From NCBI RefSeq assembly GCF_030376605.1, contig NZ_JARRAE010000002.1:62001-126000 (forward strand): 64,000 nt of DNA, read 5' to 3'. The position numbers and the translations under genes are program-made. Shown piece by piece: positions 1-64,000 of this stretch. The notes beneath the pieces are model-generated. The model made no database searches. It was not told the DNA's origin and saw only the letters and a list, made by a program, of their open reading frames with translations. Every line of letters begins with the position of its first letter. Position 1 is the stretch's first letter. This DNA is from Pseudochrobactrum sp. sp1633 (GTDB lineage: Bacteria > Pseudomonadota > Alphaproteobacteria > Rhizobiales > Rhizobiaceae).

Positions 1-45
1 CAATTCATGCCTGAGGTTGAGAAGGCTTTATCAGATAAGAGCTGA
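1..45 (+). CDS. 3' end of an unidentified gene (truncated by window edge)
   Basis: An open frame runs from the first base to a TGA at 43-45 and would encode a C-terminus ending PEVEKALSDKS. It is followed by a strong hairpin at 64-90, which fits the end of a plus-strand gene converging on the MerR gene. Fifteen codons are too few to identify a family. The call rests only on the frame and the terminator, so it may be chance. Confidence 0.35.
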   Translation, partial: QFMPEVEKALSDKS

Positions 46-63
46 TGTCTGAAGAGTGAGATT

Positions 64-90
64 ACACTGCACTTGGTATAAGTGCAGTGT
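64..90. terminator. Bidirectional hairpin terminator
   Basis: A perfect 11-bp stem (ACACTGCACTT with AAGTGCAGTGT) closes a 5-nt loop and is followed by ATATTTT on the plus strand. It lies between the truncated plus-strand gene and the minus-strand merR-type gene, which stops at 96. It may serve both. Confidence 0.7.
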
Positions 91-95
91 ATATT

Positions 96-449
96 TTAAT
101 TGCTGTCGATTTCCTGTAAAAAGCTCTCCAGCATGTTCTTGCTTTTGGCTAGTTTGGCTGTCTTTTGGTTGACCAGATGAATCTGTTCATGCAGGGTTTT
201 TCGCAGTTCATCGCAAGGCTCAAATACGGGTTTTTCTCCTCTTATACAGGGAAGAAATTGCCGGATAGTCGTTAGTGTCATGCCGGCAACGCCAAGCAGT
301 TTGATCCGCTCCACAGTACGAACCGCATTACTATCATAATCCCGATAACCGCTCGTTGAGCGCTGAGGTGTCAGCAGCCCTTCGGCTTCATAATATCGAA
401 GCATCCGTATAGTTACATTGGTTCGCTTTGATAGTTCTCCGATTTTCAT
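96..449 (-). CDS. MerR-family transcriptional regulator
   Basis: This 117-residue protein has the MerR winged helix-turn-helix at its N-terminus (KIGELSKRTNVTIRMLRYYE, then the GYRDY wing, residues 2-38), followed by a helical dimerisation segment. Two cysteines, C68 and C79, flank a short loop (LPC...EPC), a place where many MerR proteins bind an effector or metal. The effector here is unknown. The gene is divergent from a class IV aminotransferase, and the shared region holds a MerR-type promoter with a dyad in its spacer. I infer that it controls itself and the aminotransferase. MerR membership is clear; the signal sensed is not. Confidence 0.9.
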   Translation of the reverse strand: MKIGELSKRTNVTIRMLRYYEAEGLLTPQRSTSGYRDYDSNAVRTVERIKLLGVAGMTLTTIRQFLPCIRGEKPVFEPCDELRKTLHEQIHLVNQKTAKLAKSKNMLESFLQEIDSN

Positions 450-458
450 TGAACATCC

Positions 459-488
459 TTGACTCTGACAGTGCTGTCAGACTGTAAA
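459..488 (+). promoter_or_regulatory. MerR-type promoter/operator upstream of the aminotransferase
   Basis: TTGACT at 459-464 is a good -35. The perfect dyad CTGACAG-TG-CTGTCAG (465-480) follows at once, then a weak -10 such as TGTAAA (483-488) or GTAAAG (484-489). The spacer is therefore 18-19 bp and filled by the palindrome, the arrangement typical of MerR-activated promoters. The divergent MerR start codon lies only 10 bp from the -35. The sequence elements are seen; the regulation is inference. Confidence 0.7.
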
Positions 489-528
489 GCATTTGCTCTT
501 TCATGTGAAACCATTCAGGAGCAAAACA

Positions 529-1344
529 ATGTCATCAAAAGCAGAACAATTTCAGACTCAGATTAATGGTCTTGCAGCAACAAAAGAAGAGCTGATTCCA
601 TTGGCTTTTTCTGGATTTGCTCATTTTACTGCGATGCAGGTACGCAACTGCAAAGTGAAAGGGTTCGATCTGCATCTGGCTCGCTTGCAAGCTGCATCGA
701 CTGCTTTTTATGGCAGAGCATTATCTGATGAAGTGCTGAAATCTTATGTTAAAGCCGCAATCAATGCCGGACCAGAGGATCAGTCACTTATTGTGACGGT
801 ATTTTCCCGTCATGGTGAGTTCACTGCACAGAGTATGGATGTCGAGCCTGCAGTGCTCGTGCGTTCAACATTGCCTTCTGATGGTCCGGCGGGGCCTCTG
901 CGATTAAGCGCGGTGGTTCACGAAAGGCCGCTTGCAGCCATAAAACACGTCGGTGAGGCTGGAAAAACCTTCTATTTACATGAGGCTATCAGGCAAGGGT
1001 TTGACGATGCGGTTTTTGTCGACAGGCAGGGACGGCTGAGTGAGGCAACAATCTGGAATATTGTTTTTTGGGATGGTGAGACGGTTCTTTGGCCAATAGC
1101 TGAGATGTTGACGGGGACAATGATGGGCATCGTCCAGCGACAATTGGAGCGCCTTGGGGTTCCTCAACGTCATGAAGAAATAACCATTGCGCGGCTTTCT
1201 GAGATAAAAGGAGCGGCGGTTATGAATTCATGGACACCAGCAATACCGGTAAAAGCTATTGCATCGACCCTTATGCCCGAGGCAAAATCATTTATAAATT
1301 TGCTTCATAAAGCTTATGAGGCCGAACCGGCTTATTCGCTTTAG
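529..1344 (+). CDS. Class IV (fold-type IV PLP) aminotransferase-like protein
   Basis: The 271-residue protein resembles the branched-chain aminotransferase / aminodeoxychorismate lyase superfamily. It belongs to a subgroup recognised by an early FTAMQVRNCKVKGFDLHLAR block, a central IKHVGEAGKTFYLHEAI block that should supply the PLP lysine, and GRLSEATIWNIVFW (the family E-x-x-x-x-N motif). The substrate is unknown. I chose ATG 529 because CAGGAG lies 7 bp upstream; a TTG 36 bp earlier has no such site. It is divergent from a MerR regulator and ends at a strong terminator. Confidence 0.8.
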   Translation: MSSKAEQFQTQINGLAATKEELIPLAFSGFAHFTAMQVRNCKVKGFDLHLARLQAASTAFYGRALSDEVLKSYVKAAINAGPEDQSLIVTVFSRHGEFTAQSMDVEPAVLVRSTLPSDGPAGPLRLSAVVHERPLAAIKHVGEAGKTFYLHEAIRQGFDDAVFVDRQGRLSEATIWNIVFWDGETVLWPIAEMLTGTMMGIVQRQLERLGVPQRHEEITIARLSEIKGAAVMNSWTPAIPVKAIASTLMPEAKSFINLLHKAYEAEPAYSL

Positions 1345-1387
1345 AACACCTTTGTGCGCCCAATGGGGTGCCTAGCGCTCTAATGTT

Positions 1388-1414
1388 GAAAAGGCCCCTG
1401 AGAGGGGCCTTTTC
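1388..1414. terminator. Bidirectional terminator between aminotransferase and ilvD
   Basis: Perfect 12-bp stem GAAAAGGCCCCT / AGGGGCCTTTTC with a GAG loop. A and T tracts form part of the stem, so it can work in both directions for the convergent genes. Confidence 0.85.
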
Positions 1415-1427
1415 AGTATAGTTTGAA

Positions 1428-3272
1428 TTATTCAGGTACGTGTCGCACAGCACCTTTAGCGGCGCTGGTGGCCATTGCTGCATAAGCACGCAGCGCGGTG
1501 GTGACTTTGCGCTTGCGCACTTCTGTCGGCTTCCATGCGGCAATGCCTTTGGCTTCCATCTCTGCGCTGCGTTTTGCCAGAACAGCATCATCAACAGCCA
1601 GATGGATTTTACGGTTCGGAATGTCGATCTCGATCAGATCGCCTTCTTCAACCAGACCGATCAGACCGCCTTCAGCGGCTTCAGGCGAAACGTGACCGAT
1701 GGAGAGACCGGAAGAACCGCCGGAGAAACGACCGTCAGTAATCAATGCGCAAGCTTTGCCCAGACCTTTCGACTTCAGATAGCTGGTCGGATAGAGCATT
1801 TCCTGCATGCCGGGGCCGCCACGCGGGCCTTCATAGCGGATCAGAACAATATCGCCTTCTTTGATCTTGCCGTTAAGAATGCCGAGAACGGCCGTGTCCT
1901 GACTTTCAAAAATGCGCGCTGGGCCGGAGAAGGTCAGGATGCTGTCATCCACACCGGCAGTTTTAACGATGCAACCATCTTCCGCCAGATTGCCGTAAAG
2001 TACGGCCAGACCACCGTCCTGAGAGAAGGCATGTTCCTTGGTGCGGATAACGCCGTTTTCGCGGTCGCTGTCGGTGCTGTCAAAATAACGGTTCTGGCTG
2101 AACGCAACCTGTGTCGGTACGCCGCCCGGAGCCGCACGGAAGAACTCATGCACGCTCTCATCAGATGTGCGTTTGATATCCCATTTTTCCAGTGCGTTTT
2201 TCAGCGTGCCGGAATGGACTGAACCAACATCGGTTTTCAGCAGGCCTGCACGGTCAAGCTCACCGAGAATACCCATAATACCACCGGCGCGATGCACATC
2301 TTCCATATGCACATCGGCAATCGCAGGGGCAACCTTGCACAATACCGGCACTTTGCGGGACAAGCGGTCAATATCGGACATGGTGAAATCCATTTCCGCT
2401 TCATGAGCTGCCGCCAGCAGATGCAACACGGTATTGGTAGAGCCACCCATAGCGATGTCCAGCGTCATGGCATTTTCAAAGGCCTCAAAGCTGGCAATAG
2501 CGCGCGGCAGCACGCTTTCATCATTGCCTTCATAATGGCGCTTGCAGAGATCAACGATCAGACGGCCGGCTTCAAGAAACAGCTCTTTACGTGCCGCATG
2601 GGTGGCAAGGGTTGAGCCGTTGCCCGGCAGCGACAGACCAAGTGCTTCAGTCAGGCAGTTCATTGAATTGGCGGTGAACATACCGGAGCAGGAGCCGCAG
2701 GTCGGGCAGGCGGAACGCTCAATCGCGTCCACTTCTTCATCCGAATATTTGTCGTCAGCGGCGGCGACCATAGCGTCAACCAGATCGAGCTTCTTGACCT
2801 TGTCATTCCAGACAACTTTACCGGCTTCCATCGGACCGCCGGAAACAAACACAACCGGAATATTGAGGCGCAATGCGGCCATCAGCATACCGGGTGTGAT
2901 CTTGTCACAGTTGGAAATGCACACCATCGCATCGGCGCAATGGGCATTGACCATATATTCAACGGAATCCGCGATGATTTCACGCGACGGCAGCGAATAG
3001 AGCATGCCGTCATGACCCATTGCGATACCGTCATCAACAGCAATGGTGTTGAATTCTTTGGCGACGCCGCCTGCTTTTTCAATTTCGCGGGCGACCATCT
3101 GGCCGAGATCTTTCAGATGCACATGACCCGGCACAAACTGGGTGAAGGAATTGACTACGGCGATAATCGGCTTGCCGAAATCACCGTCTTTCATGCCGGT
3201 TGCGCGCCACAGGCCGCGTGCGCCCGCCATGTTGCGGCCGTGGGTGGAAGTTCTTGAGCGATAGGCTGGCAT
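1428..3272 (-). CDS. ilvD: Dihydroxy-acid dehydratase
   Basis: IlvD dehydrates 2,3-dihydroxy-isovalerate and 2,3-dihydroxy-3-methylvalerate to the 2-keto acids in valine, leucine and isoleucine synthesis. The 614-residue length matches the family. Iron-sulfur ligand motifs are visible: [12 protein letters not shown] (C122) and [11 protein letters not shown] (C189-C195), followed by the conserved [19 protein letters not shown] block and [10 protein letters not shown]. The C-terminus has the [20 protein letters not shown] signature. ATG 3272 is preceded by AAGGGAA. The 175-nt leader shows no obvious leader peptide rich in branched-chain codons. The gene converges on the aminotransferase. Confidence 0.97.
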
Positions 3273-3447
3273 GATCGTATTCCCTTATACATCGACAGCA
3301 CTGCACCGGCGGTCTTTCCGGAAATTGCAGAAACGGCACTTTATCTTGTTGAATATGTCTTACAGTACCCGCGCGTACGGTGCAAAGCACAAATTGCCTC
3401 ACATGAAAATTTCCTGATGATATGGAGACGGTGCGCAGAAATACAAA

Positions 3448-3477
3448 GGGCATTGCCGTGAAAAAACGGCAATGCCC
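3448..3477 (-). terminator. Terminator downstream of the Lrp-domain gene
   Basis: A perfect 12-bp stem (GGGCATTGCCGT / ACGGCAATGCCC) with a 6-nt A-rich loop. On the minus strand it is followed by TTTGTATTT. It separates the Lrp-domain gene from ilvD, so ilvD should have its own promoter in 3273-3447. Confidence 0.85.
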
Positions 3478-3506
3478 TGCGTGTTGTTAAGGGAGCTGAA
3501 CGCGGA

Positions 3507-3743
3507 TCAGAAAGCTTTGAAAGTCAGCGTGGTCAGCGAGCGCACGATATACGGAATATTCAGCACATTATCGTTGATGAATTTGCCGATATCATCGCCT
3601 TCCTGAATATAGATTTTTGCCAGCAGGTCATATTCACCGCTGGTGGAATAAAGTTCTGAAGTGATTTCGCGCTCATAAAGCGCATTGGCGACTTCATAAG
3701 TTTTACCGGGACTGCACTGGATTTGCAGAAATACTGGTTTCAT
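3507..3743 (-). CDS. Stand-alone Lrp/AsnC ligand-binding (RAM) domain protein
   Basis: The protein has 78 residues and consists only of the alpha-beta ligand-binding domain of Lrp/AsnC regulators. It opens with KPVFLQIQCSPGKTYEVANAL and contains STSGEYDLLAKIYI and IPYIVRSLTTLTFKAF. No helix-turn-helix is present and none can be read upstream. Such single-domain proteins are common in Alphaproteobacteria and are thought to bind amino acids as oligomers, or to mix with full-length Lrp proteins. Its place next to ilvD suggests a link to branched-chain amino acids, but the terminator between them argues against co-transcription. Confidence 0.88.
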   Translation of the reverse strand: MKPVFLQIQCSPGKTYEVANALYEREITSELYSTSGEYDLLAKIYIQEGDDIGKFINDNVLNIPYIVRSLTTLTFKAF

Positions 3744-3877
3744 CTCACATCTTTCCTGTAAGAGAACGGATCATATACAGTTGATCAGCAGACAGATAAG
3801 GCTGCTATTTGCGGACACAAATAGCAGCCTGCGTGCTTGAAGGGTAGTGAAAAATCCGTCTCAGTCTTACTGCATGC

Positions 3878-4267
3878 TTACTGTGCGGCTTTATCCTTGT
3901 TCACACAATTGCTGAATAAGGTCTGCTCTTTGGCAGTGTGATCAGCCTCCAGAAATGTCAGCATGCCTTCATCGCCTTTTGTGTGCCAGCGATAGCTGTC
4001 CTGTTCATCCAGTGCGATATAGCGTGCGCCTGAGGCCGCAGGCCAGATGCGCATCGGCACCAGCTTGCCGTCAACAGAGAGCACGGCTGCTGATTCATCG
4101 TTCTTAAGGCCGTTGATATAAACCACATTCAGCTCAACATTGCGTTCGCACAGATAGGACACTTTGGTGAGCGCCTGCACATCAGTCTTATCCTGCGCTG
4201 TAGCGCTGCCCGCAAAGCCGGCGAGTAAAAGACCGGCAGTCAGAGGTGAGATGAGAGCTTTCAGCAT
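3878..4267 (-). CDS. Periplasmic MliC/PliC-type lysozyme inhibitor
   Basis: The 129-residue precursor starts with a signal peptide (MLKALISPLTAGLLLAGFAG, probable cleavage after SATA). The mature part fits the C-type lysozyme inhibitor domain: VSYLCERNVELNVVYINGL, SAAVLSVDGKLVPM, SGARYIA and a final SNC. The two cysteines, in YLCE and SNC, should form the family disulfide. These proteins block host or competitor lysozyme in the periplasm. There is no lipobox, so it is the soluble periplasmic form. ATG 4267 is preceded by AAGGATAA; an upstream in-frame start would spoil the signal peptide. Confidence 0.8.
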   Translation of the reverse strand: MLKALISPLTAGLLLAGFAGSATAQDKTDVQALTKVSYLCERNVELNVVYINGLKNDESAAVLSVDGKLVPMRIWPAASGARYIALDEQDSYRWHTKGDEGMLTFLEADHTAKEQTLFSNCVNKDKAAQ

Positions 4268-4464
4268 CAGTTTATCCTTTTCAGTTATACCGCTATAGCA
4301 GGAGCCGGAATCTGACATGAAGAGATCAGAGTGTGTCTGATATCTCAATTGGGATTCTGGCTTTAATGTCCAATAAAAACCGTATCTGGCATAAATAAGT
4401 TAATTCATCTGAGTATTTGCGGATGCGGATACTGTTGTTCGGGAAGAGAAGGATATTTTAGCGC

Positions 4465-4908
4465 GTGGTACAGGCAGGTTTGATATTTCATAAGCTCTTC
4501 ACCCGGCAAAGTGCGCGCTTCGCGCCATTTCTTGCAGTGGCTGTTCTCGCTGGTTGCGCCGGAGTGAATTATGTTCAGCAGAAATATCAGGGTCTGCCTT
4601 CCGTTGAGTTTGTCGGAAAAAGCGGCACAAATTATCGTATTGTCGATAATCAGCCCGAAAGTCGATTGCTGATCGGGCCGGGGCTGGCGGGCACAGCCAC
4701 ACAAAATTTTGTCAAAGGCTTTTCCACCGGCACGGGGCTTGGTGTTACGCCACCGGTCGTGTTTCGCGATGTTGCGGAAGAATATCTGAAATCCACCGGC
4801 AGACGATGTGAAACCCGCGATGTGACACTGGTTGTCGATCCTTATTATGAAGTGCGCTACAAGTGCGTTTTGCGCAGCCCCCGCATGAGTCCGGTGATTG
4901 GTTTGTGA
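4465..4908 (+). CDS. Small putative lipoprotein of unknown function
   Basis: The product has 147 residues. A basic N-terminus and the hydrophobic stretch FAPFLAVAVLAGC end in a lipobox (LAGC), so it is probably an outer- or inner-membrane lipoprotein. The mature part is soluble with a glycine/threonine-rich middle (GPGLAGTATQNFVKGFSTGT) and two further cysteines (RRCETR, YKCVLR) that could pair. I do not recognise a family. The start is GTG 4465 with AAGGA 11 nt upstream. It is divergent from the lysozyme-inhibitor gene. Confidence 0.65.
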   Translation: MVQAGLIFHKLFTRQSARFAPFLAVAVLAGCAGVNYVQQKYQGLPSVEFVGKSGTNYRIVDNQPESRLLIGPGLAGTATQNFVKGFSTGTGLGVTPPVVFRDVAEEYLKSTGRRCETRDVTLVVDPYYEVRYKCVLRSPRMSPVIGL

Positions 4909-5093
4909 CCGGCACTGAACCGCTCTTTTAGAGAGCGCCTGCAGAGTTACCTTTGGCAAGCGCGAATTTTTATTTTATAATGTGGCGTCTTAAGAAAGAT
5001 TATTTCTGTGGCGGCGGAGTATTGAGGTTCTTGTAGCATCCTTCTCTGTTGCGGCTCTGTTAGTTTGTTGTTGAACATGAAACGGAGGCCATA

Positions 5094-6122
5094 ATGATAT
5101 TGATGGGAAATAGCTTTTCTGCCTTTGCTGCGCTGGTGGTTGTATCAGCGGTTTCCATGCCGTTACAGGCTGTTGCTGATCAGGCATTGTTGAATGTTTC
5201 TTACGATCCGACACGGGAATTATATAAAGATTATAACGAGGCTTTTGCGAAACACTGGAAAGCTGAAAGTGGCGAAAGCGTAACATTGCGCGCGTCGCAT
5301 GGTGGTTCAGGCGCACAGGCGCGATCCGTGATTGATGGTATTCCGGCAGATGTCGTGACGCTAGCACTCCAGAGCGATATTGATGCCAGTGTTGAAAAAA
5401 CCGGCAAGATCAATGCAGACTGGCGGCAGAAATTCCCGAATAATTCTGCCCCTTACACCTCTACGATTGTGTTTCTGACCCGCAAGGGCAATCCCAAGGG
5501 CATTAAAGACTGGGGCGACCTGATCAAGGACGGTGTAGAGGTGATCACGCCGAACCCGAAAACCTCCGGTGGTGCACGCTGGAACTATCTGGCAGCATGG
5601 GGTTGGGCGCATAATGAATATGGCGGCGATGAAGCCAAAATCAAAACCTATATAACCGAGCTGTTCCGTCATGTGCCGGTGCTGGATACCGGGGCGCGGG
5701 GATCAACGACCAGCTTCGTACAGCGTCAGCTTGGCGATGTGCTGCTGGCCTGGGAAAATGAAGCCTATCTCTCGGTGGCGGAATTCGGGCCGGATGCTTT
5801 TGATATTGTGGTGCCGCCGCAGTCTATTCTTGCCGAACCGCCGGTAGCCGTTGTTGACAAGAATGTGGATGCCAAAGGCACACGCAAGCTGGCTGAAGCC
5901 TATCTGACGTATCTTTATTCCGCAGAGGGACAGACAATTGCAGCCAAGCATTTCTATCGCCCGTCAAAGCCGGAGCTGGTGCCTGAAGCTGAGCGCAGCT
6001 GGCTGAAAGAGGTTAAACTTCTCACCATTGATGATCCGATTTTCGGTGGTTGGGCAAAAGCACAACCGGCACATTTCGGTGACGGTGGTACATTCGATCA
6101 GATTTATAAACCGGCCAAGTAA
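5094..6122 (+). CDS. cysP: Sulfate/thiosulfate ABC transporter, periplasmic binding protein
   Basis: This is the first gene of a cysP-cysT-cysW-cysA operon for sulfate (possibly thiosulfate) import. A signal peptide spans residues 1-28 (cleavage likely after AVA). Family blocks are NVSYDPTRELY, SHGGSGAQARSVIDG, ADVVTLALQSDID and NPKTSGGARWNYLAAWGWA. The 342-residue length is normal. It could equally be named Sbp; sequence alone does not separate the two. ATG 5094 has GGAGG 5 bp upstream. The 185-bp upstream region shows no regulatory site I can name. Confidence 0.93.
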   Translation: MILMGNSFSAFAALVVVSAVSMPLQAVADQALLNVSYDPTRELYKDYNEAFAKHWKAESGESVTLRASHGGSGAQARSVIDGIPADVVTLALQSDIDASVEKTGKINADWRQKFPNNSAPYTSTIVFLTRKGNPKGIKDWGDLIKDGVEVITPNPKTSGGARWNYLAAWGWAHNEYGGDEAKIKTYITELFRHVPVLDTGARGSTTSFVQRQLGDVLLAWENEAYLSVAEFGPDAFDIVVPPQSILAEPPVAVVDKNVDAKGTRKLAEAYLTYLYSAEGQTIAAKHFYRPSKPELVPEAERSWLKEVKLLTIDDPIFGGWAKAQPAHFGDGGTFDQIYKPAK

Positions 6123-6134
6123 AGCCCGTCATTA

Positions 6135-7070
6135 ATGGTATCATCCATGACAGAGCAATTTGCGAAGACCGACAAAAAACGACCAGATCCTTTACCTGCC
6201 GGAGCAAATGCCGGCAGGAGAAAGCCGTCTTTCTTTGCGTCATGGCGCAAGCCGACGATCTTGCCGGGTTTCGGCCTGACGCTGGGTTTCAGTATCGCCT
6301 ATCTCTCATTGCTGATCCTTATTCCGCTGATGGTGTTGATGCTTCATGCTGCCGGAGTAGGGCCTGCACGGTTCTGGCAGCTGGCGACAGATGCCAGACT
6401 TGTCAGCGCACTGCAGGTCAGTTTTTTCAGTGCCGTGCTGGCAGCGCTGATCAATGTGGTTTTTGGCGGCCTTGTTGCATGGGTTTTGGTGCGTTACCGC
6501 TTTCCGGGACGGCGGCTGGTCGATGCAATGGTGGATCTGCCGTTTGCCTTGCCCACAGCCGTTGCCGGTCTTGCGCTGACCACACTTTATGCGCCGAAAG
6601 GCTGGATCGGCGCATGGCTGATGCCGCTGGATATCCGTATTGCTTTTACGCAGGCCGGTATTGTGGTGGCGCTGGTTTTTATCGGCCTGCCATTTGTGGT
6701 GCGCACGATCCAGCCGGTGATTGAAGAGATCAGCCGCGAGCAGGAAGAAGCGGCGGCAACACTGGGTGCCAGCCGGTTTCAGACTGTGTTTCGTGTGCTG
6801 TTGCCGGGCTTGCAGCCCGCTATTCTGACCGGCTTTTCTCTGGCCTTTGCCCGCGCTGTCGGGGAATACGGCTCGGTGATTTTTATTGCGGGGAACAAGC
6901 CTTATTCAACGGAAATTGCACCTTTGCTGATTTTTGTGAAGCTGGAAGAGTTTGATTATTCAGCTGCGACAGTGCTGGCCACAGTGATGATGCTGATTTC
7001 ATTTGTCATGTTGCTGGTGGTCAATCTGATTCAGACATGGACACGCAGGAGATATGGCTATGGCAGCTAG
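6135..7070 (+). CDS. cysT: Sulfate ABC transporter permease CysT (CysU)
   Basis: Inner-membrane permease subunit of the sulfate importer, 311 residues. It has about six transmembrane helices after a ~35-residue cytoplasmic basic N-terminal extension, which makes it somewhat longer than usual. The ABC-contact EAA loop is visible as [20 protein letters not shown], and [13 protein letters not shown] is a family block. The gene starts 12 bp after cysP stops and its 3' end overlaps cysW by 17 bp, so translation is probably coupled. ATG 6147 is an alternative start. Confidence 0.93.
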
Positions 7071-7935
7071 TGCCGGAAAACTCTTCTCCCGCCGGATGAA
7101 GCATCATCATGGACTGCATAACCGGTCTGCGGTGACAGAAACGCCTGCAATGCGCTGGTTTTTAACCGTCATTGCCTTGTTATTCATGGCTTTGTTCATT
7201 GTTTTGCCGCTGATCGTGATTTTTGCACAAGCCTTCAGCAAAGGCACCGGCGCTTATTGGGCAGCACTGGTTGATCCGGACGCGCAATCGGCTATCCGGC
7301 TGACTTTGCTGGTTGCGGCTATTGCTGTGCCGCTGAATATCGTGTTCGGGATTGCTGCTTCATGGGCAATTGCCAAATTTGAGTTTCGCGGAAAAACGTT
7401 CCTCATCACTTTGATAGACTTGCCGTTTTCGGTGTCACCGGTGATTTCAGGTCTGGTTTTTGTGCTGCTGTTCGGCGGTAACAGTGTGCTGGGTCCGTGG
7501 CTGCAATCTCATAATATTCAGATCCTGTTTGCGGTGCCGGGCATTGTACTGGCAACAGTTTTTGTGACGTTTCCTTTTGTCGCCCGTGAGCTGATCCCGC
7601 TAATGCAGGAGCAGGGCACGGGGGATGAAGAGGCGGCCTTGTCGCTGGGCGCGAGCGGCTGGAAGACATTCCTCTATGTGACTTTGCCCAATATCCGCTG
7701 GGGGCTGCTTTATGGTGTGCTGTTGTGTAATGCGCGCGCTATGGGTGAGTTTGGTGCGGTTGCCGTTGTGTCCGGTCGTATCCGCGGGCTGACGACGACG
7801 ATGCCGCTGCATGTGGAAATGATGTATAGCGAAAATATCGTGGCAGCATTTGCCGTGGCATCCTTGCTGGCAGGGCTGGCACTGATAACACTGGTTTTTA
7901 AAACTGTACTGGAAATGCGATTTACGCATGATTAG
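7054..7935 (+). CDS. cysW: Sulfate ABC transporter permease CysW
   Basis: Second permease subunit, 293 residues, with about six transmembrane helices and the EAA loop [38 protein letters not shown] and [15 protein letters not shown] are CysW-type blocks. It overlaps cysT by 17 bp. Its final codons lie inside the left copy of a direct repeat that flanks a palindromic intergenic element (see 7915-7991), so the extreme C-terminus may have been altered by that element. Confidence 0.93.
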
Positions 7936-7991
7936 AGCGCATCCCGAAAAGTGTGAAGCGGTTTTCGGAATAAGATGCGTTTTACGCATGA
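7915..7991. repeat. Palindromic intergenic element flanked by 17-bp direct repeats
   Basis: A 17-bp sequence, ATGCG(A/T)TTTACGCATGA, occurs at 7915-7931 and again at 7975-7991 with one mismatch. Between the copies lies a hairpin element: outer arms CGCATC/GATGCG, inner arms CCGAAAA/TTTTCGG, core GTGTGAAGCGG. The left repeat is the end of cysW and the element begins at its stop codon. A diverged relative with the same core lies at 25965-26012. It sits inside the cys operon, between cysW and cysA, where it could modulate expression of cysA. Confidence 0.7.
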
Positions 7992-8049
7992 CTGAATATA
8001 GATAGACTGTAATGCATTATAGGCATGAGGGTGCCTGAAAGGATTGAGA

Positions 8050-9090
8050 ATGGAAGTACGCGTTGTTGAGGTGCGCAAGGAGTTTGAGCAGTTTCCGGCG
8101 CTGCACAACGTTTCGCTTGATATTCACTCAGGCGAGCTGATTGCTTTGCTCGGGCCTTCCGGTTCGGGCAAGACCACATTGCTGCGTCTGATTGCAGGGC
8201 TGGAAAGCCCGACAGAAGGCACAGTTTATTTCGGGGATGAGGATGCCTCCAATAAGACGGTGCAGGAGCGCAATGTTGGTTTCGTGTTCCAGCATTATGC
8301 TTTGTTCCGGCATATGACACTGGCGCAGAATGTCGGTTTTGGCCTGAAAGTGCGGCCCCATGCGACACGCCCGTCAAAGGCGGAAATTCACAAGCGTGCG
8401 GTTGATCTGCTTAATCTGGTGCAGCTGAACGGGCTTGAAAACCGCTATCCGGCACAGCTTTCCGGCGGTCAGCGCCAACGCGTGGCTTTGGCGCGCGCTA
8501 TGGCGATTGAGCCGAATGTGCTGCTGCTGGACGAGCCTTTCGGAGCACTGGATGCGCAGGTGCGTAAAGAGCTGCGCAAATGGCTGCGTGAAATTCATGA
8601 CAGCACCGGCCACACGACCGTCTTTGTGACCCACGATCAGGATGAGGCGCTGGAACTGGCTGACCGTGTGGTGGTGATGAGTCAGGGGCGTATTGAACAG
8701 GTGGGCACACCGGATGAGATTTACGACAATCCGAACTCGGCTTTTGTTTATGGTTTTATCGGGGAATCCAGCCGGTTGAATATTCGTGCGGAGCATGGCG
8801 AAATCTGGCTGGCAGACCGTTCGCTGGGGTTGAAAGCAGACCATGCTGACGGAGAGGCCGTTTTATATTTCCGCCCGCATGATGTGGAGCTTGTCGAGGG
8901 CTGCGGCGGCTGCATTGCCGGTGTGGTCACGGCGACACGGCGCGTGGGTGCCAAGCGACGCGTGGAGCTTGAAGTCGGCGGTAATCGTGAAACAGTAGAG
9001 ATCGAAATTCCGGCAGAAAACGAACCGGTGATTGGCAGCCGTCTGGCTTTCAGACCGAAATACTGGCGGGTTTTTGCTTCTCAAAACTGA
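8050..9090 (+). CDS. cysA: Sulfate/thiosulfate import ATP-binding protein CysA
   Basis: ATPase subunit of the sulfate importer, 346 residues from ATG 8050 (AAGGA at 8039-8043; the in-frame TTG 8044 is too close to it). Walker A is GPSGSGKTT, the Q-loop VFQHYALF, the ABC signature [14 protein letters not shown], Walker [13 protein letters not shown] and the H-loop VFVTHD. A C-terminal TOBE-like regulatory domain follows (about residues 240-346). It is separated from cysW by the palindromic element but has no visible promoter of its own, and a terminator follows. Confidence 0.95.
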
Positions 9091-9121
9091 AAATGAAGTG
9101 CTGCAAAAATGATTCTGTGAG

Positions 9122-9159
9122 ACGCCGGATATTCAGCCAGATATCCGGCGTTTGTTGTT
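9122..9159 (+). terminator. Terminator of the cysPTWA operon
   Basis: An 11-bp perfect stem (ACGCCGGATAT / ATATCCGGCGT) with an 8-nt loop, followed by TTGTTGTTA. Confidence 0.85.
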
Positions 9160-9535
9160 AAAAGAGACCGCTTTCAAAATAATTTAATCCGTTTAAAGTG
9201 CGGTCAGGCAACTTTTCTCACCCTGTAACATTGTATCAATGTGCCCAACTTCTGATCTATTCAGGCTCTCTTGGTCTGAGAGGGCATGTTGCAAGGTGTC
9301 AGCCTATTGATTTTTATAACGTAAAGTTAAAATCAGCCATGATTTGTGCTTTGCGATTTTGCCAAATTCGACCAAGGCATTCTCTGAGGACGTAATTTGG
9401 TCATAACTGTTGAACACCACCGGAAACGGGTGAATTCTCTCTGAATTCACGGAATCTGAAGCATGTGTTTGCGGACATGGAAAAAATTACCATCCGTAGC
9501 GGAACTTAAATCTTATAAAAGGCTGTAAAAGGCAT
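9160..9535 (+). promoter_or_regulatory. Long upstream region of cgs with a palindrome
   Basis: About 375 bp without a convincing gene lies upstream of cgs; a 65-codon frame at 9198-9395 shows no family features. The region is AT-rich. It holds a perfect 8-bp inverted repeat, GTGAATTC / GAATTCAC with a 5-nt loop (9430-9450), and an inverted CCAAATT/AATTTGG pair around 9361-9402. These could be binding sites or a leader structure. I cannot assign a promoter with confidence. Confidence 0.4.
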
Positions 9536-12500
9536 ATGCCGGCTTTGTCTTTCTCACTTTCGTCGTTGTTTTCCCGCCCTGTTGCTGACCGTCTTTTGCC
9601 GGTTCTGCCCTTGCCCGTAAGAGGGCATTATAAAACGCCTGAGGAATTGCAGGTGCTGGCTGCAGCGCTGGCGCGCAATGAGGCTGTGCGGCTGCCCGAT
9701 TATGAGAAATTTGATTTCAACAAACGTCTGGCTGAAAATGCCGGATTGATCCTGCATGCCTATCGTTCATCAGATGCTGCATCGCGCAGCGGTGAAACAA
9801 TTACGCCTGCCGCGCAGTGGCTGCTCGACAACTACTATGTCGTTGATAAAAGCATGCAGCAGGCGCGCCGCGATTTGCCGGACAAGTTTTTGCGCCAGTT
9901 GCCGCTTGCAGCCAATATCCGTCCGGATGTTGCATCGCCGAAGGGTACAGATGGCGCAGCCTCGCAGCAGACCGAAGGACTGCCGCGGGTTTTTGCGCTT
10001 GCCTGGCTTTATGTGGCGCATAGCGACAGTAATTTCTCGCTCAAAAGTCTGAAGGCGCTGATCGACGGTTTCCAGAGTGTTGAACCGTTGCGCATCGGCG
10101 AATTGTGGGCGCTGCCATCCGTTATTCGTTTCATGCTGGTAGAGAATACCCGCCGTTTGGCACTACGCGTTGAGCGCGCGCGTGCGATGCGTAATTTTGC
10201 CAATCGCGTGGCCGATAAAATTGTGGTCGCCTCCTCACCGGAGGAGCTGCAATCTATTCTCATCGAATATAGTGAACCGGCGCGCGACGGGACTTTTTCC
10301 ACGCATCTGCTCTATCGCCTGCGCAGTGCATCTACTGCCACAGGACCGGCGATTGAATGGTTGGAATCGCAGCTGATTGCCAGCGGTCACGATGTTGAAG
10401 ATGTGATCGTCGAAGAACATGCCCGCCAGTCCACCGGCGGTGTGACGATGGGTAATATTATCCGCTCGCTCAAAACCATTGATGACGTGGACTGGACTTC
10501 ATGGGTTGAGACGGTCAGCATCATGGATGCGATCCTGCGTGAGAACAGCGATTTCGAAGAACTCGATTTTGCCTCGCGGAACAGCTATCGCGTGACGATT
10601 GAAAAGATCGCCCGTAATTCAAAACTGACGGAAATTGAAGTTACCAATACGGCGCTGAAACTCGCCCGCGAAAAATCGCTGCGTGAACACAAAATCACAG
10701 AGCGCGAGCAGAGCGGCGCAATCGCCTATTACCTGAGCGGTAATGCCCGGACCGAACTGGAACAGGTGTGCAATTATCAGCCGCCTTTGTCATCGCGTTT
10801 GCTGCGTTGGTATCGCGGGCTTGGTCTGCTGGGCATTGCCGTGCCTGTCTGGGCAATGACAATCGGGCTGCTGGTTCTGATTTATACCGGCATGGGACGG
10901 ATCGGTTTCGGTGAAAGCGAACAGCTGCTGTTCACAATCCTGGCGCTGTTTCCGGCCTATGAGGCCTCGCTTGGCCTGTTTAACTCTTTTGTGCCGTGGT
11001 TTGTGCAGCCTAACCGCCTTGTCGGCTATGAATATCGTGACGGCCTGCCTGCCGATGCGCGTACGCTGGTGGCGGTGCCAACGCTGATCAACTCGCGTGA
11101 CAGTGTTGATGAACATATCCGTAATCTGGAAGTGCATTATCTGACCAATCCGCGCGGTGAGGTCTATTTCGCGATTGTCAGTGACTGGACGGACAGCGCA
11201 TTAGAAGTTACGCCTGCCGATATGGAGGTGCTGGATTATGCACGCTCCGAAGTCGCACGGCTCAATGCGCATTATGCCGGAGAGGGGGCTGCACGGTTCT
11301 TCTTCCTGCATCGCCGCCGTCTCTATAATCCGTCACAGGGCTGCTGGATGGGTTGGGAGCGCAAACGCGGTAAGCTGCATGAGCTGAACCTGTTACTGCG
11401 TGGCGATCAGGACACCAGCTTCTTTCCGTCGGATGTGCCGTTGCCGCGCGATATCCGTTATGTGATGACACTGGATTCCGACACCCGTTTGACGCCGCAA
11501 TCGGTGACCAATCTGGTGGGCAAGCTGTCGCATCCGCTCAATCATCCGGTCTTTGATGACAAGACCGGCCGCATCACCAGCGGTTACGGCATTTTGCAGC
11601 CGCGTGTGACCCCGTCGCTAACCACCGGCGATGATGCGTCATTCCTGCAGCGCGTATTCTCTGCAAACCGTGGTATCGACCCTTATGTATTCGCGGTTTC
11701 TGATGTCTATCAGGATCTTTTGGGAGAAGGTACATTTACCGGTAAAGGCCTCTATGACGTTGATGCCTTTGAAAAGGTCATGCAAGGCAAGATTGAGGAA
11801 AACACGGTTCTCAGCCACGATCTGCTCGAAGGCGGCTATGCGCGTTGTGCGCTCGCCAGCGATGTGGAAGTCGTTGAAGATTACCCGACCGGCTATAATG
11901 TTGATATTTCCCGTCATCACCGCTGGGCGCGTGGTGACTGGCAGTTGTTGCCGTTCCTGTTTTCAACCGGCAAAGGTGTTAGCAATGTCACTCGCTGGAA
12001 AATGGCTGATAACCTGCGTCGCTCGCTCAACCCGATCATGTGGGTGCTTGCCTCATTCGCCGGCTGGTGTTTGCTGCCGATCGGTGTCGCCGCAATCTGG
12101 CAGCTGTTTCTGATTTTGGCGATGTTCGTGCCGATGGTCTTCGGCATCGTAACCAATCTTATTCCGGTGAATATGGATTATTCGCTGAAAGGTCATGCGC
12201 AGTCGGTTCTCACCGATGTGACGCTGGCTTTTGCGGATATGGCTTTGCGCCTCAGCTTTATCGCGCATAGCGCCACCCTGATGGGTGATGCGATTGTGCG
12301 CACGCTTTATCGTTTGTTTGTCTCGCACCGCTATCTTCTGGCATGGCGTGCAGCCGCGCAGATGAAATCCTCAGATACGCTGGACTTTTATGTACGTCTG
12401 ATGTGGCCGTCGCTGCTGATCGGTGCACTGGCATTTCTGTTGCCGGTCATGGGTGGCAGCAAGGCAGCGCTGATTGCAGCACCTTTCGCCGTGATCTGGA

Positions 12501-15500
12501 TTGCATCGCCGTGGATCGCATGGGCTGTCAGCCGTTCAGCCAAGCCGCAGGATACGCTGGAAGTCCGCTCATCTGATAAGGGTGATCTGCGCCGTTATGC
12601 CCGCCGTACATGGCGCTATTTTGAAACCTTCACCAATGAGGAAGGCAGCCATCTGCCGCCGGATAACTATCAGGAAGATCCGGTTGGTATTGTGGCGATG
12701 CGTACCTCGCCGACCAATATCGGTGTCTATTTCCTCTCCATTATTTCCGCCCGTGATTTCGGCTGGATCAGCTTCAATGATACTTTGACACGTATCGGCC
12801 AGACGCTGGATACGCTGGAAAAGATGGAGAAATTCCGCGGCCATCTTTATAACTGGTATGAGACTGATACGCTGAAACCATTGCAGCCGCTTTATGTGTC
12901 GGCGGTGGATAGCGGTAATCTTGCCGGTCATCTGGTCACTCTGTCTTCGGCGCTGGAAGAATGGGCGCAGGCACCGTCCGTTTATCTGCAGGGCGATTTT
13001 GAAGGTATTCTCGACGTCAATGATATTCTGGAAGAAGCGATTGCCGCCATTCCGGATGATCGGCGTATTCTGCGACCACTGCGTCGCCGTCTTGAGGAGC
13101 GGATTAATAATTTCCGCCGCGCTGTGCGTTCCTTCCGCGAAGAGCCGGAAACGGCTTCGTTCCGCACCATTAATATTTCGCTGTTTGCCAAAGATATTGA
13201 AAAACTGGCGCAGGAGCTGGATGACGAGCTGGAAACCATGCAGTCGCAGGAGGCGCTGGAATGGGCGCAGGCTCTGGTAGCTACCTGTAAAGCGCATACG
13301 GATGATGCGATCGGCGAGCATAATGCGGAAGAACTGCGCACGCAGTTGCAAAGCCTCGGCCGCCGTTCCCGTCAGCTGGCGTTTGATATGGAATTCGGTT
13401 TCCTTGAACGCAAGGAACGTCGTCTGCTGTCGATCGGTTTCCGCGTGCAGGAAAACGAACTGGATGAGAGCTGCTATGACCTTCTGGCTTCGGAAGCCCG
13501 TCTTGCCAGCCTGTTTGCCATTGCCAAGGGCGATGTGCCGGTAGAACATTGGTTCAAGCTTGGCCGCCTGTTGGTGCCGGTTGGCTGGAAGGGTGCTTTG
13601 CTCTCCTGGTCAGGCTCGATGTTTGAATATCTGATGCCGCCGCTGGTGATGAATGAGCCGCTGGGTTCATTGCTCGATCAGACCAATAAGCTGGTTGTGC
13701 AGCGTCAGATGGAATATGCCACCTCGCGCGGCCTGCCTTGGGGTATTTCGGAAGCGGCCTATAATGCCCGCGATCCGCAGATGAATTACCAATATTCCAA
13801 TTTCGGCGTGCCGAAACTGGGTCTGCAGCGTGGTCTGTCGCGTAATGCGGTGATTGCGCCTTACGCAAGTCTGCTTGCCTCGCAATATCGCCCTGCTGAT
13901 GCGGTTGCAAACCTGAAGGTCTTGCAAAAGCTTGGCGCTCTGGGGCGCTATGGTTTCCATGATGCCGTGGATTTCACCCCGTCGCGTGTACGTGAGGGTG
14001 AAAAATGCGCAGTGGTGAAAAACTATTATGCGCACCACCACGGCATGTCGATTATCGCGGTCAATAACGTGATTTTTGACGGTCGTATGCGCAGCCGTTT
14101 CCATTCCGATCCGGTGATTGAAGCTGCGGAACTATTGCTGCAGGAAAAAGCACCGCGCGAAATTCCGATGGTCTATGCCAAGACGGAAAACCCGATGCGC
14201 GTGGACAGCGGTGCCTTTGATGAAGCGCCGATGCGCATTATTGAAGAGCCGTTGAAAGCACCGCGCAGTGTGCATTTGATGTCGAACGGTCAGTACTCGC
14301 TGATGCTCACCGCAACAGGTTCCGGCTATAGCCGCTGGAACGATCTGGCAATCACGCGCTTTCAGGCCGATGCGTCTGAAGGGATGCATGGCAGCTTCCT
14401 GTTCCTGCGTGATGTGGAGAGCGGGCATTGGTGGTCGGCCACCGGTGAGCCGTCGCGTCATTTGGAAACAGAAACCAAAACGGTTTTCACGGAAGATAAA
14501 GCGGAGTTCTACAAGACTTCCGGCGATATCAAGACTGTGATGGAAACCATTGTTACCACTGATGCCGATGGTGAGGGACGCCGGATTGATATTATCAATA
14601 CCAGTTCGCGCGACCGTGTGATTGAAGTTACATCCTATGCGGAACTGGTGCTGAATAATCCGGATACGGATGATGCACATCCTGCTTTTGCTAAGATGTT
14701 TGTTGAAACCGAAATCACGCCGGATGGTTCAACCATCTATGCCAAACGGCGCAAACGTGCGCCGTCAGACACAGAAGTGCATGTGGCGCATTTCGTCACC
14801 GATCTTTCCGGTGCGGTGCGTGAAACAGAAGCGGAAACCGACCGCCGCGTGTTTATCGGTCGTGGTCGTACCTTGCGCAATCCGGCAGCTTTTGATGCGG
14901 GTATGAAGTTTACCGGCAGTCAGGGCACAGTGCTTGATCCGGTTGCCTCGCTGCGCACCCGTGTCCGTGTACCGGCGCATAAAAAAGTGTCGCTGGTATT
15001 CTGGACACTGGCAGGTGGTTCCCGTTCTTATCTGGAAGAAAAGGCGGCGCTGCTGCGCTATCCGGAAGCTTTCTCGCGTGAATATACGCTATCATGGACA
15101 CGCAGTCAGGTGCGGTTGCATCATGTCGGTATCAAACCGGCTGAAGCGACCGATTTCCAGAAAACTGCTGCCTATCTGATCTATCCGGATCGTGCATTGC
15201 GCCAGCCGTCTGAAACGATTGCCGCAGGTCTCGGACAGCAGTCTGATCTCTGGCCGCTGTCGATTTCCGGCGATAATCCGATTTTCGTGCTGCGGATTGA
15301 TAATGACGCTGATCTTGAAGTGCTGCGCGGCGTGCTCAAAGCACAGGAATATTGGCGTGAAAAAGGTCTGATCGCCGATGTTGTGGTGGTCAATGAACGG
15401 GCGTTTTCCTATGCGCAGGATACCCAGCGTGCAGTTGAATGGCTGAGCGAGAGTTTCCGCGTGCGTTCGCAGCATCAGGGGCAGAAGCCGCATATTTTCA

Positions 15501-18193
15501 CGGTGCGCCGTGATCAGATGAGTGAGGAATCCTATAATACCCTGCTCGCTGCCGCACGGATTGTTATCCATGCGCAGAACGGCTCACTGGCTGAGCAGCT
15601 GAAGCGTATTCAGGAACTTTCCGTTGATCTGGCGAGCCGTAAGGAAATCAAGCAGGAAAGTCTCGATCCGCGCCTTTCCCGTCGTGACAGCCGTCTGGCT
15701 GCAGAAGCTGATGCGGCACAAGGCAGTGATAGCGCAAAAACCACGGCAAAATTGCCGGGTGTTGCACCACGCAGTGCTGCACTTGCTCCGGTTCCGTCCG
15801 GTGATGGCCTTGAGTTCTGGAACAGCTATGGCGGTTTCGATGCGCAAGGTGATTATGTGGTACGCCTCAATGGCGACCGCACAACCCCGCATCCGTGGAT
15901 CAATGTGATTGCGAATGCAGATTTCGGTTTCCATGTGTCTGCGGAAGGTTCTGCCTTCACATGGAGCGGGAACAGTCGTGATTATCAGCTGACCCCGTGG
16001 TCGAATGATCCGGTTGCCAATTTGCCGGGCGAGGCGGTGTATATTGCGGATCGCGACAGCGGTAAGGTTTTCGCACCTGCGGCCAATGTGGTGCGCGATG
16101 AGGGTGTGACCTATGAGACGCGCCACGGTCAGGGTTTCAGTATTTTCACCTCCCGTCATGGCGATGTGTCCTGCGAACTGATCATGACCGTTGATCTGCA
16201 CAAGCCGGTGCGCCTCACGCGTCTGCGCCTGATCAATCACGGCCAGTCGATGAAGCGTCTGCGGCTTTATAATTATGCGGAATGGGTGCTGGGCAATGTC
16301 CGCGCCAAAAATGCTGCTTATATTGTGCCGCGTTTTGATGAAGAGCTGGGCGCACTCTTTGCCCGCAATCCGTATCATACGGACAAGGCAGGGCAGGTGG
16401 CCTTCCTCACGGCAACACTGCAACCGGATTCGGTAACCGCAGATCGTCAGGAATTTATCGGTGCCACAGGTTCTGTAACCGAGCCGGACACTGTGATGCA
16501 GGGTAAATCCCTGTCAGGCACGGTTGAGGCAGGGCGCGATCCTTGCGCTGCGCTGAACTATGATCTGGAGTTAAGTGCAGGGCAGACCAAAGACATCACC
16601 TTCATTCTCGGTAATGCCAAAGATGAAGAGGCGGCACAGGGACTGATTACCTATAGCCGTGGTCTGGATATGGATGATCTGCTGGCGCGTACTTCTGAGC
16701 AATGGCAGGATTTCACTGCGCCATTGCAGGTGAAAACACCGGATCGTTCTTTCGACCTGATGGTCAATCGCTGGCTGCCTTATCAGAGCATGGCATCGCG
16801 TATTCTGGCGCGTGCGGCGTTCTATCAGGCCAGCGGTGCCTATGGTTTCCGCGATCAGTTGCAGGATACACTGTCGCTACTGATGCTTGATCCGCTGTTG
16901 GCACGCAAGCAATTGCTCAATGTCGCCGGTCGTCAGTTTGCCGAGGGCGATGTGCAGCATTGGTGGCTGCCGGTCACGGGTGCTGGCGTCCGCACACTGA
17001 TCTCCGATGATGTGGTGTGGTTGTCCTATGCGGCAACGCTCTATACGCAGGTGACCGGCGATATGGCGGTGCTTGATGAGCAGGTTGCTTATCTGCAAGG
17101 CCGTGCACTGGGGACAAGTGAGCATGATGCCTTCTACCAGCCGGAAGTCTCGGAGAAGACGGATTCGGTTTACGAGCATTGCGCGAAAGGCCTTGAGCTT
17201 GCCATGCAGCGCACCGGTAAGCACGGTCTGCCGCTGATCCTTGGCGGTGACTGGAATGACGGCATGAACCTTGTCGGCGTTGAAGGCAAAGGCGAGAGCG
17301 TCTGGCTCGGCTGGTTCCTGAGCTATACGTTGCAGCAGTTCATTCCGTTGGCAGCAGAGCGTGGTGACAAGCTGCGTGCTGAGGCGATGCAGAAGCATCT
17401 CGATGCTTTGAACAAGGCGCTGGAGGAGCATGGCTGGGATGGCGAATGGTATCGTCGCGGTTATTTCGATGATGGTGCACCGCTTGGATCTCATTTGAGC
17501 GATGAATGCCAGATTGATGCGATTGCCCAGAGCTGGGCTGTGTTGTCCGGTATTGCTGATCCTAAACGCGGGATCCAAGCAATGGCTTCGCTTGAAAAGC
17601 ATCTGCTGGATGAAGAGGGCGGCTTGCTGCGTCTGTTCACCCCACCGTTTGACAAGACCGAGCATGAGCCGGGCTATATTAAAGGCTATCCGCGCGGTGT
17701 GCGTGAGAATGGCGGACAATATACCCACGGTGCCACATGGGCGATCATGGCGCTGACCAAGCTTGGTCGCGGCGATGAGGCTTACAAGCTGTTCTCACTG
17801 ATCAATCCGGTGCATCACGGTGAAAAGCCCGAGACCTATCGTGTGGAACCTTATGTGATTGCGGCGGATATTTACTCCGTTGAACCGCGTCGCGGTCAGG
17901 GCGGATGGACATGGTATACCGGTTCTGCAGGCTGGTTCTACCGTGTGGCAACAGAGGGTATTCTGGGCTTGAGCAAGCGCGGTAATGTGCTGTTCCTCAA
18001 TCCGGTATTACCGTCTGACTGGGATGGCTTTGAACTGGACTATCGCCACGGAGAAGCGACGTATAAAATCACCGTGCGCAATAATGCTGGGCGCGACAGT
18101 TTGAAAGTGGATGGCAAAGCAGTCAAAAAACGCGAGGCCGGTATTGCTCTGGCAACTCAGGGACAGCACGAGATTGTGCTTGAGCTGAAGTAA
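9536..18193 (+). CDS. cgs: Cyclic beta-1,2-glucan synthase
   Basis: The 2,885-residue inner-membrane protein is the size of Cgs/ChvB/NdvB. It starts, elongates, trims and cyclises beta-1,2-glucan from UDP-glucose; the product is exported to the periplasm for osmoadaptation and, in Brucella and rhizobia, host interaction. An N-terminal region leads to membrane helices (about 435-500, then clusters about 840-1010). Between them lies the GT84 glycosyltransferase domain with the DSD motif (residues 647-649) and an RHHRW element near 793-797. The C-terminal third is a GH94-type phosphorylase domain that controls chain length, with GDWNDGMN near residue 2571. A Lys/Ala/Ser-rich linker lies around residues 2040-2090. 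It is a single-gene unit with its own terminator. No ndvA/cgt exporter gene is in the window. Confidence 0.97.
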   Translation: MPALSFSLSSLFSRPVADRLLPVLPLPVRGHYKTPEELQVLAAALARNEAVRLPDYEKFDFNKRLAENAGLILHAYRSSDAASRSGETITPAAQWLLDNYYVVDKSMQQARRDLPDKFLRQLPLAANIRPDVASPKGTDGAASQQTEGLPRVFALAWLYVAHSDSNFSLKSLKALIDGFQSVEPLRIGELWALPSVIRFMLVENTRRLALRVERARAMRNFANRVADKIVVASSPEELQSILIEYSEPARDGTFSTHLLYRLRSASTATGPAIEWLESQLIASGHDVEDVIVEEHARQSTGGVTMGNIIRSLKTIDDVDWTSWVETVSIMDAILRENSDFEELDFASRNSYRVTIEKIARNSKLTEIEVTNTALKLAREKSLREHKITEREQSGAIAYYLSGNARTELEQVCNYQPPLSSRLLRWYRGLGLLGIAVPVWAMTIGLLVLIYTGMGRIGFGESEQLLFTILALFPAYEASLGLFNSFVPWFVQPNRLVGYEYRDGLPADARTLVAVPTLINSRDSVDEHIRNLEVHYLTNPRGEVYFAIVSDWTDSALEVTPADMEVLDYARSEVARLNAHYAGEGAARFFFLHRRRLYNPSQGCWMGWERKRGKLHELNLLLRGDQDTSFFPSDVPLPRDIRYVMTLDSDTRLTPQSVTNLVGKLSHPLNHPVFDDKTGRITSGYGILQPRVTPSLTTGDDASFLQRVFSANRGIDPYVFAVSDVYQDLLGEGTFTGKGLYDVDAFEKVMQGKIEENTVLSHDLLEGGYARCALASDVEVVEDYPTGYNVDISRHHRWARGDWQLLPFLFSTGKGVSNVTRWKMADNLRRSLNPIMWVLASFAGWCLLPIGVAAIWQLFLILAMFVPMVFGIVTNLIPVNMDYSLKGHAQSVLTDVTLAFADMALRLSFIAHSATLMGDAIVRTLYRLFVSHRYLLAWRAAAQMKSSDTLDFYVRLMWPSLLIGALAFLLPVMGGSKAALIAAPFAVIWIASPWIAWAVSRSAKPQDTLEVRSSDKGDLRRYARRTWRYFETFTNEEGSHLPPDNYQEDPVGIVAMRTSPTNIGVYFLSIISARDFGWISFNDTLTRIGQTLDTLEKMEKFRGHLYNWYETDTLKPLQPLYVSAVDSGNLAGHLVTLSSALEEWAQAPSVYLQGDFEGILDVNDILEEAIAAIPDDRRILRPLRRRLEERINNFRRAVRSFREEPETASFRTINISLFAKDIEKLAQELDDELETMQSQEALEWAQALVATCKAHTDDAIGEHNAEELRTQLQSLGRRSRQLAFDMEFGFLERKERRLLSIGFRVQENELDESCYDLLASEARLASLFAIAKGDVPVEHWFKLGRLLVPVGWKGALLSWSGSMFEYLMPPLVMNEPLGSLLDQTNKLVVQRQMEYATSRGLPWGISEAAYNARDPQMNYQYSNFGVPKLGLQRGLSRNAVIAPYASLLASQYRPADAVANLKVLQKLGALGRYGFHDAVDFTPSRVREGEKCAVVKNYYAHHHGMSIIAVNNVIFDGRMRSRFHSDPVIEAAELLLQEKAPREIPMVYAKTENPMRVDSGAFDEAPMRIIEEPLKAPRSVHLMSNGQYSLMLTATGSGYSRWNDLAITRFQADASEGMHGSFLFLRDVESGHWWSATGEPSRHLETETKTVFTEDKAEFYKTSGDIKTVMETIVTTDADGEGRRIDIINTSSRDRVIEVTSYAELVLNNPDTDDAHPAFAKMFVETEITPDGSTIYAKRRKRAPSDTEVHVAHFVTDLSGAVRETEAETDRRVFIGRGRTLRNPAAFDAGMKFTGSQGTVLDPVASLRTRVRVPAHKKVSLVFWTLAGGSRSYLEEKAALLRYPEAFSREYTLSWTRSQVRLHHVGIKPAEATDFQKTAAYLIYPDRALRQPSETIAAGLGQQSDLWPLSISGDNPIFVLRIDNDADLEVLRGVLKAQEYWREKGLIADVVVVNERAFSYAQDTQRAVEWLSESFRVRSQHQGQKPHIFTVRRDQMSEESYNTLLAAARIVIHAQNGSLAEQLKRIQELSVDLASRKEIKQESLDPRLSRRDSRLAAEADAAQGSDSAKTTAKLPGVAPRSAALAPVPSGDGLEFWNSYGGFDAQGDYVVRLNGDRTTPHPWINVIANADFGFHVSAEGSAFTWSGNSRDYQLTPWSNDPVANLPGEAVYIADRDSGKVFAPAANVVRDEGVTYETRHGQGFSIFTSRHGDVSCELIMTVDLHKPVRLTRLRLINHGQSMKRLRLYNYAEWVLGNVRAKNAAYIVPRFDEELGALFARNPYHTDKAGQVAFLTATLQPDSVTADRQEFIGATGSVTEPDTVMQGKSLSGTVEAGRDPCAALNYDLELSAGQTKDITFILGNAKDEEAAQGLITYSRGLDMDDLLARTSEQWQDFTAPLQVKTPDRSFDLMVNRWLPYQSMASRILARAAFYQASGAYGFRDQLQDTLSLLMLDPLLARKQLLNVAGRQFAEGDVQHWWLPVTGAGVRTLISDDVVWLSYAATLYTQVTGDMAVLDEQVAYLQGRALGTSEHDAFYQPEVSEKTDSVYEHCAKGLELAMQRTGKHGLPLILGGDWNDGMNLVGVEGKGESVWLGWFLSYTLQQFIPLAAERGDKLRAEAMQKHLDALNKALEEHGWDGEWYRRGYFDDGAPLGSHLSDECQIDAIAQSWAVLSGIADPKRGIQAMASLEKHLLDEEGGLLRLFTPPFDKTEHEPGYIKGYPRGVRENGGQYTHGATWAIMALTKLGRGDEAYKLFSLINPVHHGEKPETYRVEPYVIAADIYSVEPRRGQGGWTWYTGSAGWFYRVATEGILGLSKRGNVLFLNPVLPSDWDGFELDYRHGEATYKITVRNNAGRDSLKVDGKAVKKREAGIALATQGQHEIVLELK

Positions 18194-18214
18194 AACTGTT
18201 TAAATGAAAAACTA

Positions 18215-18252
18215 AATAAAGGGCGGTGAGCAATCATCGCCCTTTATTTTTG
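18215..18252 (+). terminator. Terminator of cgs
   Basis: An 11-bp stem (AATAAAGGGCG / CGCCCTTTATT), extended inside by TGA/TCA pairs, is followed by TTTT. It lies 20 bp after the cgs stop codon. Confidence 0.88.
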
Positions 18253-18334
18253 CTAAATTCTGCTTATGGTTTGCAAATCAAATAATGCTCAGGGTGAGTT
18301 TAATCTTGACTGAGCTCGTATAAGGACATCTGGG

Positions 18335-19639
18335 ATGACCAGAACAGATATTGCGCAGCGCGTTTATAACCATACATGGAAACTGGATCCGATTGTCCGC
18401 AGTCTGCTGGATACGGATTTCTATAAGCTGCTGATGCTGCAAATGATCTGGGGGCTTTATCCGCAGGTGGATGCCACTTTCTCGCTGATTAACCGTTCCA
18501 AAACCGTGCGGCTTGCCGATGAGATTGATGAGGGCGAATTGCGTGCGCAGCTTGATCATGCCCGCTCGTTACGCATGACCAAAAAAGAAATGATCTGGCT
18601 GGCCGGTAATACATTCTATGGCCGCAAACAGATTTTTGCGCCGGAATTCCTGCAATGGCTCAGCACATTTCAGTTGCCGGAATATGAGCTGACACGCCGC
18701 GACGGGCAATATGAACTGCATTTCCACGGGCCGTGGACACATACGACAATGTGGGAAATTCCGGCACTGGCGATCATCAATGAATTGCGCTCCCGCGCGG
18801 CAATGAAATCTCTTGGGCCTTTCGCGCTGGATGTGCTTTATGCCCGCGCCAAAGCCAAGATGTGGGGCAAAGTTGACCGCTTACGTCAGCTGCCGGATCT
18901 GAAAATTTCCGATTTCGGCACCCGTCGCCGCCACTCTTTCCTCTGGCAGCGCTGGTGCGTTGAAGCGTTGAAAGAAGGTATCGGCGATGCCTTTACCGGC
19001 ACCAGCAATGTGCTTTTGGCGATGGACACCGATCTGGAAGCGCTCGGCACCAACGCTCATGAATTGCCGATGGTTCTTGCCGCAATGGCCGATACCAATG
19101 AAGAACTGCGCTCAGCACCTTACCGCGTTTTGCAGGACTGGAACCGCTATTATGGCGGTAATCTGCTGATCGTATTGCCCGATGCCTTCGGCACCACGGC
19201 TTTCCTGCGTGATGCGCCGGATTGGGTTGCCGATTGGACAGGCTTCCGCCCCGATAGCTCACCACCGATTGAAGGCGGTGAGCGGATTATTGAATGGTGG
19301 AAATCCAAGGGCAAAGACCCGCGTGAGAAGCTGCTGATTTTCTCCGATGCGCTGGATGTGGATACGATTGAAGAAACTTACCGCCATTTTGAAGGGCGGG
19401 TACGGATGAGCTTCGGTTGGGGCACCAATCTCACCAATGATTTCATCGGCTGTGCACCGCAACATGTGTCCGGTCTGGGCGCAATTTCACTGGTTTGTAA
19501 AGTGATTGATGCCAATGGTCGTCCGGCGGTGAAACTCTCGGATAATCCCTCAAAAGCAACCGGCGATCCGGAGGCGGTCAAACGCTATATTGAGTTTTTC
19601 GGTGGTGAAGATCGCGTAACTCAGGAAGTGCGCGTGTAA
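18335..19639 (+). CDS. pncB: Nicotinate phosphoribosyltransferase
   Basis: PncB makes nicotinate mononucleotide from nicotinate and PRPP in the NAD salvage (Preiss-Handler) route. The 434-residue length is normal. Diagnostic blocks are [14 protein letters not shown] near the N-terminus, [15 protein letters not shown] (about 193-207), [11 protein letters not shown], and GTNAHELPM, whose His (about 242) corresponds to the phosphorylated histidine of the family. ATG 18335 has TAAGGA upstream. The gene stands alone between terminators. Confidence 0.96.
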
Positions 19640-19648
19640 AATACAAAA

Positions 19649-19678
19649 GGCGGTCTTTTTGCTGAGACCGCCCTTTTT
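19649..19678. terminator. Terminator between pncB and the fructokinase gene
   Basis: An 8-bp stem (GGCGGTCT / AGACCGCC) with an 8-nt loop is followed by CTTTTT on the plus strand. The minus strand also carries T-rich flanks, so it probably serves both convergent genes. Confidence 0.85.
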
Positions 19679-19679
19679 G

Positions 19680-20615
19680 TTACTTCATCTCATAATCCCA
19701 CGGCGGATTGGCACCGGCACGCGATACTGTAATCGCCGCAGCTTTAATGCCAAAGGCAATGGCTGTGCTCAGCTGCTCCTGAGAGATTGCAGCAAGAGAT
19801 TGCTTATTCAGCAGCCCTTGTTTCTCGAGGTTGACCAGCACTCCGGCATTGACCGTATCACCGGCACCTACCGTGTCGGCAACAGTAACCTTTTCGCCAC
19901 CGATGCTAACTTTGCCACAAGCCGCATAGGCCTCGGCACCGTCTGCCCCTTTGGTGATGATGATGATTTTAGGGCCGCTCTGACCTGCAGGTGCGAGCCA
20001 GTTTTGCGCGATTGCCGCATGGTCTGTTCCCAACCCGAACCATGCAATATCTTCATCGGAGACTTTGACAATATCGGCGACTGCAATCATACGCTGCATC
20101 CGCGCCAGATGTTTCGGCTTATCGGTAATAAAAGCAGCGCGGATATTCGGGTCAAGCATTGTCACGCGGTTTGTACTTTCCCGAAGCATCAGCGTTTCAT
20201 AGGTGCTACCGCAAGGTTCTGAAATCAGGCTGATGCCGCCAAACATCAGAGCGCTGACATTATCATCCAGTTCCGGCAGTTGCGCCTCATTCAGCAAGCG
20301 TCCGGCGGTGTTTTCATCATAGAAATTATAGCTCGCTTGACCATTCTTCAGTCGCACAAAGGCAAGTGTTGTAGACCTGTCAGAGATGGCACAGAACTTT
20401 GTATCAACGCGGGATTTTTCCAGCGTATCGCGCAGGATTTGCCCGAGAAAATCAGAGGAAAGGCCGGAGAAAAATCCGGCCTTTGCGCCAAGTCTGCCAA
20501 TGGCAATGGCGGTGTTGAACACGGAACCGCCTGCATAAGGCACAAAACCCGTCTCACCGCTCAGCGTTTCACGCGGCAGCATATCAATCAGCGCTTCTCC
20601 GCAGGAGAGGATCAT
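19680..20615 (-). CDS. PfkB-family carbohydrate kinase, probable fructokinase
   Basis: The 311-residue ribokinase/PfkB-fold kinase begins ILSCGEALIDMLPRE and contains YAGGSVFNTAIAIGRLG (sugar binding). The active-site block is DTVGAGDTVNAG, where GAGD carries the catalytic Asp. The closest recognisable type is fructokinase (fructose to fructose-6-phosphate), but substrate is not provable from sequence. I chose ATG 20615 because AAGGA lies 7 nt upstream; ATG 20660 would overlap the SDR gene and lacks a site. It follows the SDR gene by 25 nt, so they form an operon. Confidence 0.85.
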   Translation of the reverse strand: MILSCGEALIDMLPRETLSGETGFVPYAGGSVFNTAIAIGRLGAKAGFFSGLSSDFLGQILRDTLEKSRVDTKFCAISDRSTTLAFVRLKNGQASYNFYDENTAGRLLNEAQLPELDDNVSALMFGGISLISEPCGSTYETLMLRESTNRVTMLDPNIRAAFITDKPKHLARMQRMIAVADIVKVSDEDIAWFGLGTDHAAIAQNWLAPAGQSGPKIIIITKGADGAEAYAACGKVSIGGEKVTVADTVGAGDTVNAGVLVNLEKQGLLNKQSLAAISQEQLSTAIAFGIKAAAITVSRAGANPPWDYEMK

Positions 20616-20640
20616 GCTCATGTCCTTAAAGGTGCTTGTC

Positions 20641-21387
20641 TTAGACGTGTTGGCCGCCATTGATGTGAATTTCCGAGCCGGTCACATAGGATGAGGCATC
20701 GGAGCATAAATAATAGATGGTTTCAGCCACTTCTGAAGTTTGGCCGAGACGGCGCAGCGGCAGTTGTTCCACCAGTTTTTCCGTGCCCGGTGACAGGATA
20801 GAGGTTTCAATCTCTCCCGGTGCAATCGCGTTAACGCGGATGCCGTGAGGGCCAAAATCCGATGCCATTTCACGGGTAAGACCGGCCAGCGCTGCCTTGG
20901 AGGTTGCATAGGCGGTACCGGCAAACGGATGCACACGGCTTCCGGCAATCGAGGTCACATTCACAACGGAACCCTGCGCCGCTTCCAGCTCTTTGAACAG
21001 CCCGCGTGCCAGCATGATCGGGGCGAAGAAATTCACCTGAAAGACATCGCGCCAAGTCGCCATCTGGGTTTCAATGGAGTTGAGGCGGCGGCCGCCTGTG
21101 CCCTTTGGCGAGATACCGGCATTATTGACCAATGCATTGAGCTGGCCGCCATTATCTTCCAGACGACGGCGGATTTCTGCAATAGCGCGGCCGATGTCTT
21201 CCGGATCAGCCAGATCGACCTTGATGTGATCTTCAGGCCCCGCCGGCCACGGGCAATTATCCGCAAAGTCCTGTCGTGAGCAGGTGATGACACGCCAGCC
21301 TGCCCGTGAAAACCGCTTCACAGTCGCATGGCCGATACCGCGGCTGGCGCCGGTCAGTACGATGGTTTTTTTAGGCGTATCAGTCAT
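20641..21387 (-). CDS. Short-chain dehydrogenase/reductase
   Basis: Classical SDR of 248 residues. It has the NAD(P) motif TGASRGIG, the NNAG motif (LVNNAGIS), the catalytic Ser in VVNVTSIAGS and the YATSK motif that supplies the Tyr and Lys. The C-terminus ends VTGSEIHINGGQHV, typical of this fold. Its partner in the operon is a sugar kinase, which suggests a polyol- or sugar-oxidising step feeding the kinase (for example polyol to ketose), but that is inference. Divergent from glpK across 140 bp. Confidence 0.88.
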   Translation of the reverse strand: MTDTPKKTIVLTGASRGIGHATVKRFSRAGWRVITCSRQDFADNCPWPAGPEDHIKVDLADPEDIGRAIAEIRRRLEDNGGQLNALVNNAGISPKGTGGRRLNSIETQMATWRDVFQVNFFAPIMLARGLFKELEAAQGSVVNVTSIAGSRVHPFAGTAYATSKAALAGLTREMASDFGPHGIRVNAIAPGEIETSILSPGTEKLVEQLPLRRLGQTSEVAETIYYLCSDASSYVTGSEIHINGGQHV

Positions 21388-21527
21388 TTTACTCAGGCCT
21401 TTATCGGATAAATTTAAGTGGACACTATCACTATAGATTTTAAAATTTGCAAGGCGTGTTTAAATTTGGCACTGAATCATTAAACGCACTTTTCAAAAAA
21501 AATATGTTTTGAGAATCGGAGATATTT

Positions 21528-23021
21528 ATGTCGAAACTGATTTTGGCAATTGATCAGGGTACAACTTCCAGCAGAGCCATCTGTTTCGATCAAAATCACA
21601 AGATCGCCGGTCTCGGACAAAAAGAATTTACGCAGCATTATCCTAAATCCGGCTGGGTTGAGCATGATCCCGAGGAAATCTGGCAAAGCGTTGTGACAAC
21701 CTGCAAACAGGCGGTGGAAAATGCCAAGGCCAGCATGGCCGATGTGGCGGCAATCGGCATTACCAATCAGCGTGAAACCGTAGTGGTCTGGGACAAGGCA
21801 ACGGGCAAGCCGGTCTATAATGCGATTGTCTGGCAGGATCGCCGCACGCAGAAAGACTGCCTGAAACTGAAAAAACAAGGGCTGGAGCCGCGCATTCGCC
21901 GCAAAACCGGCCTGCTGCTTGATCCGTATTTTTCTGCGACCAAGCTGGCATGGATTTTAAACAAGGTTTCCGGTGCGCGCAAAAAGGCGGAAAAAGGCGA
22001 GTTATTATTTGGTACAATTGATTGTTTTCTGATTTGGCGGCTGACCGGTGGAAAAGTACATGCAACGGATGCCACCAATGCTTCCCGCACGCTGCTGTTT
22101 AATATTGCAGACAATGGCTGGGATGATGAACTGCTGAAACTGTTCAATATTCCACGCGCTATGCTGCCGGAGGTGAAGGATTGCGCGGATGATTTCGGCA
22201 CAACGGAAGCGCGTATTCTGGGCGCAGAAATTCCGATCCTCGGTGTAGCAGGTGACCAGCACGCGGCAATGATCGGTCAGGCCTGTTTTGAAAAGGGTAT
22301 GTTGAAAGCAACTTTCGGCACCGGCTGTTTCGCACTGCTCAATACCGGCAAGGATAAAGTGCTGTCGCGCAATCGTCTGCTGACGACCATCGCCTATCGC
22401 CTGAATGGTGAAATTACCTATGCGCTGGAAGGCTCGATTTTCGTTGCGGGAGCTGCGGTACAGTGGTTGCGTGATGGTTTGAAAATTATCAAAAGCGCAG
22501 CTGAAACCGGTGAACTGGCACGGCAAGCCGATGAGACGCAGGATGTGTATCTGGTGCCGGCTTTTGTGGGGCTTGGTGCCCCCCATTGGGATGCGGAAGC
22601 ACGTGGCGCGATCTACGGACTGACCCGTAATTCCGGTCCCGCAGAGATTTCCAAGGCCGCACTGGAATCCGTTGCCTATCAGGCGCATGACCTGCTTGAG
22701 GCGATGCATAAGGATTGGAAAACGGACGCCAGTGATATTGTTCTACGTGTGGATGGTGGCATGGTTGCCTCTGACTGGACGATGCAAAATCTGGCGGACA
22801 TTCTCGATGCGCCGGTGGATCGCCCAGCCATTCTGGAAACCACGGCGCTGGGTGCGGCATGGCTTGCGGGTATGAAGGCAGGCCTCTGGGGGAATATGCA
22901 GTCCTTTGCAAAAGACTGGGAGCAGCAGCAGCGTTTTGAGCCGGTGATGGAGCCATCCCTGCGCAAACGTAAAATCACAGGCTGGCGTAAATCTGTGCGC
23001 AGCACGCTGAGAGCGAAATAA
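21528..23021 (+). CDS. glpK: Glycerol kinase
   Basis: GlpK phosphorylates glycerol to glycerol-3-phosphate with ATP. The 497-residue FGGY-family protein begins [16 protein letters not shown] (phosphate-1 motif) and has [21 protein letters not shown], the conserved GVAGDQHAA and ATFGTGCF blocks, and [15 protein letters not shown]. The start has CGGAGA upstream. No glpF or glpD is adjacent. The ATG of a GNAT gene follows 3 bp after the stop codon, so they are probably co-transcribed. Confidence 0.97.
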
Positions 23022-23024
23022 TAA

Positions 23025-23487
23025 ATGCTGATACGGGCGGCGACAGCGGAAGAAGCGGAAATCTGTACGGTTCTGCGCCGCTCGATCACGGAGCTATGTG
23101 GTACGGATCATAAGAATGATCCGCAGATTTTAAGCCAATGGCTTGCCAATAAAACCGAAGACAATCTGCGGGCATGGATTGCGCGCGATGGACAGGTCTA
23201 TCTTGTTGCCGAGATTGATGGGTGGATTGCCGGTGTTGCTGCAGTCTCGTCAACAGACGGTATTTTGCTCAATTATGTTTTCACCGGATTATCAGTATCG
23301 CGGTGTCAGTAAGGCTTTGATGGCAGTATCAGAAGGCTGGCTGAAAGAGCAGAGGCTGGTTGTAAGTCGTCTGACCAGCACGGCCACAGCTAAACAGTTT
23401 TATGAAAAACTAGGCTATCTGCCTGACGGAGAAGCAAAAACGGGAAGGTCGGGTATGCCGTCCTTCCCGATGAGTAAAACACTATAA
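23025..23487 (+). pseudogene. GNAT-family N-acetyltransferase, frameshifted
   Basis: Two overlapping frames together make one acetyltransferase of about 153 residues. The first gives MLIRAATAEEAEICTVLRR up to GILLNYV. The second gives SPDYQYRGVSKALM (the acetyl-CoA loop, normally Q-x-x-G-x-G/A), then SEGWLKEQ and QFYEKLGYLP. The break is at the TTTT run 23278-23281: removing one T restores NYVSPDYQYRG. No slippery heptamer or stimulatory structure is evident, so this is a real frameshift mutation or a base-call error. The 3' end contains the terminator of the convergent PBP1A gene and the two stop codons abut. Confidence 0.8.
23436..23469 (-). terminator. Terminator of the PBP1A gene, inside the GNAT coding region
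   Basis: An 8-bp stem CGGGAAGG / CCTTCCCG (23441-23448 with 23462-23469) has three further inner pairs (CGG/CCG). On the minus strand it is followed directly by TTTTTGC. It therefore terminates the minus-strand gene 19 nt past its stop codon, within the last codons of the opposing gene. Confidence 0.75.
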
Positions 23488-25932
23488 TTATTCCCCGTTG
23501 CCCATAATCACATCGAGCAGCGTGGTGTTTTTGCGCACTGGCTGGCCGCCGACATCACCTTGCGGGCGCGGGCCTTCATAGGCCGGATCACCAGCCACGG
23601 GTGGTGGTGCAGACTGTACTGAACCTTGCTGAGGGTAGCCTGAATTATCTGGCAGCGGTGTCGGATACCCGGAGTTATCCTGAACCGGAGGCAGCGTATT
23701 TCTTGCCGGTGCGGGAGCATCCTGCACTGGCGCTGGTTGTTGCACTGGCTGATTTTGCTGCGATGGTAATTGTGCACCGTCAGGCTGACGTGGCGCACCG
23801 GGAGCCGGTGGCCAGTAAGTCTCATCATTTTCGGGCGCTACAGGATAGCCGCTATTGTCTGATGCTGGCGGTTGCTGGCCGATACTGGCCGAGGCATCCG
23901 GCAGCTCGTCGCTACCTCCCGGCAGCACATTCTGAATTTCATAGGTGCTTGGCAAATCAGCAACCGGAACGCCTTTATGCGCTGCTGTCATAAAGGTTTT
24001 CCAAGCCATAGCAGGCAGACCACCGCCGGTAACTTTCTTGGTCGGTTTGCCGTCATCATTACCGAACCACACGCCGGTTGTCAGATTGGCTGTATAACCA
24101 ATAAACCATGCATCACGTGAGTTCTGGCTCGTGCCGGTTTTGCCCGCCGCCGGCCAGTTGCTGAATTTCGCTCGTTTTGCTGTGCCGTCTTCAACAGTAC
24201 GGCGCAGCATCGCATTCATCATGCCAAGCACCTGCTCGGTGATAATACGCTCCTGCGCTGTGGTCGGGTATTCGTAGAGAACCTTGTCATCACTGTCCGT
24301 GATTTTTGCAATCATATGCACCGGCGCGCGATAGCCGCCATTGGCAAAAGGTACAAACGCATCGGTCAGCTCCATCAGGGTGACTTCAGAAGTCCCGAGT
24401 GCCAGTGAGGCATTGGTCGTGAGTGCTGATTTGATGCCGAAGCGATGTGCCGTGTCCACAACTGCCTGCGGGCCGACTTCCATCACCAGCTGTGCGGCAA
24501 TCGAATTGAGTGAGTGCGACAGCGCCGTTGCCAGCGTCACTTCCCCGAAATATTTGCCGTTATAATTGCTCGGCGTCCATTTGCCGATACGCACCGGCGC
24601 ATCATTGCGAATGGAGTCCGGTGTGCGTCCCTGTTCCAATGCCGTCAGATAGACGAATGGTTTGAAAGTGGAGCCGGGCTGGCGACGCGCTTCCGACGCA
24701 CGGTCAAACTGGCTGTTAGCATAGTCATAGCCGCCGATCATGGCGCGCACCGCTCCGGTGCCGTCAATGGACACCAATGCGCCCTGACTGACATCCATTT
24801 TCTTGCCATTTTGCGAGATGAGATCACGAATGGCCTCTTCGCCAACCTTTTGCAATGTCAGATCAACAGTGGTGTGAATGGTCACGTCACTTTTGGTTTC
24901 ACCAATCAGTTTCGGTAATTCTGACAGTACGGCATCGGCCACATAATTCTCTGAGCCGGACCAATAGGCGGCGGCACGTGTCGGCGGTTCGCTTTCCGCA
25001 ATGGCCTGTTCTTTCAGACCAATCATGCCCTGATCGCGCATGGCAGCGAGCATCAGCTTGGCGCGGTCATTGGCAGCTTTCGGGTCGCGGGCAGGCGAGA
25101 GGCGCGATGGTGCTTTCAACAGGCCGGCCAGTGTTGCCGCTTCTGTCAGGTTCACATCTTTGGCCGATTTGTCGAAATAGCGCCGCGCTGCGGCATCAAC
25201 ACCATAGGCGCCGGAACCGAGATAAACACGGTTGAGATACATCTCAAGAATTTGGTCTTTGGTATAAGTATGCTCCAGCCAGAAGGCGAGCATGACTTCC
25301 TGCAATTTACGTTCCAGCGTTCTGTCCGGCGAGAGGAACAGGTTTTTGGCCAGCTGCTGGGTGATTGTCGAGCCACCCTGAACGGCGCGACCTTTCGTGA
25401 TATTTGTGAAAACCGCACGGCCCAAACCAATCGGATCAACGCCGTAATGGGAATAAAAACGCCGGTCTTCAATGGCAATGACCGCTTGCGGAATAAAAGG
25501 CGACATATCGCGCAAGCCGATAGCTTCACCGCCGGTGGTACCGCGATTGGCAATCAACTCGCCGTTGACATCAAGGATTTTGACATTCGGCGGGCGGTCG
25601 GGAATAGCCCAGTTGCTGGTTGGCGGCATCTGCGCGGCGATGTAGATCACCAGACCGGCAAAAGCGATGCCGCCCCAGAGCATCAGCACAAACATCCAGT
25701 AAAATAGCCGGCGCAGCCAGCGGAAGGGTCCGGATGAGGGTTGCTTGCGGCTTTTTTTGTCGCCCTGATTTTTGTCTCGCGAGGAGCGCTCTGAGCGAGG
25801 TGCGCGTTTTTTAGAATTACTGCCGCTGACACGGTCAGTCTCATCAAAGCGCATGTCGTTATTATCCGCAGGCGTATCTGGCTTTCCGAATGACGGTTCT
25901 ATGCGTCGGTCTTTTGAGTCTCTGGAGGCCAT
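23488..25932 (-). CDS. mrcA: Penicillin-binding protein 1A (bifunctional glycosyltransferase/transpeptidase)
   Basis: This 814-residue class A PBP polymerises lipid II and cross-links peptidoglycan. After a basic, serine-rich cytoplasmic N-terminus (1-75) and one membrane helix (about 76-100) comes the GT51 domain, with catalytic E155 in EDRRFYSHYG and GGSTITQQLAKNLF. The transpeptidase domain has S421 in STFK, SLN at 474-476 and KTG at 598-600. The C-terminal ~150 residues are Pro/Gln-rich with three DNSGYP repeats, probably a flexible periplasmic tail. The name mrcA (ponA) follows the domain order and is approximate. Confidence 0.93.
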   Translation of the reverse strand: MASRDSKDRRIEPSFGKPDTPADNNDMRFDETDRVSGSNSKKRAPRSERSSRDKNQGDKKSRKQPSSGPFRWLRRLFYWMFVLMLWGGIAFAGLVIYIAAQMPPTSNWAIPDRPPNVKILDVNGELIANRGTTGGEAIGLRDMSPFIPQAVIAIEDRRFYSHYGVDPIGLGRAVFTNITKGRAVQGGSTITQQLAKNLFLSPDRTLERKLQEVMLAFWLEHTYTKDQILEMYLNRVYLGSGAYGVDAAARRYFDKSAKDVNLTEAATLAGLLKAPSRLSPARDPKAANDRAKLMLAAMRDQGMIGLKEQAIAESEPPTRAAAYWSGSENYVADAVLSELPKLIGETKSDVTIHTTVDLTLQKVGEEAIRDLISQNGKKMDVSQGALVSIDGTGAVRAMIGGYDYANSQFDRASEARRQPGSTFKPFVYLTALEQGRTPDSIRNDAPVRIGKWTPSNYNGKYFGEVTLATALSHSLNSIAAQLVMEVGPQAVVDTAHRFGIKSALTTNASLALGTSEVTLMELTDAFVPFANGGYRAPVHMIAKITDSDDKVLYEYPTTAQERIITEQVLGMMNAMLRRTVEDGTAKRAKFSNWPAAGKTGTSQNSRDAWFIGYTANLTTGVWFGNDDGKPTKKVTGGGLPAMAWKTFMTAAHKGVPVADLPSTYEIQNVLPGGSDELPDASASIGQQPPASDNSGYPVAPENDETYWPPAPGAPRQPDGAQLPSQQNQPVQQPAPVQDAPAPARNTLPPVQDNSGYPTPLPDNSGYPQQGSVQSAPPPVAGDPAYEGPRPQGDVGGQPVRKNTTLLDVIMGNGE

Positions 25933-25964
25933 ATGTGTTGGTATACCTGCTAAAATTTAGACCG

Positions 25965-26012
25965 GAGCATTTCCGGCAACAGTGTGAAACGGGTTTGCCT
26001 TAGGATAATGCG
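25965..26012. repeat. Palindromic intergenic element (relative of 7936-7980)
   Basis: It has outer arms GCAT(T)TCC / GGATAATGC and inner arms GGCAA / TTGCC around the core AGTGTGAAACGG. The core and arm layout match the element after cysW, with several substitutions. It sits in the divergent spacer between the PBP1A gene and the acyltransferase, 33 bp upstream of the PBP1A start codon. The rest of this spacer (26013-26222) is AT-rich with no feature I can name. Confidence 0.55.
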
Positions 26013-26222
26013 GTCACAATAAATCTATCTGTGCTTTGCAGGGTAATTGAGGCAGTTTAAAGAGCAGTAAAGTTTTGCTAAGGGCAAAAACTCATCAACA
26101 GAATTTTAAAATACTGCTGTTTATTCAAGCGTATGCTTAAATAATTTGAATTCAAAATTTGCCCAAAATAGTATTCAGATTTTAAGGTGTTTCGTTGTAA
26201 AGAAAAATCACAACTGTATCAG

Positions 26223-27323
26223 ATGGGTATATGCGTGACAAAACGGATTGACTGGGTCGATATTGCCAAAGGGGTATGCATCATTTTTGTCGTGATGATG
26301 CATTCAACGCTGGGTGTGGAAGAAGCTGCCGGTCAGACCGGCTGGATGCATTATGTCGTCGCCTTTGCCAAGCCGTTTCGGATGCCGGATTTCTTTCTGA
26401 TCTCCGGCCTGTTTCTGAGTGCGGTGATTGACCGGCCGTGGTTGCGCTATCTCGACCGCAAAGTCGTGCATTTCCTGTATTTCTATGTGCTTTGGCTGAC
26501 CATTCAGTTTGTGTTCAAAGCGCCGGGTATCATGGCTGAAGGCGGAGCCTCAGGGGTGGTCAGCGCCTATCTGATGGCCTTTATCGAACCGTTTGGCACA
26601 TTGTGGTTCATCTATCTGCTGCCGTTTTTCTTTCTGGCAACACGTTTCATGCGTGAGGTGCCGAGCTGGCTGGTGCTGACCATGCTGGCTATTCTGGAAA
26701 TCCTGCCGATCCATACGGGTTGGATCATGATTGATGAGTTTTGCTCACGTTTTGTCTATTTTTATGCCGGATATGCGCTGGCACCGCAGATTTTCCGTAT
26801 GGCTGACTGGGTAGCACGAAACAAAATTATTGCAGGGACGGGACTGCTGATCTGGGCTGTTGTTGAATACCAGCTGGTCTTCACGCCAGTGCCGGAATTC
26901 GGCCAGTCGCTACTGAGCGGACAAGCATGGGCAGCAGGTGGTTTGGGCGGTTACAGTGAGTTGCCATTGGTCTCGCTGTTCCTCGGTTTCCTCGGTGCGC
27001 TGGCAATTATCAGCATTTCATCTTTGCTGGCTTGTTTAAGTTCAGCCAATATTGCGCATCGGGTGCTGAGCTATCTGGGAGCGCATTCCATTGTTGTTTA
27101 TCTGGCATTTTTCCTGCCGATGGCAGCAACGCGTACCGTGCTCTTAAAGACAGGAATTATTACGGATGTCGGCACGATCTCCGTGCTGACAATGGCAATG
27201 GGTATTATCCTGCCGGTCATCCTGTATGTGCTGGTTGAGAGAACCGGTTACGGACGCTTCCTGTTTGCACGCCCGCAATGGGCTATCATTGATCGCAGCG
27301 GGACTGTTCCGGTGCGTGCCTAA
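26223..27323 (+). CDS. Acyltransferase 3 family membrane protein
   Basis: Integral membrane acyltransferase with about ten hydrophobic helices. The N-terminal signature is RIDWVDIAKGVCIIFVVMMH, whose His is catalytic in this family, and FRMPDFFLISGLFLS is the second conserved block. Family members O-acylate exported sugars such as lipopolysaccharide, capsule or periplasmic glucan. Succinylation of the Cgs product would be a possible role, but nothing in the sequence proves it. The start is uncertain: ATG 26223 and GTG 26187 are in frame and neither has a clear ribosome-binding site. About 366 residues from ATG 26223. Confidence 0.8.
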   Translation: MGICVTKRIDWVDIAKGVCIIFVVMMHSTLGVEEAAGQTGWMHYVVAFAKPFRMPDFFLISGLFLSAVIDRPWLRYLDRKVVHFLYFYVLWLTIQFVFKAPGIMAEGGASGVVSAYLMAFIEPFGTLWFIYLLPFFFLATRFMREVPSWLVLTMLAILEILPIHTGWIMIDEFCSRFVYFYAGYALAPQIFRMADWVARNKIIAGTGLLIWAVVEYQLVFTPVPEFGQSLLSGQAWAAGGLGGYSELPLVSLFLGFLGALAIISISSLLACLSSANIAHRVLSYLGAHSIVVYLAFFLPMAATRTVLLKTGIITDVGTISVLTMAMGIILPVILYVLVERTGYGRFLFARPQWAIIDRSGTVPVRA

Positions 27324-27336
27324 GATAGACAATAAA

Positions 27337-27365
27337 AAAGCCCGCTGTGATAGCGGGCTTTCTTT
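27337..27365. terminator. Bidirectional terminator between acyltransferase and nrnC
   Basis: A 10-bp stem AAAGCCCGCT / AGCGGGCTTT with a GTGAT loop, A-rich before and TCTTTTT after. It suits both convergent genes. Confidence 0.88.
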
Positions 27366-27986
27366 TTAGCTGTGAGCGAAAATGTCCTGTTCATCCCAGC
27401 CCATCAGATCAAGTTCTGCACGGGTTGGCAGGAATTTGAAGCAGGCTTCAGCCTGTTTTTCGCGGCCATCGCGGGCCAGACGATATTCCAGAACCTTTTT
27501 CAGGCGATGCAGATAGAGAACATCTGATGCAGCATATTCAAGCTGTGCCTGAGACAGGTTTTCCGCGGCCCAGTCGGAAGACTGTTGCTGCTTGGAAATC
27601 GACACTTCGAGCAGTTCCGAGCAGATTTCTTTCAGGCCGTGGCGATCCGTATAGGTACGGGTCAGTTTCGAAGCGATCTTTGTGCAGAAAACCGGCTGCG
27701 GCATGGTGCCAAATGTGTGCGCCAGCACAGCCAGATCAAAACGGCCAAAATGGAAGATTTTGGTGATCGCGCGGTCTTTCAGCAACTTGACCAGATTAGG
27801 GGCTTTTTTCAGCCCCTTCTCGATCTGGATAATATCCGCGGTGCCATCGCCCGGTGAAATCTGCACAACGCACAGACGGTCACGCAGGGGATTGAGCCCC
27901 AGCGTTTCCGTATCAATGGCGACGGAATCCACCTGATAATTATCAAGGTCAGGCAGATCGTTTTTATGAACGCGGATAGTGGTCAT
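27366..27986 (-). CDS. nrnC: NrnC-type 3'-5' exoribonuclease (nanoRNase)
   Basis: A 206-residue DEDDy exonuclease of the compact RNase D-like type that, in Bartonella and Brucella, replaces oligoribonuclease and degrades dinucleotides and nanoRNA. The catalytic set is complete: D25 and E27 (VAIDTETLGL), D84 (FHFGRFDLAVL), Y151 and D155 (LEYAASDVLYLHRL). There is no HRDC domain, unlike the ~375-residue RNase D of enterics. ATG 27986 begins TTIRVHKNDLPD. It lies 82 nt downstream of the M20 peptidase stop codon in the same direction, with a large hairpin between. Confidence 0.92.
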   Translation of the reverse strand: MTTIRVHKNDLPDLDNYQVDSVAIDTETLGLNPLRDRLCVVQISPGDGTADIIQIEKGLKKAPNLVKLLKDRAITKIFHFGRFDLAVLAHTFGTMPQPVFCTKIASKLTRTYTDRHGLKEICSELLEVSISKQQQSSDWAAENLSQAQLEYAASDVLYLHRLKKVLEYRLARDGREKQAEACFKFLPTRAELDLMGWDEQDIFAHS

Positions 27987-28037
27987 TGAGAGTTCCGTTA
28001 TCTTATTTCTTTGAAAGTGCGCGCAGAATGCGAGCCC

Positions 28038-28092
28038 CTTGGCGGCTCTCGCCGCCAAAATTCTGGCCTCACTTGGCGGCGAGAGCCGCCAA
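28038..28092 (-). repeat. Twin palindrome, 20-bp inverted repeat spanning a stop codon
   Basis: TTGGCGGC-TCTC-GCCGCCAA (28039-28058) and TTGGCGGC-GAGA-GCCGCCAA (28073-28092) are each palindromic with 8-bp arms. They are also perfect reverse complements of each other over 20 bp with a 14-nt spacer. Flanks match in direct orientation too (34-nt period, shared AAAATTCT). The right copy encodes the last residues of the M20 peptidase, and its stop codon (28069-28071) falls in the loop. No T-run follows, so it may stabilise or process the mRNA rather than terminate it. Confidence 0.75.
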
Positions 28093-29460
28093 AATTCTTG
28101 CCCATGAGCGCTGGCCTTTATGGAAGGAGGACAGTTCGTATTTTTCATTTGGTGAATGGATGCGGTCGTCTTCAAGGCCGAAACCGACCAGCAGGGAATC
28201 CATACCGAGGAATTTGTCGAAGTCACCGACAATCGGAATGGAACCGCCCATAGCAATCAGCACCGCAGGATTTGGCCATTCGTCAGACAAAGCCTGTTTG
28301 GCCTGTGTGACCAGTGGTGAATCATAGGAGAGCTGGATGGCCGGTGAGCCGCCATGCGGGTGGAATTCCACGCGGCAATCGGCAGGAAGACGGGCTTCCA
28401 CGAATTTGCGGAAATTCGCACGGATTTTAGCCGGATCCTGCTTGTGTACGAGGCGAAACGACACTTTGGCAGAGGCTTCTGCGGCGATAACAGTCTTGAA
28501 ACCTTCGCCGGTATAGCCGCCGATCATGCCGTTGACTTCAGCAGTCGGGCGCGCCCATGTTTGCTCCAGAACACTGCGACCCTGTTCACCTGATGGCACG
28601 GAAAGACCGATAGGGCCGAGGAAGTTCTCAGGGGTGCGGCCAAGACCTTCCCATGATTTCAAAATCTGGCTCGGTGTTTCTTCCACGCCTTCATAAAAAT
28701 CTTCCACAGTCACGCGACCGGTTTCATCATGCAGGTCGGCAAGGATTTTTGACAGCACATGCAGCGGGTTGGCAGCAGCACCACCGAAGAAGCCGGAATG
28801 CAGATCGCGGTCTGCGGCTTTAATGGTGATTTCTTCGCCGACCAGCCCGCGCAGGCCAACGCAAATGGCCGGTGTGTCACGGTTCCACATCGAGGTATCA
28901 CAGACCAGTGCAACGTCTGCTTTAAGCTCTTCTTTGTGGCTGTCGAGGAATGGCTTGAGCGATGGTGAACCGGATTCTTCTTCACCTTCAAACAGGATAG
29001 TTACTTTCACCGGCAGCTGGCCATGCACGGCTTTATAGGCGCGGGCTGCTTCGACAAAAGTCATCAACTGGCCTTTGTCGTCGGATGTACCGCGACCGGT
29101 CAGGATTTTGCGTCCGGCTTCAACTTCTTTAACAGCAGGATCAAACGGGTCGTTTTCCCAGAGGTTCAGCGGGTCAACCGGCTGTACGTCGTAATGGCCG
29201 TAAAACAGCACATGCGGGGCATCTGCAGTCGGGCCTTCATGATGGGCGACAACCATCGGATGTCCCGGTGTGTCGCGCACACTTGCATCAAAACCAATGC
29301 TTTTCAGGTCTTCTACCAGCCATTCCGCAGCTTTGCGGCAATCCGCTTTGAAAGCCGGATCTGTTGAAATGGATTTGATGCGCAGGAGATCAAACAGATG
29401 ATCGACACTGTTATCGAGATTTTTGTCAAGATGCTGAAGAACAGGCTCAAGTGCAGACAT
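28069..29460 (-). CDS. M20-family metallopeptidase (dipeptidase-like)
   Basis: Zinc-dependent M20/M25/M40 peptidase of 463 residues, cytoplasmic by its lack of signal peptide. Metal-site motifs are YGHYDVQP (His/Asp), GTSDDKGQ (bridging Asp) and EGEEESGSPSL (catalytic Glu and ligand). The lid/dimerisation domain follows at about residues 200-330. Family members cleave dipeptides or N-acyl amino acids; substrate is unknown here. The final codons form one arm of the 20-bp inverted repeat. It is upstream of nrnC. Confidence 0.9.
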   Translation of the reverse strand: MSALEPVLQHLDKNLDNSVDHLFDLLRIKSISTDPAFKADCRKAAEWLVEDLKSIGFDASVRDTPGHPMVVAHHEGPTADAPHVLFYGHYDVQPVDPLNLWENDPFDPAVKEVEAGRKILTGRGTSDDKGQLMTFVEAARAYKAVHGQLPVKVTILFEGEEESGSPSLKPFLDSHKEELKADVALVCDTSMWNRDTPAICVGLRGLVGEEITIKAADRDLHSGFFGGAAANPLHVLSKILADLHDETGRVTVEDFYEGVEETPSQILKSWEGLGRTPENFLGPIGLSVPSGEQGRSVLEQTWARPTAEVNGMIGGYTGEGFKTVIAAEASAKVSFRLVHKQDPAKIRANFRKFVEARLPADCRVEFHPHGGSPAIQLSYDSPLVTQAKQALSDEWPNPAVLIAMGGSIPIVGDFDKFLGMDSLLVGFGLEDDRIHSPNEKYELSSFHKGQRSWARILAALAAK

Positions 29461-29565
29461 GTTACCCTCATAATAAAGCAGGCTGCGACTCGTAGCCTTG
29501 CTCAGATGACTGAAATTCCGGATCGTTTTAACTTATATGCCCGCGGACTGTACAGGGAAGATATT

Positions 29566-29705
29566 GGGGCAAAATAAAAGCCGTTACGGTGAGGGGAACC
29601 GTAACGGCTTATAATAATTGGTGGCAGCCAGAGGGGGGGGAGGCTACCACCCCTGTTTTTCGACGGGGGACATGCCGAAAAACGGAAACCGACAATCTTG
29701 CCGAT
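29566..29705 (-). ncRNA. Candidate small RNA with three C-rich-loop hairpins
   Basis: On the minus strand three stems follow each other. GTTTTTCG/CGAAAAAC (29683-29655) has a loop holding TCCCCC. GGTGGTAGCC/GGCTGCCACC (29651-29620) has a loop of mostly C. AAGCCGTTACGGT/ACCGTAACGGCTT (29610-29578) has loop TCCCCTC and is followed by TTATTTT, a proper terminator. A possible promoter, TTGAAT (29739-29734), 18 bp, CATTAG (29715-29710), predicts a start near 29703. C-rich loops matching the anti-Shine-Dalgarno sequence are known in alphaproteobacterial sRNA families such as alpha-r14. Membership is inference. It lies between the M20 peptidase gene and polA. Confidence 0.65.
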
Positions 29706-29884
29706 GTGCCTAATGTGGCCAGAAATAGTGGCGATTCAAGGGCTGAATGAGGGCGGCGCAGTCACAAAAAAGTTATTGCTTATGAAGCCATGTTCCGGAA
29801 CCGGAGAGAAAAAGGGAGTTTATTTTTCACGACTGCGCGCGGTGCGATTTCTTTTTTCCTGCTAATGCTTTACATCTTTTGACC

Positions 29885-32821
29885 ATGAAAAAAGGTGATC
29901 ATCTCTTCCTCGTCGACGGCTCCGGCTATATTTTTCGCGCTTATCATGCGTTGCCGCCGCTGACCCGTAAATCTGACGGTTTGCCGGTTGGTGCGGTGTC
30001 CGGTTTCTGCAATATGCTGTGGAAGCTGCTCAAAGATGCGCGCAATACGGATGTCGGTGTGGTGCCGACGCATTTTGCTGTGATTTTCGATTATTCGTCG
30101 CAGACTTTCCGCAAAGAGCTCTATCCGGAATATAAGGCTAACCGCACGGCACCGCCGGAAGACCTGATCCCGCAATTCGGTCTGATCCGTCAGGCGACCC
30201 ATGCTTTCAACTTGCCTTGCATCGAAAAAGAGGGTTTTGAGGCGGATGATATTATCGCTACCTATGCCCGTCTTGCGGAAGAGGCCGGTGCTACGGTCAC
30301 GATTATCTCGTCAGACAAAGACCTGATGCAGCTCGTGACGAACCAAGTCTCCATGTATGACGGCATGAAGGATAAGCAGATTTCAATCCCTGAAGTGATT
30401 GAAAAATGGGGCGTTCCGCCGGAGAAAATGATCGACCTGCAATCGCTGACCGGCGATTCAACCGATAATGTACCGGGTATTCCTGGCATCGGGCCGAAGA
30501 CGGCAGCGCAATTGCTTGAAGAATTCGGTGATCTCGACACGCTGCTTGCTCGTGCTTCCGAGATTAAACAGAATAAACGCCGCGAGAATATTATCGCTTT
30601 TGCTGATCAGACCCGTATTGCCCGCCAGCTTGTCACGCTGAAAAATGATGTGCCGCTGGAAGTTGATCTCGATGGTCTGATGCTGGAGCCGCAGGACGGA
30701 CCGAAACTGATCGGCTTCCTGAAAGCGATGGAATTGACCTCGCTGACCCGCCGTGTGGCAGAGGCAACAGATACAGTTGCAGCCGAAATTGAGCCGATTA
30801 CCGTAGAGACTGAGTGGGGCACGCAAGCACGCGGCCCTGATCTTGATCGCGGAACGGAAACGACGACCGCTTCCGCGCCGGAAAAGGTGATTTCTGCTGA
30901 AACAGCGAGCGACAAATTTATGCGGCCGCAGGCTCTGGTGGAAGCGCGTAAGGCACAAGGCGCAGCAACGCAAATTGATCATTCTGCCTATATCGGGATT
31001 ACCGATATTGCAGTGTTGAAAGACTGGGTTGATCAGGCGATTGAGCAGGGTTTCGTGGCGTTTGACACGGAAACCACTTCGCTTGATCCGATGCAGGCCG
31101 AGCTGGTCGGTTTCTCTCTGGCATTGGCGGCAGGCAAGGCCTGTTATGTGCCGCTGATCCACAAATCCGGTCAGGGTGATCTGCTCGGCGGCGGGCTGAT
31201 TGACGGACAGGTTCCACTCGGGGCTGCACTCGCAGAACTGAAGCGCCTGCTGGAAAATCCGTCTGTTCTGATCATTGCCCAGAATATGAAATATGACTGG
31301 CTGGTCATGCATCGTCTTGGCGTAGATATTGCGCGTTTTGACGACACGATGCTGCTGTCCTATGCGCTGGATGCAGGCACCGGCACGCATGGCATGGATG
31401 CGCTGGCAGAGCGCTGGCTCGGACACACAACAATTCCTTACAAAGATGTCGCCGGCACCGGTAAATCGGCCGTGACTTTTGACATGGTGCCGATTGATCG
31501 CGCTATCGCTTATGGTGCGGAAGATGCCGATGTAACGCTGTGCCTGTGGCAGGTACTGAAGCCGCGTCTGGCTGCAAATGGCATGGCCTCGGTCTATGAG
31601 CGGCTGGAACGGCCGCTGGTCACAGTTCTGGCATTGATGGAAGAACGCGGCGTCACGGTTGACCGGCAAATTCTCTCCCGCTTGTCAGGTGATCTGGCGC
31701 AGTCTGCTGCGGCCATTGAGGATGAGATTTACACGCTTGCCGGTGAGAAAATGAATATCGCCTCGCCCAAGCAGCTCGGCGATATTCTGTTTGGCAAGCT
31801 CGGGCTTCCGGGTGGTTCAAAAACCAAAACCGGTCAATGGTCGACTTCCGCTCAGGTGCTGGAAGATCTGGCAGCGGAAGGTCATGAGCTGCCGCGCAAG
31901 ATTGTTGACTGGCGCCAGCTTACCAAACTCAAATCCACTTATACGGATGCGCTGCCCGGTTATATTCATCCGCAGACCAAGCGGGTGCATACATCCTATT
32001 CTATGGCGGTAACGACCACAGGACGTCTGTCCTCATCGGAGCCGAACCTGCAGAATATTCCGGTTCGCACAGCAGAAGGCCGCAAAATCCGCACGGCCTT
32101 TGTGGCACCGCAGGGCAAAAAGCTGGTCTCTGCTGACTATAGCCAGATTGAACTGCGTGTTCTGGCGCATGTCGCGGATATTCAGCAGCTTAAAAAAGCC
32201 TTTGATGATGGTATAGACATTCATGCGATGACGGCCTCTGAAATGTTTGGCGTGCCGGTGGAAGGAATGCCGTCCGAAGTACGTCGTCGAGCTAAAGCGA
32301 TCAATTTCGGCATTATTTACGGTATTTCGGCCTTTGGTCTTGCTAATCAGCTGTCTATTCCGCGTGAAGAGGCAGGGTCTTATATCCGTACCTATTTTGA
32401 GCGCTTCCCCGGCATCAAGGACTATATGGAAGCGACCAAGGCAACGGCGCGTGAAAACGGCTATGTCGAAACGATTTTCGGTCGCCGTATTCATTATCCG
32501 GAGATCAAGGCCAGCAATCCGCAGGTGCGTGCTTTCAATGAGCGTGCAGCTATCAACGCACCTATTCAGGGCTCGGCTGCAGATATTATCCGCCGCGCGA
32601 TGATCCGTATGGAACCGGCACTGGCACAAGCAAAGCTCGATGCGCAAATGCTGTTGCAGGTGCATGACGAACTGATCTTCGAGGTCGATGATGCACAGGT
32701 TGACCGCACGATTGAGGTGGTGCGTGAAGTAATGGTCAATGCGGCAATGCCTGCTGTTTCGATGGCCGTGCCGTTGCAGGTTGATGCCAGAGCCGCGCAA
32801 AACTGGGATGAGGCGCATTGA
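29885..32821 (+). CDS. polA: DNA polymerase I
   Basis: PolA (978 residues) fills gaps and removes primers. The N-terminal 5'-3' exonuclease begins KKGDHLFLVDGSGYIFRA. The 3'-5' proofreading domain is intact, with FDTETTSLDP, NMKYDWLVM and YGAEDADVTL. The polymerase domain has DYSQIELRVLAH, the O-helix RRRAKAINFGIIYGIS and QVHDELIFEV. ATG 29885 fits family N-termini, yet the preceding 20 nt show no ribosome-binding site; TTG 29879 is the only nearby alternative. It is followed by a hairpin at 32857-32884. Confidence 0.97.
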   Translation: MKKGDHLFLVDGSGYIFRAYHALPPLTRKSDGLPVGAVSGFCNMLWKLLKDARNTDVGVVPTHFAVIFDYSSQTFRKELYPEYKANRTAPPEDLIPQFGLIRQATHAFNLPCIEKEGFEADDIIATYARLAEEAGATVTIISSDKDLMQLVTNQVSMYDGMKDKQISIPEVIEKWGVPPEKMIDLQSLTGDSTDNVPGIPGIGPKTAAQLLEEFGDLDTLLARASEIKQNKRRENIIAFADQTRIARQLVTLKNDVPLEVDLDGLMLEPQDGPKLIGFLKAMELTSLTRRVAEATDTVAAEIEPITVETEWGTQARGPDLDRGTETTTASAPEKVISAETASDKFMRPQALVEARKAQGAATQIDHSAYIGITDIAVLKDWVDQAIEQGFVAFDTETTSLDPMQAELVGFSLALAAGKACYVPLIHKSGQGDLLGGGLIDGQVPLGAALAELKRLLENPSVLIIAQNMKYDWLVMHRLGVDIARFDDTMLLSYALDAGTGTHGMDALAERWLGHTTIPYKDVAGTGKSAVTFDMVPIDRAIAYGAEDADVTLCLWQVLKPRLAANGMASVYERLERPLVTVLALMEERGVTVDRQILSRLSGDLAQSAAAIEDEIYTLAGEKMNIASPKQLGDILFGKLGLPGGSKTKTGQWSTSAQVLEDLAAEGHELPRKIVDWRQLTKLKSTYTDALPGYIHPQTKRVHTSYSMAVTTTGRLSSSEPNLQNIPVRTAEGRKIRTAFVAPQGKKLVSADYSQIELRVLAHVADIQQLKKAFDDGIDIHAMTASEMFGVPVEGMPSEVRRRAKAINFGIIYGISAFGLANQLSIPREEAGSYIRTYFERFPGIKDYMEATKATARENGYVETIFGRRIHYPEIKASNPQVRAFNERAAINAPIQGSAADIIRRAMIRMEPALAQAKLDAQMLLQVHDELIFEVDDAQVDRTIEVVREVMVNAAMPAVSMAVPLQVDARAAQNWDEAH

Positions 32822-32856
32822 TCTTTTGCGCTTAATGCGTTATGAGGCGTCAGAAC

Positions 32857-32884
32857 ATGTTGCAAAACTCCGGTTTTGCAACAT
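32857..32884 (+). terminator. Hairpin downstream of polA
   Basis: A perfect 12-bp stem ATGTTGCAAAAC / GTTTTGCAACAT with loop TCCG, enlarged by AGGCG/CGCCT pairs outside. No T-run follows, so termination is uncertain; it may protect the polA transcript end. Confidence 0.5.
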
Positions 32885-32908
32885 AAGCGCCTTAAAAAGC
32901 GGATGATA

Positions 32909-33127
32909 GGTCAACTGCATATAATTGATTGAAACAATCGGTCGTTGCAGATTGACCTTCTTGTCATTCGCGTTTACTTAGCGCAGCATCATCACTTATT
33001 GTTGTTTGCTTATTTACGTTACCGGTCACGGATGTGTGAAAGCATGGGTATACGGATACTTTCCGTTTAATCATGAATGAAGCCAGGGATGGGACATTTG
33101 CTCTGAACTTTCAGGGCAAAGAATGTC
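32909..33127 (+). promoter_or_regulatory. Structured leader region upstream of the DEAD-box helicase gene
   Basis: The 349 bp between polA and the helicase hold no gene. Two folded elements are visible. The first is GGTCAACTGCA (32909-32919) paired with TGCAG-A-TTGACC (32946-32957) around an inner GATTG/CAATC hairpin. The second is an imperfect stem from GACATT (33093-33098) to AATGTC (33122-33127). DEAD-box helicase genes often carry long cold-responsive or autoregulatory leaders, so a regulatory role is plausible but not shown. Confidence 0.45.
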
Positions 33128-33170
33128 GGGGCCAGTTGATGCGTGGGTGAGCCATTGCTGAAAGTCATTC

Positions 33171-35030
33171 ATGACCCTGCCTTCTACTATTGCACCTGTG
33201 CTTGCCGGTGCGCTCAAAGCCCGTGGCTATGAGGAACTCACCTCTGTTCAGGACGCGATGCTGACGCCTGAAAATGATGGCCGTGATCTGCTGGTTTCTG
33301 CCCAGACCGGCTCGGGCAAAACTGTTGCATTCGGTATCGCTATTGCACCGGACCTTCTGGAAGAAGGGGGCCGTCTTGAAGCCCCTCGCGCACCGTTGGC
33401 TCTGATTATTGCACCAACCCGCGAACTGGCTTTGCAGGTTGCCCGCGAGCTGGAATGGCTCTACGCACCAACCGGCGCACGTATCACCACTTGCGTTGGT
33501 GGTATGGATGTCCGCACCGAACGCCGCAATCTGGAACGTGGTGCCCATATTATCGTTGGTACACCGGGCCGTCTGCGCGATCATATTACACGCCGTGCGC
33601 TGAACATGTCTGATCTGCGCGCTGTTGTGCTTGATGAAGCTGACGAAATGCTGGATCTCGGCTTCCGTGAAGATCTGGAATTCATTCTCGGTGAAGCACC
33701 GGAAGATCGCCGTACGCTGATGTTCTCGGCAACGGTTTCCAAATCCATCGCTTTGCTTGCCAAGCGTTTCCAGAAAGATGCATTGCGCATTACTGCCACT
33801 GCATCCCATGAAAAACATGCTGATATTACTTATCAGGCAATGGTTGTGCCACCGCATGAGCGCGAAAACGCGATCATCAACACCTTGCTCTATTACGATA
33901 ATGTCAACACCATTATCTTTGCTTCAACCCGTGAGGGCGTGAAGCATCTGGCCAGCCGCCTGAACAATCGTGGTTTCTCGGTTGTTGCACTGTCCGGTGA
34001 ATTGTCACAGGCAGAGCGCACCAATGCGCTGCAATCCATGCGCGATGGCCGTGCCCGCGTTTGCGTGGCAACAGACGTTGCTGCCCGCGGTATCGATCTG
34101 CCAAATCTGGATCTGGTTATCCATGCCGATCTGCCGAATAATGGTGAAACACTGTTGCACCGCTCCGGCCGTACCGGCCGTGCAGGCCGCAAGGGTACCT
34201 GTATTCTGGTGGTTCCGTTCTCCCGTCGTCGTACGGCTGAGCGTTTGCTGCAAATGGCGCGTCTGGATGCGAAAAGCATTGCAGCGCCGACCATCAATGC
34301 TGTGCAGGAAAAAGTTCGTGAGGTTATCCTCAATGATGAACGTCTGAGCGACGAAATTCCTGAAGATATTCAGGAACTGATGCGCGATCTGCAGGCTCGC
34401 TATACGCCTGAACAGATTGCCAGCGCTTACCTGCGCCGTGAAATCGAGAGCCGTCCGGCACCGGAAGATGTGTCTGAAGGTCCGGTGCGCGCACTGGGTG
34501 CAACCCCGACACGCTCCAATGATCGTAACGATCGTGATCGTGGTGAACGCGCTCCTCGTGAAGACCGTTCAAGCTTTAACGGCGGTGCTTGGTTTACGCT
34601 GTCTGCTGGCCGCAAACACCGCGCTGATCCGAAATGGATTTTGCCGCTGATCTGTAAAGCCGGTCAGATTTCCAAGGGCGATGTTGGTGCAATCCGCATT
34701 CTCGAAAACGAAACCCGTTTCGAGATTAATAGCGAGAAAGCCAAAGAATATTTCTCAACGGTTGAAGAACGTGGCACAGGCGAAAAAGGTCTGGTAATCC
34801 GTACCTCTTCTGCGCCGGAACAGGAAAGCCGTGCTCCGCGCTCGGATCGTCCTCGTTCTGATCGTGATGGCGAGCGTCGTTTTGAAAAACGCGGCGATGA
34901 TAAAGCCGGATGGGGCGCGCCTAAAGGCAAGCCACGCTTTAAAGGCGGTGAAGGCAAACCTTTTGGTGACAAGCCGAAAGGCCCGCGCAAGCCACGCGAA
35001 GGCGGCGACCGCAAATTCTCCCGCTCATAA
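33171..35030 (+). CDS. DEAD-box ATP-dependent RNA helicase (DeaD/CsdA-like)
   Basis: RNA helicase of 619 residues. Motifs: Q-motif region ELTSVQDAML, Walker A SAQTGSGKT, PTRELALQ, Walker B VVLDEADEML, SAT in MFSATVS, and motif VI HRSGRTGRAGRKG. After the helicase core comes a DbpA-type RNA-binding fold (about residues 465-535, AWFTLSAGRKHRADPKWILPLICK...GDVGAIRI). A basic, Arg/Gly/Lys-rich tail ends the protein. This layout matches DeaD/CsdA, which act in ribosome assembly and cold adaptation. Confidence 0.92.
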   Translation: MTLPSTIAPVLAGALKARGYEELTSVQDAMLTPENDGRDLLVSAQTGSGKTVAFGIAIAPDLLEEGGRLEAPRAPLALIIAPTRELALQVARELEWLYAPTGARITTCVGGMDVRTERRNLERGAHIIVGTPGRLRDHITRRALNMSDLRAVVLDEADEMLDLGFREDLEFILGEAPEDRRTLMFSATVSKSIALLAKRFQKDALRITATASHEKHADITYQAMVVPPHERENAIINTLLYYDNVNTIIFASTREGVKHLASRLNNRGFSVVALSGELSQAERTNALQSMRDGRARVCVATDVAARGIDLPNLDLVIHADLPNNGETLLHRSGRTGRAGRKGTCILVVPFSRRRTAERLLQMARLDAKSIAAPTINAVQEKVREVILNDERLSDEIPEDIQELMRDLQARYTPEQIASAYLRREIESRPAPEDVSEGPVRALGATPTRSNDRNDRDRGERAPREDRSSFNGGAWFTLSAGRKHRADPKWILPLICKAGQISKGDVGAIRILENETRFEINSEKAKEYFSTVEERGTGEKGLVIRTSSAPEQESRAPRSDRPRSDRDGERRFEKRGDDKAGWGAPKGKPRFKGGEGKPFGDKPKGPRKPREGGDRKFSRS

Positions 35031-35040
35031 TTTTGAGTTT

Positions 35041-35069
35041 GAAAAACCCGCTCTCTGAGCGGGTTTTTC
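35041..35069 (+). terminator. Terminator of the helicase gene
   Basis: A perfect 13-bp stem GAAAAACCCGCTC / GAGCGGGTTTTTC with a 3-nt TCT loop, 10 bp past the stop codon. Confidence 0.9.
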
Positions 35070-35174
35070 ATTTTCATAAGGTTATAACTTGCTGTTTCGC
35101 AATAGCTGGGCTAGGTCTCTGATATATTAGATTGCCTTTCAGGCAAGGTTATATGCAGGGAGGATACCGCAGCC

Positions 35175-36185
35175 ATGACCGCAACCATTACAATTACACT
35201 CGATGAAGCTTACAATCTTGCGGAAAAGACCTTTATCAAGCTTGGTCTTTCTGAAGAGCATGCGCAGGCCAATGCGCGTTTGCTGCAAAGCTGCCAGCGT
35301 GACGAGTGCGATTCACACGGGCTTTATCGTGTTTTGAGCTGTGCTCAGACCATTAAAACCGGCGCTGTTGTGTTGGATGCGGTACCGGAAGTGGAAGACC
35401 GTGCGGGGGGTATTGTGGCGGTGGATGCCAAGGGCGGCTATTCTTTGCTGGCTTTGGAAAAAGGCCTGCCGATGCTGGTGGAGAAAACCCGCAAGCTTGG
35501 CATTGCTGCAATGGCGATTAATCATTGTGTGCATTTCTCAGCTCTTTGGCCGGAGGTGGAAATGCTGGCCGAGCATGGTCTGGTTTCGCTGACTATGGTG
35601 CCAAGCCATTCATGGGTCGCACCGGCGGGCGGTAAGACCGGCGTTTTCGGCACCAATCCGATTGCTTTCGGCTGGCCGCGTGCAGGCAAATATCCTTTCG
35701 TCTTTGATTTTGCCACCAGTGCTGCGGCACGCGGCGAGATTGAGCTTCATCGCCGTGCAGGCAAGCCTATCCCTGAAGGATGGGCGGTTGATAAAAACGG
35801 TGCGCCGACAACCGACGCGCAAACCGCGCTTGAAGGCGCGATGCTGACTTTTGGCGGATATAAGGGATCAGCTCTCTCCGCAATGGTGGAGTTGCTGGCG
35901 GGGCCATTGATTGGTGATCTGCTGAGTTTGGAATCTCAGGAATGGGATAATGGCCGCGGCGCTACGCCAAAACACGGGGAAATTGTGATCGCGTTTAATC
36001 CGGAAAGCTTCCTCGGCGCAGCAATGGCAGAGCATATGGCGCGAGCGGAAAAGATGTTCTCGGCGATTACAGAGCAAGGCGCACGTCTGCCGTCGCAGCG
36101 CCGTTATGAAGCCCGCGAACGCAGTCTGGCCAATGGCACCGTGACTATTCCGCAAAAGCTTTATGATGATATTTCCGCTTTGTAA
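35175..36185 (+). CDS. Malate/L-lactate dehydrogenase (Ldh2) family oxidoreductase
   Basis: NAD(P)H-dependent oxidoreductase of the Ldh_2 family, 336 residues. Characteristic blocks are CDSHGLYRVL (the SHG histidine), AINHCVHFSALWPEVE, FGTNPIAFGWP and FDFATSAAARGEIELHRRAGKPIPEGWAVD. The set resembles the branch that includes delta1-piperideine/pyrroline-2-carboxylate reductases (DpkA-like) rather than malate dehydrogenases, but the substrate is not certain. It stands alone downstream of the helicase terminator and upstream of the B12 riboswitch. Confidence 0.85.
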   Translation: MTATITITLDEAYNLAEKTFIKLGLSEEHAQANARLLQSCQRDECDSHGLYRVLSCAQTIKTGAVVLDAVPEVEDRAGGIVAVDAKGGYSLLALEKGLPMLVEKTRKLGIAAMAINHCVHFSALWPEVEMLAEHGLVSLTMVPSHSWVAPAGGKTGVFGTNPIAFGWPRAGKYPFVFDFATSAAARGEIELHRRAGKPIPEGWAVDKNGAPTTDAQTALEGAMLTFGGYKGSALSAMVELLAGPLIGDLLSLESQEWDNGRGATPKHGEIVIAFNPESFLGAAMAEHMARAEKMFSAITEQGARLPSQRRYEARERSLANGTVTIPQKLYDDISAL

Positions 36186-36267
36186 TGGATAAATCCGGCT
36201 ATCGTTTTGAAACTGCGGCACAAGTATCACGCCTTGTTGAAAAACGTAGTTCATAATTTCTTAAGAA

Positions 36268-36296
36268 TTGACCGTGAAGCGGTGCATTGTTATCGC
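36268..36296 (+). promoter_or_regulatory. Probable promoter of the cobalamin riboswitch/btu operon
   Basis: TTGACC (36268-36273), a 17-bp spacer and TATCGC (36291-36296) precede the riboswitch by about a dozen bases. The -35 is good; the -10 is weak. Confidence 0.5.
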
Positions 36297-36303
36297 TTTA
36301 TAT

Positions 36304-36475
36304 GGAAAAGGTTTTGCTCTTCGCAGCAAATGAAAAGGGAACACGGTGCTTAATCCGTGACTGCCCCCGCAACTGTATTCGGTGAGCGGCCTCCGGTAAG
36401 CCACTGCCCTTGTGGGCGGGAAGGCGGAGTGTCCGTGATGACCCGTAAGTCAGGAGACCTGCCTTTTTTGGTCAC
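36304..36475 (+). ncRNA. Cobalamin riboswitch
   Basis: The conserved blocks of the B12 riboswitch occur in order: GGGAACACGGTG, CCGTGACTGCCCCCGCAACTG, the B12-box GCCACTG (36400-36406), GGGCGGGAAGG, and GACCCGTAAGTCAGGAGACC. It lies in the leader of btuB. Downstream, GTCACC (36471-36476) can pair with GGTGAC (36520-36525), a likely part of the expression platform. Adenosylcobalamin should repress the operon. No gene is read from the 465 bp between the Ldh2 gene and btuB. Confidence 0.95.
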
Positions 36476-36650
36476 CAGCCGGTGCACGAGGGGTGCGAAG
36501 GCGCGGACGTCCGTGACGGTGACATTGTTAAAATGTTGCCGCATGCGGATATGTGACTGTTATTTCAGCCTGTTTCAGCTGCGGTTTGTATTATTCAGGG
36601 CAATGTTACGTTGAAAGCGCGTTGCATTGTCTGCACTCAGGCGGGACAGC

Positions 36651-38609
36651 ATGACACGCAATTTGTTGCAGCATAAAAAAACAATTTTGGTACTCGGAAC
36701 TGCTTTGACCGTTTTCAGCCTTGGCCATGCATTTGCTGAAGAAAAAAAGCAGGAAACTGTTCAGCTTAAAGAAATTCTCGTGACTGCCGGACGCACGCCA
36801 ATTGAAGAAGGCAAAACCGGCCGTGCTGTAACCGTGATCACCGGCAAACAGCTTGAGCAAAATCAGGTGCGTTATGTGGCCGATGCGCTGCGTATGGTGC
36901 CGGGTTTTGCCGTGTCGCGCACCGGTTCTTACGGTGGGCTGACACAGGTTCGAGTGCGCGGTGCAGAGGCTAATCATTTGCTGGTTATGATTGACGGCGT
37001 TGAAGCCGGAAGCCCATCAGATGGTGAGTTTGATTTTGGCGAGCTGGTGTCTGCTGATATCGATCGGATTGAGATTTTGCGCGGCCCTCAGAGTGCTTTC
37101 TGGGGTTCCAATGCTTTGGCTGGTGTAGTTAACATTATCACCAAGGGTGGTAAGCGCGACGGTTTCAAAATCAGCGGCACAACAGAAACTGGTAGTCACA
37201 ACGCTTGGCTCGGTGGTTTGTTGCTGCAGGGTGGTAAAGATAATTATGATATGGCATTTGGGGCATCTTACAGGCGAACGGATGGTTTTAATGTATCATC
37301 CTTTGGTAATGAAAAAGATGGCGATGAAAATCTGACCTTGAATGGTAAGGTCAATATTGATTTGTCAGATACGGCAAAACTAGATGCAAGCCTGCGTTAT
37401 TTTAATCGTACAGCAGACAATGATGGCACGGGTCCGTGGCCGAATGACGGGTATATTCTTGATACCGATGAGCAAAGTAAAACTCGCGAGCTGATTGGCT
37501 CTATAGGTTTAACTTGGACAGCGCTTGATGAGGCACTGACACAAAAACTGCGTTTCAACGGCTCAGACGCGAAACGCAAAAATTACGATACTGGTGCATA
37601 TGTTAGCGGTAATCAAGGAAAGCGTTACACTGGTACTTATCAGGCGACTTATGCTTTCGATACACCGGCTTTTGGCGATGCCCATCATAAAATTACCGGC
37701 GGTTTGGAGTGGAAGCAGGAGCGTTTTCAACAGCTTGCAACAGAGGCTGACCTGTCTTCGCCGTGGACAGATATGAGCCAGTTTGATGAGCACAAACGTT
37801 CAATGTATTCCTTTATTGGTGAGTATAACGGTGAGTTTGTTGATCAGTTTTTTGTCAATCTTGGTTTGCGTCATGACGTGAATAAGGATTTTGGTGATGC
37901 AACAACGTTTTCGCTGAGTGGTGCATGGGCTATTCCTGATACCAATGCGCGTTTGCACAGCTCTGTGGGAACCGGTGTAGCTAATCCGACTTTTTACGAG
38001 CAGTTTGGCTATATACCTAATTCATTCATCGGCAATCCGGCGTTGAAACCTGAGAAAAGCCTCGGGTGGGATATAGGGCTTGAATATGCGTTCTTTGATG
38101 GTTTGGTAGTAACCGATATCACTTACTTTAATCAGGATCTGAGTGATGAGATTGTAGGCACTATGAATAGTGTTAAAAATCTGGACGGTAGAAGCAAACG
38201 GCATGGTGTGGAACTGGCAGCAACATTGAATCTTTTTCATGGCTTTACTGCAGGTGGTAGTTATACTTATACATCCTCACGCGATGCCGAGAGTGTTATT
38301 GAGGTCCGTCGACCGCGCCATTCCGGTTCTGTGAATGTGGCCTATACATTCTATGAAGACCGTGCTCGTTTGTTCGGTGAAGCGGTGTTTAACGGCAAAA
38401 TGGACGACAATGTTTTCGTGACTGGCCTGCCTCCGCGCTTAACTTTGGGATCATACACCGTGGTCAACATCGGTGGCAGCTATAAGTTCACCGATAAGCT
38501 GGAAGGTTATGCCCGTATCGAAAACCTGTTCGATAAAAAATATCAGGAAGTCTACGGCTATAATACACCGGGTCGCGGTGCATTTGCCGGTTTGAAAGCT
38601 TCTTTCTAA
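36651..38609 (+). CDS. btuB: TonB-dependent outer-membrane receptor, vitamin B12 (BtuB)
   Basis: Outer-membrane cobalamin receptor of 652 residues. It has a signal peptide ending near GHAFA, a TonB box around LKEILVTAG, a plug domain (RMVPGFAVSRTGSYGG, RVRGAEANHLLVMIDGVE, GPQSAFWGSNALAGVVNIIT) and a 22-strand barrel ending in a terminal Phe (GAFAGLKASF). I chose ATG 36651 because GGCGGGA lies just upstream and it gives a clean signal peptide. The riboswitch and the BtuFCD genes behind it support the B12 assignment. Confidence 0.93.
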   Translation: MTRNLLQHKKTILVLGTALTVFSLGHAFAEEKKQETVQLKEILVTAGRTPIEEGKTGRAVTVITGKQLEQNQVRYVADALRMVPGFAVSRTGSYGGLTQVRVRGAEANHLLVMIDGVEAGSPSDGEFDFGELVSADIDRIEILRGPQSAFWGSNALAGVVNIITKGGKRDGFKISGTTETGSHNAWLGGLLLQGGKDNYDMAFGASYRRTDGFNVSSFGNEKDGDENLTLNGKVNIDLSDTAKLDASLRYFNRTADNDGTGPWPNDGYILDTDEQSKTRELIGSIGLTWTALDEALTQKLRFNGSDAKRKNYDTGAYVSGNQGKRYTGTYQATYAFDTPAFGDAHHKITGGLEWKQERFQQLATEADLSSPWTDMSQFDEHKRSMYSFIGEYNGEFVDQFFVNLGLRHDVNKDFGDATTFSLSGAWAIPDTNARLHSSVGTGVANPTFYEQFGYIPNSFIGNPALKPEKSLGWDIGLEYAFFDGLVVTDITYFNQDLSDEIVGTMNSVKNLDGRSKRHGVELAATLNLFHGFTAGGSYTYTSSRDAESVIEVRRPRHSGSVNVAYTFYEDRARLFGEAVFNGKMDDNVFVTGLPPRLTLGSYTVVNIGGSYKFTDKLEGYARIENLFDKKYQEVYGYNTPGRGAFAGLKASF

Positions 38610-38611
38610 GC

Positions 38612-39484
38612 ATGGTGCGCTTAACCAATCTATTGAAGTATAGCAAAAGGCAGGCCGTTCTCGCGGCCTGCCTTTTGTGCTTCTGTGCTTTGCCAGTAAA
38701 AGCACAGGTGATGCCGAAACGGGTGGTTTCGCTTAATCTTTGTACGGATATTCTGGCATTGTCGCTGGCTGATCCGTCGCAGATTATTTCTGTCAGCCAT
38801 ATCGCTGCTGATCCGGTTTCTTCACCTGTCGCGGCGCAGGCAGAGGACTATCATCTCAACCGTTCCGGCCTTGAGGAAATATTGGCGCTAAAACCTGATC
38901 TGGTGCTGGCATCGATCTATACGGCACCGGATAAATTGGCGGTTCTGGAACGGGAAGGTATGAGGATTGAGCGCTTCGGCTATGCGCAGAGCTTTGCCGA
39001 TATTGTTAAACAGATCACGCGAATGGGGCAGGTTCTCGGACAGCAAGAAAAAGCGCAGACACAAATTGCTGAAATCGGTCAGACACTTGGCTCTTTGCAG
39101 AAAAGTGCACAGCCGGAAACCGCGCTTCTCTATGAACCCAATGGCTATACGTCCGGTGTGGGAACACTGTCCGATGAGATTATGAAGCTGCTTGGTATTA
39201 CCAATCTCGGAGCCAGTGACAGCAGGTTGACAGCAGGGCGTGTATCGCTTGAAGATCTCATTCGCCTGAAGCCGGATATGATTATCGAGCCTGAATTTTA
39301 TGAAAAACCGGCGCTGGCCTATCAGAATTACCGGCATCCGGTTATGAAAACACTGGTCAGCAAACAAGGCCGCAAAACGCAGCATGTGGCTGTGCCTGCG
39401 CGCAGCTGGTCTTGCGGTTCAGTCTATACGCTGGAAGCGGTGAGAATTTTGCAGCGTGCCAGACAGGCAAACGGAGAGCGATGA
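38612..39484 (+). CDS. btuF: Cobalamin-binding periplasmic protein
   Basis: ABC-type substrate-binding protein of 290 residues with a signal peptide (VLAACLLCFCALPVKA). Features of cluster A-II/BtuF proteins are KRVVSLNLCTDILALSLAD, LALKPDLVLAS and a long helix joining two lobes. It starts two bases after btuB and overlaps btuC by ATGA, so the four genes form one operon. It should hand cobalamin to BtuC2D2. Confidence 0.9.
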   Translation: MVRLTNLLKYSKRQAVLAACLLCFCALPVKAQVMPKRVVSLNLCTDILALSLADPSQIISVSHIAADPVSSPVAAQAEDYHLNRSGLEEILALKPDLVLASIYTAPDKLAVLEREGMRIERFGYAQSFADIVKQITRMGQVLGQQEKAQTQIAEIGQTLGSLQKSAQPETALLYEPNGYTSGVGTLSDEIMKLLGITNLGASDSRLTAGRVSLEDLIRLKPDMIIEPEFYEKPALAYQNYRHPVMKTLVSKQGRKTQHVAVPARSWSCGSVYTLEAVRILQRARQANGER

Positions 39485-40488
39485 TGGATCAGAACCGGCG
39501 CTATTATAGTCTGCTGCTTGGGCTGAGCGTGTTGCTGATTGTCCTGTTCGTCATCTCGCTGCTGACCGGCACTTCTTCTATTGGCCTGACGCAGGGGCTG
39601 TCCGGCCTGTTTGGCTTTGGCGATACTGATACAGTGCTGATTATGCAGCAATTGCGTTTGCCCCGTGCATTGCTTGGCGCGATGATCGGGCTGACATTGG
39701 GGCTGTCCGGTGCGGCTTTGCAGGGCTATTTGCGTAACCCCTTAGCTGAACCGGGGTTGCTTGGCGTCAGCTCTTCTGCTTCGCTTGGCGCCGTTCTGGC
39801 ACTCTATAGCGGCTTGTCTTTGCTGTTTCCTTTAAGTCTGCCATTGATGGCGTTGGGCTTTGCCTTTGTGGCTGTAGTGCTGGTGCAGTTTTTGGCCGGT
39901 GGCAGCGGCTCAACCATCACCGTTATTCTGGCGGGGGTCGCGGTCTCTGCCTTTGCCGGTGCGCTGACATCATTGGCGCTGAGCCTTGCGCCCAATCCTT
40001 TTGCGCTGATGGAAATTGTCTTCTGGATGCTAGGCTCCTTAAATGACCGGTCCATGAGCCATGTCTGGCTGGTGCTGCCGTTTATGAGTCTTGGCTGGCT
40101 CATGCTGATAATGTCCGGCCGTTCACTGGATGCGCTGACTTTGGGGCAGGAAACCGCTGCCAGCATGGGTGTTGATCTGCGAAAAGTGCAGTTTCTTGTT
40201 GTCGCGGGTACTGCGGTCAGCGTTGGAGCAGCAACGGCGGTGGCCGGTGCCATAGGCTTTATCGGGCTGGTGGTGCCGCATATCTTGCGCCCGCTGGCAG
40301 GTTCCCGCCCGTCACGCCTACTGCCGGCTTCGGCACTTGGCGGTGCGGTCATGCTGCTGGCGGCTGATATTTTCGTGCGCATTATCATGCCGGAGAAAGA
40401 TCTGAAACTCGGAGTCCTCACAGCCTTGATTGGCGCACCATTCTTCCTGCATCTGGTGTGGAGATTGCGCAAAGGAGCAGAAATTTGA
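39481..40488 (+). CDS. btuC: Cobalamin ABC transporter permease (FecCD family)
   Basis: Inner-membrane permease of 335 residues with about ten helices. FecCD signatures are QLRLPRALLGAMIGLTLGLSGAALQG, RNPLAEPGLLGVSS, and the coupling-helix region GAIGFIGLVVPHILRPL. The start ATG 39481 overlaps the btuF stop codon (ATGA). Confidence 0.92.
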   Translation: MMDQNRRYYSLLLGLSVLLIVLFVISLLTGTSSIGLTQGLSGLFGFGDTDTVLIMQQLRLPRALLGAMIGLTLGLSGAALQGYLRNPLAEPGLLGVSSSASLGAVLALYSGLSLLFPLSLPLMALGFAFVAVVLVQFLAGGSGSTITVILAGVAVSAFAGALTSLALSLAPNPFALMEIVFWMLGSLNDRSMSHVWLVLPFMSLGWLMLIMSGRSLDALTLGQETAASMGVDLRKVQFLVVAGTAVSVGAATAVAGAIGFIGLVVPHILRPLAGSRPSRLLPASALGGAVMLLAADIFVRIIMPEKDLKLGVLTALIGAPFFLHLVWRLRKGAEI

Positions 40489-41258
40489 GCCTGTTAGCCG
40501 TCAAAAATCTCTCGGTTTCCCGCCAGAAGCGTACCATCATTGACGGAGTTTCGTTCTCCGTCGGTGAGGGGGAGTTTATCGGTCTGATTGGCCCGAACGG
40601 CGCGGGTAAATCCACTCTGTTGCGCGCTATTCTTGCGCAACTGCCTTATGAGGGCTCTGTCAATTTGAGCGGGCAGGAAACTGCGCAGCTTAAAAGTGTC
40701 AAGCGAGCGCAGCTCTTATCCTATATTGCGCAGGATCGTGAGATCAGCTGGAATATGCGTGTTGAGGCTGTGGTGCAGCTTGGTCGTCTTGCCCGCCTGT
40801 CACAATTTTCTGGTCTTAGTGTGCAGGATCAGCAGCAGGTTAATTCTGCCATAGAAGCGCTGGAGATCGGGCATCTGCGCGATAAACCGGCGCGGGAATT
40901 ATCCGGCGGTGAGCAGGCGCGGGTTCTGATTGCCCGTGCCATTGCGCAGGATACGCCTTTGATGCTGGCCGATGAGCCGGTGGCAGGGCTTGATCCGGCA
41001 CATCAGCTTGGCTTAATGCAGATTTTTCGGGAGCTTTCCGCAACTGGCCGCAGTGTTATTTGTACCCTGCATGATCTGGGGCTGGCCGCACGCTGGTGCT
41101 CAAGACTGCTATTGGTGAAAGATGGTCGTCTGGTGGCTGATGGTGCACCGGCGGATATTTTGCGTGAAGACGTGATCCGCGATCTCTATGGTGTTGAGGT
41201 TTATCGCGCACAAACATCGGACGGATTGATTATCCAGCCGACATATATTGTGAAATAA
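40485..41258 (+). CDS. btuD: Cobalamin ABC transporter ATP-binding protein
   Basis: ABC ATPase of 257 residues: Walker A GPNGAGKSTLL, signature LSGGEQARVLIARA, Walker B LMLADEPVAGLD and H-loop CTLHD. The best start is TTG 40485, which overlaps the btuC stop (TTGA) and has AAAGGAG 7 nt upstream; an upstream GTG at 40458 lies within btuC and lacks this site. The last gene of the btu operon, followed by a strong terminator. Confidence 0.9.
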   Translation: MSLLAVKNLSVSRQKRTIIDGVSFSVGEGEFIGLIGPNGAGKSTLLRAILAQLPYEGSVNLSGQETAQLKSVKRAQLLSYIAQDREISWNMRVEAVVQLGRLARLSQFSGLSVQDQQQVNSAIEALEIGHLRDKPARELSGGEQARVLIARAIAQDTPLMLADEPVAGLDPAHQLGLMQIFRELSATGRSVICTLHDLGLAARWCSRLLLVKDGRLVADGAPADILREDVIRDLYGVEVYRAQTSDGLIIQPTYIVK

Positions 41259-41290
41259 AAAAAGCCGCCTCAGTTTTGAGGCGGCTTTTT
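41259..41290. terminator. Bidirectional terminator between btuD and gyrB
   Basis: A perfect 14-bp stem AAAAAGCCGCCTCA / TGAGGCGGCTTTTT with a 4-nt loop. T tracts on both strands fit the convergent genes. Confidence 0.92.
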
Positions 41291-41309
41291 AAATGTGTAT
41301 GACCTGCGA

Positions 41310-43793
<2,484 letters not shown>

Positions 43794-44060
43794 TTAGCGT
43801 TGCCGTCAGGCCTGTGCCTTCCGGTAAAAATTTGGGCTGATCGGAGTTTTTGCACGCGGAATGAACCGAAAGGTGCTGAAACGAATCAGGCTGAAATAGT
43901 AAGTTTAATATAGTCGCTGCGGGGCATTTTACCAAATTTTACGGCAGGAAATCGGCACAATTACCAGCTTTTATGCAATAATCCGCACCTGCGACAGAAG
44001 GCTTTGCAAGAGCGCATCTGCCGCAGGCGCGGATCACTGTGTTTCAGGCTTTATTCAGCG

Positions 44061-45752
44061 TCAGGCAGTCACAAATTGTGCCATCATGCCGGTATCTTCA
44101 TGTTCCAGCACATGACAGTGGAACATGAACGGATGTGAGCGTTTGCCCTCTGCTTTGAAATGCACCAGCAGTTCGGCTTCCCCGTCAACCAGCACAGTAT
44201 CTTTCCAGCCCTGCTGATAATCCGGTGCGGCCTGACTGTTCTTGGTGAGAACACGGAAATTCGCGCCGTGAATGTGGAACGGATGCCCCATTTCAACAGC
44301 TTTCAGTTTCCAGATTTCCATCGAGCCGAGCTTGGCTTCCACATCCACGCGGTTCATATCAAAAGGCTTGTCAGCCATAGACATGGTGATGCCGGATGTG
44401 GCAGCGGTCAGTGTCGGCCCCATCTGATCCGCTGAGCGGGCAGAGTGTTCGCCGTGATCCATTGCGCCATTTGCACTGTTGGACATCATCTCCTGCATTT
44501 TGGTTGGCGGTTGCATCTGCATCTGCCCCATCTGGCTATGGTCCATTTGCCCCATTGGTGCGGTCTCACCGCCCATCATTTTTTTGCGCATCATTGCCAT
44601 GTTACCGGCCATGTTTTCATCAAAGATGAAAGAACGCGAACGAACGGATTTTGCAGGATCAGCAGCAGCCGGTTCTTCCAGTACGGAGATGAGCTTTGTC
44701 ACATCCGCTTTCAGGCCGTCGCTGACCTCAAAACGCATGAGATGCTCAAGATTTGGAGCATCGTTCAGTTTTGGTGTTCTGCCGGAGCCGTCATCAGCAA
44801 GGCTTACAAAATCGACCGCCATGCCATTGGAAAAATCGGCTAGCACTTCGTAGCGCTCACCCGGTGCAATCGTCAGAATATCAACTGCAACCGGTTTGGC
44901 GAGGAAACCACCGTCTGATGCAATCACATGCATCATGCGCCCGTCCTGAAAGCGGAAATGGTAGTTGCGTGCGTTAGATGCATTGAGCAGGCGCAGGCGC
45001 ACAATGCTCTGAGGTACAGTTGCAACTGGTGCAATTGCACCGTTGACGGTGAGATATTGACCGCGGAAACCATGCATCAGATCCATAAAGTCCGGCGCAT
45101 AGACCGTGTCACCGTCGATCACACGGCGGTCTTGAAAAGCGAGAAACAGGTCATCCGTGCCAAATGTATCCGGCAGGCCACGCTCACGGTCGCCGCCATC
45201 GCTGACATGCAGAAGTCCCGCTATGCCCATATGTGCCTGACGTGCGGTCTCCTGATGCATATGGGAGTGAAACCAGTTGAAGGATACAGCCTGATTAACA
45301 TCAAATTCCGGTTGCCATAGTGCACCTGGTTTAATCACATTATGCGGCCCGCCATCCATGTCAGACGGGATCATCAGTCCGTGCCAGTGCAGGGTTGTGG
45401 CCTCATCCATGTTGTTTTGAACTGTAAAGCGCACATGGGATTTGTTTTTCAGGCGTACAACAGGGCCGAAATAATTGCCGTTAATACCGGCAGAGGCAGC
45501 GCTGGTTTCGGCCTGAAAGCTGTGGCGGGCTTTGGCGATTTTCAGATTGATAAGCCCGCTGCTGTCCGCTTCCAGCAGGGCCGGATGTGGCAGTTTTACT
45601 CCGCTTGGCGCGGCAGCTGCGGCAGGGCTCATATTGTGCATGTCATGTGCACCCTGTGCGCTTGCGCGATTGAGGTGCAAAGCTGGCAAAGCAACAGCGG
45701 ATAGGCCACCGAGGCCGAACAGCAATGCCTGACGACGATTAATGGTTTTCAT
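44061..45752 (-). CDS. Periplasmic multicopper oxidase (CueO/CopA-like)
   Basis: Multicopper oxidase of 563 residues with a Tat-type signal (NRRQALLFGLGGLSAVALPA). All copper-binding motifs are present: LHWHG (H122, H124), WFHSHMHQE (H162, H164), HPFHIHG near residue 495, and HCHVLEHEDTGMM near 542, which supplies the type 1 and trinuclear sites. A Met/His-rich insertion at about 380-440 resembles the Cu(I)-binding Met-rich segment of CueO. It probably oxidises Cu(I) in copper defence. The operon partner upstream is a small exported His/Met/Cys protein. Confidence 0.93.
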   Translation of the reverse strand: MKTINRRQALLFGLGGLSAVALPALHLNRASAQGAHDMHNMSPAAAAAPSGVKLPHPALLEADSSGLINLKIAKARHSFQAETSAASAGINGNYFGPVVRLKNKSHVRFTVQNNMDEATTLHWHGLMIPSDMDGGPHNVIKPGALWQPEFDVNQAVSFNWFHSHMHQETARQAHMGIAGLLHVSDGGDRERGLPDTFGTDDLFLAFQDRRVIDGDTVYAPDFMDLMHGFRGQYLTVNGAIAPVATVPQSIVRLRLLNASNARNYHFRFQDGRMMHVIASDGGFLAKPVAVDILTIAPGERYEVLADFSNGMAVDFVSLADDGSGRTPKLNDAPNLEHLMRFEVSDGLKADVTKLISVLEEPAAADPAKSVRSRSFIFDENMAGNMAMMRKKMMGGETAPMGQMDHSQMGQMQMQPPTKMQEMMSNSANGAMDHGEHSARSADQMGPTLTAATSGITMSMADKPFDMNRVDVEAKLGSMEIWKLKAVEMGHPFHIHGANFRVLTKNSQAAPDYQQGWKDTVLVDGEAELLVHFKAEGKRSHPFMFHCHVLEHEDTGMMAQFVTA

Positions 45753-45824
45753 CGGAATACTCCGTTTATGTCAGAAAAGAGTGTTCATCCGCGCTGGTTG
45801 TCAGCGCGTGATGTATTGTCATTT

Positions 45825-46217
45825 TCAGGCAGAAACTGAGATCGGAGGGCGGTCAGAAAGCGCAGGCGGAAGACCATGCAAAGTCTGCATGCTAGGCGCA
45901 GTCAATACGCGTGGAATTGCATCTATTTGCGTCATGACCGGCGGAACCGGCACAGGAACAACGCAACCGCTGACCGAACAGGCCATGCCTTTTGTGCTGT
46001 GATGCTGGTCAGTGGACGGAGCTTTGTGCTCTGCGCTGTGGTTCATTGTTTTATGCGCCGGAGCCGCCATTGTGCTAAGGTTGGCAGCAACAGAGAGAGC
46101 AGGGGCGTAAGCCTGAGCGGACATCTGAAAAGCACAGAGTTGCAGCATCATAAACGCGAGCAAAAACAGCGCGAGCCTGTAAGGCAGTCTGATGATGCTG
46201 TTGATTGCGGATGACAC
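45825..46217 (-). CDS. Small exported His/Met/Cys protein upstream of the multicopper oxidase
   Basis: A 130-residue protein with an N-terminal signal or anchor (LALFLLAFMMLQLCAFQMSAQA). The exported part has MNHSAEH, TDQHHSTKGMACSVSGCV and a final LSDRPPISVSA. This pattern is reminiscent of small DUF2946/CopL-like proteins found in copper-resistance clusters, but I am not certain of the family. It starts with GTG 46217 and ends 72 bp before the oxidase. A copper-binding or copper-sensing role is inferred from its residues and neighbour. Confidence 0.6.
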   Translation of the reverse strand: MSSAINSIIRLPYRLALFLLAFMMLQLCAFQMSAQAYAPALSVAANLSTMAAPAHKTMNHSAEHKAPSTDQHHSTKGMACSVSGCVVPVPVPPVMTQIDAIPRVLTAPSMQTLHGLPPALSDRPPISVSA

Positions 46218-46457
46218 AGAAGCAGGCTTTCATTTTTCTCTGAAGTTAACAGCACATATAGGCAGACAGGTCTTACTTGACCATACCTGCTTTCAAAGTT
46301 TCATATCAGATAATTACGGCGAAATTTACGGGACCGCTGTTTTGCCTTATTGTCTTTCTTATATCTGTTTGGGGTAATCGCTGCTTCCGGGGCCGTTTTT
46401 TTGAGGGCGTCAGGCTGATACCAGAGCAGCATGATGAAACATTTTCAGGATGGCATC

Positions 46458-47885
46458 ATGACTGAATTGACACGATCTTCTCCTTCAAACTCCGGTGCGC
46501 TTCCGGCAAGGCATCCTTTTGTGCCACCGGCACCGGTTCCGCGTAAAGAACCGGTCGGGCGGCTGGAACTGATGCGGATTGTGTATCGCAACCCTTTGGA
46601 ACTCTGGGGCGAGCCTTCCTATAATGAACCGTGGGTTGAGGTGAACTGGCTTGGCATGCGCACGATTATTGCCAATGATCCGGCGCTGATCCGTCATGTT
46701 CTGGTGGATAATCCACAAAACTACCCGATGGGTACCATTCGCCAGCGCGTGTTGCGGCCAATCCTGCGTGACGGGTTGCTGACCGCTGAGGGCTCGACAT
46801 GGCGGCGGTCACGCAAGGCGATGGCGCCGGTTTTCACGCCACGCCATATTCATGGTTTTGCCGGAGCTATGCTGAAAAGCGCGCAGGATTTTACGAGCCG
46901 CTACCGGATTTCCGGCACTGTCACCGATATATCGCGGGATATGACATTGCTGACCTATGACATTCTGGCCGAGACATTGTTTTCCGGCGAAATCGCCGGA
47001 GATCCAAAAGAATTTGCCCGTCAGACAGATAAGCTTTTTGAAACAATGGGGCGGGTTGATCCGTTTGATCTTTTGGGCGCGCCGGACTGGCTGCCGCGTC
47101 TGACACAGTTGCGCGGTCGCCGCTCATTGAGCTTTTTCCGCTCTATTGTGACTGAGACGATTGAGTTGCGCAAAAAGCGGATGGATCGCGGTGAAGCCGT
47201 GCCGAATGATTTCCTGACCCTGCTGTTGCAGGCGGAAACAGCACCGGACAAACCTGATGGCCTGTCGCGGGATGAGATTGAGGATAATCTTATCACTTTC
47301 ATCGGTGCGGGGCATGAAACGACCGCGCGCGCTCTGGGCTGGACGCTTTATCTGCTGGCGCAGGATGCGCAGGAGCGTGCTGTTGTTGAGGCGGAAATTG
47401 ATGACTTTATGGCCGGTGAAGGTAAAGATCTGCCGCCACATCAATGGCTGGAAAAACTACCGCTGGCCCGTGCCGCTTTCGAAGAAGCGATGCGGCTTTA
47501 TCCGCCTGCACCTTCGATCAACCGTGAGGCGCTTGAGGATGACCAGTTTGGTGATCTGAAAATTCCGGCAGGCACAGCGGTGATCGTGATGCCGTGGACA
47601 ATTCACCGGCACCGGAAATATTGGGAAAATCCTGAGGCCTTTATTCCGGCGCGGTTCCATCCGCAAAACCGCGATAAGATCGACCGTTTTCAGTATCTGC
47701 CCTTTGGTGCGGGCCCGCGCGTCTGTATCGGCGGCAGTTTTGCGATGCAGGAGGCGGTTATCGCGCTCGTGGTACTATTGTCAAAACACCGTTTTGACAT
47801 GGTAGGGGATGCACAGCCGTGGCCGGTGCAAAAACTGACCACCCAACCGAAAAACGGCTTGCTGATGAAGGTTTTGCCGCGCTGA
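46458..47885 (+). CDS. Cytochrome P450
   Basis: Soluble bacterial P450 of 475 residues. The I-helix is FIGAGHETTARAL, the ExxR motif is EEAMRLYPPAP, and the haem-binding loop is FGAGPRVCIGGSFAMQEA with the Cys ligand near residue 423. The family and substrate are unknown. There is no ferredoxin or reductase gene nearby, so redox partners must be encoded elsewhere. ATG 46458 has CAGGA 7 nt upstream; ATG 46431 would add nine residues. Divergent from the copper pair. Confidence 0.92.
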   Translation: MTELTRSSPSNSGALPARHPFVPPAPVPRKEPVGRLELMRIVYRNPLELWGEPSYNEPWVEVNWLGMRTIIANDPALIRHVLVDNPQNYPMGTIRQRVLRPILRDGLLTAEGSTWRRSRKAMAPVFTPRHIHGFAGAMLKSAQDFTSRYRISGTVTDISRDMTLLTYDILAETLFSGEIAGDPKEFARQTDKLFETMGRVDPFDLLGAPDWLPRLTQLRGRRSLSFFRSIVTETIELRKKRMDRGEAVPNDFLTLLLQAETAPDKPDGLSRDEIEDNLITFIGAGHETTARALGWTLYLLAQDAQERAVVEAEIDDFMAGEGKDLPPHQWLEKLPLARAAFEEAMRLYPPAPSINREALEDDQFGDLKIPAGTAVIVMPWTIHRHRKYWENPEAFIPARFHPQNRDKIDRFQYLPFGAGPRVCIGGSFAMQEAVIALVVLLSKHRFDMVGDAQPWPVQKLTTQPKNGLLMKVLPR

Positions 47886-47904
47886 GTTTCAGCGCGGCAC
47901 ATGA

Positions 47905-48125
47905 CACATATTCCGTTTTTGACGTGACGAAAATGGTGTGGTTCGAGAACCGGAGCGCAGTGTACCCTGCATAATCCTTTAATCCTCTTTGATTAAAGAT
48001 AAGATTATGCAGCTATTTAGATCACGGCATCCTTTGCACGCCCTGTTGGGCGTGCGGTGCCGTGTGTACATGAGCACCGGAAGCGCAGAAACGCGCCATT
48101 TGCAGACCGTCAAAATCGAAATATC
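47905..48125 (-). repeat. Palindromic repeat, copy B, at the fghA stop codon, with a 100-nt insertion
   Basis: Read on the minus strand, the first 60 nt (48125-48066) match copy A at 54147-54206 at 52 of 60 positions, and 47965-47905 match its right arm (including GCTCCGGTTCTCG and ACACCATTTTCG). Between the arms copy A has 6 nt and this copy has 100 nt (47966-48065). The insertion is filled by two hairpins: 47969-48010 (two stacked 8-bp stems with a 4-nt bulge) and 48023-48064 (CACGGCA/TGCCGTG around GCACGCCC/GGGCGTGC). The element starts inside the fghA stop codon. Confidence 0.8.
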
Positions 48126-48954
48126 ATAGGCGGGCGGCGTGCCAGCGTAAGTGCTCATCCATAAATGTCGAGATGAAATAATAGGAATGGTCATAGCCTT
48201 CCTGCATATTCAACGTCAGCGGGATGGCAGCCTTGGCGCAGGCCTCTTCCAGTAACCACGGGCGCAGACCATCATCGAGGAAACTGTCCGCTGTGCCCTG
48301 ATCAACCAGCAGGCTTTCAATCCGGTGGCCGTCTTCAATCAGGCTGGTAGTGTCATAGGCGCGCCATGCGCTCTGATCGTGCCCCAAATATTTCTCAAAG
48401 GCAGGCTTTGACCATCCGGCCGTGGAAGGCTGGGCAATTGGTGCAAATGCAGATACGGATTTAAAACGCTTCGGGCTTTTCAACGCGATAGTGATGGCGC
48501 CATGTCCGCCCATCGAATGGCCGGTAATTGCCTGACGGGACATGTCCAGCGGAAATTCTTTAGCCACCAGTTCCGTCAGCTCTTCCGTAATATAGCGATA
48601 CATCTGATAGTTCTTGGCAAAAGGGGCTTCAGTGGCATCGAGATAGAAGCCTGCACCTTTGCCGAACTGCCAGTTATCCGGCTCGTCCGGCACATCAGGC
48701 CCACGCGGGCTGGTATCAGGGCAGAGGATCGCAATGCCAAGCTCGGCAGCAAGACGGCGATATTCGCCTTTATCCATCACATTCTGATGTGTGCAGGTGA
48801 GGCCGGAGAGATACCAGAGAACAGGCACGGAGCTGTGCTCTGCTTGCGGTGGCAGAAACAAAGCAAAAGTCATATCACATTGGCATGCTTCACTTTTATG
48901 TCGATAGACGCCCTGAGTGCCGCCGAAGGCTTTTGCCTTTGAAATGGTTTCCAT
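48124..48954 (-). CDS. fghA: S-formylglutathione hydrolase
   Basis: Esterase-D-like serine hydrolase of 276 residues that splits S-formylglutathione into formate and glutathione, the second step of glutathione-dependent formaldehyde oxidation. The nucleophile elbow is GHSMGGHGA. YLSGLTCTHQNVMDKGEYRR and the DTSPRGPDVPDEPDNWQFGKGAGFYLDAT block are specific to this family, and the catalytic His lies in GYDHSYYFI. It is the last gene of the frm-type cluster, 3 nt after the DUF1345 gene. Confidence 0.96.
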   Translation of the reverse strand: METISKAKAFGGTQGVYRHKSEACQCDMTFALFLPPQAEHSSVPVLWYLSGLTCTHQNVMDKGEYRRLAAELGIAILCPDTSPRGPDVPDEPDNWQFGKGAGFYLDATEAPFAKNYQMYRYITEELTELVAKEFPLDMSRQAITGHSMGGHGAITIALKSPKRFKSVSAFAPIAQPSTAGWSKPAFEKYLGHDQSAWRAYDTTSLIEDGHRIESLLVDQGTADSFLDDGLRPWLLEEACAKAAIPLTLNMQEGYDHSYYFISTFMDEHLRWHAARL

Positions 48955-48957
48955 GAA

Positions 48958-49620
48958 CTAACTCCCCAGAGCTACAGCGACATTGACGGCTGCGGCCACA
49001 AGTACGGTATTGAAGAAAAAGGAGACGATACTGTGCAGCAGAGTGACCTTGCGCATGGCCGGTGTCGTGACGCTTGTATCGGAGGTTTGTGCGGTCATGC
49101 CTATCACGTAAGCGAAATAGACAAAGTCATAACCGGAGGGTTCCGGCGTATTCGGAAATTCAAAGCCGCCTTTATGGGATCGCCCTGAGTTTCCGCTATT
49201 AGATTTATCCTGATCCGGCTCCCAATAAAGATGGGCATAATGCAGTGCTGTCATCATATGAATGGTAAACCAGCCAAGCGGCACCGCTGCCAGTGTTGCG
49301 GCAAATGTGAACAGGTCATGCTGTTGTTGCTGCTGGTTTATCAGAATGAACAGCGAGGTGATGGAGGAAATCACCGTCGCAAAAGTGACGAGAAAAATGA
49401 TCCATACTGGCTCATCTGTACTCGCAGCATGTTTTTTCAAGTAAGCCGCAGTTAAATGCGGCAATGCCCTGAAAGTCATCAGCAGATAGAGGATGAAGAA
49501 GCAATTGACCGCAATCACCGGTGCCGGTGAGAGGGAAAAAAGCATGCAGATCAGAAAGACTGCCGCGCCGCATGCTGCTGCAATATAAAAGGACATATGG
49601 CGGCGCAGCAGAAAATTCAT
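48958..49620 (-). CDS. DUF1345-family integral membrane protein
   Basis: Membrane protein of 220 residues with about five helices. The last third, GYDFVYFAYVIGMTAQTSDT followed by MRKVTLLHSIVSFFFNTVLVA, is the recognisable DUF1345 core (ion-channel-like F-A-x-x-I-G-M-x-x-Q-x-S-D). The function is unknown. It overlaps the upstream GNAT gene by 4 nt and ends 3 nt before fghA, so it is embedded in the formaldehyde operon. Confidence 0.85.
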   Translation of the reverse strand: MNFLLRRHMSFYIAAACGAAVFLICMLFSLSPAPVIAVNCFFILYLLMTFRALPHLTAAYLKKHAASTDEPVWIIFLVTFATVISSITSLFILINQQQQQHDLFTFAATLAAVPLGWFTIHMMTALHYAHLYWEPDQDKSNSGNSGRSHKGGFEFPNTPEPSGYDFVYFAYVIGMTAQTSDTSVTTPAMRKVTLLHSIVSFFFNTVLVAAAVNVAVALGS

Positions 49621-50084
49621 ACAGAGGCTCCGTTTGCCGGTTCCAGACGCATGTCGATATGCGGAATACCGTCTTCCAGATATTCCTCTGAGATGGCAAC
49701 AAAGCCAAAGGAACCGTAGAATTTCTGCAAATGGCTTTGTCCGCCCAGCTCAACAGACTGGTCAGGAAAACGTGCTTGCGCAAATTCAACGGCTTCCTGC
49801 ATTAGGCGTTGGCCGAGTTTATAGCCGCGATAGGCAGGCGCAACGACAACACGGCCGATTTTCACTGCTTCATTCTCCTCCGGCGGCAGAACCCGCAGCG
49901 TTGCTGCGAGTTCCTCACCATCAAGAATGCTCAGGTGAAATGCGCCGATATCCTTGCCGTCGATCTCTGCAAAGGCGCAATTTTGCTCGACGATGAAGAC
50001 ATCCATGCGCAGTTTCAGCATTGCATAGAGTGCGCGTGGTGTCAGATCGTCGATTTCGTTCCAGCGGGAAACAAACTGTTTCAT
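49617..50084 (-). CDS. ElaA-like GNAT acetyltransferase
   Basis: Acetyltransferase of 155 residues resembling ElaA: LYAMLKLRMDVFIVEQNC at the N-terminus, then the acetyl-CoA segment IGRVVVAPAYRGYKLGQRLM and FYGSFGFVAISEEYLEDGIPHIDM. The substrate is unknown. Its start overlaps the frmA stop codon by one base (TGATG) and its end overlaps the DUF1345 gene by four, so it is translationally coupled within the formaldehyde operon. Confidence 0.88.
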   Translation of the reverse strand: MKQFVSRWNEIDDLTPRALYAMLKLRMDVFIVEQNCAFAEIDGKDIGAFHLSILDGEELAATLRVLPPEENEAVKIGRVVVAPAYRGYKLGQRLMQEAVEFAQARFPDQSVELGGQSHLQKFYGSFGFVAISEEYLEDGIPHIDMRLEPANGASV

Positions 50085-51196
50085 CAGAATGTAATCACCG
50101 AACGGATCGACTTGCCTTCATGCATCAGATCAAACGCAGTGTTGATCTCATCCAGCGGCATTTTATGGGTGATAAGATCATCAATATTGATCTTGCCTTC
50201 CATGTACCAGTCAACGATTTTCGGCACATCGGTACGACCGCGCGCGCCGCCGAAAGCAGTGCCTTTCCAGACGCGTCCGGTCACCAGCTGGAACGGACGG
50301 GTGGCGATTTCCTTGCCGGCTTCCGCAACGCCGATGATGATGCTTTCACCCCAGCCGCGATGACAGCATTCCAGCGCCTGACGCATCACATCGGTATTGC
50401 CGGTGGCATCGAAGGAGTAATCAGCGCCACCGTCGGTCAGATCCTGAATGGCCTGCACAACCTTGTCATTACCGATTTCACGCGGATTGATGAAGTCGGT
50501 CATGCCGAATTTCTTCGCCATTTCTACTTTGCCCGGATTGATATCAACGCCGATGATCTTGTCGGCGCCAACCATGCGCGCGCCCTGAATAACATTGAGG
50601 CCGATACCGCCAAGGCCGAACACCACAACATTGGAACCCGGGCGGACTTTGGCAGTATAAAGCACAGCGCCGATACCGGTGGTGACACCGCAGCCGATAT
50701 AGCAGATCTTGTCGAAAGGTGCATCTTCACGCACTTTGGCCAGTGCGATTTCCGGCAGAACAGTGAAGTTCGAGAAAGTCGAGCAGCCCATATAATGGAA
50801 GATTTCGCCACCGTCACAGGAGAAGCGTGAGGTGCGATCCGGCATCAGGCCCTGACCCTGCGTCGCGCGGATCGAGGTGCAGAGATTGGAGCGTTGCGAC
50901 AGGCAGGTTTTGCAAGAGCGGCATTCCGGCGTGTAAAGCGGGATCACATGGTCGCCCGGGCGCAGTGAGGTGACGCCTGCACCGACTTCACGCACAATGC
51001 CCGCACCTTCATGGCCGAGAATGGCCGGAAACTTACCCTCGGAATCAAGGCCGGACAGCGTGTAGGCATCGGTATGACACACACCGGTCGCCATGACTTC
51101 CACCAGCACTTCACCGGCTTTCGGGCCGCCGATTTCAATAGTTTCAATAGTGAGCGGCTTATTGGCCTCCCAGGCAACGGCTGCGCGCGATTTCAT
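50084..51196 (-). CDS. frmA: S-(hydroxymethyl)glutathione dehydrogenase / class III alcohol dehydrogenase
   Basis: Zinc alcohol dehydrogenase of 370 residues that oxidises the glutathione-formaldehyde adduct to S-formylglutathione with NAD. Catalytic zinc: C in ATGVCHTD and GHEGAGIV. Structural zinc: the four-Cys lobe [19 protein letters not shown] site: [17 protein letters not shown]. The sequence is typical of class III (GSH-FDH; AdhC/FrmA). It follows frmR by 29 nt in the same direction and starts the run of overlapping genes to fghA. Confidence 0.97.
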
Positions 51197-51225
51197 GGCT
51201 TTGTTCCTCTTAAATCAGTGGTCTT

Positions 51226-51510
51226 TTATTTCAGATAAGAGCGGATAATCCGCATAAGCTGGTCGATTTCACTATCCATATCAGCCGGTGTCAGAGCTGT
51301 GGCCTGCGGCTGTTGAAATGTTTCTTTCAGATGGCTTTCCAGAACCTCAGCCATCAGGCCGGTGGCAGCGCCGCGCATTGCGGCAAGCTGCTGTAAAAGC
51401 GCGCCGCATTCCGTGCCTTCTTCAACGGCGCGTTCCAGTGCCTCCACCTGACCCTTAATCCGGCGCAGGCGTGTCATGACGCGTTTCTTGGCTTCCGGTG
51501 AATGGGGCAT
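51226..51510 (-). CDS. frmR: Formaldehyde-responsive repressor FrmR (CsoR/RcnR family)
   Basis: A 94-residue DUF156-type tetrameric repressor. It keeps the residues known to matter for formaldehyde sensing in E. coli FrmR: Pro2 at the new N-terminus and Cys35 (EECG region), with His60 as in FrmR. The flanking MPHSPEAKKRVMTRLRRIKGQ and GLMAEVLESHLKE are FrmR-like. Formaldehyde bridges Pro2 and Cys35 and releases DNA. It is the first gene of the frmR-frmA-GNAT-DUF1345-fghA run, with an operator in its own promoter. Confidence 0.93.
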   Translation of the reverse strand: MPHSPEAKKRVMTRLRRIKGQVEALERAVEEGTECGALLQQLAAMRGAATGLMAEVLESHLKETFQQPQATALTPADMDSEIDQLMRIIRSYLK

Positions 51511-51537
51511 GGTTTTCCGTTGCTGATTGCTATCATA

Positions 51538-51566
51538 AAAATATATACTATGGGGGAGTATGTCAA
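51538..51566 (-). promoter_or_regulatory. frmR promoter with FrmR-type operator in the spacer
   Basis: On the minus strand TTGACA (51566-51561), a 17-bp spacer and TATTTT (51543-51538) form a strong promoter. The dyad ATACT-7 nt-AGTAT (51545-51561) with a central G5/C5 tract covers the spacer, which is the known layout of CsoR/RcnR/FrmR operators. Binding should exclude RNA polymerase. A second AGTATACT palindrome lies at 51607-51614, towards hrpB. Confidence 0.8.
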
Positions 51567-51662
51567 TTGATTGTCATGTGCGGCCTGATGCTGCATCACA
51601 GAAAATAGTATACTGCAAAATATCGCTTATAATTGACTGTTCTTAAAATCACGATCAGGTCC

Positions 51663-54146
51663 GTGCCTTTGCCTCATTCTTCTGCTGTTTCCCTGCCGCT
51701 TCTGCCCGTGCGTGAGGCTCTGCCGCAACTGGATCGTGCCTTGCAGGCCGGTGGTTCTGCTGTTCTGGTTGCGCCTCCCGGTGCGGGTAAGACGACCTTG
51801 GTGCCTTTGCATTTGTTGCAGGCAGACTGGCGGAAGGACGGGCGGATTATTGTGCTGGAGCCGCGCAGACTGGCAGCGCGCGCCGCCGCGACACAAATGG
51901 CGCGTCTGCTCTGTGAAGAAGTGGGCAAAACGGTCGGATACCGGATGCGCCTCGACAGCCGCTATAATGCGCAGACGCAGGTTCTGGTGGTGACGGAAGG
52001 CGTGTTTGCCCGCATGATCCTTGATGATCCGGAATTGTCCGGTATCAGTGCGGTGCTGTTTGACGAGTTTCATGAGCGCAGTCTGGATGCCGATTTTGGT
52101 TTGGCTCTCGCATTGGACGTGCAGGGAGCTTTGCGCCCTGATCTCAAAATTCTGGTGATGTCGGCTACGCTTGACGGGGCGCGGGTGGCGGAATTGCTCG
52201 ATAATGCGTCGGTGGTGGAGAGCGAAGGCCGTAGTTTTCCGGTTGAAATCCGCTATCAGGAACGTAAAGCCGATGAACGGATTGAAGATGCGATGGCAAG
52301 AACAATTCGTGCTGCTCTGGCTGATGAACAGGGTAGTCTGCTTTGCTTTTTACCCGGTCAAGGCGAGATTGAGCGCACGTTTCGTGCTCTTGAAGGGCGG
52401 GTAGCTGAACATGTGATGCTCTGCCCGCTCTACGGGGCGATGGAAGGGCGCGATCAGGATGCGGCGATCAAACCGGCACCGGAAGGCAAACGCAAAGTGG
52501 TGCTGGCAACCTCAATTGCTGAAACCTCCATCACCATTGATGGTGTGCGCGTGGTGATCGACAGCGGTCTGTCGCGTCAGCCGCGTTTTGAACCGGCAAC
52601 TGGCTTGACAAGGCTGGAAACCGTGCGCGCATCGCAAGCGGCGATTACCCAGCGGGCAGGGCGCGCGGGACGAACTCAATCGGGCATTGCCATCCGGCTC
52701 TGGCATGAGGGGCAGATTTCCTCACTGCCGCGTTTTACTACGCCGGAAATTCTGGAAGCTGACTTGTCGTCGCTGCTGCTCGATTGTGCCGCATGGGGCG
52801 TGCAAAATGTCAGCGATTTGCGGCTGCTGGATCAACCCTCGGCGGCCAGCCTGAAAGAAGCGGCAACATTGCTGAAACGGTTGGGTGCGCTGGATGCAGA
52901 CGGACGGCTGACAGCATCCGGCGAGCAGATTAGGAAACTCGCATTGCCGGTGCGGCTTGCCCATATGGTGGCAGAGGCTGCCAATCGCGGAGAGGCATTG
53001 CAGGCGGCAGAGCTTGCCGTGCTGATGACCGAGCGCGGTCTTGGCGGTAATGATGTTGATCTCGATGCGCGGCTTTCCCGTTTCCGCCGTGATCGCGGTG
53101 ACCGTGCGCAAAAGGCACGTGGACTGGCACGCTCGCTGATTAAAGGTTTGCCAGCAGCATATGCACAAAACAAAGAGGATGCCCATGCCGGTCGTCTGCT
53201 GCTGGATGCCTATCCTGATCGTGTGGCCAAAGCGCGGGGCAATGGCGGGCAGTTTATTCTGGCCAATGGGCGCGGTGGTGAGCTGGATGCAAGCCAGCAT
53301 CTCTCCCGCGCACAATGGCTGGTTGTGGCTGACCTGACCGGACGGGCAGGGGCGCAACGTATTCTCTCTACCGCTGAGGTGAGTGAGGACGAAATCCGCA
53401 CGGCGCTGACTGCCCAGATTGAGGGCGGCCAACAGGTCATTTACGACCCTGAGCGCAAAGCCTTGCGTGCCCGCGAGGCGGTACGGTTGGGGGCAATAAC
53501 CCTGTCGGAGAAAAATCTGGCGGCACCATCGGGGGAGGCAGCTGATCTGGGTGTTGTTCAGGCGGTACGCCAATACGGACTGGATATTTTACCTTGGGGC
53601 AAGGAAGCGCAGACTCTACGCCGTCGTCTCGGTTGGCTTTATCGCGGGCTGGGTGAGCCGTGGCCACAAACGGATGATGAGCACTTGCTTGCGACACTGG
53701 AAGACTGGCTGCTGCCGTTTCTGACTGGTGAAGCGCGGCTGGATAAAATCAGCCAATCGGCTTTAATGAACGGCTTACGCTCGCTTGTGCCATTCGATCT
53801 GCAAAGGCAAATTGATACGCTGGCACCGACACATTTTACCGTGCCGACCGGCTCCAATATCGCGATTAATTATGAAGGGGATGAGCCGGTGATTGCCGTG
53901 CGTGTGCAGGAATTATTTGGCCTCACAAACCACCCTTCCATCGCCCGCGATACGGTGCCGCTTTTGCTGGAGTTGCTGTCTCCGGCGCACCGGCCGATCC
54001 AGATTACTCGTGATTTGCCGAATTTCTGGAAAGGCTCATGGGCAGATGTGCGCACTGATATGCGCGGGCGCTATCCGCGCCATGTCTGGCCGGAAAATCC
54101 TGCAGAGGCGGATCCGACGCGGCGTGCCAAACCACGGGGCACGTGA
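51663..54146 (+). CDS. hrpB: ATP-dependent helicase HrpB
   Basis: DEAH-type RNA helicase of 827 residues, the usual HrpB size. Motifs: Walker A APPGAGKTTLVPL (about residue 39), DEFH box VLFDEFHERSLDADFGLAL (about 133), SATLDG, ETSITIDGVRVVIDSGLSR and QRAGRAGR. The C-terminal HrpB domain ends YPRHVWPENPAEADPTRRAKPR. I chose GTG 51663; TTG 51633 would add ten residues without a better site. The role of HrpB is poorly defined in general. Repeat copy A begins right after the stop codon. Confidence 0.95.
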   Translation: MPLPHSSAVSLPLLPVREALPQLDRALQAGGSAVLVAPPGAGKTTLVPLHLLQADWRKDGRIIVLEPRRLAARAAATQMARLLCEEVGKTVGYRMRLDSRYNAQTQVLVVTEGVFARMILDDPELSGISAVLFDEFHERSLDADFGLALALDVQGALRPDLKILVMSATLDGARVAELLDNASVVESEGRSFPVEIRYQERKADERIEDAMARTIRAALADEQGSLLCFLPGQGEIERTFRALEGRVAEHVMLCPLYGAMEGRDQDAAIKPAPEGKRKVVLATSIAETSITIDGVRVVIDSGLSRQPRFEPATGLTRLETVRASQAAITQRAGRAGRTQSGIAIRLWHEGQISSLPRFTTPEILEADLSSLLLDCAAWGVQNVSDLRLLDQPSAASLKEAATLLKRLGALDADGRLTASGEQIRKLALPVRLAHMVAEAANRGEALQAAELAVLMTERGLGGNDVDLDARLSRFRRDRGDRAQKARGLARSLIKGLPAAYAQNKEDAHAGRLLLDAYPDRVAKARGNGGQFILANGRGGELDASQHLSRAQWLVVADLTGRAGAQRILSTAEVSEDEIRTALTAQIEGGQQVIYDPERKALRAREAVRLGAITLSEKNLAAPSGEAADLGVVQAVRQYGLDILPWGKEAQTLRRRLGWLYRGLGEPWPQTDDEHLLATLEDWLLPFLTGEARLDKISQSALMNGLRSLVPFDLQRQIDTLAPTHFTVPTGSNIAINYEGDEPVIAVRVQELFGLTNHPSIARDTVPLLLELLSPAHRPIQITRDLPNFWKGSWADVRTDMRGRYPRHVWPENPAEADPTRRAKPRGT

Positions 54147-54272
54147 GATATTTCGGCTTTGGCGGCCTGCAAATGGCACTCTTCTCCGCTTCCGGTGCTC
54201 ATGTACCTTAATGTACATTCCGCTCCGGTTCTCGCAGAGCACCATTTTCGGCTCGCCATAACCAAAATATGG
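54147..54272 (+). repeat. Palindromic repeat, copy A, immediately after the hrpB stop codon
   Basis: About 126 bp begin one base after the TGA of hrpB. The left arm (54147-54206) and right arm (from 54213) are joined by ATGTAC-CTTAAT-GTACAT. GGTGCTC (54194-54200) pairs with GAGCACC (54237-54243). CGCCATA/TATGGCG (54254-54274) forms a further hairpin. Copy B lies at 47905-48125. The element is also the source of a spurious reading frame on the minus strand. It fills most of the space between hrpB and actS. Confidence 0.8.
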
Positions 54273-54384
54273 CGGGAGCGTTCGGGGGAAATTAGCCTGC
54301 GGCAGGATGGCGCAGATTTGCTTGCGTGAGCACAGATTTTGCCGCATAAGGCAATTCTGTGCAGCGCTTATAGGGAAAGACAGA

Positions 54385-55689
54385 ATGGCGAATGGTGATC
54401 TGATTAATCGGGCGTCGTCGCTTTCCCGTCGCCTGCGTCTCACTACTCTGGTGCGTGTGCGCTGGTTTGCTATTACCGGCCAGACTGCAGCCGTGTTGTT
54501 TGTCTCCTTATCGCTGAATTTTGTGTTCCCGCTTGGTATCAGCTTCGCGCTGATTGCCGTGTCGGCATGGCTCAATCTGTTCCTGTCTTTCCGCTATCAG
54601 CTCAATCATCGGCTGGATTTGCGCACAGTGCTGCTGGTGCTGGGTTTTGATATTTTACAGCTCACAGGTCTGCTCTACTTAACTGGTGGCTTGCAAAATC
54701 CGTTCGCCGTGCTTTTGGTTGTGCCGGTGATTATTGCGGCAACCGCGCTTTCTGTACGCAGTATTTTGCTGCTCGGTTTGCTGACAATCAGCTGTGCCAG
54801 TTTTCTCGTGGTCTGGCATCTGCCGCTGCCGTGGTATAGCGGCGTTGTACTGGAGCTGCCGCTGATGTTCGTGGTCGGTGTGTGGTGTGCCATTGCCTCG
54901 ACGCTGATTTTTAGCGGGGTTTATGTTTACCGGATTGCCGAAGAAGCTCGTTTGCTGGGTGATGCTTTGAGCGCCACTGAGTTGGTGCTGCAGCGTGAGC
55001 AGCATTTATCGGCACTGGATGGTCTTGCCGCAGCTGCTGCCCATGAGTTGGGAACACCGCTGGCGACGATCACATTGGTAGTCAAGGAAATGCAGCGCGC
55101 TTTGAAAAATGATGACCGTTATGCGGAGGACATTCAGTTGCTGTCTTCGCAAGCGCAGCGGTGCCGTGAGATTTTGCGACGTCTCACCAGCCTGTCCTCG
55201 GAAGGCGAAGAGCATATGTCGAAACTGGCATTATCTTCCCTGATTGAAGAGGTGATTGCGCCGCATCGTAATTTCGGCATCCAGATTGATGTTGAGAAAA
55301 AGCTTACAGCAAAAAACACCGGTACTGAGCCGGTTGTCCGCCGCAATCCTGGTGTGATTTACGGTCTTGGCAACCTGATTGAAAATGCGGTGGACTTCGC
55401 GAAGAACGAAACGCAGGTGATCTGGGGCTGGGACGAGCAATCGGTACGTATTACCATCCGCGACGACGGCAGAGGTTTCTCGCCGGATATGCTGGACAGG
55501 ATTGGTGAGCCTTATATGTCGCGCCGCAGTGATGAGCGTAATGGCGGCGGGCTCGGTCTGGGGCTGTTTATTGCCAAGACTTTGCTGGAGCGCTCAGGCG
55601 CACATATCAGCTTTAATAATCGTCCGGAGCCGGGACAAAGCGGCGCTGAGATTACGATTGTCTGGCCGCGTCAGGCGCTCACAGCGTAA
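54385..55689 (+). CDS. actS: Redox-sensing histidine kinase ActS (RegB/PrrB type)
   Basis: Membrane histidine kinase of 434 residues with about six helices. GGLQNPF (101-107) matches the quinone-binding GGxxNPF heptapeptide of RegB. The phosphorylated His is H220 in AAAAHELGTPLATI, and a Cys in the dimerisation region (QRCREILRRL, C260) matches the redox-active RegB cysteine. The ATPase domain has NLIENAVDFA, DDGRGF and GGGLGLGLFIAKTLLE. ATG 54385 has AGGGA upstream. Its partner actR follows after 204 nt. Confidence 0.93.
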   Translation: MANGDLINRASSLSRRLRLTTLVRVRWFAITGQTAAVLFVSLSLNFVFPLGISFALIAVSAWLNLFLSFRYQLNHRLDLRTVLLVLGFDILQLTGLLYLTGGLQNPFAVLLVVPVIIAATALSVRSILLLGLLTISCASFLVVWHLPLPWYSGVVLELPLMFVVGVWCAIASTLIFSGVYVYRIAEEARLLGDALSATELVLQREQHLSALDGLAAAAAHELGTPLATITLVVKEMQRALKNDDRYAEDIQLLSSQAQRCREILRRLTSLSSEGEEHMSKLALSSLIEEVIAPHRNFGIQIDVEKKLTAKNTGTEPVVRRNPGVIYGLGNLIENAVDFAKNETQVIWGWDEQSVRITIRDDGRGFSPDMLDRIGEPYMSRRSDERNGGGLGLGLFIAKTLLERSGAHISFNNRPEPGQSGAEITIVWPRQALTA

Positions 55690-55893
55690 AGGCGATTCTT
55701 TCAGGCTGGGGGCATTTAAAAAGATTCGTTTTATTGTGATTCAATTGGTGGTCTGAAAGCTGCTTTTTGAGTAAATTCTCTGTGAAATGCGATGAATTTA
55801 GGCGTTTTACATTAATATTTACATTGCATATTTGACTTTTTGACGCAGGCGCAGCAATAAGTAAAAAGACAAAAGACGAGTAAGGAATACCTG

Positions 55894-56457
55894 ATGGATG
55901 ATATGAATCAGGATGATCACCTTGCCATCGGCAGTGATCCTTCGCTTCTTCTGGTTGACGATGACAAACCGTTCTTGCAGCGGCTTGCCCGCGCTATGGA
56001 AAGCCGCGGTTTTACAGTCACAACGGCTGAATCCGTTGAGGAAGGTATTGCTGCTGTGAAGCTGGCAGCACCCGCTTATGCGGTTGTTGATATGCGGCTT
56101 GGTGATGGCAATGGCCTTGATATTATTGAGGCGATCCGCACGAAGCGTGAAGATACGCGCGCAATCGTGCTGACCGGTTACGGTAATATCGCGACTGCGG
56201 TCAATGCTGTCAAAATCGGCGCGATTGATTATCTTTCCAAGCCTGCGGATGCCGATGAAGTTTTTGCAGCGCTCACCCGCCGCGATGGTGAAAAAATTGC
56301 GCCACCGGAAAATCCGATGTCTGCGGATCGGGTGCGCTGGGAGCATATTCAGCGCGTCTATGAGATGTGCGAGCGCAATGTTTCTGAAACTGCGCGTCGT
56401 CTGAACATGCATCGCCGTACTTTGCAGCGTATTCTTGCCAAGCGCGCTCCGCGTTAA
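55894..56457 (+). CDS. actR: Response regulator ActR (RegA/PrrA type)
   Basis: Response regulator of 187 residues with receiver domain LLLVDDDKPF, phospho-acceptor D66 in VVDMRLGDG, LTGYG and the SKPAD lysine loop. The C-terminal Fis-type helix-turn-helix is MCERNVSETARRLNMHRRTLQRIL, almost invariant in RegA orthologues. With ActS it should control respiration, carbon and redox genes. TAAGGA precedes the start. The 204-bp spacer from actS shows AT-rich promoter-like DNA but no site I can name. Confidence 0.95.
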   Translation: MDDMNQDDHLAIGSDPSLLLVDDDKPFLQRLARAMESRGFTVTTAESVEEGIAAVKLAAPAYAVVDMRLGDGNGLDIIEAIRTKREDTRAIVLTGYGNIATAVNAVKIGAIDYLSKPADADEVFAALTRRDGEKIAPPENPMSADRVRWEHIQRVYEMCERNVSETARRLNMHRRTLQRILAKRAPR

Positions 56458-56475
56458 GCCTTATATTTCATAGTC

Positions 56476-56503
56476 ATGCCGGCTGAGACATATCAGTCGG
56501 CAT
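56476..56503. terminator. Hairpin between actR and mmcB, overlapping the mmcB stop
   Basis: An 11-bp stem with one mismatch (ATGCCGGCTGA / TCAGTCGGCAT) and a 6-nt loop. The mmcB stop codon (56493-56495) is part of the stem. It probably serves the convergent ends, but no long T-run follows. Confidence 0.5.
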
Positions 56504-56987
56504 CGGTAAGTGGCATGGATACGCCTGCCATTTCTGCCAGTGTCAGCCGGTTGGCGCCGATGCGCGCCAGTTGCAGGGTCAAAGCTTTGCGTGTGGCTGG
56601 TGCAAGCTTGTGTTCCGGCGCATCGCGCAAAATTTCTCCGCCATAACCGTCCGAAAGAATAAAACCGCAGTCTTCCGGAAAGAGTTCGCGCGGCACCTGA
56701 GCATGGGTGGCGAAAAACAGCCGGTCGCAAAAATTACGGTAATCCGGCCATTTCTGATCTGCCTTCCAGTCTTCGACAGAAGATTTTATCTCAATAATCC
56801 AGATTTCGCCTTTGCGGGTCAGCCCCACTAGATCGGCACGTCTGCCTGAGCGCAGGGAAATTTCCGGCAATACAGTAATATTCAGATCAAAACACAGACG
56901 TTGCACACCACGGCGCACCAGTAATGCCAGTTCAGACTGACGGCCGTCACTGAGCGGATGTTGCTGGAATGGTGAGATGATAGGCAT
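56493..56987 (-). CDS. mmcB: MmcB-family DNA repair protein
   Basis: Protein of 164 residues like the alphaproteobacterial MmcB, an SOS/DNA-damage-related protein with a PD-(D/E)xK nuclease-like fold. The core RSGRRADLVGLTRKGEIWIIEIKSS carries Asp, Glu and Lys in the expected places. WPDYRNFCDRLFFATH is another family block. The assignment rests on overall resemblance; activity is not established from sequence. Confidence 0.88.
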   Translation of the reverse strand: MPIISPFQQHPLSDGRQSELALLVRRGVQRLCFDLNITVLPEISLRSGRRADLVGLTRKGEIWIIEIKSSVEDWKADQKWPDYRNFCDRLFFATHAQVPRELFPEDCGFILSDGYGGEILRDAPEHKLAPATRKALTLQLARIGANRLTLAEMAGVSMPLTDAD

Positions 56988-57130
56988 GTTTTTCCGTCAG
57001 TATTGGTGGCTGTGTTTGCTTGTATGCGTTCCCGCAGAAAAGATAATCATGGTTAATGTTTGATTAAGGATCACTGGTTAACTTGTTTTCAACAAATGTT
57101 CACTGTCATTACGGTTTTCTGAGGGGAAAA

Positions 57131-57751
57131 ATGGTATTCAGAAACACTTTCACAGTCGCCGGTCTTTTATTGACGATGGCGCTGGCCGGTTGTTCAACAA
57201 CAACACCATTTCAGACCAGTACCGCATCCTATTCCAGCGTGTCGGATGCAGCTTATGTGCTTCCGACTATTCCTGTACAGAAAATTGCGCCGGAATATCG
57301 CCGCCAGCGGGTTAAATATGAGACGGCAGAAGCGCCGGGTACAATTGTCGTCGATACGCAAAACAAATTTTTATACCATGTTGAGCCGGACGGCAAAGCA
57401 ATGCGCTATGGCATTGGTGTCGGACGCGAAGGCTTTCAGTGGAAGGGCAGCGCCAAAGTTGCCATGAAACGTGAATGGCCAACATGGACACCGCCGGCAC
57501 CGATGATTAAGCGGCAACCTGAACTGGCAAAATATGCCGGTGGTATGAAGCCGGGACTGACCAATCCGTTGGGCGCCCGTGCGCTCTATCTCTACAAGGG
57601 CGGACGTGACAGCGGCTACCGTCTGCATGGCACGCCGGAATGGTGGTCAATCGGCAAGAATGTATCATCCGGCTGCATTCGCCTGATTAATCAGGATATT
57701 ATGGATCTGTATGAGCGCTCAGATGTCGGTGCTAAAGTCGTAGTGCTGTAA
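57131..57751 (+). CDS. L,D-transpeptidase lipoprotein (YkuD domain)
   Basis: Lipoprotein of 206 residues with lipobox LAGC (C21). The YkuD catalytic domain has HGTPEWWSIGKNVSSGCIRL, with H166 and nucleophile C182. Such enzymes make 3-3 peptidoglycan cross-links or, in Brucella and relatives, link outer-membrane beta-barrel proteins to peptidoglycan; which applies here is unknown. ATG 57131 has GAGGGG upstream, and an upstream in-frame start would disturb the signal. A strong terminator follows. Confidence 0.92.
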   Translation: MVFRNTFTVAGLLLTMALAGCSTTTPFQTSTASYSSVSDAAYVLPTIPVQKIAPEYRRQRVKYETAEAPGTIVVDTQNKFLYHVEPDGKAMRYGIGVGREGFQWKGSAKVAMKREWPTWTPPAPMIKRQPELAKYAGGMKPGLTNPLGARALYLYKGGRDSGYRLHGTPEWWSIGKNVSSGCIRLINQDIMDLYERSDVGAKVVVL

Positions 57752-57769
57752 TTCTTTTTGTCACAGGCA

Positions 57770-57803
57770 ATACAAAACGCGGCTAAACAGCCGCGTTTTG
57801 TAT
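57770..57803. terminator. Terminator between the L,D-transpeptidase and nfu genes
   Basis: A perfect 15-bp stem ATACAAAACGCGGCT / AGCCGCGTTTTGTAT with an AAAC loop, suited to both convergent genes. Confidence 0.9.
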
Positions 57804-57822
57804 TTGTGATTTGTCCGAAGCG

Positions 57823-58389
57823 TCAGATTGCTTCGACCTGCTGAACTTCAGGCACAAAATGCTTGAGCAGGTTCTGGATACCATGCTTCAGAGTTGCAGT
57901 TGAAGACGGGCAGCCGGAGCAGGCGCCTTTCATATGCAGATAGACAACGCCGTGTTCAAAGCCGCGGAAGGTGATGTCGCCACCGTCCTGTGCAACCGCA
58001 GGGCGCACACGGGTTTCAATCAGCTCTTTGATGGTTTCAACGATTTCCGCATCCGCATCAGCGAAGAACTCACCTTCGGTATGATCGTGGCCTTTGGACT
58101 GTTCCGATGCCATAACCGGCGCACCGGACATCATGTGTTCCATGATCGTGCCGAGAATGGCCGGTTTGAGGTGCTGCCATTCCGCACCATCTTTGCTGAC
58201 AGTGATGAAATCATAACCAAAAAACACACCATTTACGCCCGGAACTGCAAAGAGTTTGGCAGCAAGCGGTGAGGTATTGGCGGCGCTGTCTGCATCGCGG
58301 AAGTCGGCGGTGCCTTCCGGCATAACCACTTTACCCGGCAGAAACTTCAGGGTTGCCGGATTAGGCGTGGCTTCAGTCTGGATGAACAT
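57823..58389 (-). CDS. NifU/Nfu-family iron-sulfur scaffold protein
   Basis: Protein of 188 residues with an N-terminal Nfu domain (MFIQTEATPNPATLKFLPGK) and a C-terminal NifU domain with the CxxC cluster site GACSGCPSS (C157, C160). It is the NFU1-type carrier that delivers Fe-S clusters to targets such as lipoyl synthase and aconitase. A spacer of 80 bp separates it from the stress-protein gene upstream. Confidence 0.95.
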   Translation of the reverse strand: MFIQTEATPNPATLKFLPGKVVMPEGTADFRDADSAANTSPLAAKLFAVPGVNGVFFGYDFITVSKDGAEWQHLKPAILGTIMEHMMSGAPVMASEQSKGHDHTEGEFFADADAEIVETIKELIETRVRPAVAQDGGDITFRGFEHGVVYLHMKGACSGCPSSTATLKHGIQNLLKHFVPEVQQVEAI

Positions 58390-58424
58390 TTAAGTTCTCC
58401 CGTGTTAAATGAGGGCTGTAAAGA

Positions 58425-58461
58425 AAATACGGCAATCATGGCGATAGAATTGCGTGATTGC
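58425..58461 (-). terminator. Probable terminator of the universal stress protein gene
   Basis: GCAATCA (58432-58438) pairs with TGATTGC (58455-58461). On the minus strand it is followed by CGTATTTTCTTT. The 16-nt loop makes it a weaker candidate. Confidence 0.5.
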
Positions 58462-58477
58462 TCTTAATATAGGTGTT

Positions 58478-58969
58478 TCAGGCGACGGCATCAATGTCAT
58501 CGTCAGAAAGATCTGACGGAATGACTGTGACCGGAACAGGGAAGGATGCGCCGCGTCCCGCAATCGACTGTACCAGCGGTCCCGGACCTTCTTTGCCGGA
58601 ACCGGCAGCCAGTACCAGAATGGCTATATCCTGATCTTCTTCAATCAGGCTGTGAATTTCTTCCGCAGTCTGCCCTTCGCGCACAATCAGCTCAGGCTCA
58701 ATGCCGTATTGCTCACGTAATTGCGTTGCATATTTATTCAGTGCTGTCTGCGCCCGTTCCAGTGCCTCTGCCCGCATAATATTGCCGACACCAAGGAATT
58801 GCTGGAAATCTGACGGGTCGATGACGAACAGCAACACCAATGCGCCATTGGTATTTCTGGCGCGCCGTGAGGCATAAGCCACCGCACGCCCGCATTCGGG
58901 CGTTTCATCAATTGAGACAAGAAATTTACGGCGGTGGCCGGCTTCCCGGCTAAGACGTTTTGAAACCAT
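58478..58969 (-). CDS. Universal stress protein (UspA family)
   Basis: Protein of about 163 residues with the UspA fold: KFLVSIDETPECGRAVAYASRRA at the N-terminus, LVLLFVIDP, then the family end-segment VLAAGSGKEGPGPLVQSIAG and PVPVTVIP. The last stretch has the G-x2-G-x9-G-like ATP-binding loop in a modified form. The start is uncertain; ATG 58969 gives a natural N-terminus (VSKRLSREAG), while TTG 59005 would add 12 residues. Role in stress is by family only. Confidence 0.85.
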   Translation of the reverse strand: MVSKRLSREAGHRRKFLVSIDETPECGRAVAYASRRARNTNGALVLLFVIDPSDFQQFLGVGNIMRAEALERAQTALNKYATQLREQYGIEPELIVREGQTAEEIHSLIEEDQDIAILVLAAGSGKEGPGPLVQSIAGRGASFPVPVTVIPSDLSDDDIDAVA

Positions 58970-59270
58970 GCGCGGGAATTTGCCATTCAATGCGCCCGAC
59001 TGCAAGATGACAATTTTGTGGCGCGGCGAAAAATTTAATATTTGGATGTGAAAAATTGCGCCGGTATCAGCCTGAATGGTGCTGCTGAAATCATGTGAGA
59101 TTTCTTTCCTGCTGTATTTTCAGGCTTTTTATAGCCGAAGAGTGTAGCTATCGTCCTGTATAATTGCCGCTTCACATTGCTGTGTGGCGGAATGGTTTTT
59201 TATGTGCAGCAGAGTTCTCACGGCTTCAAACCGGATTTCTGCAGGCTGCGGGAGAGGGCTGAGACTCAAA

Positions 59271-60017
59271 ATGACTAAGACATATGGCAAGCTGGCTTCA
59301 CGCGTTTACGAGTTGGATAAACCAGTTGGTTGCTCTTTTGGTGATGTGGAGTTCTATCTCGAACGACTGAAGACAGTGGCGGGGCCGGTACTGGAACCGG
59401 CAACGGGCAATGGCCGTATGCTGGTGCCACTGGCACAGGCCGGATACAGCGTCAGCGGTTTTGACCTGTCTTCCGAGATGCTTGATCTGTGTAAAATGAA
59501 TTGTGAGAAACACGGTGTAAAAGCCGGTTTGAGCCAGCAGAATTTCACGACATTTGCCTATGAGCAGAAATTTGCAGCAATCGTGTTGCCAACAGGTTCA
59601 TTCCAGCTGATGACCGATCCACTTGATGCAATGAGTTTCTTGCGGCGCAGCAAAGAGGCGCTGGCTCCAAACGGCAAATTGCTGCTGGATATTTCTGTGG
59701 TTGGTGATTTCATGGATCACAGCCCGCGGGTGCGTCACTGGCAGGACGGGGATGATCTGCTGACTTTGCAGGAAATGCGCACTGCCACAGATTATGCCAA
59801 ACAGATTGTGACATCCCATCTGCGTTATGAATTATGGCGGGACACGCACCTGGTAACAACAGAGATGGAATTATTCAGCCTGCGCTGGTGGGGGATGTTT
59901 GAGCTGGAACTGGCTCTGCGCGAGGCCGGATTTACGCAGGTTAAAATCTTCGGCGATTATCAATCAGGCGCTGTTGATACGGGGCCAGTCAGTACCCTGA
60001 CATTTGAAGCAGCGTAG
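59271..60017 (+). CDS. Class I SAM-dependent methyltransferase
   Basis: Methyltransferase of 248 residues. The SAM-binding motif I is VLEPATGNGRMLVPLAQ, and GFDLSSEMLDLCK is the acidic-loop block. LLLDISVVGDFMD and a Trp-rich C-terminal part (SLRWWGMFELELALREAGF) follow. The acceptor is unknown. ATG 59271 gives a plausible N-terminus; GGAGAGG lies 13 nt upstream, further than ideal. The 265-bp region upstream is promoter-like, with an imperfect CCGC..GCGG dyad near 59168-59188. Confidence 0.85.
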   Translation: MTKTYGKLASRVYELDKPVGCSFGDVEFYLERLKTVAGPVLEPATGNGRMLVPLAQAGYSVSGFDLSSEMLDLCKMNCEKHGVKAGLSQQNFTTFAYEQKFAAIVLPTGSFQLMTDPLDAMSFLRRSKEALAPNGKLLLDISVVGDFMDHSPRVRHWQDGDDLLTLQEMRTATDYAKQIVTSHLRYELWRDTHLVTTEMELFSLRWWGMFELELALREAGFTQVKIFGDYQSGAVDTGPVSTLTFEAA

Positions 60018-60032
60018 ATTTTTGCAGAAATA

Positions 60033-60060
60033 AAAAAGGCAGGGAATTCCCTGCCTTTTT
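60033..60060. terminator. Terminator between the methyltransferase and trpS
   Basis: A perfect 12-bp stem AAAAAGGCAGGG / CCCTGCCTTTTT with an AATT loop, usable on both strands. Confidence 0.9.
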
Positions 60061-60064
60061 GCAA

Positions 60065-61132
60065 TCAGTCTTGTAAGAAGCCTACAATATCACGCACATT
60101 GCGCATGGTATCTTCGGCGATGACGCTTGCGCGTTCACCACCGTCACGCAGAACACTGTCGATATAGGCCGGATCAGCCACCAAACGACGCATTTCATGG
60201 GTGATTGGTGACAGCTGCGCAACTGCGAGTTCTGCAAGCGAGGCTTTGAACTCCGAGAACTGCTTGCCGCCGAAGTCGCGCAATACGGATGCTTTATCTG
60301 TGCCCGATAGCGCTGCGAAAATACCGATCAGATTGTCCGCCTCAGCACGACCTTCCAGCCCTTCGACTTCTGAAGGAATGGCGTCGGCATCGGTTTTGGC
60401 TTTGCGGATTTTCTTGGTGATGGTGTCTTCATCATCAATCAGATTGATGCGCGACAGGTCGGACGGGTCAGACTTCGACATTTTCTTGGTGCCGTCACGC
60501 AGCGACATGATGCGCATCGCAGGACCAGAAATCAGCGGCTCTGTGATCGGGAAAAAGCCCGATACAGTTTCATCACCAACGGCCATTTCCACGCCAATGC
60601 CAAGCGAGGCAATGCGGTCGGAATAGTCATTGTTGAATTTCTGCGCGATGTCGCGGGTCAGTTCAAGGTGCTGTTTCTGATCGTCGCCAACCGGCACGGC
60701 GGTGGCGCGGTAGAGCAGAATGTCGGCAGCCATCAGGCTCGGATAGGCCAGCAGACCCAGCGAAGCATTTTCGCGGTCTTTACCGGCTTTGTCCTTGAAC
60801 TGCGTCATGCGGTTCATCCAGCCGATACGGGCAATACAATTGAACACCCATGCGAGTTCCGCATGCTGACGCACACGGCTCTGGTTGAAGACAATGTTTT
60901 TCTTCGGGTCAACACCGGCAGCCAGATAGGCCGCAGTGATTTCACGCGTGGAATTTAAAAGTTCCACCGGATCCGGCAGAATTGTCAGCGCATGCATATC
61001 AACAACGCAATAGATGCAATCATTCTCATCCTGCAAGGCAACCCAGCGCTTCAAAGCGCCAAGATAATTGCCGAGATGGAGATTGCCGGTTGGTTGTGCG
61101 CCGGAGAAAATGCGTTCTTTGAAGGTGTTCAT
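60065..61132 (-). CDS. trpS: Tryptophanyl-tRNA synthetase
   Basis: Class I synthetase of 355 residues: [15 protein letters not shown] carries the HIGH-like motif and KMSKSDPSD the KMSKS loop. VVDMHALTI and [15 protein letters not shown] are TrpRS blocks. It follows murJ on the same strand but a terminator lies between, so it probably has its own promoter in 61133-61280. Confidence 0.97.
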
Positions 61133-61283
61133 TCTTGTTAAATCCTGAAGCTGGTGGAGAGCCGGTCGAGCGTGATTATCGTGCTTTTCGTATATTGATA
61201 ATCAGAATGCTCTGGGGTTGCTTTTAAGATCGGCATATGTGGTTTGGACGCATGCTGCCGGTCTTGGCTAAAAATTTCGGATT

Positions 61284-61328
61284 ATAAAAAATATCCGGAA
61301 GGCAGGCGCAAAATCCTGTCTTCCGGAT
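61284..61328 (-). terminator. Terminator of the glnD-murJ transcript
   Basis: ATCCGGAAGGCAGG (61293-61306) pairs with CCTGTCTTCCGGAT (61315-61328) with one non-Watson-Crick position and an 8-nt loop. On the minus strand it is followed by ATTTTTTATAA. Confidence 0.85.
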
Positions 61329-61359
61329 GCGGTATTACTGCCAGAGTGATGATCGGCAA

Positions 61360-62961
61360 TCAAGCGGAAATATTTGTGTCGTCCGGTGCTGCCACTGCTT
61401 TTTTGCGGCGGCGCATATTGCCTTTCAGGGCAGACAGACTGGCGCCGCCAATGGCAAAAACTGTTGTGAAATAGACAAGCATACTACCGGTAACAAGCAG
61501 GCCGAGTGTTATGGCCTGCACCGCAAATCCGGCCTGTCTGCTCAAATAGGCTTCAAAATACTGGGATGCAAAATACAAGGCCGTGGCCATGATGGCAGCC
61601 GCAATGATCAGACGCGGAATGCGGCGGATCAGACCGGCATCATAATCCCAGTGTTTGCGCCAGATCAGCACGACGAACAGCAAAATGGCATTGACCCAAC
61701 CGGCGGTGATTTCCGCTGTGGCAATGCCGGTAGGGCCGAGGCGCGGAAACAATGTCAGCGCCAGCGAGACATTCACCACAACTGAGATGCCAGCAAAAAT
61801 CATCGGCGTGCGGGTATCTTCGCGGGCAAAAAAGCCCGGAATAAAGGCTTTAATCAGCACAAAGGCAGGCAGGCCAAGACCATACACTGCAAGAATTTGC
61901 GACACGATCAGCGTGGATTCAGCACCGAACTGGCCGCGTTCAAACAACAGGCGCACCAGTGGTTCGGAGAAAACCAGTAAGGCAGCCGCAGCAGGCAATG
62001 TCAGGAATAACGTAAATTCGACCGAGCGGTTTTGCAGATTTCCGGCTTCTTTTAAATTACCACCACGCAGTGCGCGCGATAATTCCGGTAGCAAAACCGT
62101 GGCAACGGCAATACCGACCACGCCGAGCGGTAACTGATAGAACCGGTCAGCATAAACGAGAGAAGACACAGCGCCGTCTTGTCCCGAAGCAATATTGGTG
62201 TTGATCAGCAGATTGATCTGGGTGATGCCGCCGGTAATCGCCGCAGGCAGCGCCAGCACCAGCAAACGGCGCACATTGGGTGTTAGTTTCGGGCGGCGAA
62301 AACCGATTTTCATCCCTGCTTTGCGCACGGCAAACCAGACAATACCTAGCTGCACCACACCCGCCGCCATCACACCCCATGACAGCGCATAGCCGATTTG
62401 CAGCGGATCATAATTCTGCACCCATGCCAGCAGCAGAGCGCCGATCAGGATGAAATTCAGGAAAACCGGTGCAATGGCCGCGGCAAAATACTTATGCAGG
62501 CTGTTGAGCATGCCGCCCATCATCGCCGCCAGCGACATACAGGCGAGATAGGGAAACATGATCATCGCCAGATTGACCGTGTTCTCGAATTTCACCGGAT
62601 CATTGGTAAAACCCGGTGCAATCACCGTGCTGACCAGAAACGGCATGGACAGTTCCATCGCGATGGTCAGGCCGAGGAGAATGGTGAACAACACGCCGAA
62701 CACTTCTTCAGAAAAACGCCGGGCGCCATCCATACCGTTCTGCTCGATCTCTTTGGCAAAGAGCGGCACGAAAGCAGCGTTGAATGCACCTTCAGCAAAT
62801 AAGCGTCGGAAAGTATTCGGGAAGCGGAAAGCGGTGTTGAAAGCATCCGCCACAGGGCCGGTGCCGAGAAAAGCCGCCATCAGCATTTCACGGGTAAAGC
62901 CGAAGATCCTGCTCATCAGCGTGCCGGAAGCAACAGTTGCGAATTTTTTCAGCAGGCTCAT
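61360..62961 (-). CDS. murJ: Lipid II flippase MurJ
   Basis: Membrane protein of 533 residues with about 14 helices, of the MOP/MVF superfamily. MurJ blocks are SLLKKFATVASGTLMSRIFGFTREML, RLFAEGAFNAAFVPLF and DTRTPM. It moves lipid II across the inner membrane for peptidoglycan synthesis. ATG 62961 gives the usual N-terminus; upstream in-frame residues do not. It lies just downstream of glnD, as in related genomes. Confidence 0.96.
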   Translation of the reverse strand: MSLLKKFATVASGTLMSRIFGFTREMLMAAFLGTGPVADAFNTAFRFPNTFRRLFAEGAFNAAFVPLFAKEIEQNGMDGARRFSEEVFGVLFTILLGLTIAMELSMPFLVSTVIAPGFTNDPVKFENTVNLAMIMFPYLACMSLAAMMGGMLNSLHKYFAAAIAPVFLNFILIGALLLAWVQNYDPLQIGYALSWGVMAAGVVQLGIVWFAVRKAGMKIGFRRPKLTPNVRRLLVLALPAAITGGITQINLLINTNIASGQDGAVSSLVYADRFYQLPLGVVGIAVATVLLPELSRALRGGNLKEAGNLQNRSVEFTLFLTLPAAAALLVFSEPLVRLLFERGQFGAESTLIVSQILAVYGLGLPAFVLIKAFIPGFFAREDTRTPMIFAGISVVVNVSLALTLFPRLGPTGIATAEITAGWVNAILLFVVLIWRKHWDYDAGLIRRIPRLIIAAAIMATALYFASQYFEAYLSRQAGFAVQAITLGLLVTGSMLVYFTTVFAIGGASLSALKGNMRRRKKAVAAPDDTNISA

Positions 62962-63029
62962 GAATTCATCTCGTTGATAGGGAGTAACAGGCAGGCAGTG
63001 TGGCAAATCTTAAAAATGCGGATGCCGGT

Positions 63030-64000
63030 TTAACCTGCCGTTTCGCGCGTTTTCTTTTGATCACTGTTTTTAATTTCCGCTGCCCTGCTATCACTCCCGC
63101 TCATCTCAAACAAGCCAAGCAAGCGTTTCTGGATATTGGCCTGTTTGGTGGCGGTCGTTATTTTTTGCCCGTCGAGGCCGGTGACATAAAATGTATCAAT
63201 GACCTTTTCACCGAATGTGGTGATGTGAGCGGAGGCAATATTGAGGGAAAGATCAGAAATCGCATTGGTAATTTCTGAAAGCAATCCGGTGCGATCCAGT
63301 CCTTTTACTTCAATCACCGTGAATTTTTCAGACAGGCTATTATTGATGTTGACGCGTGGCGTGACATGGAAAGCGCGGGCGGAGCGCCGCGCTTTTGTCT
63401 TTCGCGCGAGGACTTCCGGCAGATAAGTGGTGCCGGTCAGCACATCTTCAATCAACTGGCCAACACGGGCGGCACGGCGCATCTCATCATCATTGGTGTC
63501 AAATTCACGGCTGATCAGGATGGTATCCAGCGCCCGCCCGTCCGTGGTGGTGAAAATCTGCGCATCAACAATATTAGCACCCGCTGCCGAGCAGGCACCG
63601 GCAATGATCGACAGCAAACGCGGGTGATCGGGCGACAGGATTGTCAGCTCGGTCACCGCTTCAAACTCATGTGGGCGTGCCAGAATATTGAGGATTTTGC
63701 CTGCTTCATCGCTGGCACGGATGAAATCCGCGTGGCGTTTCTGATCTTCCTGCGGCACAGTCAGCAGATAATTATCATAATGCAGCGCCAGCAAATGATC
63801 GCGCTTATCCTCCGGCCAGTCGCGGATCTGCTCAGCCAGTTGGCAGCGTGCCTGATTGCTGCGCTCGGTCTGGCTCACTTCAGAAAAGCCACCGGTCAAT
63901 AGCAGTTCTGTTTCTTGATAAAGCGTGCGCAGCAGCTGGCCTTTCCAGCCGTTCCACACGCCGGGGCCGACAGCCTTGATATCGCAGATTGTGATCATCA
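63030..64000 (-). CDS. glnD: Bifunctional uridylyltransferase/uridylyl-removing enzyme GlnD (3' part)
   Basis: The C-terminal ~323 residues of GlnD; the gene continues beyond the right edge. [26 protein letters not shown] is the end of the HD-type domain region. Two ACT domains follow ([36 protein letters not shown] and [37 protein letters not shown]). They bind glutamine and control PII uridylylation in nitrogen sensing. It is followed by murJ after about 70 bp. Confidence 0.96.

Follow-up and report, generated by a model that had tools for sequence, protein, structure and literature searches.

The minus-strand hairpins beside polA in a Pseudochrobactrum genome belong to the alpha-r7 small RNA family

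The closest described system is the alpha-r7 (ar7) RNA of Sinorhizobium meliloti, known under the names SmrC7, sra03, sm13 and SmelC023 and, in Rhizobium etli, as ReC06. The S. meliloti gene (SmrC7 = sra03 = SmelC023) lies between polA and SMc02851, and Northern blotting and TAP-RACE have yielded, according to the accessible portions of that report, a primary RNA of 148-150 nt and a processed RNA of 106 nt, with the RNA being some 13-fold more abundant in nodules (PMC2780559). Two later surveys, again as far as their accessible text goes, describe three or four hairpins with conserved loops, base-pair exchanges in the stems and a position next to polA, and they include members from the Brucellaceae and Phyllobacteriaceae (PMC2245857; PMC3927594), with one named exception to the adjacency (PMC3927594). 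The available text of a study with tagged Hfq states that SmrC7 was not detected, and its authors considered affinity to be absent or very low (PMC2848018); dependence on Hfq is hence not to be assumed.

Other small RNAs of the Alphaproteobacteria offer useful comparisons. The alpha-r14 family (RF02344, NfeR1) has a similar plan, in which several hairpins present anti-Shine-Dalgarno motifs unpaired in their loops (PMC7143759). According to the available text, AbcR2 (alpha-r15) in S. meliloti has an RpoH1-dependent promoter with CTTGAA, a box found also in the candidate promoter described below, and uses anti-Shine-Dalgarno motifs to silence translation (PMC8844928); its model, RF02345, has no match at our locus at E ≤ 10. 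SmelA075 and SmelA099 are reported to carry the anti-Shine-Dalgarno word CCUCCUCCC in every loop (PMC3927594), and this is not so here, where the three loops read AUGUCCCCC, UCCCCCCCCUCU and UCCCCUC.

The window analysed in this work is a stretch of 64,000 nt from Pseudochrobactrum sp. sp1633 (contig NZ_JARRAE010000002.1), and the minus-strand hairpins beside its polA gene are the Pseudochrobactrum copy of alpha-r7 (Table 1). The Rfam model RF02342 ('ar7') matches the locus over its full length, positions 1-145 of 145, with 80.1 bits against a gathering cut-off of 60 and an E-value of 1.1e-13, and has this one match in the source genome. At a permissive threshold the runner-up family reached 22 bits against its own cut-off of 95, and suhB (RF00519) is absent from the five Rfam matches at the locus at E ≤ 10. 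The first-pass annotation had pointed to alphaproteobacterial small RNAs with C-rich loops, naming alpha-r14, and had proposed a search with covariance models that included suhB; the general description was apt, and the search returned a known family, ar7, rather than either of those named. With other members the locus shares the full-length model match, the hairpin plan, the GUCCCCC loop, the terminator and the polA neighbour. Unlike them, the genus lacks an upstream palindrome and has a loop 2 that reads CCCCCCCC(C)UCU in all seven of its genomes, where CCCCUCUCC stands in 110 of the 126 loci compared. This is an ordinary, well conserved small RNA gene, in which the lineage-specific differences are modest. 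The essential description of the element is already published, since the S. meliloti homologue and the surveys cover transcript, loops, stems and polA; what is new here are the stem covariation figures, a synteny that follows polA rather than the M20 peptidase gene, the CTTGAA -35 box, and an upstream palindrome that the genus has lost.

Table 1. Features of the alpha-r7 locus and its surroundings, in window coordinates
Feature	Position	Strand	Basis
alpha-r7 (ar7) sRNA gene, predicted transcript of about 136 nt	29571-29706	minus	Rfam match 29706-29575
Small 5' hairpin, 7 pairs, loop AGAU	29688-29705	minus	minimum-energy fold
Hairpin 1, loop AUGUCCCCC at 29673-29665	29652-29685	minus	fold
Hairpin 2, loop UCCCCCCCCUCU at 29641-29630	29620-29651	minus	covariation
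Hairpin 3, terminator stem of 13 pairs, loop UCCCCUC at 29597-29591	29578-29610	minus	TTATTTT after stem
-35 element CTTGAA, possibly RpoH-type	29735-29740	minus	conserved upstream regions
Putative -10 region CCACAT, 16 nt after CTTGAA	29713-29718	minus	upstream alignment
GTGAC, aligning with left half of the palindrome; right half absent	29761-29765	minus	upstream alignment
Nine-codon frame MSPVEKQGW, judged chance	29644-29673	minus	
polA, divergent conserved neighbour	29879-32821	plus	Pfam DNA_pol_A and exonuclease domains
M20 peptidase gene, downstream neighbour	28069-29460	minus	Pfam Peptidase_M20

Between the M20 peptidase gene and polA, the minus strand does hold the three hairpins with C-run loops that had been read from the sequence, and the last of them has, as claimed, 13 perfect pairs followed by TTATTTT, a Rho-independent terminator at the 3' end of the gene. 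The anticipated transcript of 135-140 nt agrees with the length that we predict. That inventory had overlooked the small 5' hairpin; minimum-energy folding closes a hairpin within the first 32 nt in 106 of 111 distinct family sequences. The fold of 29705-29560 has an energy of -61.9 kcal/mol; the 200 dinucleotide-preserving shuffles of this stretch average -34.5 (z = -7.7), and none was as good. The C runs of the three loops are unpaired with a probability of at least 0.96. Loop 2 contains an uninterrupted C8, for which a sequencing error had been feared; 8 or 9 C are present in each of the seven genus genomes, and the run is therefore no sequencing slip.

In alpha-r7, conserved loop sequences sit on stems with compensatory changes, and a search for such changes in relatives, which had been proposed as a check, found them in abundance. 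The 22 pairs of hairpins 2 and 3 that were counted in an alignment of 34 relatives have 96.8% of their cells paired, compared with 80.7% in shuffles, and 18 of the 22 have changed on both sides in some sequence. Taken by hairpin, changes on both sides occur in at least one of the 34 sequences for 9 of 10 pairs in hairpin 2 (97.3% of cells paired) and for 9 of the 12 counted pairs in hairpin 3 (96.3%). On four of five measures none of 500 shuffles was as high, while 32 were as high on the fifth, the number of further pair types; when the partners were slid by 1-3 columns, the paired cells dropped to 26-57%. The first helix given by RNAalifold (columns 20-22 with 42-44) joins neighbouring hairpins by misalignment and was left out of the pair count; the covariance model R1 still contained this helix and served for finding loci alone. 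Hairpin 1 was tested separately, with the sequences anchored on GUCCCCC. This anchor occurs in 108 distinct sequences. The three pairs below the loop form in 108, 107 and 108 of them, and the minimum-energy fold places GUCCCCC in the hairpin 1 loop in 83, at least 5 pairs being required.

In loop 1, GUCCCCC is shared by 108 of the 111 distinct sequences (by 123 when all 126 loci are counted), the exceptions being L018, L020 and L064, the last of which is one C short; the loop 2 word CCCCUCU is kept in 123 of the 126 loci, and loop 3 has CCUCC or CCCUC in 115. One of the sequences (row L022 of alignment A2) is probably from S. meliloti or a close relative, because its Rfam match of 150 nt and its initial GAG fit the published length and start sites, two G residues two bases apart (PMC2780559). 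The processing site of the S. meliloti homologue has been given as 201723 (PMC2780559). Counting by hand, we infer that this cut would fall in the C run of loop 1, at about 29668 in the window, so that hairpins 2 and 3 would stay intact.

Upstream of the gene, the region of the -35 box is strongly conserved. Of 113 distinct upstream regions, 103 have CTTGAA at a distance of 30-40 nt before the start of the small RNA and 108 have CTTGWA there; 106 have CTTGAA somewhere within the 120 nt upstream. We use the count at fixed distance because a count made anywhere takes in CTTGTA from the palindrome in some genomes. Among the seven genus genomes, that of the window and L015 carry CTTGAA, and CTTGTA stands in the remaining five. 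The usual -10 forms in relatives are CCAAAT and CACAAAT, and CTTGAA-N15-17-CCANAT is found in 58 of the 113 regions. Compared with the S. meliloti RpoH1 consensus, CTTGAA-N16-CCTATAT (PMC8844928), the window's CTTGAA-N16-CCACAT fits at -35 and partly at -10, and this weak match makes the -10 assignment provisional. The alpha-r7 promoter is thus described here as possibly RpoH-type. A review table lists both RpoD and RpoH1/2 for SmelC023 (PMC7143759), and ReC06 of R. etli is reported to be raised by heat shock (PMC4167512). Against the RpoH reading stand the incomplete -10 fit, CTTGTA in five of the seven genus genomes, and earlier work, whose accessible text contains a predicted sigma-70 promoter for the homologue (PMC2780559; PMC2573895), a putative UlaR site given with that promoter (PMC2780559) and, in one survey, the statement that no promoter was found (PMC2245857). 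In the window, a strict sigma-70 scan of 29300-30000 detected no promoter. The pair TTGAAT-18 bp-CATTAG that the first-pass annotation had put forward does exist, at 29739-29710, and its region is conserved, the conserved part being CTTGAA at -35.

Farther upstream, a palindrome TTAC-N6-GTAA starts 59-85 nt before the small RNA in 99 of the 113 distinct upstream regions. It is found in none of the seven genus genomes and is missing also in 7 of the 106 other regions; with 99 of 106 carrying the element elsewhere, we conclude that the genus has lost it. A strict form of the pattern had no match in 25 genomes. The form GTTAC-N5-TGTAAY has exactly one site in each of 8 chosen genomes, and seven of these sites are at the alpha-r7 locus, compared with 11 matches in all when the pattern is read backwards in the same 8 genomes. 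At the stringency used, which leaves weaker sites possible, the palindrome seems to be almost private to the alpha-r7 promoter in relatives, and neither the strict search of 25 genomes nor the looser one of 8 gave a regulon or a regulator.

What the loops might pair with was approached by scanning the source genome for their complements 3-13 nt before ATG, with each pattern read backwards as control. The complements of loop 3 (GAGGGGA, 39 against 14) and of loop 2 (AGAGGGG, 35 against 15) are in excess, whereas that of loop 1 (GGGGGAC, 7 against 16) is rarer than its control. The 8-mer CGGGGGAC, likewise complementary to loop 1, occurs once against seven in the control, and the single site lies inside a longer frame, presumably that of a LysR-type regulator. 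A Shine-Dalgarno-like motif unrelated to the loops gave 79 against 24, an excess that loops 2 and 3 do not surpass; theirs therefore shows a capacity for pairing with ribosome-binding sites, nothing more. All three loops had been described as anti-Shine-Dalgarno-like, a name that suits loops 2 and 3 and finds no support for loop 1. Nearly invariant and with no excess of complements, loop 1 thus behaves differently from the other two.

The scan provided 67 sites, duplicates included, which correspond to 30 distinct ATG frames of at least 70 aa; 14 matches without a locus (9 of GAGGGGA and 5 of AGAGGGG, some at the same places) were left out. By Pfam, for 25 of 36 families and with translations, parts of ABC transporters make up at least 8 of the 30 (five SBP_bac_5 and one each of SBP_bac_3, ABC_tran and BPD_transp_1, among the matches listed), against 2 of 15 control frames drawn from 30 of the 79 matches to the unrelated motif. 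The difference has a Fisher p of 0.46, and we hence claim no regulon. For loop 1, the strongest duplex, in one genome, is at L177, in a frame without a Pfam match. A separate observation concerns L176, where a 108-aa frame has GGGGGACAUUC before its ATG, a 9-nt match to loop 1 of the window RNA; its CCCCC/GGGGG pair could form a hairpin of its own, and this frame also has no Pfam match. A target for loop 2 has been suggested in the literature, in the 5' region of an operon with zapA (PMC2245857). Across 19 genomes, the longest Watson-Crick match around the DUF4164 gene was 4 to 6 nt and in no genome clearly exceeded what random stretches of that locus gave, the lowest fraction as good being 0.23; the suggestion thus finds no support in these genomes. 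The DUF4164 gene is the one that we take to be Smc03977. Among the open-access papers listed by name searches there was no functional study of alpha-r7, and the accessible text named no verified target.

We think it probable that the Pseudochrobactrum alpha-r7 RNA is an independent transcript of about 136 nt whose loops 2 and 3 act in trans, while loop 1 makes another contact. Both the type of promoter and the mode of action are inferred. Transcription would start from the CTTGAA promoter and end at the 13-pair terminator. Hairpins 2 and 3, whose covarying stems keep the C-rich loops open, would pair through these loops with G-rich ribosome-binding sites, and this pairing would hinder the translation of several mRNAs in trans. 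The GUCCCCC loop of hairpin 1, about where the S. meliloti RNA is cut, probably makes a different contact. We would suggest more tentatively, as a rather doubtful extension, that the RNA has been rewired in Pseudochrobactrum, by the loss of a near-private palindrome and a change in the loop 2 seed, with loop 1 being kept for a contact other than ribosome-binding sites. If this were true, alpha-r7 would be a two-headed small RNA, whose conserved head without anti-Shine-Dalgarno character is either set free or destroyed when loop 1 is cut. The loop comparison, the possible control of heat-shock type and the promoter element make the role of alpha-r7 more testable.

An unlikely alternative is that the C-rich loops mainly bind a protein or sequester another RNA, pairing with mRNAs being secondary. 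It would account for a loop 1 that is nearly invariant and has no excess of complements before start codons, and it sits well with the failure to detect Hfq binding for SmrC7 in the accessible report (PMC2848018). However, the words of loops 2 and 3 are mostly kept (123 and 115 of 126 loci), as expected if they pair with ribosome-binding sites. We know of no protein partner of alpha-r7, which also counts against protein binding.

The neighbouring genes bear on whether the transcript is independent at all. In the window the polA gene starts 173 nt from alpha-r7 and diverges from it; the M20 protein has P. saccharolyticum, P. kiredjianiae and P. asaccharolyticum among its nearest named records, at 97-98% identity. 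Of 126 loci, 120 have a divergent polA upstream of alpha-r7 (110 of 116 once duplicates are merged); among the six without it is L109, whose contig stops 69 nt upstream of the small RNA. Loci were also fetched by their M20 protein, and ar7 is present in 78 of the 80 named ones. The element could instead be a 5' leader of the M20 peptidase gene, an attenuator with hairpin 3 as its conditional terminator, given that it shares the strand of that gene, lies 115 nt before it in the window and is within 300 nt of it in 65 of the 78 loci. In the other 13, however, the gap exceeds 300 nt and extends up to 2.4 kb, and polA still adjoins the small RNA in 11 of these (it was not found in L084 and L086); in the two named loci that lack ar7, polA is likewise absent from the stretch examined, and no known leader family matches our locus in a permissive Rfam search (E ≤ 10). 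It is polA, rather than the M20 gene, that alpha-r7 accompanies, and on this synteny we consider the leader very improbable.

Even less credit is due to a tiny mRNA encoding MSPVEKQGW or a longer peptide. A frame of nine codons from ATG to stop does exist, but three of the seven genus genomes lack the ATG, and in one of the other four it opens a frame of 29 codons instead; counting duplicates, the ATG is found in 8 of 126 loci, and we judge the frame to be due to chance, as had been suspected. Finally, membership in alpha-r14, whose loops carry anti-Shine-Dalgarno motifs on a like plan (PMC7143759), has a negligible chance of being correct and is discarded because the covariance models tell the two families apart, RF02344 having no match here at E ≤ 10 and two members over the cut-off elsewhere in the genome (G000:C12:232789-232904 and G000:C4:14789-14910).

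The alpha-r7 RNA, an element already catalogued, is very widespread in the Rhizobiaceae as GTDB defines that family: 335 of 394 sampled genomes have a match at E ≤ 0.001, 282 of them over the cut-off, and 94 of 109 genera are represented, in a survey with stricter filters at which weak matches are lost. None was detected in 16 genomes from other families of the order, nor, in either survey, in a control panel of 14 genomes. Mesorhizobium loci in our set do carry ar7; for Mesorhizobium huakuii 7653R, the accessible text of one report states that Smr7C was not discovered (PMC5596092).

A few further observations can be recorded. Two ar7 matches per genome, possibly paralogues, were found in G106 and others of g101 and in G180 (g96), G283 (g75) and G054 (g49). 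In a much reduced genome of 1.1 Mb (G012, locus L020), ar7 scores 27.1 bits, below the cut-off, beside polA; this copy is without GUCCCCC and retains a CCCTTGAAA box as well as C-rich words that resemble those in loops 2 and 3, and an M20 gene was not found within the locus. Of 20 loci scanned, four (L126, L119, L080 and L075) have other alpha-r small RNAs, ar14, ar35 and ar15, which lie on the opposite strand and downstream of the M20 gene. The window also has a cobalamin riboswitch (RF00174, 133.6 bits) at 36292-36480 on the plus strand. Lastly, a record titled Bacillus subtilis SK6B4 (L051, JAHREI010000001.1) carries a Pseudochrobactrum-like polA-ar7-M20 region, with 97% identity in the M20 protein and 98% in the N-terminus of PolA, and appears to be mislabelled or contaminated.
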